A stretch of 64,000 bases of DNA from assembly GCA_946807835.1 (NCBI GenBank), contig OX327697.1, positions 6,959,001 through 7,023,000 of the forward strand, read 5' to 3'. The notes beneath the pieces are model-generated. The model was given only the letters and a program-made list of their open reading frames with translations. It did no database searches and was not told the DNA's origin. The stretch comes from Ailanthus altissimus. Taxonomy: Eukaryota; Streptophyta; Magnoliopsida; Sapindales; Simaroubaceae. Position numbers and translations under genes: made by a program. Of this stretch, positions 1 through 64,000 are shown piece by piece (the first letter of the stretch is position 1; the number at the start of each line of letters is the position of its first letter).

Positions 1-1140
1 ATACCAATACACTCCACGTGTTTCTCAAACACTATAAGAGTTTAGGCTTAGGGGGCTTCTTGGCTTAAGCAATCACCGTTAATTTGTAATATAGTGGGAT
101 AGGATCCACTGAGTTTAGAACTATTCAAAGCTCTGCAATTATCTTGAATATCCATAGTACGTCTCTTGCTGGCTTCTCAAGCTACAACACATTCTACCTC
201 CAAGGCAGAATTAGCTATGAACATTTATTAATACACATTTAACTAGTTCCGGTACTGATATAGAGAAACACATAACTAAATGTAGACTTTCTACCATTCA
301 GATCAGACGTAAGTCTGAATATGTGTGTCCCTTCTTTTGTAAGAAACTTTCTCCATATTTTATAAACTTATCCTCTATACTTCTCAAGTATATTTCAGAT
401 ATGTTTCACAACCATTTAATTGTCGTGATCTGGATTAAATAGATACCAGTTTGTAACACTTACAACCATCTAAATCCAGATATCGTACATGAGACTGTAT
501 GCATTAATCTATTTCTAGCTAATGCATCTGAGACGTTAGACACTCTAACTCTTTCATCTTCTTCTCGAGGACACTTCCTCTAAGAAAGATGATTGCCATG
601 TCTAAAAGGGACTTTAACTGTCTCACAGTCAATCAAGTTGTACCTTTTCATGGACTTAGTCTATGTACGAAGATTGAGAGAGTCTTATTAGCTCCTTAGC
701 TATATCACCATAAAGCTTTATACCTAGTATACAGGAAGTCTCTCTCAAATCTTTTATGAAGAAGTTCTTTACACAGATAACACTTATCTGATTTACTTGC
801 CATACTCTAATCATCGTTTTCAATATTGAGTATATATTTTCCACTTTAGAGAACTAAAAAGATAATTATACTCCCACTGCCCTTTCTGAACACACGCTTC
901 CTCTTTATTCTTGATAAAACCAGACTTTCTAATTTCATCATATAAACAAAGATTCCAGCTTCGGGAAAAACTACTTAAGTCCATAAATGGACTTCCTTAG
1001 TTTGCACATTATATTAGAAGTTAGGCTTGGATGCAAAAACATCATGTTATTCTCTGCATATCTCTTACTCGAGATATACTTCCCAGAACAGCTTATTTAC
1101 ATCCATTAGCCAGTCCCATAATCATAATATACAACAATAG

Positions 1141-1885
1141 CCAACAAAATCCAAATTGACTTTGGTATGGTTACTGATGAAAAAGGTTTCCTCATTTCTG
1201 ATCCTAGATCTCTGAGTATAACCTTTCAACATCAGTCAGGCTATGAAGGACTATTCCTTCAAATAGGGCCTATTTTGCTTCCTCTGCGTAAACTGATTTA
1301 CTGCTGATAGAAACAATTTCTACAGGAAGCACAACTAAGTCCTAGACTTAATTGTCATACTTAGAGTCAAATTCAAATTTTATGGTATCTTATCATCAAC
1401 AAAATTCAAATTGACTTTAGCATGGTTACTGATGAAAAAGGTTTCCTCATTATTGATCCTAGATCTCTGAGTGTAACCTTTCAACATCAGTCAGGCCATG
1501 AAGGACCATTCCTTCAGATAAGGCCCTCACTGCTTCCGCTGTGTAAACTGATTTACTGCTAATAGAAACAATTTCTACAGGAAGCACAACTAAATCCTAG
1601 ACTTAATTGTCATGCGTTGAGTCAAATTCAAATTTGATGGTATCTTGTCATCAACAAAATCTAAATTGACTTTAGCATAGTTACCGATGAAAAAGGTTTC
1701 CTCATTATTGATCCTAGATCTCTGAGTGTAACCTTTCAACATCAATCAAGCCATGAAGGACCATTCCTTCAGATAGGGCCCACGCTGCTTCCGCTGCGTA
1801 AACTGATTTACTGCTAATAGAAACAGTTTCTACAGGAAGCTCAACTAAGTCCTAGACTTAATTGTCATGCGTTGAGTCAATTTTT
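1141..1885 (-). repeat. Triple tandem duplication inside copia RT
   Basis: Three head-to-tail copies of a roughly 250-bp unit start near 1141, 1397 and 1653. Each contains the stretch 'gatgaaaaaggtttcctcat' or a close variant and 'gatcctagatctctgag'. In minus translation each covers the same N-terminal RT block, so part of the polymerase gene was locally triplicated. Confidence 0.85.
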
Positions 1886-3692
1886 AGAATTTTATGATAT
1901 GTTGTCATTTTCCCGAATCGATGTCAAACATCGTCTCTTTATAAGTTAAAGGATCATTTTCTTCAACTAAGAAAACATCAAGGGCACCTTCAAGTATCAA
2001 ACATACCTAAATGATGGCCTTGATATCCTTTTGGACCTACGAACTTAGTGTGTTAAAGGTATTTCACTCATTTGAAAATAAAATTCCATCGTTGGTTCAT
2101 CTATATTTAGATTGATTTCATCAAGTTCAATCTTTCTATAATCTCCACAATTCATGAGAAACTCTTTCTCTAGGAATGTGACATCATGAGAAACGAACAT
2201 ATTTCGTTCATCTGAATTATAGAATTGGTATCCCATTATACACTTGGGATACTAAATAAACCAATACTTGTACCGTTGGATACAAGTTTATTCTGTTGCA
2301 TAACTCTTATGAAAGCAGAATAACACCAAGTCTTAACATACTTAAGACTCGTTTCCTATTTAGTCTATATCTCATATAAAGTAGTAGGAATGATTATGGA
2401 ATTATTTAATAAGTGAGTAGCAGATGCTAAAGTATAACCTCATAGATATTTTAGAAGATCAACGATTCTCAATATCAATCAGACTGTATATAATATAGTC
2501 TGATTCCTCATTTCCTAAACATCTTTATGTTGAGGAGCATCTGGAGGACTATACTGAGAGAGAATCATATTCTGTTTAAATAATTTGTGAATTTATTGAT
2601 TATGTATAAATTACTTCGATCTAATCGAAAGTACTCAATATACATAAGGGTTTGTTTCTTTACTTTCATTGTTAGAACATTTTGAACACTTCGAAATTAT
2701 TCTGACTTGCGTTTCATAGAAACACATGTCTATATAGCGACAATCACTATAAAGACAATGAAGTATCGAAATCATTTATAACAGTAAGATTTATTGGACT
2801 AAATACATCTATATGTACCAGATCTAATAAACCAGTGGTTTGGCGTCTTACACCTACATAAAGATTCGGCCATATTCTCTTGAATTCATAATTCATAAAC
2901 TAGTCAATGTACTATAGTCAGATCAAATATCTGACCATCCTTAACCAGCTAGGATAGTCGTCTCACGACTACATGACCTAATCTTATATATACCACTATT
3001 CATTATTATTTAAGTTGCTGAAATACTATTTATTCTGTTCACCTCTACACTTATAACATTTCCTGTTGTATATAAGATATAACGGCCATTCATTAACTGA
3101 CATTCAGTTAGTAAATCATTATCTTTATCACAAGGAACTATTTCTAATATTTTTATGATAACCCTCTCTGTCAATTACAGGGAGTGATATGATTTACCTA
3201 ATATTGTTTAGCTCAAAATAGCAATTATACAACTTTAATGTTACCATAAATAAGAAGTAACTTTGAAATCTTAACAGCTACCACGTATAGGAAATCTCCA
3301 TTACCTATGTGAAGCTGAACTTCTCATTTCTTAGTAATCAAGCATTTCTCAAATCATGTAACATTTTACAGATATGAGAATAACAAGCGGTATCTCATAC
3401 CTTTGCTAAGTTAACATCAAATGCTAATGAAATGTTAACGTTTGGTGAAAAAGATATCTAATGAGTCAATCTTTCTAAAGTCAAGGTGTGATGAATAGTA
3501 ACATTTACTATTTCAAACCTTATAACGGTGGAAACACTTTCCATTATGACTTTTCTCTATCTGTGGTTTAGTAATATCAAATATTACTGAATCTAGAACT
3601 ATTCTTAGATCCTTAAGCAAGTCTTAAAAAAATTTATTCAGTACCCTATAGTTATTGGTATTTGTTCAAGATTAGTAACGGATTGCTCGTGC

Positions 3693-3830
3693 TCATCTTA
3701 TCTCTATAAGACAAGTATCTTATCTCTATAATATAAACATTTTATCTCTATAAGACAAATATCTTATCTCTATAAGATAAACATTTTATCTCTATAAGAC
3801 AAATATCTTATCTCTATAAGACAAATTAGG
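3693..3830. repeat. Alternating 21-23 bp minisatellite
   Basis: About six copies of TTATCTCTATAAGACAAATA alternate with a variant ending in AAACATT, so the true period is a dimer of about 44 bp. It lies in the leader side of the copia A internal region. Confidence 0.85.
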
Positions 3831-4024
3831 AGATGCGTAGCAGAACATTTCTTATTGTTAATAAATTACGCTTTAGATCATGGGTATAACTGTTATACAT
3901 TTTTTAATCTAAAAACGCCCTCCCACTGCTTTACTTAATCCCTTTAATCTCTCAAACGGGATAAGATAGTATAATATTTTAAATTACACAGTGGGAAGTG
4001 GATCCCATTGGGGTTTTACTCCAG

Positions 4025-4318
4025 CCTCACGCTAAAGCAATATTGACCTTTATAAATCCAACAGGTAGACAGCTCTTGTCAATTGTATCTCATACAACTC
4101 TTACTGCTGATCCTAAATACACATTACCCTCACGCTAAAGCAATATTGGGTAACTGTATTTCAGATTAACTCGTCAATTCTCAAATATATGTTACTGACA
4201 CTATCCTCACGCTAAAGCAATATTGCATAATATGTTTGCATATATTTGATTCATCTCATGTTTTACCGGCATTAGACCAAGTCACACCGACCAAATCCCT
4301 CACGCTAAAGCAATATTG
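4025..4318. repeat. Four dispersed copies of one exact 21-bp motif
   Basis: A 21-bp motif (C followed by CTCACGCTAAAGCAATATTG) occurs identically at 4025-4045, 4128-4148, 4205-4225 and 4298-4318, with unrelated sequence between copies. The regular 77-103 bp spacing and perfect conservation inside an otherwise decayed element are unusual. Confidence 0.9.
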
Positions 4319-4670
4319 GGAAAGACCATAGTGACCCATCTCACACCGTATTGACAAGACGGACCATTTAAAATATTATCAAATAATATAATAAATTTCA
4401 ATCTAATTAAGAGAGATTTTAATAACAGGCTTTCATATTATATTCTCTCATCACATGAGAGGTTATTCTCAATCAATTATTCATTTCTGTACAAGCACAA
4501 CTAACCCCCACCAGTGGGGCCCCTATTGTGATTACAAAAATAAATAAATAAATAAAAATATTATTTTCTTGGTTTATCATGTAAACTAATAACCATTATT
4601 ATTACATCTCATAAACCCCCACATGCGTAAATTAAAAAGATTTTACTCTTTTGTTTTTTTTTTAGTGTAA

Positions 4671-4877
4671 GAACGCTGCGGCGCTGGTCTTATAGCGCTG
4701 CCGCGCTAGGGCTTCATAAGCCTCAGCGCTACGGCGCTGTCTTACCAGCGCTGGGGCGCCAGACACCCAGCGCCCCTGCGCTTATCCAGCGCTAGGGCGT
4801 CATACACCCAGCGCTCCAGCGTTCATATGAACGCTGCCGCGCTGGAACTTAGCGCTGCAGCGTTCCAGGTGCTGTTT
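4671..4877. repeat. GC-rich AGCGCT-type repeat block
   Basis: About 200 bp packed with AGCGCT, GGCGCT and GCGCTG words, such as 'agcgctgccgcgct', repeated in both orientations. It has a high GC content in very AT-rich surroundings, and many self-complementary words could form stem-loops. It sits between the primer-binding site and the coding part of copia A, that is, in the transcribed leader. Confidence 0.85.
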
Positions 4878-4992
4878 TTCACTGGTTTGCATTTTTAACA
4901 CTTAAAATGCATCCCAACAGCTCCGGAACTTGTCCTACAACTTAGCCAACACTTAGCTAACACTAAAAAACCACCCATAACAACACAAAATT

Positions 4993-5004
4993 GCTCTGAT
5001 ACCA
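4993..5004 (-). other. Primer-binding site of copia A (tRNA-iMet type)
   Basis: On the minus strand this reads TGGTATCAGAGC, the standard plant copia primer-binding site complementary to the initiator methionine tRNA 3' end. It lies two bases inside the LTR boundary at 5007 and fixes the element's orientation as minus. Confidence 0.9.
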
Positions 5005-5006
5005 AT

Positions 5007-7208
5007 TGTTGGGTTATATGGGGTATTTTTTAATTAAAACTTAAGGTGCTTGCATGTGGGTTGTGTTCATCATACAAACAATATACATATCTCATACATA
5101 CATGTGCACAGCGGAAGATTAAATATAATGAACACAGAAAATAACATTTGATTAAACTGAAATTCAAAATTGAGAAATATCACCAATGAAGCCTTTGGAT
5201 TAATTTTCTTTGAAGTCCACCATAAAATGAATCCTTGATCAATTCTAGCAATCAACAAGGGTGGGTTTGATTGTCTAGAATGGCAGCATCTTAATCCAGC
5301 ATATATGTTTAACTCTTAAACATTTTCAAAGTTAAACAATTTAACTTAATTAAATTTGTTTTTCCTTTTATTCAACTCTTGAATAAATAAAACAAATCTT
5401 GTTTTTAGTTATTACATTTAGTAACCATTTATCTAGTTTGTTTTTTTGTTCTAACACTTAAAACACAAAACAAACAATTTCAATTTCTCAAATTGAATTG
5501 GCTCCCAAAATGCAAAACCTAAAATCTAAAACCAATTTCAAAAATCAATGATTTTCAATTTCATTTCACTTTATATACTAATGTATAAATTCCAAACTAA
5601 TTTGAATTTCATTTGCATTTCATTTGGCTTAACCTAACCTTAGTTAACATTTAACCATAGTTAGATTACTTTAACTTAACCTTTAAGTTAATAAATATTT
5701 AATTAATTTAACCATAGTTAACTAACTTAACCATGGTTAAATTAACCTTTACTTAACCATTAAGTAAAGTTAACTAACTTAACCTTATGGTTAACCTTTA
5801 ACCTTAGCTAAGTTAAATCATTTATTTAACAATTAAACAAATAAATATTTATTTTAATTATTTAACAATTAAATAATCATAAAGTGAAATTATTTTTATA
5901 TCCTTACTAGGTTACCAAGTTAACCTAAAGTGGGTCCCACCATTTAACCATATACTTTAGTTAACATAACCTTAGTAATTGTTGAATTATACTGTATTGA
6001 ACAATTCAATACGGTACACTGCCCAAGTGCTCAAAGAGTACATTTCATATTGGGACTCTCTAGGTCTACACCCGATTTGTCAAATGAAACTATTCCATTA
6101 ATCCGTAATCGATGCCCCACGCACACGTTACGAATATTACAAATCAGCGTATCAGACCATACAAGTTGAGGTCATAACGTATACGTATAATCCTTCCATC
6201 ATCTATACCCTGGATGTGCGGGGATATAGATCAGCACCATCAAATCCCCATTTGCTCATCCAATAATCTTATCTCCAGATTCGTATCTCGATAAACAATA
6301 TACGCAAACATTTTTACCATATTGTTTAACCCTGTGGGAAACTCTTTTCCCGGGTTTATGCTTGTGGCCACAAGACTTTATGAAATACAATCTCGGAGCA
6401 TCGGATATACAACTTACCTACGTAAGCTGATGGATCCCGTATCTACGCACACCGGACTCCATAAGCATCGGACCATACCCAGCGACACATAGTGGTCAGA
6501 CCATGAAAGGTCTCTGACATATATAGAACCAAAGCATGATGGATCACTCACAAGACCACCGTGGCGCTCAGGTCAAAGGACCACGATTACTACTCAACTC
6601 GAGAGGACCTTCCTTTGACGGTTTCATAGGATATCTATTGGGGTCCTCATAAGTCTGTTCAGTATCCAGTCCTGACTGGATACCCGCATGTCTATACAAG
6701 CTCTAAGCTCATGGTCAGCTAAGAATAACCATCTGAACTAGTCAGATATAGACATACACTAATCTATATATTGTGAATACACCGATAGACCCGCATTGAT
6801 GATCATAGATCAGGAACATTATATTTGAGACATACTTACATAATGATATTTCTTAGCTCCTATTGCAACTCTTTGCAACTATATCATTACAAGTATACTC
6901 TCAGGTCTTTGTCCCATTATAGACAAAGTTCTAACTCTTTAGACCTCGCTGACTCTTATAAACTGATAACTATTAACAGTGCTAACTATTAGCATTTATA
7001 ACTCTCAGCTTTGATAACTATTAGTTCTTGTCTAAACTCCTTTAAACTAGATCTGAACTATTTCAGATCAAACAATGTCTGTAATGTTACAAGCATTTTA
7101 CCATATTAATATGATATTAACAATCTTTATTCGAAATGTTTATTGTATAAATATTAACAATTAATATTCATACAATATTGGAATGGCACGTGAGCACCAG
7201 CTCCAACA
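5007..7208 (-). repeat. Long terminal repeat of copia A (5' LTR), 2.2 kb
   Basis: The LTR is bounded by TGTTGG at 5007 and CCAACA at 7208, a six-base terminal inverted repeat, and abuts the primer-binding site. At 2202 bp it is long for a copia LTR. A diverged copy in the opposite orientation occurs at 48077-50387. The partner LTR of this element would be left of the window. No coding capacity is apparent. Confidence 0.85.
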
Positions 7209-7424
7209 CTTGGTTCTCACTGCATCTAACTCTAATAAAAAAATTAGAACACTAGAGAATGGTCCCTAAAATCATAACAAATTTGCAAATAGAAACACTT
7301 ATGGCAAGACACCAGCAAGATTTCTAACTCAACTAGAATATAGACCCGTGAAATTAATTTTTCCTCCACCACAAGCTACCTAACATTTTTGCCATCCCCA
7401 GCTATGGAGTATTATTTTGGTTAG

Positions 7425-8756
7425 TGATGTGTGCTATAATAGACTAGCGTAAGTGCACGCTATCTATCAAGTAATATAGGATTTTAAGTCCAGATATCGA
7501 TCCCATAGGGACTATGCGATCTAAATCTATAAATCAAGTACTAAAATTGTACCTACCTAACTTTTTTTTTTCCAAAAAATCACAATCTAAAATTTAATTT
7601 ATTAATCTAATTCTATCAATTAAACTAAACAAAAGCAAATGATAGAATTCACAAATAAAGAGAATCTAGAATTTTGACTCGTTCCCTAATATTTCATTTG
7701 GACTCATTAACCACTTAGTTAATCTCTTAATACTAATTGATTGGCTTAAACACTAATCTCATCATAAACCTCTGTCGATGGTCAAGTAACTATAGTACGC
7801 ATTCTAACAATCACCTATATGTCTATGGTAATCAAATTAGAATGTAATTCATTAAGATCAAGTCTAAATTATACCATACATGCCACCTAGGTGTATGTCT
7901 ATCTTATATCGAACTCATAGTTGTTACCCTATGATCATGCATTAAACTATCCTAGACTAAACACATGAATCCCTCTATCGAGTTCATCATGGTCCTTAAT
8001 CATTCAAAATATTGATCAGGTATAATGAAAGCATTAAAACACAAGATAGAATGTATCAAATTTATAAACTAAAAATTAACACAATTCAAATCCATACTAT
8101 GTTCACATAGTCTAACCCTAGATGAAAAATTTAGCTCATCACAAAACCAAAAGTATCCAACCAATTTATAAAAATCAACAAGAATATAATGATAAAGAAA
8201 GAGAGGAAAAACTAATCAAAGTGACTTCTTAATGTGCTTCTCGCTCAATCTTGACTTGAAGCTTGAATCTTAGTCTTGGTTCTTCAATCTTTGACTTTGA
8301 TTTTTGATTTTGTGTTGTGAATTCTTTCTCTAAGTTTTTGCCTCTTTTCTTCTACTCCCCCAATTAGAGTTTTTGTCTTTCTATTTATAGATTTATATCT
8401 TTAAATTACTGTTCACAAGTACTGTAGCAAAATAATGTTCACTCGATACTATTCCCTACCGTGGTGCTGAGTCATGGACATTGCAGCGTTGAGACACTAT
8501 TTTAGGCACGGCAGCGGTCATTGCTGGTAGCTGCGACGCTGGGTACTGTAGCATATCACTGTAGCATACTGTAGCCTTTACTGTAGCAATTTGATGCTTT
8601 TGGCTTATTTTCATTATAGTTTCGACTCTATTTGCTCCATTGACTTTAATCTACAAAAATAATAATAAAATACATCAAAAGCCAAATATTCTTAATTTCT
8701 ACGAACAAATATTAAGTTTAGAATATTGAAATATTAGACTTAATGAACCCTTATCA
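7425..8756 (-). repeat. Solo LTR (gypsy type) inserted in the chromovirus gag
   Basis: The terminal inverted repeat TGAT...ATCA bounds 1332 bp. In minus orientation the LTR ends with a 'gggatcgatatc...gtgcacttacgc' tract resembling the end of Athila/Tat-type LTRs. Several 'actgtagcat' repeats occur at 8540-8590. Chromovirus gag sequence continues on both sides. I see no clean target-site duplication (gttag against agtat), so it may be old. Confidence 0.7.
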
Positions 8757-8759
8757 AGT

Positions 8760-9520
8760 ATCTGGCATTAAAAATCCTGAACAAGTTCGTTTTGCTAAAC
8801 TTAAGTTAATTGGGATGCCAAAAAAATTTTGCAGTTCAATCAACAATAATTAGATGATTTTGGAAATGAGTCTATCTCTTTGTGAGAAGACACGAAGCTT
8901 ACATTAAATAAAATATATTTCCTAATCTACCATAGTGTCGCTAAGTACTTTATTCAATTTAACGAAAAGAATTAATGATACAGTGTGACATTTGTGAGGA
9001 TCCTCTAATAACTTTAAAGAGATTCATCAATAGGTTGAGGTCGGACATTAAAAAAAAGGTTGTTAACCACTCCCTACATAATTTTGAGGAGGCATATCAT
9101 AAAAACCTTGAAAAAAAGAAGTATCTTCAATTTCCTAACCCTAAGAGTAGTACCTCATAGGTTGTTAGCACCTACCCTATTCACCTTTCAACCTTAGATG
9201 GTACTATCACTAGCACTCAATCACTTATTTCTAGAGGACCTAAGTCTCTAGTTCTAATGTTAATAAACCTTAAGCAAATGTCCTTAGAGAAACCATATTT
9301 AATATGTCTAGCTCCCATCTTAAAAACTTCTAGATACAGTGGTTTTCACTATCACGCAAAGAGTTATAAAGCTTTTGGTATCTGCAATAAACCTTAATTA
9401 CAGATCAAAAGGTTTGATCTATAAGCTACACACTAAAGAAGAAGTTGGGGAGTTTGTTAATCTTATAAAGAGATGCCATGAGTTAGATGTAGATAATGAT
9501 CTTGAGCTTTACAAAGAGTA
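8760..9520 (+). pseudogene. Chromovirus gag fragment
   Basis: The open stretch at 8975-9160 reads CDICEDPLITLKRFINRLRS..., the C-terminal half of a plant gypsy gag domain in which a short cysteine-containing block precedes an arginine-rich segment. Upstream, 'KLVGMPKKFWQ'-like sequence continues the domain with stops. The zinc knuckle expected further on is not recognisable. The open stretch at 9339-9521 is probably also gag-derived. No functional product is expected. Confidence 0.6.
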
Positions 9521-9959
9521 ATGCACTATTAATTGTGGTAAGATGTATCTTGACCACCCTAGTTGATCTCAATGAATGAAAATGAAATAGGAAGGCAATG
9601 TTAATTCACCTTGATTCTTGGTTTTTGTCAAAAATTTTGTTCATTATAATGTATTACCTATAGATGTTTTCTATATTCCCTTAGGAAGATTGTGGCTTTA
9701 TGACCAAGACATTAGAATATTTGGGCAAAATAATACTATTGACTCATAGTAAGTTCCACCTTACAACCTACCAAACCTATTGCCTCAACCCGAAGTACCA
9801 CAGACCAAACTAACAAGGATAATCTAAAATAATACCTAAATTTCAAATCATATATATTGCATAATCTTTTAATCATAACTCCTAAGCATTTTGAAAATGA
9901 AAGTATGAGAAATAGGGTTGTGTATATTTTAGTACTAAAAGAGTGCTCTTCATATATCA

Positions 9960-11700
9960 TAACAAATGTTACCCACTTAAGGTTTTAAGGTTATTAAAAG
10001 AGTTTAATGATACAACACCTGAGGATTTACCTAATGAGTTGCCAACCATAAGAGATATTCAACATACCATTTATTGAGTCCTGGAATCCCAACTACTTAA
10101 CCTTCCACATTTTAGAATTAACCCTATAAAAGAAGTTGAATTGACTCGAGAAATAGACATTCTTTAAAATGAGGATTTCATTTGTCATAGTATTTGTCTG
10201 TGTGTAGTTCAAGTATTGCCTATACTCCTAATAAATATGGATCTTGAAAATGGATATAGACAGTTGAGCTATAAGACTTCCATCAAGTATTGATATTTTA
10301 CCCTAGGCTTGATGACATATTGGATGAAGTAGCAAGTTCTTAGTAGTTTTTCAAAAATGGATATTATCAAATTACGATTAGACCATAGGATGAATGGAAA
10401 ACTACTTTAAGGTCACCAAATGGCCTCTATAAATGACTAGTTATTCCTTTTGGATTATCTAATGCCTCTAATACTTGTATGAAGATAATGGCACATATGT
10501 TTCATCATTTTATACAAAAATTTCTTGCGGTGTATTTTTATGATATTCTCATCTAAAATAAAACCATGGAAGATTATTTGAATCATATTAACTAAGTTTT
10601 CCTTACCCTTAGAGCTAAGAATATGTATATCAACCTTAAAAAAAATGCTCCTTGCAACTATAGGTTCATTGTTTTAGGTTTTATTTTATCAGTACAAGGC
10701 GTTTTTATTGATCCCCATAAAGTTAGAGACATTACCAACTAGCTTATTTTTAGATCCTTAACTAAAATGTGTAGTTCTCATGGTTTAGCATAATTTTATA
10801 GAAGGTTCATTAGAATATTTATCAGTATTATCTTTTATTATCAATCGTATCAAAGGGGGTAAATTTCATTAAACTAAGGCAAGCACTAGAGTGCTTTATA
10901 AGATAAAGTTTAAGATGATTGAGGCACTTGTGTTAGGGTATCCTGATTTTACCAAAACTTTTGAGGTTGCATATGATGTATCTAAGATAGTAATATGAGA
11001 GGTTTTGAGTAAAAAATGCCATCTTATAGCTTTGTTCGGTGAGAAAATACGGCCAAACTAAAATATTCTACCTATGATAAAGAGTTTTATACAATTATTA
11101 GAGCTCTTCATCACTAGTAGTATTACCTATTGCCTAATGAGTTTGTCCTATACTTTAATCACCAAACCTTAAAGTATCTTCATTTCCAAAAATGATTCAA
11201 TGAGAGACATGTTGATTAGGTCGAATTTCTTCAATAATTCAGTTTCATGATTAGACATCATCCAAGGAAATCTAATAAGGTGTTAGATGCCCTTAGTCAA
11301 GAAGGCACTATCTTACAGACCTAATTTGAAAGTATCAAATTTAAGTATTCTACTTGTCCCAATTTTTGGATCCAAGACATTTTAGATGGTCATTGACAAG
11401 ACTATGAGGATTTTATTAGTCTAGATGGGTAACTTTTTACAAGATGGGTACCTTTTTACAAGTGATTCATAATTTACGAAATACATGCTGGAGGATTAGC
11501 TGGTCATTTAGGTGGAGACCATTGCTTTAGTTAAAGAAAGGTGTTAAGCTATCTTTAAAAAAGATGTAGCTAGGATTATATTTTAATGTCTCACCTATCA
11601 ATTATCTAAGGCTAAAATGCATAATATTAATATTTATATATACTCCTCTACCAACCCCTTGTACCTTTTAAAAGGACGTAAGTATGAACTTTGTCCTAAG
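9960..11700 (+). pseudogene. Chromovirus RT/RNase H relic
   Basis: Translation in shifting frames gives gypsy RT-like pieces, such as the 'SFWII..CL' block near 10440-10480 and the RNase H-like region near 10900-11300. There are stop codons every few dozen residues. The reading ends where the inverted-repeat insertion begins near 11755. Confidence 0.55.
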
Positions 11701-11754
11701 TTTGTCAAAAATAGCAGTTGGAAACAATTTTATTTTAAATGTATAGAAAGATTT

Positions 11755-12716
11755 TTGAAAATTGACATCTAAACCCCTAATATTTTATGAAAGGAGCATG
11801 CAAACCTCAGTGTTTTTAAAAATCCTTTTGAGACGTATGTCAAGTAACTGTTTTTGTTAATTTTAACTAGAGAAAGGGAAAAAATAAAAATTCAATTTAA
11901 ACTCAAATTTAAAGTTAGAGAAAAATCACCATTAACAAGGATTGAATCTTAGTCATTTACATGACAAGTAAGAGAACTCATCATTGTGGCACAGTAAATT
12001 TTATTAAAATAATGTCAAAATATAAAATATAAAAATGTGAAATGACAGAACTTTGCCACCACCCAGCGCTACCACCAATCACCATCCATCGTCAGCAGTC
12101 ATTACCGACCACCACCAACCACAGCCAATTATTGGTTAGCCGACCATTTATAAGTCTATCTTTTTCGTTTTTGTATATTTTTTATTATATCATTATTCTA
12201 ATAAAAAAATTTGTAGCATAGTGGTGAGTTCTCTTACTTATCATATAAGTAACTAGGGTTCAATTCCTATCAATAGCGTTTTTTATAAAAAAAATAATTA
12301 ACATATGGTCTAAAGGATAATATGTTAATAAATTTCAAACATATAAATAAAGAAAATACTACAATAGCCCTGGTGGTTAAAATGTGTAGCCCATAATCAA
12401 AAAGTCGGAGGTTCAAGCTCTTTCTTTAGTATTTAATTGAATTTTGAATTTTTTTCAATTAAAACAGGGACATAATCATAATTTCATCATTTTTTCCCTT
12501 TCTTTGTTAAAATAAATGGACAATGTTACCTATAGAGGTTAAAGTTTTTCAATCAAAATTGGAGCGTAATCGTACTTTCACTAGTTTTATCTTTTTTTCA
12601 TTAAAACAGATAGAAACTGTTACCTAACAAGGGTCTCAATAAAATCTTTAAAAAAAACATATTTTTTTTCTAAAATTTTAAAGATCCAAATATCTTTTAC
12701 CTTACAATTTTCAAGA
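11755..12716. mobile_element. Non-autonomous inverted-repeat element with tRNA-like boxes
   Basis: The ends read TTTGAAAATTG... and ...CAATTTTCAA. The arms match inversely over several hundred bases, including AAAGGGAAAAAAT on the left against its complement on the right. Two inner segments, 11940-12005 (minus) and 12205-12268 (plus), form an inverted pair with sequence like Pol III boxes: TAGCATAGTGGTGAG (box A-like) and GGTTCAATTCC (box B-like). A third such unit is at 12370-12430. The element splits the chromovirus between RNase H and integrase. It could be a SINE pair or a foldback/MULE-type element; termini are approximate. Confidence 0.55.
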
Positions 12717-13660
12717 TGGCTCATTTCATCATGTGCTAAGACCATCGATACCTCAAAACTAGTAAAGTTATTCTTTTCGGAGAGTAGTCGGTTGCATGAA
12801 TTACCAGTTATTATAGTATCTCACATAGATGTTAGGTTTGTGAGCTAATTTTGAAAGACATTTTATAACTTTTTGGTACCACACTAATGGTTAAATTGAA
12901 TTAAAGTTTGGGAGATTTGTTGCATTGCTTAGTAGGTGGTTAATAAACTTGAAGCCTGGGACCTTTTTCTCCCTATGGCCCAATTTGCCTATAATAACGT
13001 TGTTCATAGATCCATTGGTACAAGTCCCTTCATGATTATTAATGGCCTTTCTCCTTAACAGCCTATTGGTCTTGTACCTCTATTACTATATTTTCGTCCA
13101 TGTGATTTTGCTACTGATTTTGCTCATCACATGGACGAAAATATAGAATTTGAAGAAGTTAAAAAAAAATGCTCTAAGTAATAAAAATTATAAACTTTCT
13201 ACTGATGCAAATTGTCGGCACCTAGAATTTGAAGAGGGTGAATATATCATGGTTTGCCTCTATCCTGAACGATTTCCTAAACATTCAAATAACAAATTAG
13301 ATGCTCTCACCCGCAGTCTCTTTTTTGTCCTTAAAAGGCTCAAATCTAATGCTTATCTACTTGATTTGTTATTAGATTTGACTATTTGTCCAGTATTTAA
13401 TGTGGCAAATTTGTTTCCCTACCGAGGCATTTTGAAGCCTTCAGTGGTTTCTTCTGATATTTCTACAGGTTTACCAGCGCTACCCACACCTGGCCCATAT
13501 CTTTCTTGCACCCGTTGATGAGATATGTGTTATCTTGGATGATGAGTTCTTGACTTCCTCTGATGGGGTTTTGAGACGTTTCTTGATTCGTTGGTGGATC
13601 ATCCAAAGACGATACTTGGATTCTAAAAGAAGAGCTTCAATGTGTTGCTCCTGATTTAAT
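12717..13660 (+). pseudogene. Chromovirus integrase and chromodomain relic
   Basis: The integrase core begins at 'MAHFI' (12717) and runs, with stops, through an 'RSIGTS'-like region. An intact stretch at 13150-13518 covers the integrase C-terminal module (EFEEGEYIMVCLYPERFP, then FNVANLFPYRG). A chromodomain remnant follows at about 13510-13600 (LDDEFLTSSDGVLRRFL). The order and motifs are those of plant chromoviruses. A perfect inverted repeat at 13086-13146 sits inside this reading frame. Confidence 0.75.
13086..13146. repeat. Perfect 21-bp inverted repeat with 19-nt loop
   Basis: Arms at 13086-13106 and 13126-13146 are exact reverse complements (ctatattttcg...gtgat and atcac...cgaaaatatag). 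The loop is tttgctactgattttgctc. The hairpin lies within integrase-derived sequence. Confidence 0.95.
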
Positions 13661-13716
13661 TACTTCTTATTTGTTGCAACATTCGCATGAGTCGCGTTCT
13701 CCCCGATCGAGGGAAT

Positions 13717-14040
13717 TGATGTAGGACATCATGCGCTTTTACGCGCATATGTTAGATGTAAAAGGAAGAACTATATTGGTTTTAGGGTTGTGTTTCCTTT
13801 TTAAGTTGTGATTGATTGATTAGGACCTTTCCTTTTTAAGTTGTGTTTGATTTCTTAGTTTATTAATTGAGTTGAGGAATTCATTACCATATTAACCTTT
13901 GATTTAACGCTCTATAAAGAGGGCTTGGTTGTACCTTTTTTTTAGACTATAATAATAATTTTGATCCATTTCTCCCTAATTCTTTCAATTGTTCTTTTCT
14001 TTAAATCTCTTTCCTATAGTTTTCTTTCTCTGGTTTCACA
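13717..14040 (+). repeat. Probable 3' LTR of the chromovirus
   Basis: The sequence starts after a purine-rich 'gatcgagggaattga' with TGATGTAGGAC, contains a TATA-like 'ctctataaagaggg' near 13910, and may end at TTTCACA (14040). No second copy is available to confirm the ends. 14041-14450 holds no recognisable gene. Confidence 0.45.
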
Positions 14041-14519
14041 TTAAAAACTCTTACAAAAATTAATATTTTAAGAAGATCCAAAGGCATAAAAGAAGAAAAA
14101 TCAATTGATGATCGAGTAGTTTGCTGACTTAAGCTAATAGTTTTGTTACAATATACATCGAAATTTTTGCACGTAATTTCTTTTCCCATATTTAGGGCAA
14201 TGCTTTTAGGGATGTTATTATAAGGCATAAGGACAATTTAGTCTCTCGAGTTAGATTTAAAATACTTAATTTTGTCTTAATCTATAAATTTATTTTGTTA
14301 ATTTAAATAGAATAGGAACATTTTAATCTAATTACACACAATTATCTTAACACGTGTCATAATATAAAATTAAATACTTATATTTATATTATATTAATAA
14401 AAAAACCTAAAATCTAAGTCAGTCACCAAAACAATGCTGCCACCGTTCGCGACATTTTTGAGGTGGTCCGGTGATTGTTAGTTAGAGTGAAGAAAATTTC
14501 AAACTCAAAATCTCTCAAT

Positions 14520-17500
14520 CTACGCAATGGTTGTGATGGTTTTGTCAACGGAGTGCCAAAATAGGATAAATGAGTTGTTTGGGGGAGTAGTCACCATAAC
14601 ACTATCAAAATATTGTTGGACTGGCATATCAAAGTGAATACTTATCGATGAGAATTGCATTCAGTTAATAGAGACACTAACCAACTCAAGTTTGTAGTTA
14701 CATTTGCAATTGCTTGATATTTTGATTCACAGCTGAACCTAGAAACAACTGTGTGTTTCTTGAAAGACCGTGATATTAAATTATCTCCAAAGAAAATACA
14801 GTAGCCTTCTATAGATTTTCTATCAACTGTGTCACAACCTTAATCTACATCACTAAATGCTATCAAGATTAGTTGCTGATTTGTAGAAAATAATAGTAAG
14901 CCATGATCAACAATTCATTGAGATATCTTAAAAGTCTCTTGCATGCTTTCGAGTTTACATTTAAATATTTTTCTATGACCTAACTTAGTTTGTCACTGAA
15001 GAACCTATTCAAAACCTGGTAATTGTTAAATATTATATTGCACTTACTGTACTTCTATACAATTTCTGATAAAGAAATTCATCACCAAGTTTGTCATCAA
15101 AAATGTTTTCAAGCTTCTACCTTGTAACCATTGGTGTACCACAACCATTTGTTTGACTCATATTTGTCTTTTTCAACAAATCATGAATATACTTAGTTTG
15201 AGAAATTTTCATACCTATATTGTCTCTTGTGACTTTTATTCCAAGAAAATAATGTAAGAGTCCCAAATTTTTTAGTGTAAAATATGTATTCAGATTTTGT
15301 ATAACTTGATTTATCGTTGAGAAATCATTATCTGTCACCAAAATATCATTAATATAGACAAGTACATAAACTAAGTAATTATCTTTGTTTTGTGTGAACA
15401 AAGTAGAATTTAACATAGAATTTTGCAATCCAATCCTAAAAGGTGCTTTTTTTAATTTTTTAAACCAAGCACTATGAGCTTGTTTGAATCCATTCAAACT
15501 TTCTTCAGTTTAGAAACATGAAAAAGTTTGCTAGAATCTATGAAGCCTTTAGGTTGAGGCATATACCTATCTTCTTGTAGATAACCATTAAGAAAGAAAT
15601 TAATTATATCAATTTGCCTAACTTTCTAATTATTCATGACTGCCAAGGTGAGTACAACTCCCACCGTTGTTGTCTTAGCTATAGGACAAAAAGTTTTAAA
15701 GTAATTTATTCTAGCCACTTCATGAAAGCCTTTTGCTACCAAATAAAACTTATACCTTTTTATGGTACCATCAGAATTATATTTAATTCTAAATACCTAT
15801 TTATTTTTAATAGAGTTTTGTTGATCTAAAGAAGGAACCAAGTCCCAAGATCTTCACGAGTGCTTGAAATTTAGCTATCATAACTTGCTTTCAATTTTCA
15901 TCTTGCAAGGCTATCTCGGCATTAGTAGGAACATCAAGGAGACTAAAACAGTTGGATTTTTTGTGCCTAAGTAAGTTTTAGGCTTGAATATTCCTGCGTT
16001 TGCTTATGTAATTGTTGGATCGGTTGGTTATAGTCTAAGTAGAGGGCCAATATTATTGCTTATAGGCATTGGTGAAGTAGAAAGTTCTGGTGAATTATCA
16101 AAATATGTAGTTGGTAAACTTAGATCAGGTGGTGATAAATCTTGAACAGGTGTTGTTAATGGTAAGAGACTAGAATTTTAGGATACCTAATATTGGTGTA
16201 GAAGGTGTTGTAGAATCTGAAACTATTCTCTTAAGCATATATATATTGTTGCGGAATAAATAATATTTCTAGATACACTAGCAAGTTGGGGAAATAAGTT
16301 TTTAAACTTAGGTAAAACACTATAGGAAATGTTGGGCACAACTTTGGTCCAAAAATGGGATCATATTTAAAAGGCAGTTCTGACTCATGAAAAATAATAT
16401 AGGTAGCTATGTAAACCTTCTTGAATTAACTTAAACATTTATAACTTTAGTGAAACTGACTATATCCTATTAAAATAAACTTAGTACTTTTGAAGTAAAG
16501 CTTATTTTTATTTTAAGGTTGAAGAAAATGATAACAAGTGCATCCAAACACTTTAGGGAACGTACAATCTAGTTTGAATTTGAATAGTTCTTGAAATGGA
16601 GACATATTTGATAAGATTAGGGTTGGCATTCTAATGATGAAAAATGATGTTGTGTCTATGGCTTCCTAGTAATAATTCAGTGGCATGGTAGTATAAGAAA
16701 ATAGAGCCAAGGAAGTCTCTAAAAGATGCTTATTTTTCATTCAAGTTTTCCATTTTAATGATAAATGTATGGACAGGGATGTCAGAAGAAGATTCCTTGT
16801 TTAAGAAATGAATGTAGAGGTCCAAGTATTTTATATGCATTTGATTTTGTATTTCAAACTATTTTTCAACAAAGATTTTAAATTGAGTAAAGATTGAAGT
16901 TGTTTCAAATTTTACTGTCATAGAATATACCCAAGTGTACCTAGTGTAATCATCTAAAAAGCTTAATTTTATTGAATTGAGAAATCTCTTCATAGTCATT
17001 CAATAGTAGCTTCATTACATGTAAACTAGGATCTCCTAATTTAAGATGAAGTAACTCAAACTTACTCAAAGACTTTTGTTTTTATCTAATCTTAACATTA
17101 ACTCTGACTATAGGATAGAAGAGACTTCTTTATTAACTTTAGCTGAAAGAGATATTGGTTTGGAACTGTTGTGCACCTTTAGAAGAAACATCCTTTTCTT
17201 GAATGTTACACCTCAAAAAGTCAATTCTTAATTGATCCTTTCCGCAACACCATTCCTTCCCTCTTCTTCTTGATCAGCCATTGATTTTTATGCATTTGAA
17301 CAAAAATACAATTATTAGAAACAACTTTGAAATACTTGTAAACCTTTTGGTAATTCTAGGAACAAATAGAGTTTGCTTTAATATTAAATATTGTGAGTTA
17401 TGTGATATAGGTAAGAAATATTCAATCCCAATTCGAGAGTCACTATGCTAGAGGAATTTTTCAAAGTGATTTTGTTGTTGGTGTCAACAACATTTGTTGA

Positions 17501-17526
17501 GGAACTTAAGTTTTGTTAATTGGCCA
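14520..17526 (-). pseudogene. Copia B pol with recognisable RT
   Basis: The open stretch at 15497-15117 (126 codons) is the C-terminal half of copia reverse transcriptase: GFKQAHSAWFKKL, then VYINDILVT and LHYFLGIKVTRD. The catalytic YVDD-type motif reads YIND here, with the first aspartate changed. Downstream, 14860-14640 gives the RNase H region with SKKHTVVS-like sequence. Upstream to 17200 is decayed integrase, then protease-like sequence at about 17500-17250. It encodes no functional enzyme. Confidence 0.8.
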
Positions 17527-17728
17527 TGGAAAAACAGAGAAAGAAATTGAAGAAGGATCGAAGAAGTTTCTCTAATAATAAGAAAAAAACTAAAATATTG
17601 AAGTATTTAGTTTAGTATCTTCTCTATATCCATAATCTCAATACATTGCATATTCATATACACATAACAGTAATGTATTTACATTGATCTTAACCATTGG
17701 TAGCAGAAATCTATATACATATTATAAA

Positions 17729-17733
17729 AGATT
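17729..17733. other. Left target-site duplication AGATT of the Tat element
   Basis: AGATT immediately precedes TG at 17734 and recurs at 41564-41568 directly after CA at 41563. Confidence 0.8.
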
Positions 17734-18530
17734 TGAAGTTCCCAATTTCAAGAACCTTGAGAACTTACTTTCGTACCCTTGGCTTTTTGAAAGAATTTTG
17801 AGAATGGTCAGTCTTCTACCTTTGAATGATTCTAGAAACGTTTTAGAATAAGGTCGTCCTCTTATAAGAAAAATATTCTAATGCTCAAGTTAGTAACAGA
17901 GAGAGAAATTTAGTGCGGCGTGTGGGGAGTGTTTAGCAAGCAAGCAAGATGTTATTACTTTTTCAATATTTGGATGCTCTCGGAGATTATTCAAAAATCT
18001 CAAGAGCGCTTCTAGGGTTCTTTGCTATACTTTCTATAATTTTCTAATGACCTTAAGTTGTGAATTTTATTTGTTTATATAGTATGTAGAGTCTAATCTG
18101 TTTAAGAATTGTAATAGCACTGTTTCTGTACAATTGCTTATTTTAATTAATTATGTTCTCTTTTAGGGAAGTTAAATAAGGATTCTTTTAGTTTATAAGA
18201 TTAATCAATCATGCGATAAAGAGTAATTGATAAGGAATAATCATAAAGAGAATATAATTCAAACCTTACTCAAGTTCCGTATATATTTTCAACTAGGAAA
18301 ACATAAGGGAAGCTTGAGTTTGAATCAGACTTCTTTCTTGTATTTGGATTCTGATTCTTTCTCTTTAAAGGGTATCATGGTAATTACGATCTTTGTGAGC
18401 CATTGTTTCAATCTAACAGTTCACCTACCCTTGTCAGTTTCAACTTCTTAAATTGAGCTTTTTTTATTTAATGACTCTTTTAATTAGGCTTGTAGGATGT
18501 GTTGGGCTTTTTTTAGTTATAAGCCCAACA
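17734..18530 (-). repeat. 3' LTR of the Tat element
   Basis: It starts TGAAGTTCCC and ends AAGCCCAACA. It aligns over most of its length with 41208-41563, but the right copy has lost about 400 bp after the 'gcttctag' region. A hairpin of the words GTTGGGCTT and AAGCCCAAC lies at 18501-18529. Confidence 0.8.
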
Positions 18531-18531
18531 A

Positions 18532-18547
18532 ATGCCCCATTCCCCCC
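18532..18547 (-). other. Polypurine tract of the Tat element
   Basis: The minus strand reads GGGGGGAATGGGGCA just before the 3' LTR start TGTTGGGC. This is the expected position for a plus-strand primer in a minus-oriented element. Confidence 0.75.
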
Positions 18548-18889
18548 TATAAATGAAGGAGTATCATCTTTTATAAAGAAATATTTTGGATGCACTTCTT
18601 CGTTTGAACAGATTTCAAACCAATTAATAAGAGTCACATCACTTTATATGAAAAGATCTCTGCTATCATTTTATTTATTACTCTTTTGCAAAAATTGTTC
18701 ACCTTTAGGAAACGTTCCACGTCTCTTGAACGAACACATTGCTTTCTTTAAGTAAGTATAAATAAAGGACTATTGCCCTATCTTTTCTTCACTTTACTAT
18801 TGAGATTTCTCTTTTTAAAGCAGAAATTTTAAACTTGTTCTCTACTTTTCGATTCCTATTTGCTTGAACTATAGGAAAGGATATAAGTA

Positions 18890-21800
18890 CGCTCTCCATC
18901 ACAGAACCCAAAAAAGATTACGCCATCATGAAAGGCATTGATATATGGGTTTTACAAAGAGAAGACCCCTACAGGGAACCTTAAACTATGTTGAAAGAAG
19001 AACTCCCTTTGTTTTGATAGCATTTAAAATGCTTTTGGTTTTTTATTTCTTTACTTATCTTGGAGTTTCTTCATTTCACTGGTCTCTCTCCCCTTCAAAT
19101 TCATCCCAATGACTTTCACTTACTCCAAGACGTTTCGATCCCGAACCACATGATGAATCCTTCTTATTGCTTACCTTTACACGATATCTTTATAACTTAT
19201 AACCTTATATGCCCCAAACAAAACTATTTTTAACAACTAAGGGGCTAGAAATAACTTTTTGAAGATTTTAAAGGGAAGCGCTATAGTTATCAGTGGGAAA
19301 TGGACACAACCGTCACTTCTTTTTGAGCTAAATACTGCCTTTTGAGGTGAATACTTCCTTCGAGTCATATCACTAAAGGACAACTCTTTCTCTCCCTTTA
19401 ATCCCAAGGAGGGAATGTTTCTTGAAGAAGTTTTTCTGGAACCATCTTGTCAACCATAGACATATCTACACTCCTAAGGTGTTGCAGAAGTTCTAGAAGT
19501 TGTTCAGGGTTCGCTTTTTGCCCTAAGCCATTACCCTATATGAGGTTTTCTGGATACTTACCCTATTAAACCTAAGTATCAAGGTTGAAATACCTTTGTT
19601 TAACATCGCGGGGTTCCGTCATAGAGTAACACGGTTGAAATTCCTCAATCTTATCTATAGTTCTTTCTAGATATCAATAAGTATTGCATTTAGTATTGGA
19701 ATCCTATGTTTCCAGATTTGTGTATTTTTTTTAATACATATGTTCTTTGGCGATGGCTCGTGTTGAGTCCATTCAGATATTACATAAAGGGGAAGATCTG
19801 GACTTCAAAGTGTCAAACTATCCCATAGAGGTTGGGCAAAGCTCAGGTGCTACTGTCCTAGTGGATCTGGTTATTCAGAAATGTCTGCTCAAGGTCCTCA
19901 TGCAGAACCGTCTTTTCTACACGCTAATATGAAACCAGTTATCCTTGCTCACGATGTTCCTATTCCTTCTTATCCATATTAAAGGAAGAGAAAGACAAGC
20001 AATGTCTTATTTTCTTGGTCTTCTTTCTATTTTTTTACTATGGCTCCTTATTCTGTTATTTTCTAATTTCAACCCTTCAATTGTTTATAGAGGAATTACC
20101 TGACATGTTTTTAAGCCTATTTTCTCCACGGAATTCTCAAAAGAAAAGAAAAAGGAACCATTAGTAGGGTTGAGGCTCCCTCAAAACAAATTAGAGGGGA
20201 GGAGATGTCTGCAAGTAACTCTCGTACTCAAATAAAAGTTCCAGTGGCATAGAAGTGTTGGTGGGATTCACATCATGTGGGTCTATGAGCTAATTTATAA
20301 TTTTATAAAAATTATGGACTTCTATGAAATTAGCCATGAAATGAGCTGACTGAAATTTTTTATAAGTGCACAGTACCACCGTGTTTAACTAATTTTGGTG
20401 AGAAGTATTTTATGGAATGCATAATCAAAAAACAGAGAAGAACGAGAGAAAGAAGAAAAAAGAAAACTTAGGGTTTTAGTTTTTTCTTTGATGATTGGAT
20501 GTCAATTTGAGCTCCGATTTTGCTCCAATTGTGAAGGTGAGTTCCCAACATCTTGCTCTACACTTCTATCAAATTTGATTTTTGATTTAGCCTCTGATTT
20601 AGTATTATCTAATAAATTTATATTTAAGAAGAATTTGTTAGATTCTTTGTTGTTGAGTCAAGATTAATATTTTTAATGTTATGGTGAGCCTCTAGTGTAA
20701 TTCTAGAGAGGATATTGTTGTAATTCCATTATTGTTACATAGTGAAAGTGTTGATACCGAACTACGGTCCCGTGATTTTTCTCGAATTAGATTTTTTACG
20801 TAAAAATTTAATGTTCATTGTGATTGATTGTGATTTATATTTGTGGTAATATTATTTTACTAATTATTATAATACATAGCCTATTTTAATAACAAAAAAT
20901 AAAAAAAATTATTTCGATTGTATAATATTTTGTGTTCTTTCCAAATTCAAACAAGAAGTCTATTGAGCCGACTTCTACGAGGTTACAAACGTCTCAGTGT
21001 CCACTATTTCCTCTGCAGAGGTTCCATTGACTAAGAAATTGGATATTATCCCTTCTCAGGAGGTTCCTCATAAGGAATGAGGTGGCGTAGAGCCCAAAAA
21101 AGTTCCAACTCGTGAGAAGGGTGTTGGAAGCGTCCAGGATGGCTTAGACCCTCAGGAGGAAACTAGTGCGGGCCTACCTACTGAAACTACTGGTGAGTCT
21201 GCTTTATAGCCTTCTACTTCGGGCCTTTCTGCTCCAAGACCTTCTGCCCCAAGTGAGCATTTTTCAGTTTGCTGAATTTCCATTCCCTTATAGTTTTCTT
21301 CTATTTTGTAAAGACCCTAACTCTTATAGTTTTCCCTTTTATAAGGAATCATTTGGTCTTTGATGCTTCGAACTTGTCTGAGGATACTGCCCCCTCTATT
21401 GGCATTGAAACAGAAAGAGGGGAGTCGTAAAGATGAGACGATTATTGATTTACTCGCCATATTAAGGCTAGGGAGTTCGCGCCTCTGTTTCCAAAGAATA
21501 GCGAAGAATTTGTCCAGGATAATACCATTCTCCATCTAGATGGTGAAAGCTTTGCAGCTGTGGTGGCGGGTTTATTCACCCGAGCAGACTGAAAAATAGT
21601 TCCGCCTAGAATAAGTGCGGAGGCGGGGTCCTTATCAGTTCTGCATCGTCCCTAAAGGTAAGGACCTACTTGTTATCTGTTTGATTCTATGTTTGTCTTA
21701 GAGTTTTACCTATCTTTTTATTGTGTAAGTAGTACAAGATAGCCTCTTTATGATGGAGGCATTCAGGCGGGAAGTGGAGGTAGCAAACAGAGAGATCAAG

Positions 21801-22546
21801 TGCCTCACCAAGCTAATGGCGAAAAAGGATGATGAGGAGGTGTTCCTCGAGGGAAGGAATCTGATCTCAATTTTAATATGAGTCGACTTGAGAAAGAGAA
21901 TAAAGAACATTGAGCTGAGGTTGAAGAATTTTGGAAAGGTTTCCAACTACGGCATGAGTTCGAACGATTGTCCAGAGAGTTGGAAGATGTGAGGAGGCTG
22001 AATGAGGAGACGTTGGTAGATCTTACTCAGATCCAATATGCCTTTGAGAGGAGTGAGGAGAAGGTTTCCTTCCTAGAGGGTGAGATAGAGAACTTCTTCC
22101 ATGGGAAGGTTATTTTGGAAGCGAGCTTGCTCATATTCATCGTGAGGAAGATTCTTGGGCAAAGATGAAGTCTCGCTTCTAAAGACAGTTGAAAATCCTG
22201 AAATCAGAGTTCATGCAAAAGTATCGTGAGTTAAAGGAAACAGCCAACCGAGTGACATCAGGTACTATTCTACTGAAGCACGTCGAGGACTAGGCTTCCT
22301 AGTTGGGAAGGGCGGTGGACAGCCTTCACTTAACGATAGAGGCATTGCAAAGGGACTATGCTTCGCTGCATTCAGAAAAGGTGGCTTTTGAGGTAGTGTG
22401 GCAGCGTAAACTGCCTATTGCCAAAGAAGTCTTTGATTGGGAAGTCAAGGTTATATTAGCTCGTGGCTTCTATCGTGGGATTCTGTTCTGTAGAGTTCCC
22501 ACTACCTATGGAATACTTTCGAAGGATGTTGATGCTTCTTGTGGCT
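18890..22546 (+). pseudogene. Antisense coiled-coil ORF (aORF) of the Tat element, 5' part
   Basis: On the strand opposite gag/pol, broken frames give a protein-like region. MARVESIQILHKGEDLDF starts at 19753, a low-complexity middle spans 20100-21500, and 21750-22546 is rich in Glu, Lys, Leu and Arg with a clear coiled-coil character (SRELEDVRRLNEETL at 21971; DSLHLTIEALQRDYASL at 22315). Antisense ORFs of this kind are reported in Tat-lineage elements and some carry the Pfam family called putative gypsy type transposon. That match is from memory and untested. The frame is cut by the Athila insertion at 22546 and resumes at 34956. Confidence 0.6.
20251..20958. mobile_element. Copia solo LTR with perfect target-site duplication
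   Basis: The LTR spans 20256-20953, starts TGTTGGTGGGATTCACATCA and ends CAAACA. It is flanked by AGAAG at 20251-20255 and 20954-20958. The 3' part contains the 'gaactacggtcccgtgattt' and 'gtgattgattgtgattt' words typical of plant copia LTRs. No internal region remains, so it arose by LTR-LTR recombination. It interrupts the antisense coiled-coil ORF. Confidence 0.9.
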
Positions 22547-24101
22547 TGATGAACACATGAAAATGCATGTTGTTAAGAGATTCAATCACCATTTAATGTC
22601 ACTAATTTTAGTGTTTTCTGTATTTTTAGCTTGAAATAAAGTGTTCTCCTTAAATTGTGATTAATGAATGTTATTTGGACAGGTTTAGGTAAACTGGACA
22701 TAACTCTCAATGTAGAAATCGAAATGAAGAAATTCTTGAACCTGGTGCAACATGACTCAATCTTACACAAATTTGAAGAATAGTGGAAAAGCCAAATCCA
22801 ACATGTTATGGGCCAAAAATTGAGATACAACAGAATCGGACTACAACTCTTACCCAGCTTGACCCAATTCACGTATTTGGACCGTATCTCACAAAATACG
22901 TACTCAATTGGTATAATTCTTGAAGCTGTAAATTTCTGACTTTACTATCAACAACTCGTATGTTTATGGTAAAGTCCAAATCAGCCGTTATCATGGACCA
23001 AATCGCATTGCAAATGGGTAAAATGGTTGTTGGCCGAATTCTGATGTATCTTTGGAATTTTGCTCATATCTCATTGAATACTCATCCAATTTGCATGAAA
23101 TCAGTGCCTATGGAAAGAAGAGTCAACATTATACAACTTTCATGTTGGCTGCAGAAGTTGAATTGATCATTTACATTATCAAAAATGTGCTGCAAGTGGA
23201 TACACGAGTTATTGACTTAAAATTATTGAAGATTGATGTCATCCATGACATATGTCCATTCATTGCCTATATAAGGAGACCCTTAGGACGTTTTTAATAG
23301 ATAATTTCTCTCTTCTTTTATTCTCATTAACATGTATTGTAATTTAGGCTAGAGTTCCTAGCAAGGCTAAGAGATGAACTTTTATGTGTAGTAAATCTAC
23401 TTCCATGCTTTGATTCGGTGTCAAGAGCTGTAAATGTTGTAAGTTTGGTTTTGATTAAACTCTTATCTATTTTATTTTCTATAATCCAGAGGTTATAATT
23501 CTCATGTCTCATATATGTTCAGTCATGCTTTTCTTATGTGATTCATGTTGATTTATAATTGTTACTGGTTATATTGTTTTATATGTTAATCTTTTACTGC
23601 AGTATTATCAATTTGATATATTGTCGATCTTGGATAACATGTAAGGGCAATAAATGTTTGATATTCAAGTTAATCTTTTACTGCAATATTGTCAAAATGA
23701 TATATTGTCGATCTTAGATAACTTGTATAAATAACATGATGTGTGTTAATGCTTGCAAAGAGTTTAACTAAATCAAATACATGTGTTATCAAATGTGCTA
23801 TATATTACATACCTTCCGATTGATTGTTTGGGATGTGAAACTTTCAGTTGAGTTATAAATATCGAATCAAAGTATAGAGTAGATTTATAAAGCATAATTG
23901 TGATTCTCAAAGCCTTACTTAAATCATCATAAGACATTTTCCTCAATTCATAGACAATTCTATCTCATCCGTTTAAATCAATTAACCCTTTGCTACTGCT
24001 TTAATATTTTACTTCACTAACCTATTTTGCCAAGAGCTTCCTCGTGGGATCGACACCTCAATCTATACTGCGATAGCCGCGTTATATTTTGAGCGTAAAC
24101 A
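22547..24101 (+). repeat. 5' LTR of the Athila-type element
   Basis: It starts TGATGAACACATG and ends GAGCGTAAACA, with the lineage-typical 'gtgggatcgacacc' near the end (24044). It contains the element promoter; 'ctatataagg' at 23268 is a plausible TATA box. Confidence 0.95.
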
Positions 24102-24107
24102 AAAATT

Positions 24108-24125
24108 TGGCGCCGTTGCCGGGGA
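24108..24125 (+). other. Primer-binding site, tRNA-Asp
   Basis: TGGCGCCGTTGCCGGGGA is the exact complement expected of a plant tRNA-Asp 3' end and is the usual primer-binding site of Athila-type elements. It starts seven bases after the LTR. Confidence 0.95.
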
Positions 24126-24230
24126 GGCACACTAAGCGAAAGTTGGTTGCGATTATAAATACTAAAGTGGTAACTTTGTATATTTTCTTTTCTTTGCAAA
24201 ATCTTAGTTTTATTTCCTTTGTTATTATTC

Positions 24231-24791
24231 ATGGTTGGTTCTACCACCTAATTTATTTTATTTTCTTTAGTTAATTTGTTATATTTTATATTATCTTAAT
24301 GGCTGGTTTTACCGTCTAATTAGTTTATTTTCTTTTATTTATTTATCGCACTTTATTTTCTTTAGTTTATTTATTGCACTTTTTTTTAATGGCTGGTTTT
24401 ACCGCCTAACTTTGTTCACTTTCTTTTATTTATTTATTGTACTTTATTTCTTTAGTTAATTTGTTGTATTTTCTTTTTATTTTGTGGCTGGTTCTACCGC
24501 CTAACTTAGTTTATTTATTTTTTATTGTACTTTATTTATTTATTGCACTTTTTTTTATTGCACTTTTTTTTATTGTACTTTATTTTCATTTTCTTTTACG
24601 TATTTATTGCACTTTATTTACTTTAGTTAACATGTTGTATTTTCTTTTTATGGCCGGTTCTACCGCCTAACCTTTTATTTATTTACTTATTGTATTTTCT
24701 TTTTATTATTTATTTATTGTACTTTTTTCGTATTTTATAGTCTTTTGTTTAGTTATTGTATTTATATTTCATGGTTGGTCTTACCACCTAA
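24231..24791 (+). repeat. Leader repeats, each holding a six-codon micro-ORF
   Basis: Six related 21-nt units occur at 24231-24251, 24299-24319, 24389-24409, 24484-24504, 24650-24670 and 24771-24791. In order they encode MVGSTT, MAGFTV, MAGFTA, VAGSTA (start codon changed to GTG), MAGSTA and MVGLTT, each followed by TAA. They are separated by T-rich 'ttatttattgcactttat' spacers of variable length. All lie between the primer-binding site and the gag-pol start, so on genomic RNA they would be upstream ORFs. Confidence 0.85.
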
Positions 24792-24873
24792 CTTATTTCT
24801 ATTTCTTGTTGTGTTTATTTCACTTCTTAATTTTCCTTAAGCATTTCTTTCCTAAAAATAAAAATTAGGATGT

Positions 24874-27800
24874 ATGCATCGACCTAGAGACAAACGAGGA
24901 AGATTTGTGAGAGAACTAGAACTAGAACTAGAACCACTCCCACAATTTGTAAGTGAAGAGAATTCACCTTCTAATTCATCTTGTAATTCTAACACAATGA
25001 GCCAACACGAAGAAAACCCCGTTAGAACTCTCAAAGATTACTTGCATCCTACTCGCACAGCCACACCATCATGCATTATATTTCCACCTAACATACCACA
25101 TTCGGATTTTAAACCTGGAATGATACAACTTCTTCCCACTTTTCATGGTCTAGATAGTGAAAATCCTTATGTACATGTTAGGGAATTTGAAGAGGTAATT
25201 GCCACCTTCCATAGCCAACCTGAAGCCATAGACACTGTTAGGCTTAAATTTTTCCCTTTTTCTTTGAAAGACAAAGCAAAGAGTTGGCTATACTCTTTGA
25301 GGCCGAGGTCTATAGGAACTTGGGCAGAAATGACCCAAGCATTTTTCAATAAATACTTCCCACAACACAAAACTAATGGCCTGAAAAGACAAATTTCTTC
25401 ATTCTCCCAAAAAGACAGTGAAACCTTATATCAAGTATGGGAAAGGTTTAAAGAGTTGCTAAATCTGTGCCCTCACCATGGGTATGAAAATTGGCGCTTG
25501 GTTAGTTATTTCTATGAGGGACTCACAATTAGAGAGCGCCAATTTGTTGAGATGATGTGTAATGGGGAGTTTCTTCACAAAGATCCTGAGGAAGCTATAG
25601 AATTCCTTAATGACTTAGCCGAAAAAGCCCATACATGGACTGGACCTAGCATTGCTGAAAGCACAAATAGGTCACGACCCAATGGAGTTTTCCATCTTAG
25701 GGAAGAGGATAACCTCAAAGCCCAATTAGAGGTCTTAACTAGGGAGTTAGAGGCCTTGAAATCCAAAGATAGAAGGGTCACCCACACGGTTGCTAGAGTT
25801 GAGTCACACGATGTCTGTTTTGTCTGTGGAGGAGCGGAACACTTAGCTCAGGATTGCCCCACGTATAGTGAGATGAGAGGGATATATGAGGAACAATGTA
25901 ATGCCCTAGGGATGTACAAGAAGCCTTATTCACCCTACTCTGAAACATATAATCCTAGCTGGAGAAACCACCCAAATTTCAGTTGGAAATCTGACCAACA
26001 AGCCAACAACCAATGGAAACAAGAACAACAAGCACCCAAGTCTTATGTTGCACCTCAATATAATGCACGACCAACTAGAAATTCTTTAGATGATACATTA
26101 CAAGCATTTATGGAGGCACAAAGTAAGACTAATCAAAAATTTGAAACAATTCTTGCACAGGTGGTGGACGAAAACAAAGAAATCAAGAGTCAAATCACAA
26201 AATTGACCAGTGCCTTAACTGTACAAGAGCGAGGTAAGTTTCCATCTCAACCTCAATCCAATCCAAAAGGACAATTCATGGCACAAGCTTCTACTTTTGA
26301 TGTTCAAAATCTCAAAGAAGTCAATGCCATTACTACTCGAAGTGGTAAGATTGTAAGTGAGCCTAATCCTGAAATTAACACATCTACGAGTAGTAAAGAT
26401 GCCCCCCTTGAAAAAGAGGCCACAATGGAAAAAGAGCCCAAAAGTAAGTTTTCAATCCCAGTGCCTTTTCCTCAAGCTCTTCGACCAGTTGGGAAAAATT
26501 CAAAAATTCAAGGTGAGATTTTGGAACATTTGAAACAAGTTAAAATTAATCTTCCCTTGTTACATTTGATTAAGCAGGTTCCAACTTATGCCAAAGTCAT
26601 CAAGGATTTATGCACTATCAAAAGAAAACACCATGTGAAGAAAACTGCATTTTTGGCAGAACAGGTAAGTGCAGTGATTGAACAAAAGACACCACCCAAG
26701 TATAAAGACCCAGGATGTCCCACAATCTCCTGCCAAATTGGGACACATGAGTTTGGTCAAGCTTTATTGGACTTAGGAGCAAGTGTAAATTTAATGCCTT
26801 ATTCTATTTACTTGCAGTTGGGACTTGGTGAGATTAAACCAACATCTGTAGTCCTACAATTAGCTGACCGATCAATCAAGAAACCACGGGGAATAGTAGA
26901 AGATGTTTTGTTGCAAATTGACAAATTTTACTATCCTGTTGATTTTCTTGTTTTAGATACTCATTCTGTTGTTAACATGGAGTCAAAAATCCCTCTTATT
27001 TTGGAGAGACATTTTCTAGCCACTGCTAACGCTCTTATTAATTGCAGAAATGGTCTAATGAAATTATCTTTTGGGAATATGACTCTTGAGGTGAACATTT
27101 TCAACATTGGCAAACAACCACGAGAAGAAGACGAGTGCTATCATTCATATATGATAGACACACTTGTAGCGGAGGAAGCTTATAAAAATCATGGCTATGA
27201 TTCTTCGAAAAACCTTCTCAATTTTGATTTTGAAGAATTGTATTATCCTGATGTAACAACTGATGTGTTTAGTATTTTTGACTCACAGGATAAACGGACT
27301 CGATTTTGGCAGCCACACTTTGAAGAGTTGCCACAAGAGAGGGAGAGACCGAAACCATCAAACCTCGAGACACCACAAGTTGAGCTTTCTCCACTGCCCA
27401 AAGGTTTGAAACACGCATTCTTGGGACCAGGTGATACCTTTCCTATCATCATTTCTTCTGAACTTAGTGCTGAACAAGAGAAAAAATTGATAAAATTGTT
27501 AAAAGAACATAAGTCTGCATTAGGTTGGACCATAGCTGATATTAAAGGTATTTCTCCATTGATATGCTCCCATAGAATTCATTTAGAGGAAGGTTCCCAA
27601 CCTCGTAGAGACCCACAAAGAAGACTTAACCCAACAATGAAAGAAGTAGTGAAGAAAGAGGTCTTGAAACTATTAGATGCGGGTATAATCTACCCAATTT
27701 CTGATAGTCAATGGGTAAGTCCAACTCAAGTAGTTCCTAAGAAATCTGGGGTTACTGTTGTTGAAAATGAGAATGGGATACCTTTTCCAACTAGGGTAGT

Positions 27801-29316
27801 AAGTGGTTGGAGAATGTGTATTGATTATAGAAAGTTAAACACAGCCACTAGGAAATACTATTTTCCATTGCCTTTTATCGACCAAATTTTAGAACGTGTA
27901 GCTGGACATCCTTTTTATTGCTTTCTTGATGGGTATTCAGGGTATTACCAGATTGAGATAGCTATAGAAGATCAAGAAAAAACTACTTTTACATGCCCTT
28001 TTGGTACTTATGCTTTTCGTAGAATGCCATTTGGATTATGTAATGCACCAGCTACTTTCCAGCGTTGCATGTTGAGTATTTTCTCTGATATGGTTGAAAA
28101 ATGCATGGAAGTTTTTATGGATGATTTGACTATTTTTGGTAATTCTTTTGATTTATGCCTACTTAACTTGAAATCTGTTTTGAGTAGGTGTGAAGAAAAA
28201 GGACTTGTGCTAAATTGGGAGAAATGTCATTTCATGGTATCTTCAGAAATCGTTTTAGGGCACATTGTATCTGAAAGAGGGATAGAGGTTGACAAGGCAA
28301 AAATTGAATTAATCTCTAAATTACCTACACCTAAAACGGTAAAAGATGTCCGATCCTTTCTTGGACACGCTGGCTTTTACAGAAGGTTTATACAAAATTT
28401 TTCTGCCATATCTAGACCATTGTGTAACCTTTTGCTAAAAGATGCAGAATTTACACCGACACAAGAGTGTGAGGAGGCATTCCGAACACTCATTGCCAAA
28501 CTCACCACCGCTCCTATCATGCAATCACCAGATTGGAACCTCCCATTTGAAATTATGTGTGATGCAAGTAATTATGTTGTAGGAGCAGTTCTTGGGCAAC
28601 GGAGGGAGGGAAAACCCTTTGTTGTTTATTATGCTAGTAGGACTTTGAATGATGCTCAAATAAATTACACTACTACTGAAAAAGAACTATTAGCTGTTGT
28701 TTTTGCCTTAGATAATTTTTGTTCTTATTTGATTGGTTCACCTATTGTTATTTTTACTGACCACGCAGCCCTTAAGTACCTTCTTTCTAAGAAGGATGCT
28801 AAAGCCCGTTTAATTAGGTGGATTCTTCTTTTGCAGGAATTTGATATAACCATCAAAGATAAGAAAGGCGTTGAAAATGTTGTTGCTGATCATCTATCCC
28901 GCCTTGAGTTCACTGACTCTACTGATTTGCCACCCATTCGAGACGATTTTCCAGATGAACATCTTTTTGCTATAAGCCAAATACTTTGGTATGTACATAT
29001 CGTAAATTATTTGGTTTGTGGTGAACTTCCATCTGACTGGAGTGCACAAGATAAGCGTAAGTTCTTGGTTGAGGTACGTAACTTTTATTGGGATGATCCA
29101 TATCTTTTCAAATACTGTCCTGACCAAATCATGAGACGTTGCATTCCTGAAAGTGAAGTTTCTAGTGTCTTAAATTTTTGCCATAGTGCTGGTTGCGGTG
29201 GCCAATTTTCTATGAAGAAGACAGCTGTGAAAATTTTACAGTGTGGTCTTTATTGGCCCACTTTGTTCAAAGACACTAATAATTTTGTCGTTCCTGTGAA
29301 AGATGTCAAAAGTTAG
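24874..29316 (+). CDS. Athila-type gag-pol polyprotein, frameshifted in integrase
   Basis: This 1480-codon open frame encodes the structural and replication proteins of the element. Visible in order: gag capsid domain (about residues 100-250), a CX2CX4HX4C zinc knuckle ([14 protein letters not shown], 315-328), aspartic protease with [10 protein letters not shown] near 633, reverse transcriptase with CIDYRKLNT near 984 and FMDD near 1081, RNase H beginning at MCDAS near 1228, and the start of the integrase zinc domain (from about 1405). Just after the first zinc ligands, near 29285, a one-base loss in a T run shifts the frame, and the ORF ends at 29316 on unrelated residues. The rest of integrase continues in another frame to 30284. 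The start is the first ATG in this frame after the leader. Gag, protease and RT look intact. Confidence 0.93.
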
Positions 29317-30284
29317 GTGCTTTATCTCGAAGAAATATGATGCCTCTTAACCCTATTCTTGTTATTGAGATATTTGACTGTTGGGGTATTGATTTTATGG
29401 GTCCATTTCCTTCATCTTTTGGCTATCTTTACATCCTTTTAGCTGTTGACTATGTATCAAAATAGGTGGAGGCTGTAGCTTGTCGTACTAATGATAATAC
29501 AACTGTGGTAAAATTCTTAAAAGAAAATGTGTTATCTAGGTACGGTACGCCACGTGTCATCATTAGTAACCAAGGAACACATTTTTGTAATCGTTCTTTT
29601 GAAGCTTTGATGCGCAGGTATGGTGTTCTTCACAAAGTTTCCACTGCATACCATCCACAGACAAATGGACAAGCCGAGCTAGCAAATAGAGAGGTTAAAC
29701 AGATTTTGGAAAAGACAGTTAACCCGAATCGCAAAGATTGGTCCCTACGCCTTTCTGATGCATTATGGGCATATCGTACTGCATACAAAACCATCTTAGG
29801 AATGTCCCCATACCTGCTTGTTTATGGGAAAGCTTGTCATTTACCTGTTGAGCTAGAACATAAAGCTTATTGGGCTGTCAAAGCCTTTAACTTTGATTTG
29901 AATGTTGCAGGTCTCCAGAGAAAGTTACAATTGTCAGAAATAGAAGAGCTACAAAATGACGCATATGACAACTCCAAAATTTACAAAGCTAAAATGAAAG
30001 TAGCTCATGATAAACAGATCTCAAGGAAACACTTTGAGCTAAATCAACGGGTCTATCTTTATGATTCTCGATTGCATTTACACCCTGGAAAGTTGAGATC
30101 TCGATGGACTGGTCCATTTATGGTAAGACATGTTTTTCCTAATGGTGCTGTTAAAATAGAAGACCCCACTGATGGACGGACTTTCAAAGTGAATGGACAG
30201 CGGCTAAAAAGCTACGTGGAAAAGGTAAACGACTCTATGTACCTAGGCGAGATCCCTCTTGTGGATCATGTCTATCGTGATTGA
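29283..30284 (+). pseudogene. Integrase remainder, two lesions
   Basis: This is the continuation of gag-pol after the frameshift. It reads through the second pair of zinc-binding cysteines, a GIDFMGPF segment with the first catalytic aspartate, and a TAG stop at 29463-29465 where the family has tryptophan. It is then open from 29466 to the terminator after 30284. In that open part the second catalytic aspartate is replaced by asparagine (ISNQGTHF near 29562). The glutamate in [12 protein letters not shown] is present. The C-terminal part ([18 protein letters not shown]) is intact. The integrase of this copy should therefore be inactive even apart from the frameshift and stop. Confidence 0.9.
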
Positions 30285-30389
30285 TCAGGTTCAATCTATC
30301 TGTACCATATTTTATATTTTGTCTATATTTTATCTTTTGACTTTCTATTTTTGCTTTTATTTTCCTGCACATTTTATTTTACTTTATTT

Positions 30390-30412
30390 TCTTCTTTTTA
30401 TTTTTTCTTCAG
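30390..30412 (+). promoter_or_regulatory. Candidate 3' splice site before the cargo ORFs
   Basis: A long pyrimidine run (cttctttttattttttcttcag) ends in AG at 30411-30412, about 120 bases before the ATG at 30533. Spliced subgenomic RNA is how env-like ORFs of plant retroelements are thought to be expressed. The site is inferred from sequence only. Confidence 0.5.
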
Positions 30413-30532
30413 TGTGATTTTATTTCCCGGTCAAGTGGCGGATACGGTACTCCGTGACTATTAAAGTCGGTTTCTCAGTTCCCTAAAAACTGTCCCTCAA
30501 ACTGTGCATTCATCTCTTTTCTTTCTTTCAAA

Positions 30533-31080
30533 ATGGATCGCATTCTTGCCAACCTTAAAAAACGTTTTCCTTCATTTCCTCAAAATGCTCTACTTAAGAT
30601 TTACAAAGCACGGTGTGAAAGACTAAGGCTATTGATGTTGGGTAATATCCCTGTGGACCTTCGTTGGTTAATTGAAGCCAAGGTTCGGTTGTCTGGTGAG
30701 TTTGAAAATGATTTTGTTTCTCATATGCCTGGTCTTGGAAGAAGCTCTTATGCCAAAGGCGACGAGCAAAAAGGTTACAAGTCTGTCATAAATGTGCTCG
30801 ATGGAATTGTAATCGGAGTTGTCGTTCTTTAGGATTCGTATCTAGAAATCGAGAAGACAAAATTCAGTTCATTAAGGATGGACTGAGTAAGGAGTCTTTG
30901 GATGATATCCTATTGACTCTTGAGACGCATCCCTGTGGGCTCGTGCAACGTGAACTTCTCGATTTATGGAACAAATTCAAAAATGAACATCAACGGTATA
31001 GTCTCGGGAATCTGACTCTAAAAGACCCTGTTTGCCAATTTATAAGAAAATTGGATGGGAAGCCTATCCCCGACCCATAG
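30533..31080 (+). pseudogene. Basic cysteine-rich ORF resembling viral nucleic-acid-binding proteins
   Basis: Two abutting open stretches (30533-30832, frame 2; frame 1 ending at 31080) appear to be one gene of about 180 codons broken by a one-base change near 30758. The first part has a helical, Arg/Leu-rich N-terminus and GRSSYAK. In the second frame this is followed by an arginine/lysine cluster, then cysteines spaced C-X2-C-X4-C-X3-C (CHKCARWNCNRSC) and an acidic/leucine-rich tail ending PIPDP. The order 'G-S-YA, basic cluster, CX2C' recalls the Viral_NABP family of carlavirus-type cysteine-rich proteins, which bind nucleic acid and can suppress silencing. That is a recollection, not a search result. 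It occupies the env position, directly after pol and before the LOG-like gene. It could instead be an unrelated zinc-finger protein. Confidence 0.5.
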
Positions 31081-31335
31081 AGGGCGTTTAAGCCGTTACT
31101 GGACGTAAAACCAGAGGAAGATGTGAGCCACAATCACAACTACTTGTAAATACATGTGTTTTAATTTCAAACTTTATTTTATAAATAGTAGGGCTACTCA
31201 TGTAGATGTCTTAAATTCAAATCTTTTTGTTCAATAATGCATGCGGGTCATTATGTTTAAATTTTTGTGTTTTATTTTTAACTCTCTTTTGACAAACTGT
31301 CGGGTTACCATAATCATTGTTATCATTTGGCACTC

Positions 31336-31343
31336 TATAAATA
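31336..31343 (+). promoter_or_regulatory. TATA box 53 bases before the LOG-like ATG
   Basis: TATAAATA in 'cactctataaatacagcacc' lies at a spacing that would give a leader of about 25-30 nt before the ATG at 31396. It suggests an own promoter for the cargo gene, or a chance match in AT-rich DNA. Confidence 0.45.
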
Positions 31344-31395
31344 CAGCACCTCAGTTTCTTCATTTTTATATATTGAGATAAAGGTGAGAGTAGAT

Positions 31396-32043
31396 ATGGA
31401 GGAAACCCAAGTTCGACAATTTCGAAATATATGTGTATTTTGTGGATCTAGTCCTGGGGAGAGTAAAGTATTCGTAGAAGCAGCAAACAATCTAGGAAAA
31501 ATATTAGCTGTAAGAAAAATTCATTTGATTTATGGAGGAGGTAGCCTTGGGCTAATGGGGTGTGTGTCAACAGCTGCACATTTAGGAGGAAATCAAGTTT
31601 TAGGTATTATTCCTACAGCTTTGGCCGTGGGAAACCTGACCGGGAAAACAATAGGGGAAGAATTACAAGTCTCATCCATGCATGAACGTATAGCCAGAAT
31701 GCTTTGCAATGCAGACGCTTTTATTGCTTTACCAGGTGGTTTTGGTACCTTGGAAGAAATTTTTCAAATTGTCTCTTGGGCCCAACTGAATATCCACCGA
31801 AAACCCATAGGTTTGTTGAATGTTAATAACTATTTTGATTGCTTACTTTGTTTTCTTGATCAAGCTGTGGAATAGAATTTTATTTCACATTCGGCGCGAC
31901 AGATCCTGGTTTCTGCTACTGAGGCGGATGAATTGATTAACAAATTACAGGCAGTTACCTACGAACCTGACCCAGCAATAACTCGGATCGATTGGTCAGT
32001 GGGCCTTAACAAGCGAAAATTGGATCTGACACTCCGTTTGTAA
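31396..32043 (+). pseudogene. LONELY GUY (LOG)-like cytokinin riboside monophosphate phosphoribohydrolase, intronless, one internal stop
   Basis: LOG enzymes release active cytokinin bases from riboside 5'-monophosphates. The frame reads FRNICVFCGSSPGESKVF at residues 9-26, IYGGGSLGLMG (45-55), MHERIARM (95-102), the family signature PGGFGTLEE (113-121), then SWAQLNIHRKPIGLLNV. The residue after the MHER arginine is Ile; many LOGs have Lys there. A TAG at 31873-31875 stops it after about 159 codons. The same frame continues with good C-terminal LOG sequence (SARQILVSATEADELINKLQ) to TAA at 32041-32043, so the original was about 215 residues, normal for LOG. Host LOG genes are interrupted by introns and this copy has none, which suggests capture of a spliced transcript. 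The ATG at 31396 is preferred over 31327 because LOG homology starts just after it. Confidence 0.88.
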
Positions 32044-32195
32044 ATTTTTCTTTTTATTTATCAGTACCATCATTTTAGTTTATATTTGCTTAAGTGTCTC
32101 TCAGGTTTGTTTCTTTCAAATAACTGGCGTTTCAGGTAATGTCTCCTATACTTTATCTATTTCTATTTAAACATTGAGGACAATGTTTCATCTGG

Positions 32196-32208
32196 TTTGG
32201 GGGGAGGA
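32196..32208 (+). other. Internal purine tract
   Basis: The words 'gaggacaatgtttcatctgg' and TTTGGGGGGAGGA recur downstream of pol in many Athila-type elements. It may serve as a second plus-strand primer. The tract adjoining the 3' LTR is 'ggttgggggctg' at 33384-33395. Confidence 0.55.
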
Positions 32209-32264
32209 TAGTAGACATACGTTGCATTTTGCACCAAAAAAAAAAAATTTGTGGTCCGACATTT

Positions 32265-32380
32265 GATTAAAATGGCAGAGTAAAGAGTTCATTCTTGAAC
32301 TCTTGAGACGCATTCTAGGTCAAATTAGAATGGCAGAGTAAAGAGTTTTAGTACTAACTTTTGAAATGCATTTTAACTAA
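32265..32380 (+). repeat. Two tandem copies of a ~58-bp unit in the Athila 3' region
   Basis: Both copies share 'atggcagagtaaagagtt'. The remaining 32381-33395 is non-coding, with poly-A runs at 32827-32842, and joins the 3' LTR. Confidence 0.7.
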
Positions 32381-33395
32381 CTTTTTGTTATTTTGTTTTA
32401 TATTTCATGCATTGTCATTTACTGCTTGTAGTCTTGGTAATTCTTGTATAAAGAAATTTACTTTTCTGCCTAAGTATGATTTCAGAATTGTTTAGGTTGA
32501 GTCACTGTTTCTATCTAGGTTACTAAATAATGACTTCCAAAATATTTTTGAGCACAATGCTAAGCCTTGTGGTAAGATGGATGATTCAATTTATATAGCC
32601 AAGAGAATTTCCATGTTTAAGTATATATTTTTCTAATCTCACATATCTTTTGTGAGTAAGTGGAAAGGATGAGAAAACAGCTTATGAACCTTCATTGATC
32701 CTTTGAATTGGTTAATTTTTGTTTAGAATGATATTATTTGAATTAAGGGATAAGTTGGTTACATTTGTGCATAATATAATTTGGTGAGAAACCTTTATAA
32801 TGCTTCCTTGTATTCTTCAAAAATACAAAAAAAAAAAAAAAACACACAAAAGTACCAAAAACAAGAAAAAAAAAAGAAGCAATTCAGTTTAATAAAGTCT
32901 TCATTCAATTTTAGAAGACAAATACCTTGTAAAACAGTTTTCTCACCAAGTTATAATTGTATTATTCTCACAAGCCAATTAAAGTTCTAAAGTTGGCGTA
33001 TGATATGAATAATTGATTTTTAAACAAATAATTTTCCTATTTTTGGATCAATGTTAGTTTATATGTCTGTCCTTAAAATTGACTTTTTCTTGAGTGCTTA
33101 ACTGTTTTCCAACTCCATAAGAGAAGTCCTAACCTTTTAAACAGTCATACACCTGTGAGGATATGGAGTTAAGGCTTTTACTTGGAGAAATTCTCAAGGC
33201 TATATCTATTGTGGTTTGTGGTTAGATGGTTATGGCTTAGTTCACACACACACAAATTACGGAAGTTGTAATTGAAAAAACCATGATAGCAACAGTGATC
33301 TCGAACTAACGTTTTGATTGAAATGCTTAGATAGTTTTGCATATTCTATTTACGCTTGAATTGCTAGAGACTAGCAATAAGTTGGTTGGGGGCTG

Positions 33396-34950
33396 TGATG
33401 AACACATGAAAATGCATGTTGTTAAGAGATTCAATCACCATTTAATGTCACTAATTTTAGTGTTTTCTGTATTTTTAGCTTGAAATAAAGTGTTCTCCTT
33501 AAATTGTGATTAATGAATGTTATTTGGACAGGTTTAGGTAAACTGGACATAACTCTCAATGTAGAAATTGAAATGAAGAAATTCTTGAACCTGGTGCAAC
33601 ATGACTCAATCTTACACAAATTTGAAGAATAGTGGAAAAGCCAAATCTAACATGTTATGGGCCAAAAATTGAGATACAACAGAATCGGACTACAACTCTT
33701 ACCCAGCTTGACCCAATTCACGTATTTGGACCGTATCTCACAAAATACGTACTCAATTGGTATAATTATTGAAGCTATAAATTGCTGACTTTACTATCAA
33801 CAACTCGTATGTTTATGGTAAAGTCCAAATCAGCCGTTATCATGGACCAAATCGCATTGCAAATGGGTAAAATGGTTGTTGGCCGAATTCTGATGTATCT
33901 TTGGAATTTTGCTCATATCTCATTGGATACTCATCCAATTTGCATGAAATCAGTGCCTATGGAAAGAAGAGTCAAAATTATACAACTTTCATGTCGGCTG
34001 CAGAAGTTGAATTGATCATTTACATTATCAAAAATGTGCTGCAAGTGGATACACGAGTTATTGGCTTAAAATTATTGAAGATTGATGTCATCCATGACAT
34101 ATGTCCATTCATTGCCTATATAAGGAGATCCTTAGGACGTTTTTAATAGATAATTTCTCTCTTATTTTATTCTCATTAACATGTATTGTAATTTAGGCTA
34201 GAGTTCCTAGCAAGGCTAAGAGATGAACTTTTATGTGTAGTAAATCTACTTCCATGCTTTGATTCGGTGTCAAGAGCTATAAATGTTGTAAGTTTGGTTT
34301 TGATTAAACTCTTATCTATTTTATTTTCTATAATCCAGAGGTTATAATTCTCATGTCTCATATATGTTCAGTCATGCTTTTCTTATGTGATTCATGCTAA
34401 TTTATAATTGTTACTGGTTACATTGTTTTATATGTTAATCTTTTACTGCAGTATTGTCAATTTGATATATTGTCGATCTTGGATAATATGTAAGGGCAAT
34501 AAATGTTTGATATTCAAGTTAATCTTTTACTGCAATATTGTCAAAATGATATATTGTCGATCTTAGATAACTTGTATAAATAACATGATGTGTGTTAATG
34601 CTTGCAAAGAGTTTAACTAAATCAAATACATGTGTTATCAAATGTGCTATATATTACATACCTTCCGATTGATTGTTTGGGATGTGAAACTTTCAGTTGA
34701 GTTATAAATATCGAATCAAAGTATAGAGTAGATTTATAAAGCATAATTGTGATTCTCAAAGCCTTGCTTAAATCATCATAAGACATTTTTCTCAATTCAT
34801 AGACAATTCTATCTCATCCGTTTAAATCAATTAACCCTTTGCTACTGCTTTAATATTTTACTTCACTAACCTATTTTGCCAAGAGCTTCCTCGTGGGATC
34901 GACACCTCAATCTATACTGCAATAGCCGCATTATATTTTGAGCGTAAACA
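33396..34950 (+). repeat. 3' LTR of the Athila-type element
   Basis: It is the same length as the 5' LTR (1555 bp) with about 21 single-base differences and no indels that I could find. It ends GAGCGTAAACA before the TGGCT duplication. Confidence 0.95.
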
Positions 34951-34955
34951 TGGCT

Positions 34956-35080
34956 TCTATAGAGTTTGGCTTGCTAGACACCTTGAAGACGATTATAGGC
35001 AGATTAACTATGATTCCAGTGGGGAAGGGGCGAAGGATCAGGATCCAGACGTAGTAGAGCTTCAGCCTAATTCTCCTTAG
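34956..35080 (+). pseudogene. Antisense coiled-coil ORF of the Tat element, 3' end
   Basis: It resumes exactly in the frame that ends at 22546 (FYRVWLARHLEDDYRQI...), then an acidic segment (GEGAKDQDPDVVELQ) and a TAG at 35078. Counting TGGCT once, the frame from 22303 to 35080 has no stop, so this part of the ORF may have been intact when the Athila element landed. Confidence 0.7.
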
Positions 35081-35897
35081 TAATAATTTTTCCTTTTTGC
35101 TTTTGATTATGTAAATGTTCATGTAATCCAAACACTTCATATCAATGTAGTTAAATACAAGTATTTTATCCCAGCGTATTTTTTTTGAATGGAAATACTT
35201 GCCTTTTCTATTATGTATATCTCGTGGATGTATATATGTTAGAAAATGTTTCCTTAATCTGTTTGTTTTTGTAAAAGGTGCAATTTCTCATAGTTTTTTC
35301 CAAGTGAAAGTTTCGTATTTTGGCATTGTTGGAAAAGGATTTTCTTTTTTGAGTGTGGATCCTTTCCTAGGGTGCCTTTTCATTTTCTCTAAAGTCTGTA
35401 TCCCTTCTAGGAAGTGTGTTATCTTCTAATTTTGCTACTATAAGTATTTCCCTTCCAATAAAGTTGTAGTATTTACAGTTCCTGGGAAGATTTTTCCAAA
35501 AGTCTTATGATAATTATTAAATCTAGATGGACAGGAAGTTCCTCTAGTGGTTCTTAGATTTTGCATGATATTCACCCATTCTAGAAGGGTACTAGGTCCC
35601 TTGAGGGGGGGGTGTTGATAGTTTGGGGAATGATATGCAATCCTTCCTAGTAGGTTAAGATGTTTGGAGAAATCATTAGATGTCTTATCTATTTATCAAA
35701 GATTCGATGTCCTTATCGATCTTTTTTTATTTTTTGGTGTTTCCTGGAAGTCTGCAAGGTCATTCCAGGTGAACTACCAATTTTGGTGTTAGTGCTTCCT
35801 TGGAAGGTTATGAGTTCACATCCAGAGGTGTACTGATCATTGTCTTTTTTGTGGAAGGATAAAAAGTCCTTTCTTTTGAAGTCTCAAGTGTTATCAA

Positions 35898-36126
35898 GGT
35901 GAAGGCAATAAACTCGTCCAAGAAAATCTTCTTTGGTGCTTCTAAGGTAAAGGCATTTTAGCTTGTCCAAGGAAGTCTTGGGTGGTTCTAAGGTGGAGGC
36001 GTTTAAGCCTGTCCAAGGAAGTCTTGTGTGTTTCCAAGGTGAAGAAATTTGATCCGTCCAAAAAAGTCTTTGGGTATTTCCAAGGTGAAGTCCTTTGAGC
36101 CTGTCCAAAGAAGTTTTTGGTGGTCT
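35898..36126. repeat. Five tandem 46-bp repeats
   Basis: The unit contains 'aggtgaaggc', 'ctgtccaagg' and 'aagtctt'. Copies start near 35898, 35946, 35992, 36038 and 36084. Open frames here on the minus strand are by-products of the periodicity. Confidence 0.85.
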
Positions 36127-36432
36127 GGGTCATAGGAGATCTTTTTTTGGCGATCTCCTCGAAACAGTAATTGAGGATTGCTTTTATTCGTCTTCTCTCC
36201 TAATAACGGCACTAGACCATTTTGTCATATAAAAAGCAAAAAGACCCTTACATGTGAGTTATAGGGGATCATTTTTTTACCATCTCCCCAAAATAGCAAT
36301 GGATGATTACTTTTGGTCGTCCCCTCTCCTAGTAACGGCACTAGATCATTTTATCATGTAATGAGCAACAAGATCCTTACATGTGGGTCACAGGGGATTA
36401 TTTTTTGCCATCTCCCTAAAATGGCAATGGAT
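36127..36432. repeat. About 2.5 tandem ~128-bp repeats
   Basis: Units share 'ggggatcattttttt...catctcc' and 'cctaataacggcactaga', starting near 36127, 36256 and 36385. They lie directly after the 46-bp array, in the Tat element between the antisense ORF and pol. Confidence 0.8.
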
Positions 36433-36651
36433 CGTGCTTCCCACGTTTAGAATCTTATTAATTCTTATATAGGAGCATTGGTCTCATTATTGTTATTAGT
36501 AATATGACAATATCGAATTTAATTTCATAAAGTAATTTTAGTAAGAGAATTGTCTAAAATATGGGAACAAAAAATAAAGAGAAAGAAAGTCATATATAGA
36601 ACTTTTTTAGCTTTGATATGTTTTGGGAGTCAGAATCGAGTTTCTATCTGT

Positions 36652-39440
36652 CTTACTATAATATCCAATCTCTATTAGTAGTATTGGTGTCTAAATTTCG
36701 GTATAGAGCAACAATACATCGTAGGGTTAATCGATTTTAACTCATCAAAAATATTTTTTTTTATGGTGCGCGTGAGAGATATTAGACCTAATTTAATAAT
36801 TTCACACTTGGTCCGAGTGTCAGACGGCCACAGAATATTTTTGAAATTTTTCTCTATTGGATTGAAAAAAGAAATTTTAATTTACTACATGAATTTTTAT
36901 TTAAGGGTTATGCATGGAACAAACCCTTGTTGAGAGACACAATCCATATATTAGAGAATGAACCAATTAGAGACAATTTCATGGATTGCCAAGTTGGAAG
37001 TCTAGTTAGTTCCTTTGACTATTCTAACTAAATAGTTACAAAAGAACTAATTACATACTTACTTTTTAACCAATGGTAAATTAGAAATTTAAAGTAAGTT
37101 AAGGGGCAAATTGGAAAATTGAGAGAGCACTATATAAAGGTGAAAGTGTGTAGAATTTTTTAGAGAGGAAAGCAAAATATCTTAGAGCTCAAGAGATGGA
37201 AATTTGGCCAAGAGAGGGTTGTACTGCTACAATAAAACTTAAAGTGATTTCATGATTTTTCATGCTTGATCAAGCTAAAATAAAGCCAAACACAAGTTCC
37301 TAAGATCAATTGAAGCTTCCGTTAGTGAAAATCCAAGGAAAAGAGGTAAGAAAACAATTGTTTTGTAATGATGATGTGTAATTTTCAAGATTTACTTCAA
37401 TTGATGTTCTTATGTGTATTCATGATTTAGATTGAGTGAATTCAAGTGTGGAGCTTAAAGGAGTCATCAAATTGAAGAAACTAGTAAGGTAAGAATTAGG
37501 GTTTTGGGTGACTTTGATGTAAAAACTTCAATTGGTTGTAATTAGGGCATTAGAATGAGATTGTCTTGATTTTGATGCTATTGGAACAAGAAATTGAGAA
37601 AAGAATTATGTTGGGTGAGTAGGGTAAAATTCGGCCACTTAGGGGATTATAGGGCTTGAGTTGTGTTTTGGTTAAATTGTTCTGTATAAACGGTGCCTTA
37701 TGTAAATTAAATGTATAGGGTTGATGGAAAAGAAAAAATGAAGAAAATAGGACATAATTGTCCATTTTGGTAAGGTGAATGGCAATTATGTCCAACAAAA
37801 GTTATAGGGTGTTAATCAATTTTTAATACATTGGATGGTGAATTTGATAAGATTGAAAGACTTTGTAAATGAAAATCAGAAAGTAGTATCCATCCGAGCT
37901 TTGTAAGCCGATTAGGGCGCTTATTAGTTAAATGAGATTTTAGCTTTTGTAAAGGTTCTAAATGTAATTTATGGCGTGTAGGTGAAGAAAATCGAGACCG
38001 GTAACGGAAGCAGAAGTCCGGACTAAATTGAGCTTGGAGCTATTGTGAATGAAAATCTGTCATTGTTTATCTTTCGTTTAATATGTTTTCGCATATTGAA
38101 ATTGTATGTTTTATATGCTTTTAATGCATAAACATGATTTACGATTTTGATATGTATCCATAAATACGCATTTACATGTTCGGTTTAAGAAATATTTTTA
38201 AAACTACTACATTAGTTTCAAAGGCCATTGGTACCCTAAAATTATAGTGGTAGTGATGGTTTAAGACCTGACCGGTATATCCTGTACACATTGGCAGGTA
38301 TTGGAGGGCGTGTCACTAACTCCAAAAAGTCGGGTTGTCAAGTCATGTGAGTCACTCTATATGTACTGGGTATTGTCTTGCTATATGTAAGCAATGTAGG
38401 ATTCCACTGTATAGCCAGTGAGATGTCTTGATATGTCACAATGGGTGTTGCTAGTTGAGACGCTCTATAACCTACTCACGTGTGCAGTGCTAGTTGAGTC
38501 ACTGAGTGAGTATAGAGTTTTAGAGTTACCATTGGTACAGTTTAGAAAGAAAATGGTCGAGCGATGGCTTTAATAGTTTTCGAGCTACCGAACGCATATT
38601 ATGCATTTATATGTATATGCTAGTTATTATGGCTTATAGATTTTGGATATTGTTTTCCAAATATGTAAATAAAACTCGCTCGATAAGATTTTATCGGCAT
38701 ATGATGTTAGAAACCATTTTATAGCTTTATACAAGTTTTAGAAGCGTGATTTATGCATGTCTTTTAGAATTTAATATCTATGCATAATTTTATTTTATTT
38801 GAAATCTTAAATGTACTCACTGAGCTCTTTTAGCTCACTCATTTTGTGTTTTATCTTTTCTATCCCCCTCCAAGTGCAAGCCTCGGTGCGCAAGTCGTTG
38901 ATTCTCCTACGACTAATTAATGGTTTAGTCAGACAATCATTTTGTAAATGTAAATGTGCTAAGTAGCACTCTTTTTACTTTTGTATAGTAGTTATAGGTT
39001 TGTGTATTTGTACATATGTTTTGGACAAACAAGAAGAGATTTCAATAATATGAGGATCGTTTCACTTTTTATTTGTATGCCAGTTTTATGATCAAAAATG
39101 AAATTGTTGAGTTGAGATGGATTTGGTTTTGAAAAGGGCCAGAGTTCCTATTTGGAGATATTGAGAAGCTGCATTGAAATAGAAGTGTAATTTTAATTGT
39201 AAGTTTTGTATTGGATTTTTAGAAAAATAAGGGAAACTCTGCCTGTTTTTTTTTTAAATTTAATAAATTATTTTCACGTATATTCTATAATTTTCTCAGT
39301 AATAGTAAGAATTAAAAAGGGGTTCGCCTTGCGAAATTTTTCAACTTACACAATTAAATTCTGAGGAACTTCCGTTGGGATGCCCGACAGGACTGCTGGG
39401 ATCTACAGTAAAGGGTCTCGAGGCGAGTCCTGTCACTTAC
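36652..39440. mobile_element. 2.8-kb gypsy solo LTR with target-site duplication CTTAC
   Basis: The LTR spans 36657-39435, flanked by CTTAC at 36652-36656 and 39436-39440. It ends ...GAGTCCTGTCA. The left end is TATAATATCC where TGTAATACCC would be expected, consistent with C-to-T/G-to-A decay of the usual TG. The length and 'taaatttcggta' near the start fit Tekay-type chromovirus LTRs. It interrupts the Tat pol remnant. There is no internal region. Confidence 0.8.
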
Positions 39441-40160
39441 AGTAAGAAGGCTCCCTTGTCTAGCTTCCATACGATTTTATAAGGACCTTCCCATATTTCT
39501 GCCAACTTTCTAACATTGTATTCTTTGTTAATGTCGAGTGCTTCTTGTAATAATACAAAGTCACCTTCATTAAGCTTACGCTTTTTTATTCTGCTGTTTT
39601 AGTGCTTTTTCATCTTTGCTTTATAAACTGCTGCATGGATTGCCGTGATTTCTCTAACTTCATCTGTTAAATCTTTTACTATGGTCAAGGCTTCGTCATT
39701 GAGTTCCAATTATATGATCCTCGTAATTAGGGTTGGGATGAAAGCTTCCATAGGAATGACTCTTCTCCCATTCATTTGAGAGTATGGTGAGGTTCCCGTT
39801 AACCTGTTTTCAATAGTTTTGTAGGCCTAGAGCACTCTTAAAACTCTTTGAGCTATCTGCTTTTTTTTCATTCTAGTCTCTTCCGTAGAATTGTAAAAAT
39901 CGTTCGATTGAAAATTTCAGCCTAACCGTTCCCAAATGGATAGCTACAAGAGAAAAAATGCTATTGTATTTTGAATTTACTACAAAATAAAGTAACAACC
40001 GCACTTACAAATTGTTTTCCATTTTCAAATATGATTCTCAATGGCATACCGATGATTTGGAGATGTCTTCTCGACTTTGTTCACCGCGATGATAGAGGTT
40101 TCTTTTGATTCAATGTCAACCATAGACATATCTGATCCATTGCATGGATTTCTAGTTAAT
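39441..40160 (-). pseudogene. Tat integrase C-terminal remnant
   Basis: On the minus strand the sequence gives 'GTSPYSQMNGRRVIPMEAFIPTL' in two runs, then a 'KRKLNEGDFVLL' segment and 'NVRKLAEIWEGPYKIVWKLDKGAFLL', the C-terminal module of Tat-lineage integrases. Stops interrupt it. The preceding integrase core, RT and RNase H are missing between here and gag. Confidence 0.75.
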
Positions 40161-41079
40161 TAATTTAAAAAAAGTGAAATTCTTGCGAAATAAATACTTA
40201 TGGTAAGGAGTGAAAGGTCTGACAGTCTTCTTGTAAGCTTATGCCATTATCTTTGATTCGTAATTCCTGATCTCACTTAATTCTCTGTTGAAGCGTAGAG
40301 GAAGTTTTGAATGAATTTAGTGTCACCTTGCCTTATCAAAAATGAATCTGATGTAGTCCTCTTGATTTTTCGATTTCGCAGATACTGCTTGATAAACAAT
40401 TCAGTCAGCTCTTCGAACAAAGGAATAGAATTTGATTTTATATTTTAGAACCACATTTAAGCGGGTCCTTTTAAGCTTGATGGAAACACTATACACTCTA
40501 ACTCCGTCATAGGCGTGCATGATTATCCTTGAGTTGAACTGTAAGATATGTTCCTCTGGGTTAGTAGTTCCATTAAACAAGTGAAAATTAACGATGCTGA
40601 AGTTTTTTGGCTTTGGGGCGAGCTCTATGGCGTCAGTGAAAGAATCCTGATTTATCATTTTTTCTATTACGAAAACATCGTCTGCATGCTTTGCTCTGTT
40701 CTTTTGAGTATACATGTTTTCTATCTCTTTCATAATAGTGGCCTTCATGTCCTCTTTTTCTTTTAATTCCTAGGAGTTTTAGATTAGGTTCCTAATCAGC
40801 AGTGGTATTCAACCCTACCTTCTCAAGAACCCTCTTGGACTTTTGAGTCATATTGGGGGGAGTATGTGAATTTGCTGGGAATTGTACCAAGTCTTCTTCT
40901 TTGTTCTTGTCGTTTTCATCCCCTTGCAGTGTCTTTATTCTGTCACAGAGCTCTAGGTTCTCGTTTTGATAACTTTTAATCTTTTCATTCAATCTTGTGA
41001 AAAGTACAGTTGCTCTAGGGGTGAGTTCATCGTCGAGGGCTGCGATCTTGGGAAAAGAACCCATCGGGTAGATTCCCAA
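40161..41079 (-). pseudogene. Tat gag remnant
   Basis: Minus-strand stretches 41079-40792 and 40748-40401 carry a charged N-terminal coil and then the gag core entry PKPKNFSIVNFHLFNGTTNPEEHI, with 'HAYDGVRVYSVS' after it. This is the layout of Tat/Ogre gags (the 'Y-DG-x-DP-x-H' block). The frame breaks near 40401 and decays. It passes straight into integrase sequence near 40160, a deletion of most of pol. Confidence 0.7.
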
Positions 41080-41188
41080 GTTTGGTAAGGTTGCTTGGTT
41101 ACGTAGTCATATTTTGTTAGTTGTTCTGGTAAAATATTCTAGTAGTTTCAAGATGAAAGTGTTTGAGTGAGAAAGTTTTGCAATAACT

Positions 41189-41206
41189 TTCCCATAGATT
41201 GTGCCA
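41189..41206 (-). other. Decayed Tat primer-binding site
   Basis: The minus strand reads TGGCACAATCTATGGGAA one base inside the LTR. It differs from the TGGCGCCGTCTGTGGGAA commonly seen in Tat elements at four positions, three of them G-to-A. The consensus is from memory. Confidence 0.6.
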
Positions 41207-41207
41207 T

Positions 41208-41563
41208 TGATGTTCCTAATTTGGGAACCTTGAGAAATTACTTCTGTGCCCTTAGATCTTTAAAAGAATTTTAAGAATGGCTTGTCTTCTACCTTTGAAT
41301 GGTTCTGTAAGTATTTTGGAACAATGTCATCTTTTTAAAAAAAAAATACTTCAACACTCAAGTTAATAATAGATAAAAAAAATTTAATGCGGTGTGTAGA
41401 GAGTATTTAACAAGCAAACAAGAGGTTATTGCTTTTTTGGTGATCAGATGCTCTCGAAGATTATTCAAAAATCTCAAGAATGCTTCTAGAATTTTTTGTT
41501 ATAATGACTCTTTTAATTAAATTTGCAAATCATATTAGACTTTTCCCTGTTATAAGCCCAACA
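41208..41563 (-). repeat. 5' LTR of the Tat element (shortened)
   Basis: It matches 17734-18530 at both ends but lacks about 400 bp of its middle. It is followed by AGATT (41564-41568). Confidence 0.8.
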
Positions 41564-41568
41564 AGATT

Positions 41569-41682
41569 AATAACCCTTCTATTGATAATAGTAATATATC
41601 TGAGTAAATATACGATACTGTTTAAGTTTACTGATAAGCGATACTACTGGTAATTTTAAGCTCCTTATATAAGCTCCTAACA
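41569..41682 (-). repeat. Remaining part of the copia B 5' LTR
   Basis: It ends ...AAGCTCCTAACA, the complement of a copia-style TGTTAGGAGC LTR start. Together with about 17575-17733 it reconstitutes one LTR once the Tat element is removed. Confidence 0.6.
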
Positions 41683-42578
41683 TCTTGCTTCTGTTTAGGA
41701 CTGCTAACATGGACTACTAGTATAGATTGTTCTCTAACACTATTCCACTATTTGTTTTAAATTGTCTATTACACTTTCTAAAAATTATCATTAGATGACT
41801 ATTACTGCTTAGCATGCATTGGTCATTAATATGATATAATATGATTTACTCAGAACATGACTGAGATGATTCAAAGTTGTAATATGAAAAAGTGTATATT
41901 CAAAGTTAAAAGTAGTATTTAAAACATTCTACTATCAAATTGCATGAAATTAAGTGATGAAAATTTAAATAAAATATTTAACTTATTAAGAGAATATAGT
42001 TGAGCAATAATATTGCGAAACAATTTGAAATTGTTGTAGCTTTTAAAATAATCACAGTTAGATGTATTGAAGAAACAATCAGCTGTAAAGAGAAGTAATT
42101 ATATATTTGATAAATTATGTTTTTGAAAGTGCTGTAAAATTCAAAAGCAGTTTATATGCGTTTGGTAAATTATATTGTTGTATAGTGTGAAAATTGATAT
42201 GACTAAAATACACACTGAATATATTTATATGATCATGATCATGATGAGAGTAGTAGTTATTATCACGTTATATGTTGAATTTATTATTACTTTTTTTACA
42301 TTTATTTTCTCAATCATATTATGCCACATCAAGTAGTATAAATAAATTAAATAATATTATATTTTTTAAATAATATTTTAAATTAATGTCAAGCACATTG
42401 GGTGATGAAATAATACGAATTTTAAAATCACTCGTTACATTATTTCACCACCCAATAACTATGTGATATTTTAAATAAAAAATTTTAAAATATTATTTAA
42501 AAAATATAGGATTACTTAATTAAATTTATATGATTAATTTGTACATATAATACTATTGTTCAATTTCAAGTTTTGGCA

Positions 42579-42627
<49 letters not shown>

Positions 42628-44200
42628 ATGATCTAGTAGACTACGTAACTTATCATATATAAACGAGACAAGTGAGTTGTGTCGGGCTAGTATGGCCCAT
42701 AAAATTTGAGAACATATAAACTGGGCAATGGTCAGCTATTATTTTTTGACAATGCTCTAACAATTAAAATGCTCAAATTTTACATGAATAGATTTTATTT
42801 TTTATAATTTATAAAATAGTGGAATCATTTTTTATTTAAAAAAATTAGAAAATGGACCAAAATGGTGGTGAGGCCGCCGCCCGCCGTCAAACTGGGGGCG
42901 GAGACTTGCACCGCCCCATCATTTAATGATGTTGCGGCACCGTCCTTCCCCACCATTTTAGTCTATTTTTTGGTCTTTTTTACCAAAAATATCTCATTAT
43001 TATATAGATTAAAAAAATATAATTTAGTAATATAAATTTGACATTTTTTAGTGTCCATTGTCGTCGAAACATAGTGGCCGTTGACAGGCCGATCACTATT
43101 TTCTAGTGATGGTGGGATAGTTAATTAAAATATTTATTTGTTTTTATTTTATTTTAAAATATTTATTTTATTTTTATTTTATTTTTATTTTATTTTAAAA
43201 TATAATCTAATTACATATAAAAATACCTACGTGATCCAGAGGTATTTTAGTACTTTATTCATTTTGACCTATTAACCATTAACATAAATAGTTTCGATCA
43301 TTTTGATAGGAGTTTTCATAACTTTTTTAAAACTTTGAAGGTCTTTTAATCCCTTTCATTAAACTTCGGGAGTCTATATATCCTTTATCCTTTTTATTTA
43401 GATATTCATTGTTTTAAATTAGAAATTAAAAATTGAAATTTTGAAATTATTATTTATTTTACCAAATATTTTTTAAAAAATATATTATTACAATACGCTA
43501 AGTTCAATTTAAAATTTAATGTAAATTGAATTGAAATCATAAAATTCAGGATATTATCATGAATAACCTTAAGTTATCACTTAATTTTAATAATACTTAT
43601 TAGTTTAAAAAAATATGCACTAATATTTAGTCATTATAGAATATTTTATTAAAATTAACAGAATTGTGTGAAAAAATTAAATTACCTTTTTAAATTAAAA
43701 AATAATAATAAAATGACTACTTTACTCATACACAACATATAGGAGGCACAATTTTCTTATAAAAATTTGAAGTTTTCAATCCTAAATTAATAATTTTCTT
43801 GTCTTTTAATTTTTATTTTAAAAAATTAATAATATAATAAATCCAAAATTTTCTCCAAAAATATTAATTACAAATTCAATCCTTTCCCATTCAAAATTCA
43901 AGAGCTGCGCATAAACTTCTTCAAAATTTACAACAAACAAATAACTCAATAACTTTGTGTTTTAACTGAAATAATGGTATAATTAAGTAAAAGCTATTGA
44001 GTAAAACAAGAGTAATAAAGTGAGAAAAAAAAAGTGCTCAACAAGTTATCTCTTGGTTAAAAAGTTTTACATGTATATCAATTTATTACTCCGAAGAAAG
44101 AATATATTAGTAAAGGTGAAATGAGAAAGTTACACCTATAAATAAAATTTTTAACATAAAAATTGTTGTGGATATCAAGTTATGCTCTTTAGTTTAACAC
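41683..44200. other. Non-coding AT-rich stretch with foldbacks
   Basis: No ORF or element with coding homology is visible. A foldback MITE-like element has arms at 42344-42415 and 42432-42526, sharing 'gggtgatgaaataat' and its complement. An (AT)n(AG)n microsatellite lies at 42579-42627. A GC-rich hairpin has arms at 42846-42881 and 42933-42970, with 'aaaatggtggtgagg' against 'ccccaccatttt'. Confidence 0.7.
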
Positions 44201-45040
44201 TTTTACGGTATTAACTAAACCATGACTTTAATATCCCTTTTATTCTATGAGCAGCAGAAAATCATAACTCACATCATAAGTAAGAACATATAAGATCAAC
44301 ACACCAATAAAGATTAAAAAAAATAAATCAATTAACAAAACACAATATATACGTAGTTCAACCCAAAATTGTCTACGTCTACGGAGGATCCATGATCCAA
44401 CTTCTTATTGTTGATATAGATTACTAAGTATCTTTTTACATCATCAATGATCTTACAAGACCCCTTAATATCTCTCATAGAGACCTCTAAGTATCTACCA
44501 TTAATCACCATGACTCCCCAAGACCTCTTAGTATCTCCTCATAAGAGATTTTTACAATGAATACAAGAATAGCCCTAGCATCTAAGCCAAAAAGATTTAT
44601 GGTGTTTCTTTTGTTCACTTAAGAACCAAATAAAAATACTCCATAAATGTTACACCCTAGTGCACCACGCACTTAGTGCCTACCTAACTCCTCTATTCTC
44701 TCTTATGGTTATATCTTAAAACCTTAGATGTCTACCTTTCTCTTGTGTTTAGAAGGGTTTATATAGTGAATAAAACACTCTTAGAAATCCTAAACCTAGT
44801 TAAAATAAAAGTTCTTACTTGTAGAAGTCCTAATCCACTTAAAGAAGTCAATTGAGCCAAAATAGGAAATATCCTAAAGTTGTGGCGTAAATAATAACTA
44901 CGTGAACAGTAAACAGGGGGTGAACAATGCCTAATAATAGTACTCCACCGTGAACAGTACCCCGTCGCAACGCCCACAGTGCTCACCGTAAACAATATTG
45001 CTGTGTGAACAGTACCCATTCTTTTTTGCTTTCCATTTTT
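44200..45040. repeat. Probable LTR remnant with GTGAACAGTA repeats
   Basis: It contains 'tacgtagttcaacccaaaattg', resembling a word common in plant copia LTRs, and four to five 'gtgaacagta'-like words at 44900-45016. No termini were found. Confidence 0.35.
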
Positions 45041-45240
45041 CTCATCCTTTGTACACCCAATGCGTATTTGACTTCATAATGACTCTCCTCTTAATATTCA
45101 TCTCAATTTTTACTCATACAAGATTGTTGAATCACCAATTTCTAATAAAGACACTACCCAGATTTCTTTGTCATCAAAAAAACTTAATGTCGTGGTGGCA
45201 AGTCTCTAATCATTCTCTGTTAGCCTCCTCTATATTTAGC

Positions 45241-45409
45241 CAATTGTTGGAATTGTACAGACAGCTTCACCCATTTGAAACCGATCTAGGAAACCAAACC
45301 CATAAAAGAGAACAGTAGTTTTGCCAGCATTATCGAGACCAAGAACCAGAATCCTCCCCTCTTTATTGCCAAAGAGCGAAGAGAACATTCACGTAAACAA
45401 AATACCCAT
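45241..45409 (-). pseudogene. ARL1-like small GTPase gene fragment (first exon)
   Basis: On the minus strand from the ATG at 45409: MGILFT, a TGA, then [25 protein letters not shown], a diverged patch, and [14 protein letters not shown]. This is the N-terminus of a plant ARF/ARL1 GTPase, including the P-loop GLDNAGKT that binds GTP and the switch I region. The stop replaces the arginine usual after MGILFT. The sequence after IPTIG is not recognisable, so it is either a single-exon fragment or a broken gene copy. ARL1 acts at the trans-Golgi; this fragment should not be functional. Confidence 0.85.
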
Positions 45410-45983
45410 ATTTTTTATTTGACTTCTTAGCGCATGAACTATAACAGATCAGAAAAATCAAGCTTTTAGATCAAATCTGTAAAGCAAAGCCATTGAAGAA
45501 GAAGACCCAGTAGGAGAGCAAGGCAAAACTATGAACAACAAAAATAAAACAAAATTCCTATTTTAAAAACACTCGTAATCTGAGACGGGTTACGGCCCAT
45601 GACTTTGATAGCCTTGAATTCCGCATCACAGCAGAGGAAAACATCAAGGAGATTTCGGAGCCAAGAAATTGAAAGAAGGGGATCAGTTGGGGTTTCATTG
45701 GAATGTTGTGGTGATAGTTGACGTTGGCCTCACTGTCATCCCCCGCTTCTTCATCCACCCACCTGAAACGCTTTCTTCCCTGCAGCCCAAGTCTGCGAAA
45801 AGATCCGACCTGACCCAAGTATCATCCCGATCATTAACTTGTCGAGCACTGGCTCCGAGTAGCTGCGACCAAAAATTATAGAAAAGATGTCATGTACGTC
45901 GCGTGAGCTAGGGTTCTTCAGATTACCAATCACGAGATTGAAGTTGGATTTTGAGGCGTATAATCCGAGGTATAAAAGGGTAT
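45410..45983. other. Sequence between ARL1 fragment and copia C, unidentified
   Basis: Base composition is closer to genic here. Overlapping short ORFs on both strands (45558-45818, 45669-45881, 45751-45999) have no family that I recognise. It may be upstream host-gene sequence copied with the ARL1 fragment. Confidence 0.4.
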
Positions 45984-46501
45984 TGTAAATACAACCCAAG
46001 ACTTAATAATCTGTACTAAGAATCAAATAATACACAAAGCAGAAACTAATTACACACCAAAACTAGAGTTTATAGTGATTCAGTCACACAATATGATCTA
46101 CATCTACTTTAGCTCAATAAGAAACTTAATCTGCACTATTATGATGAAGTATTATGATAAAGTGTTACAATCCTAAGAGATTACAAACTCTTATTAGTAT
46201 TTATTGGACTCGATCTATACAAAAAATTCACAAGCTTTATAATCGATTTACCCTAAGAACAGTAAACCCCAGACCAACAAGAGAGAGAACCAAAAAACGA
46301 GAGAAACTCTAGAAAGCGATTACAACCACACACCTTTACACATAAGAAAAATACAAATATATAGTAAACCAAAATGACATCGTATAAACCTAGGGTTACA
46401 ACACTTATATTCACAAAATTTAAAATGCCCTTATGTACCTAAATGACTCATAAGTTTCTGATATAAAGTGTGCATTTATTTTGGGAACCATATTTTTTAC
46501 A

Positions 46502-48076
46502 TATTCCACTTTGGTTTCTAAATTGAATGCTCCTACTACAGTGCAGATCTTCACTTCATGCATCATAGTTTCAGTCTTATGCTCTTTTCAACCTCTGTCA
46601 ATATTCAGCAAGTTTAAGCACAAATTAAACTTGCCTTATGGCAGTACCTTTGTACTTATATCTACTAGATTGTCCTCTGTAGAGATCTTTTTAACAATCA
46701 CCTGTCCTCTTGCAATAATATCCCTAATAAAATGAAACTTTATATCAATATGCTTAATGAATAGGATTTTTACACAACTGTAATGTACGTTAACTATCAA
46801 TATATATAGTTACAGTTTTATTTAATATATTTAATTCATTTAGTAAACCTTGTAACCATATGCCCTCTTTTACAGCCTCTGTTAAAATAATATACTCTAC
46901 TTTAGTACTTGAAAGTGCTATAATTTGCTGAAGTTGAGACTTCCAACTCACACAAAGTGAAGTAATAAGATGTTGTTAACCTTCTTTTATTTCAGTCCCC
47001 TGTAAAATCAGAATCTACATACTCAACTAACTCAATATCACAATTAGTATTCTTATACAAAAAACCAATGTTAACTGGCCCCTTAATATATCTTAGTAAC
47101 TATTTTATACTTGACCATTGTACTTTCTCAGGGTTTGACATAAACCTACTTAAAACACTAATAGAATGAGCCAAATCTAATCTTGTACAAATCATTAAGT
47201 ACATGATAGATCCTACTGCATTTGAATAAGGTATAGTACTCATTTCCTATCTTTCTTTATCTATGGCAGGGTACTGTTTTGTAGAAAATTAAAAATGTCC
47301 AAATTGAGGTATATATACAGGTTTAGAATCAAACATATTAAACCTCTTTAGGCTTTTTTAATTAAGTTCTTTGAGACAAAAATAGTTTATGAATTTTTCT
47401 ATCCCTAACTATATTAATACCCAAACTTTTCTCAGCCTGTCCAAGATCTTTTATATCAAATTAGATGTTAAAAGACCCTTCAATTTAATTATTTCTTATT
47501 TATTACTACTAGTCAACAGCATATCATCAACATATAGTAACAAATAAACCTCATCTGTATTACATGTTCCTTTAAAATAAAAATAGTTGTCAAAACTATT
47601 TTTTTTTAAAGCAAATATTAACTATAAAAGCATCAAATTTTTTACACCATTGTCTAGATAATTGTTTCAGTCTATAAAGTGATTTTTTTTAAGTAAACAT
47701 ACAGAATCTGCTTTATCTTTTTCTTCAAATCCAAGGGGTTGTACCATATAAATTGTTTCATCTAATTCACCAAGCAAAAAAGTAATTTTGACATCCAATT
47801 GTTTTAATTCTCAATTAAAATTAGATACCAAAGACAAAATTAGTTTTATAGTAGTTTATTTTACTACAGGTGAAAAAGTTTCATTATAATCTATTCCTTT
47901 CTTTTGTGAGAAACCCCTTGCTACTAGTTTGGCCTTAAATCTAATAGGTTCAGTTAATGTATTTCCTTCGTTATTTTATATATCTATTTACAACCCACTG
48001 GTTTCTATTTTAATAGTCTAGGAACTAAAATTCAAGTTTTATTTTGCATTAAAGACTTCATTTTATCACACATAAC
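46502..48076 (-). pseudogene. Copia C RT/RNase H relic
   Basis: The minus strand from 48076 starts at VMCDKMKSLMQNKTW, continues with RT remnants including 'QLDVKITFLLGELDETIYM' and 'QPLGFEEKDK' (about 47820-47720), and ends with RNase H-like 'STKVEYIILTEAVKEGIWLQ' near 46900. Stops and shifts abound. Confidence 0.75.
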
Positions 48077-50387
48077 TGTTAAAATTTGTGCTTACGTGTC
48101 ATCTCATTGTTATATGAATATTTTATTTTATAATATTTATTCAGTACATCTTTTGTTAAATCACTAATTACACAAATTAAATGGTATAATGCTTGTGATA
48201 CTACATACATTGTAATATCAGAAGGAGTTCAGATTTGGTCTAAAAGAGTTTAGATCAGAACTAAGAGCTAACATCACTGAGAACTATAAATGCTGAAGAG
48301 TTAGCATATTATAATAATCAGCAAAATCTAAGGATTAGAACCTTGTTTGTAACGACACAAAGATCTGAGAGTACACCAATAATAACATAGTTACAAGAGT
48401 TATAATTGGTGCTAAAAAAATGTTATTATGCAAGTCTATTCTCAAATTATATGTTTCTGGTCTTATTCACTGATACAGGTCTGTCGGTGAAACTTTTTCT
48501 CATAGACCAGTGTATACTATATTTAGATGGTTGTTCTTAGCTGACTATGAGCTTACTGGAAGTTCTTATAGCATACAGGTATCAGTAAGGACTGAATAAT
48601 GAACAAGCTCAACGAGGACCCTAATAGACATCCCATGAAGTCGTCAATAGAAGTCCTCTCAAGTTGAGTAATATATGTGGTCGTTTGACCTAAGTGTCAT
48701 GATGGGCTTGTAAGTGATCCATCATACTTTAGTTCCACACATGTCACATACCTTTCATGGTGTGATCGCTAGATGTCGCTGGGTATAGTCCGATGCTTAT
48801 AAAGTCCGGTGTGTATAGATATGTGATTTGTTAGCTCACATGGGTGAATTGTATATCTATGTGCTCCAAGACTGTATCTTAAAAAGTCTTATGACCGTAA
48901 GCAACAAGTCCAGGAAAAGAGTTTTCCACAGGGTTAAATAATATCGTAAAAGTGTTTGCGTATATTATTTACCAAGATACGTGTCTGGAGATAAGTTTAT
49001 GGATGAGCACATGGAAATTTGATGGTGGTGATCTATATCCCCGCTCTTCTAGGATATAATTGGCGGAATGATTATATGTATGCGCTTTGACCTCAACTTT
49101 ATGGTCTACTGTACTGATTTGTAATATTCGTGACGTGTGCGTAAGGTATCGATTTTAGACTCTCAGAATAGTTTCGTTTGACAAATCAGGCATGGACCTA
49201 GAAAATTCTGCAATATGAAGTATACTCGTTGTGCACTGGGGCAACGTACCGAATTAAATAATTCGATCTAGTAAATTTTAACAGACCAAACATTTGCTTT
49301 AGTCTCCCTCCGGTTGTGCACGTGTCAAGACTTAAGAGTTAAGTACATCAATTAGTTAACAATTAGTTGTTGATCAATTGGATGTTGACACATGGCGCAT
49401 TGTGGGCTAATTATTATTTGACTTAAAAATTATCAAAATAACCTTACTTATTAGACAAACAAGATCATTATTTTATTCATTAAAATGTTTAATGAATAAA
49501 ATAATAATAATAATATATGATATTATTATTTAATAGAAGTCAAACAATCATTATAATAATCAAATTGGCATTGTTTCTACTATAATTTAATATGATTAAA
49601 TTAATTATTTAATATTGATTAAATGATGAAACAAGACACAAAAGGATGGTTTTTTCAATTATTGGGGTCGGATATGTTTCTTGCAAATGAGAAAATATTT
49701 CTTTTTTAGCCAAAATTTTGGTCAAATTCATCCAAAAGCATTTGCCCCATTTTGTTCTTCTTTTCCATTATTTATTGTAAACAAATAGAAAGGTAAATAT
49801 GCAAGTAATGTGCCATCCCTTGTAGGACAAATGTTGTCCATTGAGAGGGAAAAGAAAATAAAATAAAAAAGAGCAAATGGTTGCTCATTGTTGTTGCAAG
49901 AAGTGGTTCAGCTATTGAGAATTAGGTAGAGAAGTTAAGTGTTTTTTATTTCTCTAAAGGTTAGGAAAAACTCTCAAGTGGTTGAGAGTAGAAAAAAAAA
50001 ACACTTCATCTATTCTTCTTCTTCTTGGTCAATTATTCTATAAGATAGAAATAAAGATTCAAGTGTTGAATCCTTTGCTGAAAAGACTGTTATTCTAGCT
50101 TCTCCAAGTCTACTGAGTTGGGGGACTAGAATTGTGAACAAGAACACTTCATGTGGTACTCAATTTTGACGAAAATCCAAAGGCTTGCTAAGGTATCAAA
50201 TTTTCAATCTCTATGTAGTTTATATTTATGAGATAACATGTAAAAACTTATTTGTATTTATCATTAAGAAATTACATTTTTGGTCTTCTGCTGTGCTTAT
50301 ATGCATGTAATACGTATGCAAATTTGAATTATAGACACAAACCCATATGTATGCACCCTAGGTTTAAAATTACTCACAATAGCAGCA
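48077..50387 (+). repeat. Solo LTR of the copia A family, opposite orientation
   Basis: It starts TGTTAAAATTTGTGCTTACG and runs colinear with the reverse complement of 5007-7208, sharing 'ggtataatgcttgtgata', the 'gagttcagatttgg' region and the closing '...cacccta.gttt' part. The right end is near 50387. The flanks CATAAC and CATAC(T) may be a degraded duplication. Copia C pol continues on both sides. Confidence 0.8.
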
Positions 50388-51997
50388 TACTAAAGATTTG
50401 AATACTTACTACTCATTGCTTCATCATAAGAATTAAGTTCTTGTTCATACATATTTTGAGCAGATATAAGAGCATAAGCAATCAAATCTAGAATGAGGCT
50501 TAATCTGTCTTCTTTCTCTATCTCTAGCTAACTGATATGTATCTAAAGTGGACTCATTTAACCTATGTATATGACCCTGTTCCCCTTCATTGAGTGAATG
50601 ATTTATATCACCACCAATTAGATTTTCAGTGTCAGCACTCTGAGGGGATGGGGTTTCCACCTCAAAATGAGTAATCTCTTCTTTAAGGGGTGTAAAATTA
50701 TGCTGACCAGTATTATTTTTCTTGAATTTCCATTAATAGATTTTAAACAAGGCATTTCAGCTTCATTAAAGACAACATCTCTACTAGTTATTATCTTTAC
50801 ACTGGATTGTCCCTAAACCAGAGTCTATAGCCTTTAACCTCTTCAAGATATCCCAAAAATACACATTTATTATATCTAGGTTCAAAATTATCTTCTGTTT
50901 TATATGCATATGTTGCATACCCAAATATTCTTAAATGAAAGTAACTTGGTGGTTTATCTAACCATAACTCCTTAGTTGTCTTAAAATCTATTGCACTAAA
51001 AGGTGATCTGTTTTATAAAGTAACATGCAATGTTAAGAGCTTCTCCTCAATAACTTTTATTTATACTAGAACCAATCAATATGTATCTTGTTTTATTTAA
51101 TAAAGTTCTATTCATTCTTTTGATATTGTCATTTTTTTGGGGTGTATACTTAACAATTCTATGCATTAAGACTCTATTTTCTTTACAGAAGTTATTAAAT
51201 TCTTCATTACAAAATTCCATACCATTATTTGTTCTAAGTGCCTTTAAATTCTTTCCAGTTTTTTTTTCAACTAATTGTTTCCATTACTTAAATTTTGTAA
51301 AAGTATCACTTTTATTCTTAACTAAATAGACCCATAATTTTCTAGAATAATCATATATTATAGACAAGAAATATCTATTACCCTCATGAATTAATGTATT
51401 TGTAGGTCCCCAAAGATCAGCATGAGCACATTATAAAATAGGTTTTGATCTGTAAGAATTGATTTTAAAACTTAGTCTTTGTTGTTTATCTAAAACACAT
51501 TGTTCACAAAATTTAATTTTAGTAATTGTGTCAACAAGCCCTATTTACTATTTCATAAAGACCTAGGCTATTGATATGACTAAGTCTTTTATGCCACATA
51601 TATGTTCTATCTAGATCCTGGGTTACAGTAGCAATATTAGGTTCAAATATTTTTCTAACCTATAATATGTACAAGCCATTATGTTTTTGACCCTTTATTA
51701 CAATTAATGATCCATGAGAAATTTTTAACAGTCCATTCTCAAGTTTGCATGTATATCCACCTTCATCCAAGACCCATAAAAAGATTAAATTCCTTTTTAA
51801 ATCTGGAATGTACCTAACATTCTCTAAGGTCGTGATATTCTCACCAAACATTTTAATGATTATAGTTCCTATATCCTTAACTTTATAGGGTTGATTATTG
51901 CCCATTAAAACCTTTCCTCCATCATAGAAAAATATAAAAATTGAATTTTCAAAGCTTTTCAGAAACCCTAAAAACCCAATAGCTCTAATACCACTAT
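50388..51997 (-). pseudogene. Copia C protease-integrase relic lacking gag
   Basis: The minus-strand frame at 51884-51660 reads GKVLMGNNQPYKVKDIGTI and VRYIPDLKRNLI, the protease tail and gag-pre-integrase segment of copia. Then come HKRLSHI-type zinc sequence near 51600, integrase fragments to about 50900, and the linker 50660-50390 (TYQLARDRERRQIKPHSRF). Only about 110 bases separate the primer-binding site from this protease segment, so gag and the protease active site are deleted. Confidence 0.8.
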
Positions 51998-52495
51998 TGT
52001 AAATACAACTCAAAGACTTAATAATCTTACCAAGAATCAAACAATACACAAAGCTGAAACCAATCACACATCGAAACCAAAGTTTATAGTGGTTTAATTA
52101 CACAACGTGACCTACATCCATTTGAGCTCAACAAAAAGCTGCACTATTATGATGAAGTATTACGGTCCTAAGAGTTTACAAACTCTTATTAGCATCTATT
52201 GGACTCGATCTATATAAGAAATTCACAAGCTTTACAATCAATTTACCCCAAGAACAGTAACCCCAGACCAGCGAGAGAGAGAACCGGAAGACTCGAGAAA
52301 CTCTCTAACGAGATTACAGCCACACACCTTTACACATAAGAAAAACACAAATATATAGTAAACCAAAATGACGCCGTATAAGCCTAGGGTTACAACTCTT
52401 ATATTCACAAAGTCTAAAATGCCCTCATGTACCTAAATGACTCATAAGCCCCTTTTATAAAGTGTGCATTTACTTTGGAAACCACATTTTCTACA

Positions 52496-52980
52496 AAAGG
52501 TTTCTTCAATAGCCCTTTGAGATCAAGGTGCCGGTGAGAGATCAAAGGCTCGCGGGGTGAGGAATTGCTATGTTATCTTCAAATGGGAGCCCAATTATAA
52601 ATTCAGGATTTATTTTTTTGTGCTATAATCTGTGTTTATAAATGAACTCAAAGGTTGGTTTTTAATGAATGAAAAATTGCAGTATTATTAAAAATAAAAG
52701 AAATTGTTTTAGGGTTTTATAGTGTTATTTGAATACATGATGAAATTATTTGGTTATAGGAATAATAATGTTTAGACATAGGGATAAGGATATTTGGATA
52801 CGGGATAAGGGGTGTTCGGACAATACAGTATTGAAATAATGATACTACAATTTTCTCTATTAATTCTAATATAAGATTTCCTAACTGTTGGATGTTATTG
52901 CCTATTTTTTAAACTAGTGTGTATTAATAAAATTAGGTGATACATTAAGGGTATTCATGATAATATCTTTAAAATTTAAA
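52496..52980. other. Flank of copia C, no gene seen
   Basis: Mixed-composition sequence without a recognisable ORF. It may continue the host segment that copia C entered. Confidence 0.4.
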
Positions 52981-54930
52981 TTGATATAAATTGATTTAGA
53001 ATTACAATTATAAAATTTTATGGAATTAAAATTGGAATTATAAAATTTAATAGAATTATAATTATAATATGTAATGTAATTGAAATTGAAAAAAAATTAA
53101 AATAGAATTATAAAATTTATTGTAAATTGAATTGAAATTGAAACTATAAACTTTATTATAAATTGAATTAGAATTATAAATTTTAACGTAAATTGAATTA
53201 GATATAAATTTTAATGCAAATTGAATTGGAATTGCAATTATATACGTTAATGGAATCGGAATTATAAAATTTAATAGAATTAGAATTGAAATTATAAACT
53301 TTAATGTAAATTGAATTGATATTTGAATTATAAAATTTAATGTAAATTGAATTGTTATTTGAATTATAAAATTTAATGTAAATTGAATTGGAATTACAAT
53401 TATCTACGTTAATAGAATTAGAATTATAAAATTTAATAGAATTAAAATTATAATATTTAATGTAAATAGAATTTGGTTTGAATTTATGAAATTTAATGTT
53501 AATTGAATTATTTTTAGAACTATAAAATTTAATGTAAATTTAATTACAATAATTATAAAATTTTAATGTAATTGAATCGAAATTGTAATTATAAAATTTA
53601 ATAGAATCGGAATTAAAATTATAAAATTTAATAGAATTGAAATTTGAATTATAAATTTAATGTAAATTTAATTGAAATTATAATTATAAAATTTATTGTA
53701 AATTGAATTGTACTTGCAATTATAAACTTTAATGTAAATTGAATTAGAATTTAAATTATAAATAGACCGAAGTCTCGTAGGCAACCGGTGACCGTCTCTA
53801 GGAGGGCATTTTGGCGGAACTTTCTTGATCCACTTTCAATCTAATTTCACTAGGAGAAAGCCACTTGAGAGAAAAACATTGATTAGGAAAATAAAAAATC
53901 TAAGCTGTATTTGAGGGAAGAAAGATAGATTATACATTAGAATTAAAATTATAAATTCAATGTAAATTGAATTGAATTGCAATTATAAATTTTAATAGAA
54001 TTGAAATTAAAATAATAATATTTAATATATTTGGAATTAGAATTGAAATTAGAATTGTAAATTTTAATATAAATTGAATTGAAATTAGAATTAAAAAATT
54101 TAATGTAAATTAAATAAGAATTGCAATTATAAACTTTAATGTAAATTGAATTGGAATTGGAATTACAAATTTTAATGGAATTAAAATTAAAATTATAAAA
54201 TTTAATAAAATTAAATTTGGAATTATAAATTTAATGCAAATTGAATAGAAATGAGAATAGTAAAATTTAATGTAAATTGAATTGGAATTGGAATTGAAAT
54301 CATAATCCTAATCCTAATTCCAATTTCATTCAATTTTATAATCCCAATTTCAATTCTAATTCTATTAAATTTTATAATTCTAATCTCAATTCTAATTTTA
54401 TATTAAATTTTATAATCTCAATTCCAATTCTATTAAATGTTATAATCTCAATTTCAATTCTAATTCCATTAAATTTTGTAATCTGAATCCTAATTCTAAT
54501 AAATGTTTTTCAAATTTTAATGTAAATTAAATTGGAATTTGAATTATAAAATTTAATGTAAATTGAATTGAAATTTCAATTATAAATTTTAATGGAATTG
54601 AAATTGGAATTATAAAATGAAATAGAATTGAATTTGAATTATAAAATTTAATAGAATTGAAGTTGAAATTATTAAATTTAATGTAAATTGAAATTTAATG
54701 TAAATTGAATTAGAATTGCAATATAAACTTTAATGTAAATTGAATTGGAATTGTAATTATTAAATTTAATGTAAATTGAATTGGAATTGGAATTATAAAA
54801 TTTAATGGAATTGAATTTGAAATTATAAAATTTAATAGAATTGAAATTAGAATTATAAAATTTAGAATTGTAATGATACTTACAAATGTAATTGAAATTT
54901 GGAATTGGAATTATAAAATTTAATATAATA
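52980..54930. repeat. AT-rich minisatellite array with an inverted block
   Basis: Dozens of degenerate units of about 30-36 bp built on 'aattgaattggaattataaa' and 'atttaatgtaa'. Between about 54296 and 54500 the units run in the opposite orientation ('attataatcccaatttcaat'). A unique segment of about 175 bp interrupts the array at 53763-53937. Confidence 0.9.
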
Positions 54931-55600
54931 TTATTATATGAATTACTATTTTTTTTTAATTCACTTTAATATTTAAAATAAAATTTAATTTAATCAAAAT
55001 TTGAATTTACCTAATTCAATATATTTATGATTAGAGGGAGAATTAGAGAATTAAGAAGACAATTTAATTATTTAATTAATCTAATTAACTCAATAAAAAA
55101 AAGTCCATATTTAAAAAAAAAAATCATTAAATAATTTTAAAATATATATTTTTAAAATAAAATAAACTCAACAATATATTATTTAACGCTTTAAAATCTT
55201 TTAAAAATTATGAATAATAAAATAAAATTAATTAAAAAAATTAATTAAAAAAAATATTGTTGGCCTAGCTGAGGCTATGGCAGTGGCCAACCTGATGTGG
55301 CTGACCAAAAAAGCCAAATCAAGTCATTGACTTTTTAATTTTTTTAAAAAAAATTTGTTTTTAATTTTATTGTTATTTTTTAATTTTTTATTGTTATTTT
55401 TTAATTTTATTTTAATTTTTAAGAGTTTTTTTATTATTATTATTATTTAAAAGGTTTTATTATGATAAAATTTTAAATCTTCATTCAAAAAGTAATTTAG
55501 TCAGAGACACTAGTGAAATATTTCTGTATATATTTTTCTAAACATTTTAAGTATTAATGTCACTTCACTATGCTCTTTAAAACTCTTCAAGTATTTCTAT
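54931..55600. other. AT-rich spacer with a small GC-richer hairpin core
   Basis: Nothing coding. 55260-55325 (ggcctagctgaggctatggc) is flanked by A-rich and T-rich arms that could pair, a possible foldback relic. Confidence 0.4.
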
Positions 55601-55869
55601 AATTATGCCTTCCTCCGGAGTAATTATAAAAATTATCCTATTAAATACAAATGTGAAGTTGTGAAACTATCCAGTGAGACCACGGCACTCAAATATAATC
55701 TGAGCCCCCATATGAAGGTTTTCATGCGTAGGGATGTGAAAATAGTGTGAAGTTGTATAATAATAACGACCAGGTGAGGCAATAAAATAACTAAAGCAAT
55801 ACGAAACACAATTTGCTTAAAACATGAGGTCAAGCATAGGATGGGGATCTTTTGCAAATGCAAAATGAC

Positions 55870-56454
55870 TTTTCAAACATGTACATCTGCTTTCTACATG
55901 CTCACCACTAAACTAACCAAACTTGTCATCAAGAGGAATCTCACTTCCTACAACAGATAAAAAGTAAATCATGCCAAAACGATAGAGATAACAAGCATAG
56001 AATAATAATAACCAGAGCCAGGCCACTAACAATTACAAAAAACACATTTACATCTTCAAGACCAATCTTAAATCAACAATTTGGTCTATACAAATTTTGT
56101 TTCAACAGTAATTGATCAAAAATACAAATCAAAGGACCCTTACAAGACTCTTAAGTCACCTTATCTTTATATTACAAAAGGTGCCATGCTCTCCAAAATT
56201 TAGAAGAGTTACGAGGTTTTGCCGTTCTCTTTTCTTTTGCTCAATCAAAATACATACAATGAAATTAGCAAAGGAGATAGATCACCGACAAAAAAAGAAC
56301 ACATTATATATTTATATACAATACTACATCATATTCTTAGATTTCCCTCAAAAAAATATTCAAAATTCCCTCTTGTTAGGTCTGTCTGTCTGCTGTGCTT
56401 GTGAATTATGTTGGCGTTGAGCTTCCTTCTATATACAGTTTCTTTTATGCAGTT
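55870..56454 (-). other. Likely 3' UTR and downstream flank of the 177-aa protein gene
   Basis: No ORF with protein character was found on either strand. Composition is similar to the gene and no repeat is recognised. The 3' end is not determinable by eye. Confidence 0.4.
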
Positions 56455-57363
56455 CTAAGCCACAGCAGGGATGCTGGAATTTTGGCGATCCCTGTTGAGG
56501 CAATCAAATCCTTCTATTCTAACAGTGGCCGGTTTAAGCCCTAAGTTCATTCTAGCACACCCAGCCTTACGTGCTGATGATGATGGAGATGACAAACCAG
56601 ACGGGGGAGGCACTTGAAATGATGGCAAAGGACTGAGCTTCTCATCTCCAAAACGAGCATCTTGAACTAAAGGGTTGGCAGCCCTGCTTGGAGGAGACCC
56701 ACAAAAAAAGGGGGGCGAAGATGCTACCGGGGGTGCTGATTGTTCCATCCCATAACCCTCCTGTAACGTTAAAAAGAAAACTATATGAATTAAACATACC
56801 CCATCATGAAATAATCAGACAGAACAAACCCATCTAACATTAATCTAGCAAGTATGCAAGCAAAATCACGATCCCTAATAAGATAAACTCAAATATATGA
56901 AACAAGAAGAATCAGTGATAACTTTTTTATAAAAAAATTTGAACTAAACATAACAATTTATGAATTCATAGACATAAAAACTACAAAAACCCCATAAGAT
57001 CAGCCTATAAGATTAAATAACCATAGAAAAAAAAAAACAAGTACCTTCATGAGAATGATGTCTAGAAGCTCTGCCCCAGCTTTGGAATCGGACACCTCAA
57101 CCAGATGACTGCGATCAAACAAAAACTCTTATTAAAAAATTAAGCTTTAAATTAAAACAAGCACAGAAAAAAGAACACAAATATAAGTAAAATTCATACC
57201 TCATGTGCCGTCTAAATGGCCTGTTAGGAATATTAGCCAAAATCCCAACTCGGCGGGGTTTTGGGCAAACAACAGACTCCCTCTGCTCAATTAAGGAAAC
57301 CGAGTTGTACCTCTCCTCATGAGCTGCGCTAAAGGCGTTCTTCTGATGATAGAATTGGTTCAT
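56455..57363 (-). CDS. Conserved plant protein of unknown function, three coding exons, 177 aa
   Basis: Coding exons are 57363-57200, 57108-57045 and 56760-56455, joined by GT-AG introns (AG|GTATGA at 57200/57199, acceptor AG at 57110-57109, AAG|GTACTT at 57045/57044, acceptor AG at 56762-56761). Exon phases fit without a stop. The protein has a Ser/Glu-rich N-terminus, then PKPRRVGILANIPNRPFR, an acidic central part (VEVSDSKAGAELLDIIL), a Pro/Ser-rich middle (PSRAANPLVQDARFGDEK; PPPSGLSSPSSS) and a conserved-looking end (VRIEGFDCLNRDRQNSSIPA). I see no signal peptide, membrane segment or known catalytic motif; it looks largely disordered. I recall closely similar uncharacterised proteins in other eudicots but assign no function. 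It is the only intact host gene here. Confidence 0.88.
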
Positions 57364-58361
57364 CTTTCAAAACCCGCTTTAATTCGACAGAAAAACGCCT
57401 GTCCGTAAAAAAAAAAAACATATTAGTTCCACTAAAATGATCAGTAACTGTTGTAAAAACTGCCCACATATCTGTTTGGGTCTAAGAAAATTTGGAAAAA
57501 AAAAAAAAGAAAATAAGCAACCAAACAGAGAATCACAAGATCTATTCACCACAAAGATCGACCAATTTCAACTTCAATAAACGGAATCCTAAACAAATTA
57601 AATTCACATACATGTTTGATTGGTTAGAAAATTACATAAAAGATACGGAAATAAACAATTTTCTCCACAACCAAAACAGCAAACCGCGAAAAGCTCATAT
57701 GAAGCCATCAAATCGAGTTCATATATGTTTCTGGTTGCTAAGAAAATCAGATAGAGGAAGAAAAAAAATTTATCGGCAACCACACATCCCACAGCGAAAT
57801 TTATTAATTAAATAATCGCCATCACAAACAAAACGTAGAAAATAAAAAATTTCTCGGCAACCAAACAGGAAAAAAAAACAAGAGATTTATGCAATTGGCC
57901 AACAGATCTAGATTCAAACCTTGTGGAAGAAAAAACAATTACTTCATCCACTAATAAAAACTACAAAAACTCTCACAACAATCGAACGATTCGAATCAAC
58001 GCGAAACGGTTCGATTTATGAGCAGGTAATATACCATCAGGCTTCGGGATTTAAAGGAAACAAAAACACGAAAGAGATAAAAACGCGTTAGCAGAAAATT
58101 TAAAAATTATGGTGGATGGATTATTTTACAGCTATTAAACGCCAGATCTGAAATTTGACTTGTAACAGAAAATATTTTGAAACGTAACCGAACTCTTACA
58201 CGGACCAGATCTAGAACGATCTAATTTTAGAAAAGCCAAAAAAAAAAAACGCCGCCGTTTTTACCTAGAGAAAATCTTCCGAGGTATTGATTGATGTTTG
58301 CGAAGATGGATGCCACGGAGGAGCGGAGAAGAGAGAGAGAAGGCGTTGCTGGGGATTTATA
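57364..58361 (-). promoter_or_regulatory. Promoter, 5' UTR and 5' UTR intron of the 177-aa protein gene
   Basis: A TATA box (TATAAAT, minus, 58361-58355) precedes a probable first exon at about 58325-58265. Its donor is AG|GTAAAA at 58265/58264. An acceptor after a long pyrimidine run (minus ...ACGGACAG at 57399) opens the second leader exon, 57398-57364, just before the ATG. The leader intron would be about 866 nt. Leader introns often raise expression in plants. GA repeats lie at 58331-58341. Confidence 0.65.
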
Positions 58362-58670
58362 GAGGTGTAATGAGTAATGACGTATGATAGGTTATGTTGC
58401 TAATTTTGGCCGAACGGTGTCGTTTCTGGGATAATATTTTATATTAAAATAATTATATGAATATTTTTTTATTTTTACAAATATTTTCCATTTTAAAGCA
58501 ATATCTTTGATTACTTCGTCAAATAAACGGTTACATCAAATGGACGATGGATAACAGAAGATCGGCTGATCTCATAAAGTTTATTATGGCAAGTAAATAA
58601 TATTAATAATTTACCCTTCTACAAAATTGAACTTGAATTTATATAAAACGACGTTTACTGTGTCAAAAAT

Positions 58671-59631
58671 ATTAATGATAAGTCAAAATATTTTTTTCAC
58701 AGGAATAAAGGTCTTAACTTTAAAAATAACAAAAATATTTAATGTAATTTTTAAGAAGCATTTATTTAAATTTTTTTTTTTTGTTTAATAAAATTTCTCG
58801 CAAAAATTACATATATATATATATAAAGTATTTTATTATTGGAAAGCATTTAAAGTAACGTGCCACTTGGACACGTACCTAGATTCTATAATATATTATG
58901 AATAAGGTTAAAGTTGTGAATTAATTAAAATATTTAATGGTATTGTTCACCAAACAATAAAGTAAATAGCTCATTAAATCATGTTTCTATATTATACAGT
59001 ATTGTTCTTGTCCCTTTATGAACTTAAGTTTTTTTTTAAAAAAATTATAAGTTAAATTTTATTCATTAATTTTATATAAATTTATAGTGTAGATTTAAAA
59101 TTAAGACTAATATTTAATGTCATTAACTTTAAATCATTGAATTATAACAGGTCAATAAATATTAATGATAAGTCAAAATATGTTTTTTACAAGAATAAAG
59201 GTCTTAACTTTAAAAATAACAAAAATATTTAATGTAATTTTTAAGAAGCATTTATTTAAATATTTTTTTTTGTTTAATAAAATTTCTCACAAAAAATTAC
59301 ATATATATATAAAGTATTTTATAAAGCATTTAAAATAACGCACCACTTGGACACGTACCTAGATTCTATAATATATTATGAATAAGGTTAAAGTTATAAA
59401 TTAATTAAAATATTTAATGGTATTGTTCACTAAATAATGAAGTAAATAGCTCATTAAATCATGTTTTTATACAGTATTATTTTTGTCCTTTTATGAACTT
59501 AAGTTTTTTTTTAAATTATAAGTTAAATTTCATTTATTAATTTCATATAATTTTATAGTGTAGATTTAAAATTAAGAGTAATATTTAATGTCATTAACTT
59601 TAAATCATTGAATTATAACAGGTCAATAAAT
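58671..59631. repeat. Tandem duplication with 490-bp period
   Basis: 58671-59160 and 59161-59631 match closely, for example 'attaatgataagtcaaaata' at both starts and 'gacacgtacctagattctat' inside both. The second copy is slightly shorter through small deletions in A/T runs. Confidence 0.9.
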
Positions 59632-61010
59632 AAAAATTTAAATCATAATTTTAAATTTAAAATTAAAGTTAAGGAACCCAATTATATGCGGATGATTCTT
59701 AATTAACGTACTTTTTAATTTCCAAATTTTTTTCACAATTTTGCTTTTCATATATTTTTCTTAATTGTTAGTAACTAAAATAAAAGCTCTTTAAAAAAAA
59801 CTAAAATAAAAGCTTTTCTAAGATGGCATGTGACATAGGAGAAATTTGAACCCAAAATTTATATTTTAATGAAAGATTAATATATTGTAAAATATTTTAC
59901 TATTGAGCTATTTTAATAAGTACTTTTTTGAGAGGGTGGTTATTTTTTTAATCAATAAATATAATATTATTAATAAAAAAATCATTAATAATACATCAAA
60001 GGATTATTAAAATTAAACAATTATAAAATTATTAAAACATGTATTGACCTATTAAAATACGATTGGAACATAATCTCTTATTAAAAGAAACTTAAATTAA
60101 AAATTTTTTGTTAAAAAAATTATTCTTACAGTTAAAAATTACTATCTCTATTAAAAATAAAAAATTTTACCCTCATATAAAAAAATAAAGAAATAAAAAT
60201 TACCGTCAGGCAAAAACTTATGATAAAATAGAATGTCATTTGATTTTGTGTAAATATTTAAATTGATAATTTTGAAAATATTATGGAGACTTGGACTGGG
60301 ATGGGATGGGTTGGGTTTTGCTTTGAAATTGTAAAAATTAGTCACGTAAATTACGAAAGAAGGAAGGAAGAGAAAAGTCGGTTTTGGTTGATGGGAAATG
60401 GAGCGAGGCCGGAAATTTGAGTTTGACTAAGCAGATGCGGTGTCACCGCTGGCTTCCATTTGTTTCCAATTCATGAATCCGACTTTTCAACCAAATTTTG
60501 ATCATATTCCAAGAATGATTTTTCCTTTTTCTATTGTTTTTTGAAAGTTCGTAGAAATAGAGAGAGAGAGAGGGGGGCTTTCATGCGCGCAAATCACGCA
60601 TTGGCTGCGAAAGGAAGCTTGTAAAAGGCAATCATGTGGGTGGATCCCATCCGCCCATTTCCACCGCCTGGGATATCTGATCTGATCTTATCTGACCTGT
60701 GATTCTTACACGTGTTTATTAGTATCGTGGTAGGGACCACCTTGTGGGTAAATAAAGCTACCAGCCTACCACATGACCCACGTTTTGAAATCATGCCGGC
60801 CGGCAGGATGGAGTACAGTGCAGCTTTTGTTCTCTCTCCCCAAAATATTTTTAAACAATAATATACAATATTATTTATAAAATTAATAATATTATCTTGT
60901 AGATTTTTTAATATAAAATTAAAAAATTAAAAAATTGTTTTATAAAGATTAAATAATTTTATTTTACTTCATTTGAATTTATTTTTTTTTTAAGATAGAA
61001 AAATCAACTC
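59632..61010. other. Non-coding stretch
   Basis: AT-rich to about 60340, then a more balanced segment at 60340-60830 with a GA run at 60561-60576. It has no gene that I can support. Confidence 0.5.
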
Positions 61011-61047
61011 TTACATTAGAGAGATTATCTATTTTCGTACAAGAGAG

Positions 61048-61190
61048 ATTAAACTACCCTCACGTAGGAAAAATTAAACTACTCTCGTATAAGAGGGATT
61101 ATCTGCTCGAATAAAAGAGACTAAACTACTCTCACGCAAGAGGAATTATTTGCCCTCGCGTGGAGGGACTAAACTACTCTCATATAAGAG
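61048..61190. repeat. Three to four ~47-bp repeats with short palindromes
   Basis: Units share 'taaactactctc' and 'taagagggattat'. The CTCTCRTATAAGAG core is a near-palindrome in each. It probably belongs to a small non-autonomous element. Confidence 0.7.
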
Positions 61191-61199
61191 AGACCAAAA

Positions 61200-62650
61200 G
61201 TCTTAAGAAGACCCAAAACCCTCAAACAGAGAACAAAAGACTACACCATTATCTTAATCCTAACTTCCTCATCACGTTTATAAGTTTAGCTATAACGAAC
61301 TTCAAACAACCATTAACTACAGTTAACAGAATACAACACTATCACCAATATAATAAAATAGATAAAGTTTCGACCACCGCACGCAGTATTGTAATTGGCA
61401 ATACTAATCGGAGAAGCTTTAAAGTTGCTGATAGTTGCTTCGCACTAGAGAAGGATTGGGTTTTACTGTTAATAAGTTATGGCTCCTCAAAACAGAAACA
61501 CTTCGCTTGGTGGTGGTAGGCTCAGCAGCAGGTACAAAAGTTTACCGAAGAAAGGTAGGACCGATGATGCCGCGAGATGTCTTTGACAAAGCCCTCAGCT
61601 GCACTAAGAAAAGGTCATCACTGTATGCAGGTCGACCCTCTAAACTTAACCAAAGCCCGAAGGAAGTCTGATGACCATAGCCACAGCCAGACGAGGCTCA
61701 TGGCAACCAAAGAACTTGGTGATGGCTGGAAAACTTAACAGAGGCCAGAAAAAAGTTTAAACACTGTTCAGACGGTTTGGCTTGGACCAAGGAGCACGGC
61801 ACAAGCCATGGAGCACAGTGACAGTTGAGGTCTCGCTGAAGAGGCTTAGAGACTAGCAACTGTGGATGGTGGTGTAGGAATCGAAAAAAGGTTAGCCAAA
61901 ACTGACAAAGGAACCAAAGTAAAAGCACAAAGTAAAAGAAACGAAAAATAAAGGAAGAAAAGTTATTTAACAGCTAGAGAAAAGAGGCCTTCTCTCCGAT
62001 GGTGGTGTATGCGTGAAATTGTATATGGATAGTTTAGAAATAGACTTTTTATTCTCTATTTGATTCTTGTATTTTGAGGAAAAACACTCATTTCTTTCGG
62101 ATAAAATACAAATATCTTATTATAATCTTTAAAAGATCTTTATTTTTTCTAAAACAATTCCATCATTTCTTTTTAAATCATCCTAAAATTTATTTAGATT
62201 AGTGACAGGCCTTATAAGCATATAAATACTTGCATGGTTTCTTATTAAAATCATGGAGATAATGTCTCGTCATTTTCTTTTTTGAAGATATTTTTAGTAA
62301 ATTAGATTTTATTAGCATAAATATTAATTTTGTTAAAAAAATAGAATAATTTTTTTTAAAAAAAAAAACTTTGAGAAATAATTAAAAAAATCAAATATAA
62401 TTATGAGCGACATATCTTTTACATAAAAAAATCAACAACCTTGGTTGCCAAATAAAATTTAAATTAGAAAGTAAAATAAAGTTACAATTATGACAAGTTT
62501 TTTAAATAAAAATGCTGGATATTGAGATAATGAATGCAACAACAATATACATTAATTTAGATGAACAAAGAAGATACAATAATAAAAATTAAACAACAAT
62601 ATAGCAATAGTTGAACCAGCGTAGCAATAAAAATAGTAATAGTACATAAA
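61200..62650. other. Unassigned region with a GC-richer island
   Basis: 61400-61960 is less AT-rich and has overlapping short ORFs on both strands (61160-61519, 61435-61671, 61928-61698) with no recognisable family. It could be a decayed gene or element end. 62000-62650 is plain AT-rich sequence. Confidence 0.4.
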
Positions 62651-62660
62651 CTATAACAGT

Positions 62661-63960
62661 TGATGGGCGTATTTTATATTTGATAGGCTTTTATAGACTT
62701 AGTATTGTTCATTTTAAATGTAAATTTTATGCTTTTTATATGCTTTATTGTCATTTTATAGGTTTGAGTTCAACAAAACTATTTGGGATAGAAATTCAAA
62801 GAAAACATGATAAAAATATCAAATTTTGAATGATAACTATTACAATAAATTGTTACAATGCTCAATGTCACAGTCTAGATAGGCAGAATGTAAGCGTCGC
62901 AACACTGAAACTCAAGGTCGCGACATGTGAATAGTAATAATGAATATTGTGCATAAACAATTACATGCAAAAAATTCTTTTTGAATAATGCCAATGCTGG
63001 TTCTTAATTTAAAGACTACATATAAATATTAGACCAAAAAATCTATTTCAAGAAACAAGAAGGGAGGAGAAGGAGCATAAGAAAAACAACTATTTAAAGA
63101 GTTAGAGTAACTTTTAGATGATCAAAAAGTATAAAAGATTGAAGCAAATTAATTTTATCTCTTTAACTTATCTTTCTAATTCTATGGTTTTCATGATTTT
63201 TTTTTTCTTTTAATAAGTTTTAAAACTCTTTGTTTCATCATAAGCTAATTTTTATATCTAAGAATACTATTAGAATTCAATATATAAATTGAATCAATTT
63301 TTTTCTTTTAATTATGAATTCAATATAGAATTGTTCAATTTATTTTGTTCTTAATATTTTTTAATTACTTGATCAATAATTAGATTGTTGTGAAAATCCT
63401 AATAAACTTGAAAAAGAAATTTAGATGTTGACCTTGAATAGATTGATGTATGATCAAAGTATAACAGTTTTGAGTTTCATATAAGATAGAAATATACTCA
63501 TATAACATATATAATTGATAGAAAACTTGTTCTTAATGGGTTTCGTTTTAATTTGATCACCATAAAAATATAGGTAATTGATTAATCAAAATATTTTCAC
63601 TTGACCATCGAAAAAGGTTTGAGAATATATTAGGTTTCTTGGTTAATAATTCATATTGATGAATTAACTTAAGTAGAATTAGCTAAGAATCAAGTGAACT
63701 AATTAAGGGATAATTATAATTCTAGGTTTATTCAACTTTGGTGATTTATTAATTGTTATCCTTAAGTTTATCTCTCCAGTATTTTTTTTTGTTTTATTAG
63801 GTTTAGATTAGTTTAATTTACTTATCAATTGTTTGGATAAGAATAAGAAGACACAAGTTAGCAATTAACAAAGTTAATATTAATTTCTTGTGAGAATAAT
63901 ACTCTACTCTTATTATATTACTTATTTTCGTTAGCATACACTTGCACTCTAATCCAACAC
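62661..63960 (+). repeat. Gypsy-type LTR, plus strand, right end uncertain
   Basis: It begins TGATGGGCGTATTTTATATTTG and has the end signature of Athila/Tat-type LTRs (cttgtgagaataatactcta...cacttgcac at about 63888-63948), followed by 'ccaacaca'. The middle contains 'gtcgcaacactg' and 'ggtcgcgaca' words. The window ends too soon to tell whether an internal region follows. Confidence 0.55.
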
Positions 63961-64000
63961 AACAATAATAAATAGAGCAAAAACAAAAATCATAGTAAAT

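What the first reader, a model, noticed from the sequence alone, without database searches (positions are those of the whole stretch)
31396..32043. A cytokinin-activating LOG gene carried inside an LTR retrotransposon
Seen: an intronless ORF with the LOG signature PGGFGTLEE and full N- and C-terminal LOG homology lies between pol and the 3' LTR of a complete Athila-type element with matching LTRs and a TGGCT duplication. Known: LOG enzymes make active cytokinins, and plant LOG genes have introns. Inference: a spliced LOG transcript was captured and mobilised. A retroelement that raises cytokinin where it is expressed could favour dividing or meristem cells, giving it more chances of germline transmission.
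Basis: partly seen in the sequence, partly recalled or inferred. Interest (0 to 1): 0.88.

Follow-up and report, generated by a model that had tools for sequence, protein, structure and literature searches.

The report
Retrotransposons carrying a modified LOG gene
A very abundant plant jumping gene carries a long-kept, altered copy of a plant-hormone-activating gene next to a gene resembling a plant-virus protein, and the alterations suggest it may no longer simply make hormone.

Summary
The LOG gene is real and is true cargo. It lies between pol and the 3' LTR of an Athila-type element (LTRs 22547-24101 and 33396-34950, 21 of 1555 sites different, TGGCT duplication). In this copy it is broken by an in-frame stop at 31873, and pol is frameshifted. 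All 150 scored places of 5748 candidates in this 939-Mb genome hold the gene; two further repeat families (one Athila-type, one of unknown type) carry it too. Between families dN/dS is 0.14-0.36; after insertion it decays near-neutrally. LOG cargo in LTR elements is already in print (Citrus, Populus). I found no report of: (1) a second cargo gene between pol and LOG, intact in native copies, matching carlavirus-type nucleic-acid-binding proteins (Pfam Viral_NABP 5e-8); (2) LOG travelling with a TATA motif; (3) catalytic Arg/Glu kept but the pocket Lys (Ile/Met instead) and its partner Glu (Gln) lost; (4) a basic, EAR-type tail (LxLxL or DLNxxP), absent from AtLOG3. So 'raises cytokinin' is doubtful; a re-purposed LOG-fold protein, perhaps a nuclear corepressor recruiter, fits better. 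Donor and host LOG genes could not be tested: the genome search did not complete.

The parts
22542..22546 (.). 5' copy of the target site duplication TGGCT
22547..24101 (+). 5' LTR
   Evidence: 1555 bp, 21 mismatches and no gap against the 3' LTR
24108..24125 (+). primer-binding site TGGCGCCGTTGCCGGGGA (called Athila-type from recall; tRNA identity not tested)
24874..29316 (+). gag-pol ORF: gag, reverse transcriptase, RNase H, start of integrase
   Evidence: Retrotrans_gag, RVT_1, RT_RNaseH
29466..30284 (+). rest of integrase in another frame (pol is broken in this copy)
   Evidence: rve 2.3e-7, 31.4 bits, just under the Pfam cut-off 32.6
30533..30832 (+). NABP-like gene, first piece (broken by a frame change in this copy)
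   Evidence: no Pfam hit alone; intact 182-aa native copies elsewhere
30712..31080 (+). NABP-like gene, second piece, carrying the basic/Cys stretch
   Evidence: Viral_NABP 1.2e-4 (22.5 bits, cut-off 23)
30990..31140 (+). island nearly identical between one copy each of families 1 and 2 (0.92-1.0 per 50-nt step), across the end of the NABP-like gene and about 60 nt beyond its stop; unexplained
   Evidence: no Rfam family, fold z -0.67
31333..31345 (+). TATA-type motif CTCTATAAATACA, 60 nt before the LOG ATG; exact in 5 of 6 copies checked from three families
31396..32043 (+). LOG gene, broken here by an in-frame TAG at 31873-31875
32011..32040 (+). C-terminal tail KRKLDLTLRL: basic stretch plus EAR-type LxLxL
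   Evidence: exactly this tail in 67 of 73 copies
33379..33395 (+). polypurine tract region
33396..34950 (+). 3' LTR
34951..34955 (.). 3' copy of the target site duplication TGGCT

Best explanation
The gene is an old resident of Athila-type retroelements, not a fresh retrocopy. A LOG-coding stretch was taken up once (inferred), gained or kept its own TATA promoter (motif shown, promoter activity inferred), and is now found in three repeat families, two of them Athila-type (shown). Selection kept the protein while elements multiplied (shown between families). The protein keeps the LOG core and the catalytic Arg98/Glu121 but has replaced the substrate-pocket pair Lys99/Glu124 and has a basic, EAR-type C-terminal tail (shown). 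Most likely it is a re-purposed LOG-fold protein that enters the nucleus, binds a nucleotide with altered specificity, and recruits TOPLESS-type corepressors, changing host hormone or defence expression in the element's favour (inferred). The neighbouring NABP-like gene, of a family whose viral members bind nucleic acid and can suppress silencing (recalled), would be the second half of the same host-manipulating cargo (inferred).
For: Recurrence: 150 of 150 scored places (of 5748 candidates) match over the whole 159-aa query at 96-100%; in 30 of 30 loci read LOG has the same downstream flank, and in 29 of 30 the same upstream one (L013 differs); 49 of the 52 loci picked by the NABP-like protein have LOG, 43 of them near full. 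Families 2 and 3 with LOG; a family-2 copy has the same pol, NABP-like, LOG, polypurine tract, LTR order. Selection: LOG dN/dS 0.14-0.36 between families, NABP-like 0.22-0.23; LOG variants seen in one copy look near neutral (59 N, 25 S, 10 stops) while those in two or more are depleted in N (13 N, 12 S, P 0.012 against neutral; one more is a stop in two copies); NABP-like 19:7 single, 1:5 shared, P 0.005; 0 copies with an insertion and 3 with a deletion among 73 near-full LOG copies, against 36 and 68 among 69 for a 1150-bp 3' non-coding part. Pocket: I99 in 79 of 79, Q124 in 77 of 78, R98 in 77 of 79, E121 in 77 of 78 family-1 copies; I/M99 and Q124 in 8 of 8 copies of families 2 and 3 and on a plant-like contig, K and E in 5 of 5 reference LOGs. 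Tail: LTLRL, LTLRL (LTLHL in one copy), DLNLTP, LDLHL in the four lineages, each after a basic run, not in AtLOG3. TATA motif.
Against: No expression, localisation or binding data. The EAR-type tail is short, was noticed after the fact, and such motifs arise by chance (0.6-0.8% per protein in the last 8 residues). The K99 argument rests on a type II bacterial LOG, and the same paper calls the adenine-binding residues somewhat variable among LOGs; Ile/Met may be tolerated here. 30 of the 79 copies in the residue count were picked by LOG similarity. The contrast of shared and single-copy LOG variants is weak (Fisher P 0.10). The exact TATA 13-mer is missing in one of two family-2 copies checked, and the bare TATAAATA occurs 23 times in the window. 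Selection on the protein would equally fit an active enzyme.
Confidence: 0.42

Rival explanations
1. Active cytokinin-activating enzyme: the element LOG still releases free cytokinin in cells where the element is expressed and so favours dividing or meristem cells; the Lys99/Glu124 changes only tune specificity.
For: Catalytic Arg98/Glu121, Thr118, Glu120 and the PGGxGTxxE motif kept in nearly all copies; TIGR00730 above its cut-off (150.4 vs 96.35); purifying selection.
Against: Lys to Ala at the matching site abolished AMP hydrolysis in CgLOGII (PMC5379747, passages). The NCBI model for cytokinin phosphoribohydrolase scores 105 against a cut-off of 300 with the 159-aa ORF. It does not explain the conserved basic/EAR tail.
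Confidence: 0.3
2. Dominant negative: the element LOG pairs with host LOG subunits (LOGs of this type are dimers) and lowers cytokinin activation.
For: LOG core conserved while the Lys-Glu pair that in CgLOGII lies at the dimer interface and pocket is replaced.
Against: No dimer data; 46-50% identity to two Arabidopsis LOGs over the full length may be too far for mixed dimers; does not explain the tail.
Confidence: 0.14
3. Passive hitchhiker: LOG was captured by chance and copied along without benefit.
For: Single copies, the window's included, carry stops (7 of 150 within the query length; 9 of 43); 3 of 52 loci picked by the NABP-like protein show no LOG.
Against: dN/dS 0.14-0.36 over divergences up to dS 1.6; 42 of 49 family-invariant residues kept against 40 of 96 others (P 4e-7); conserved TATA motif and tail.
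Confidence: 0.04
4. Cellular gene first: an intronless LOG paralogue with its own promoter existed in plants and was picked up more than once by different elements.
For: The module of families 2 and 3 begins at its TATA motif; the related LOG on a 4148-bp plant-like contig in a Mycobacterium assembly shows no recognised element gene within 1.36 kb up and 2.1 kb down, only two similarities of 42-45 nt to the elements; the LOG tree joins family 2 with 3, and family 1 with that contig.
Against: Host LOG genes could not be searched; the contig may simply hold an old, decayed element.
Confidence: 0.1

Closest known systems
YgdH/LOG-domain ORFs in Ty3/gypsy elements of Citrus sinensis, C. clementina and Populus trichocarpa (PMC9289625, section 12 read whole; it cites Steinbauerova et al. 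2011, Genetica, not held; I recall its abstract naming two Athila-like elements with similarity to LOGL4)
   Same: A LOG-family gene as extra cargo of plant Ty3/gypsy LTR elements.
   Different: That section does not describe the NABP-like gene, a TATA module, the lost pocket lysine, the EAR-type tail or selection (its supplementary chart was not seen). The genome here is 939 Mb, which as I recall fits neither Citrus nor Populus.
Carlavirus nucleic-acid-binding (Cys-rich) proteins, Pfam PF05515 and PF01623
   Same: Native 182-aa ORF passes both Pfam cut-offs in 3 of 3 family-1 copies and PF05515 in two family-2 copies.
   Different: Sits in a retroelement; family-2 scores for PF01623 are under the cut-off; nucleic-acid binding and silencing suppression not tested.
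Arabidopsis LOG3/LOG8 and bacterial type I LOGs
   Same: LOG domain, PGGxGTxxE, catalytic Arg and Glu.
   Different: No intron in the element gene, Lys99 to Ile/Met, Glu124 to Gln, basic/EAR-type tail (compared with AtLOG3 to its last residue; AtLOG8 only to residue 206).
Pathogen effectors that recruit TOPLESS through EAR motifs, e.g. Ustilago Jsi1 (PMC8126959) and HaRxL21 (PMC7446885); titles and abstract starts seen in a search listing only
   Same: Short EAR-type motif in a protein of a parasite (by recall for HaRxL21 and Jsi1).
   Different: Here the motif ends a LOG-type protein in a retroelement; interaction untested.
AlkB-type demethylase captured by orchid Ty3/gypsy elements (PMC9289625)
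   Same: Host-type enzyme domain fixed in a gypsy family, and a domain also reported in Betaflexiviridae as that paper states (passage).
   Different: Another enzyme; here a second cargo gene lies beside it.

Membership tests
Athila clade of Ty3/gypsy | Ty3/gypsy layout: gag, RT, RNase H, then integrase | tested here: met
   (rve just under cut-off in the broken window copy); family-2 integrase part in one open frame
Athila clade of Ty3/gypsy | No second, archaeal-type RNase H (which marks Tat, PMC6317226 passage) | tested here: inconclusive
   one search shows RNase H models only at one place; no dedicated test
Athila clade of Ty3/gypsy | Reverse transcriptase groups with Athila in a tree | not tested
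   no reference RTs fetched
Athila clade of Ty3/gypsy | ATHILA ORF-1 domain PF03078 (in 16% of Athila elements per PMC6317226 passage) | tested here: not met
   not among the Pfam hits; by that figure not a required feature
LOG cytokinin-nucleotide phosphoribohydrolase | LOG/lysine_decarbox domain with PGGxGTxxE | tested here: met
LOG cytokinin-nucleotide phosphoribohydrolase | Catalytic Arg and Glu | tested here: met
   R98 77 of 79, E121 77 of 78; also families 2, 3
LOG cytokinin-nucleotide phosphoribohydrolase | Pocket Lys needed for activity in CgLOGII | tested here: not met
   I99 in 79 of 79, I or M in 8 of 8 copies of families 2 and 3 and in L095
LOG cytokinin-nucleotide phosphoribohydrolase | NCBI equivalog model NF058542 above cut-off | tested here: not met
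   105 vs 300 bits with the 159-aa ORF
LOG cytokinin-nucleotide phosphoribohydrolase | Enzyme activity | not testable with these tools
   needs an assay
Viral_NABP / Carla_C4 nucleic-acid-binding proteins | Pfam gathering score | tested here: met
   Family 1, 3 of 3 native copies: PF05515 33.5, 28.9, 33.5 bits (cut-off 23), PF01623 28.5, 27.7, 28.5 (cut-off 20.9). Family 2: PF05515 31.0 and 27.6 (met), PF01623 17.9 and 19.1 (not met); the first piece of a third, broken copy had no hit and its second piece was not scanned. Controls: 6 shuffles and the reversed protein no such hit
Viral_NABP / Carla_C4 nucleic-acid-binding proteins | Nucleic-acid binding, silencing suppression | not testable with these tools
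   needs an assay
EAR-type repressors | LxLxL or DLNxxP motif (definition: PMC6479872 abstract in a search listing) | tested here: met
   and L095
EAR-type repressors | Binding to TOPLESS | not testable with these tools
   needs an assay

The most novel reading that the evidence does not exclude
A plant retroelement lineage evolved a two-gene, virus-like host-manipulation cassette: a carlavirus-type nucleic-acid-binding protein that blunts silencing, and a LOG that lost its normal substrate pocket and gained a corepressor-recruiting tail, made from its own internal promoter and exchanged between repeat families as a module.
Probability: 0.27. Interest if true: 0.9.

Novelty: new variant of a known kind. 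Interest (0 to 1): 0.74.

Why it matters
LOG cargo in Ty3/gypsy elements was noted in print as a domain hit. Here it can be shown to be kept by selection over a long time and in a form that argues against plain hormone activation, beside a plant-virus-type gene. That makes a testable case of a plant retroelement using host-manipulating proteins, and a natural experiment on LOG catalysis: a clade with many genomic copies that dropped a residue reported as essential in a bacterial LOG.

Tried and rejected
Incidental retrocopy: rejected by recurrence and dN/dS. Chance Pfam match for the NABP-like ORF: the window's broken piece alone was marginal (1.2e-4, below cut-off); native intact copies passed; 6 of 8 full-length shuffles plus the reversed sequence were scanned and none hit these families, though the reversed one reached 1.1e-3 with an unrelated family; 3 of 7 shuffles of the piece were also scanned without such a hit. 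Structure of the NABP-like protein: single-sequence model at pLDDT 39, discarded; no PDB relative of the window piece at E 1 or better. Conserved island as an RNA: no Rfam family, no unusual fold. LOG or the primer-binding site in viral contigs: none. Bacterial origin of LOG: less likely but not excluded. LOG of families 1 and 2 scores best with AtLOG3 (193 and 228 bits; PaLOG 160 and 179); in the unrooted tree of 9 sequences element, Arabidopsis and bacterial LOGs form three groups, and host plant LOGs are missing. Literature on a carlavirus-type gene in LTR elements: searches listed nothing on it by title; one search used the unhyphenated phrase and can miss the hyphenated one.

Not done because the tool did not complete: host LOG genes of this genome (donor, introns, tail), a survey of Athila elements by their primer-binding site, and an integrase survey.

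Full report
What is in the window. An Athila-type Ty3/gypsy element, complete in anatomy, lies at 22547-34950: two 1555-bp LTRs differing at 21 sites without gaps, a TGGCT duplication outside, a primer-binding site after the 5' LTR and a polypurine tract before the 3' LTR. At rates recalled for plants (7e-9 to 1.3e-8 per site per year) 21/1555 gives about 0.5-1 million years since insertion. 'Athila-type' rests on layout, integrase order and the primer-binding site; no RT tree was made. gag-pol runs from 24874 but integrase changes frame. The LOG gene starts at 31396, is stopped at 31873-31875, and the remaining codons stay in frame to 32043. This copy is therefore defective in pol, in LOG and in a third gene described below.

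The LOG gene is cargo. In the window's own assembly (939 Mb, 37 contigs, unnamed) the 159-aa query gave 5748 first-look candidates, of which 150 were scored; all 150 match from residue 1 to 159 at 96-100% identity and 7 of 150 hold a stop within that length. The unscored candidates are not a copy count. Thirty of these loci were read: LOG has the same downstream flank in all 30, and the same upstream flank in 29 (L013 differs); the 29 loci other than the window's align to it in pieces at 94.9-98.6%. Of 52 loci picked instead by the second cargo gene, 49 have LOG, 43 of them near full. One further copy had a different 3' flank, so it is another insertion; its 5' LTR was not where I looked.

A second cargo gene. 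The window's second piece alone gave Pfam Viral_NABP at 1.2e-4, just below cut-off, and its first piece nothing. Three native copies gave Viral_NABP 5.3e-8 to 1.4e-6 and Carla_C4 1.5e-6 to 2.8e-6, all above cut-off. In family 2, two copies pass for Viral_NABP but not for Carla_C4; of a third, broken copy only the first piece was scanned, without a hit. Six shuffles and the reversed protein did not hit these families. The ORF gave 4851 candidates in the genome, 150 scored, 98-100% identical. Carlavirus proteins of this kind are recalled as nucleic-acid-binding and, in some viruses, silencing suppressors.

Other families. A 64-aa piece of AtLOG3 gave 150 scored places of 4700 candidates, and eight chosen for variety were read. 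Three (family 2) have the NABP-like gene then LOG; around one of them an Athila-type integrase lies upstream and a polypurine tract with the same LTR start downstream. Five (family 3) have LOG behind a different ORF; of four pieces of that ORF from three places, the three scanned had no Pfam match. At one place family 3 forms a 6.55-kb tandem, and I saw no reverse transcriptase among the reading frames of the pieces; its nature is open. How the other 142 rows divide was not checked. None of the eight looked like an intron-bearing host gene.

Selection. NG86 between families: LOG 1-2 dN 0.23-0.24, dS 1.60-1.65 (ratio 0.14-0.15); 1-3 0.21-0.25; 2-3 0.29-0.36; NABP-like 1-2 dN 0.17, dS 0.75-0.77 (0.22-0.23). 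A dS of 1.6 is near saturation. One comparison inside family 2 gave a LOG ratio above 2 on very few changes. Within family 1, LOG was counted in copies picked by the NABP-like protein and the reverse, to avoid picking by the trait counted. LOG variants in a single copy: 59 N, 25 S, 10 stops, close to neutral; in two or more: 13 N, 12 S and one stop (P 0.012 against the neutral ratio, but Fisher P 0.10 against single-copy variants; for three or more copies 5:5, P 0.08). NABP-like: 19:7 single, 1:5 shared (P 0.005; Fisher 0.018). Counts from copies picked by the same protein are biased and not used. So the genes are kept while lineages replicate and decay after insertion; the between-family ratios carry this claim.

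The LOG protein is altered. Against four solved LOGs, 42 of 49 invariant positions are kept and 40 of 96 others match AtLOG3 (P 4e-7); lost are V45, E80, K99, L122, E124, G132, G145. In CgLOGII, Ala at the sites matching R98, K99, T118 and E121 abolished AMP hydrolysis, and the Lys matching K99 interacts with the Glu matching E124 at the dimer interface, both being placed at the prenyl-group site (PMC5379747, passages only; the numbering match by the PGGxGTxxE motif is mine). The same paper calls adenine-binding residues somewhat variable among LOGs. In family 1: Ile99 in 79 of 79, Gln124 in 77 of 78, with R98, T118, E120, E121 kept in 77 or 78 (30 of these copies were picked by LOG similarity). 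Families 2 and 3 share this (Ile or Met, Gln) in 8 of 8 copies read. So does a LOG on a 4148-bp contig filed in a Mycobacterium assembly, which looks like plant contamination: the stretch has 39% G+C, and the only other LOG-like match in that assembly is 36% identical. The tree puts these four together, joins family 1 with the contig and family 2 with family 3, and keeps AtLOG3 and AtLOG8 as a pair of their own. Uptake is therefore old, and a single uptake is the simplest reading.

Tail and promoter. All four lineages end in a basic run and an EAR-type motif: KRKLDLTLRL (67 of 73 family-1 copies; 4 KQK..., 1 ending LTLCL, 1 with a stop), KKRRIDLTLRL (one copy KKRKIDLTLHL), KKRKIDLNLTP, RKRKLDLDLHL; AtLOG3 ends MERIGYSSEE. 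The motif definitions LxLxL and DLNxxP are from the abstract of PMC6479872 in a search listing. The chance of such a motif in the last 8 residues is 0.6-0.8% per protein, but the motif was noticed after the fact. The 13-mer CTCTATAAATACA stands 60, 73 and 68 nt before ATG in families 1, 2, 3; it was exact in 5 of 6 copies checked, missing in L087 of family 2; the 13-mer occurs once in the 64-kb window, the bare TATAAATA 23 times. A 12-of-13 match stands 56 nt before ATG on the contig (sequence). Similarity between one copy of family 2 and one of family 3 starts at this motif.

Already in print. PMC9289625 (section 12 read) reports the LOG-family YgdH domain in LTR-element consensuses of two Citrus species and, without its filter, P. 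trichocarpa, in line with Steinbauerova et al. 2011 (not held). The combination with a carlavirus-type gene, the pocket change and the tail I did not find in the held library (judged by listing; no search paired LOG with an EAR motif); Citrus and Populus elements were not available to compare.

Verdict. Observation sound with two corrections (broken ORF, broken pol). Interpretation right on cargo, unproven on the spliced-transcript route, doubtful on cytokinin. Best mechanism: re-purposed LOG-fold protein with a corepressor-type tail, at 0.42.

Noticed in passing
window 30990-31140: Stretch of about 150 nt nearly identical between one copy each of families 1 and 2 (0.92-1.0 per 50-nt step) where nearby coding mostly runs 0.6-0.9 and nearby non-coding about 0.4; spans the end of the NABP-like gene and about 60 nt beyond its stop. 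Functional RNA/DNA signal or recent recombination; no Rfam match, ordinary folding.
   Followed up: partly
window 25378-25484 (-): Rfam snoR71 (62.7 bits, cut-off 40) lies antisense inside the gag gene of this repeat family; the snoRNA family may include retroelement sequence.
   Followed up: no
L091, L088, L092 (G000 C5 about 4488431-4495180): Family-3 LOG carrier is a 6.55-kb head-to-tail unit with an unknown ORF and no reverse transcriptase seen in the pieces; a similar spacing (6.6 kb) is seen on C24.
   Followed up: partly
L095, L098, L099 (NZ_LZIL01000012.1): A 4148-bp contig in a Mycobacterium assembly encodes an element-type LOG with a TATA motif and EAR-type tail; probably plant contamination.
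   Followed up: partly
window 24257-24710: Tandem repeats of 95- and 170-bp units in the leader between the 5' LTR and gag.
   Followed up: no
window 13147-13518, 15117-15509, 51660-52097: Fragments of other retroelements: Tf2-1-like SH3 domain, copia-type reverse transcriptase, Pol_BBD.
   Followed up: no
LOG versus NABP-like gene, families 1 and 2: dS between families 1 and 2 is 1.6 for LOG but 0.75 for the NABP-like gene next to it, hinting that LOG was exchanged separately.
   Followed up: partly
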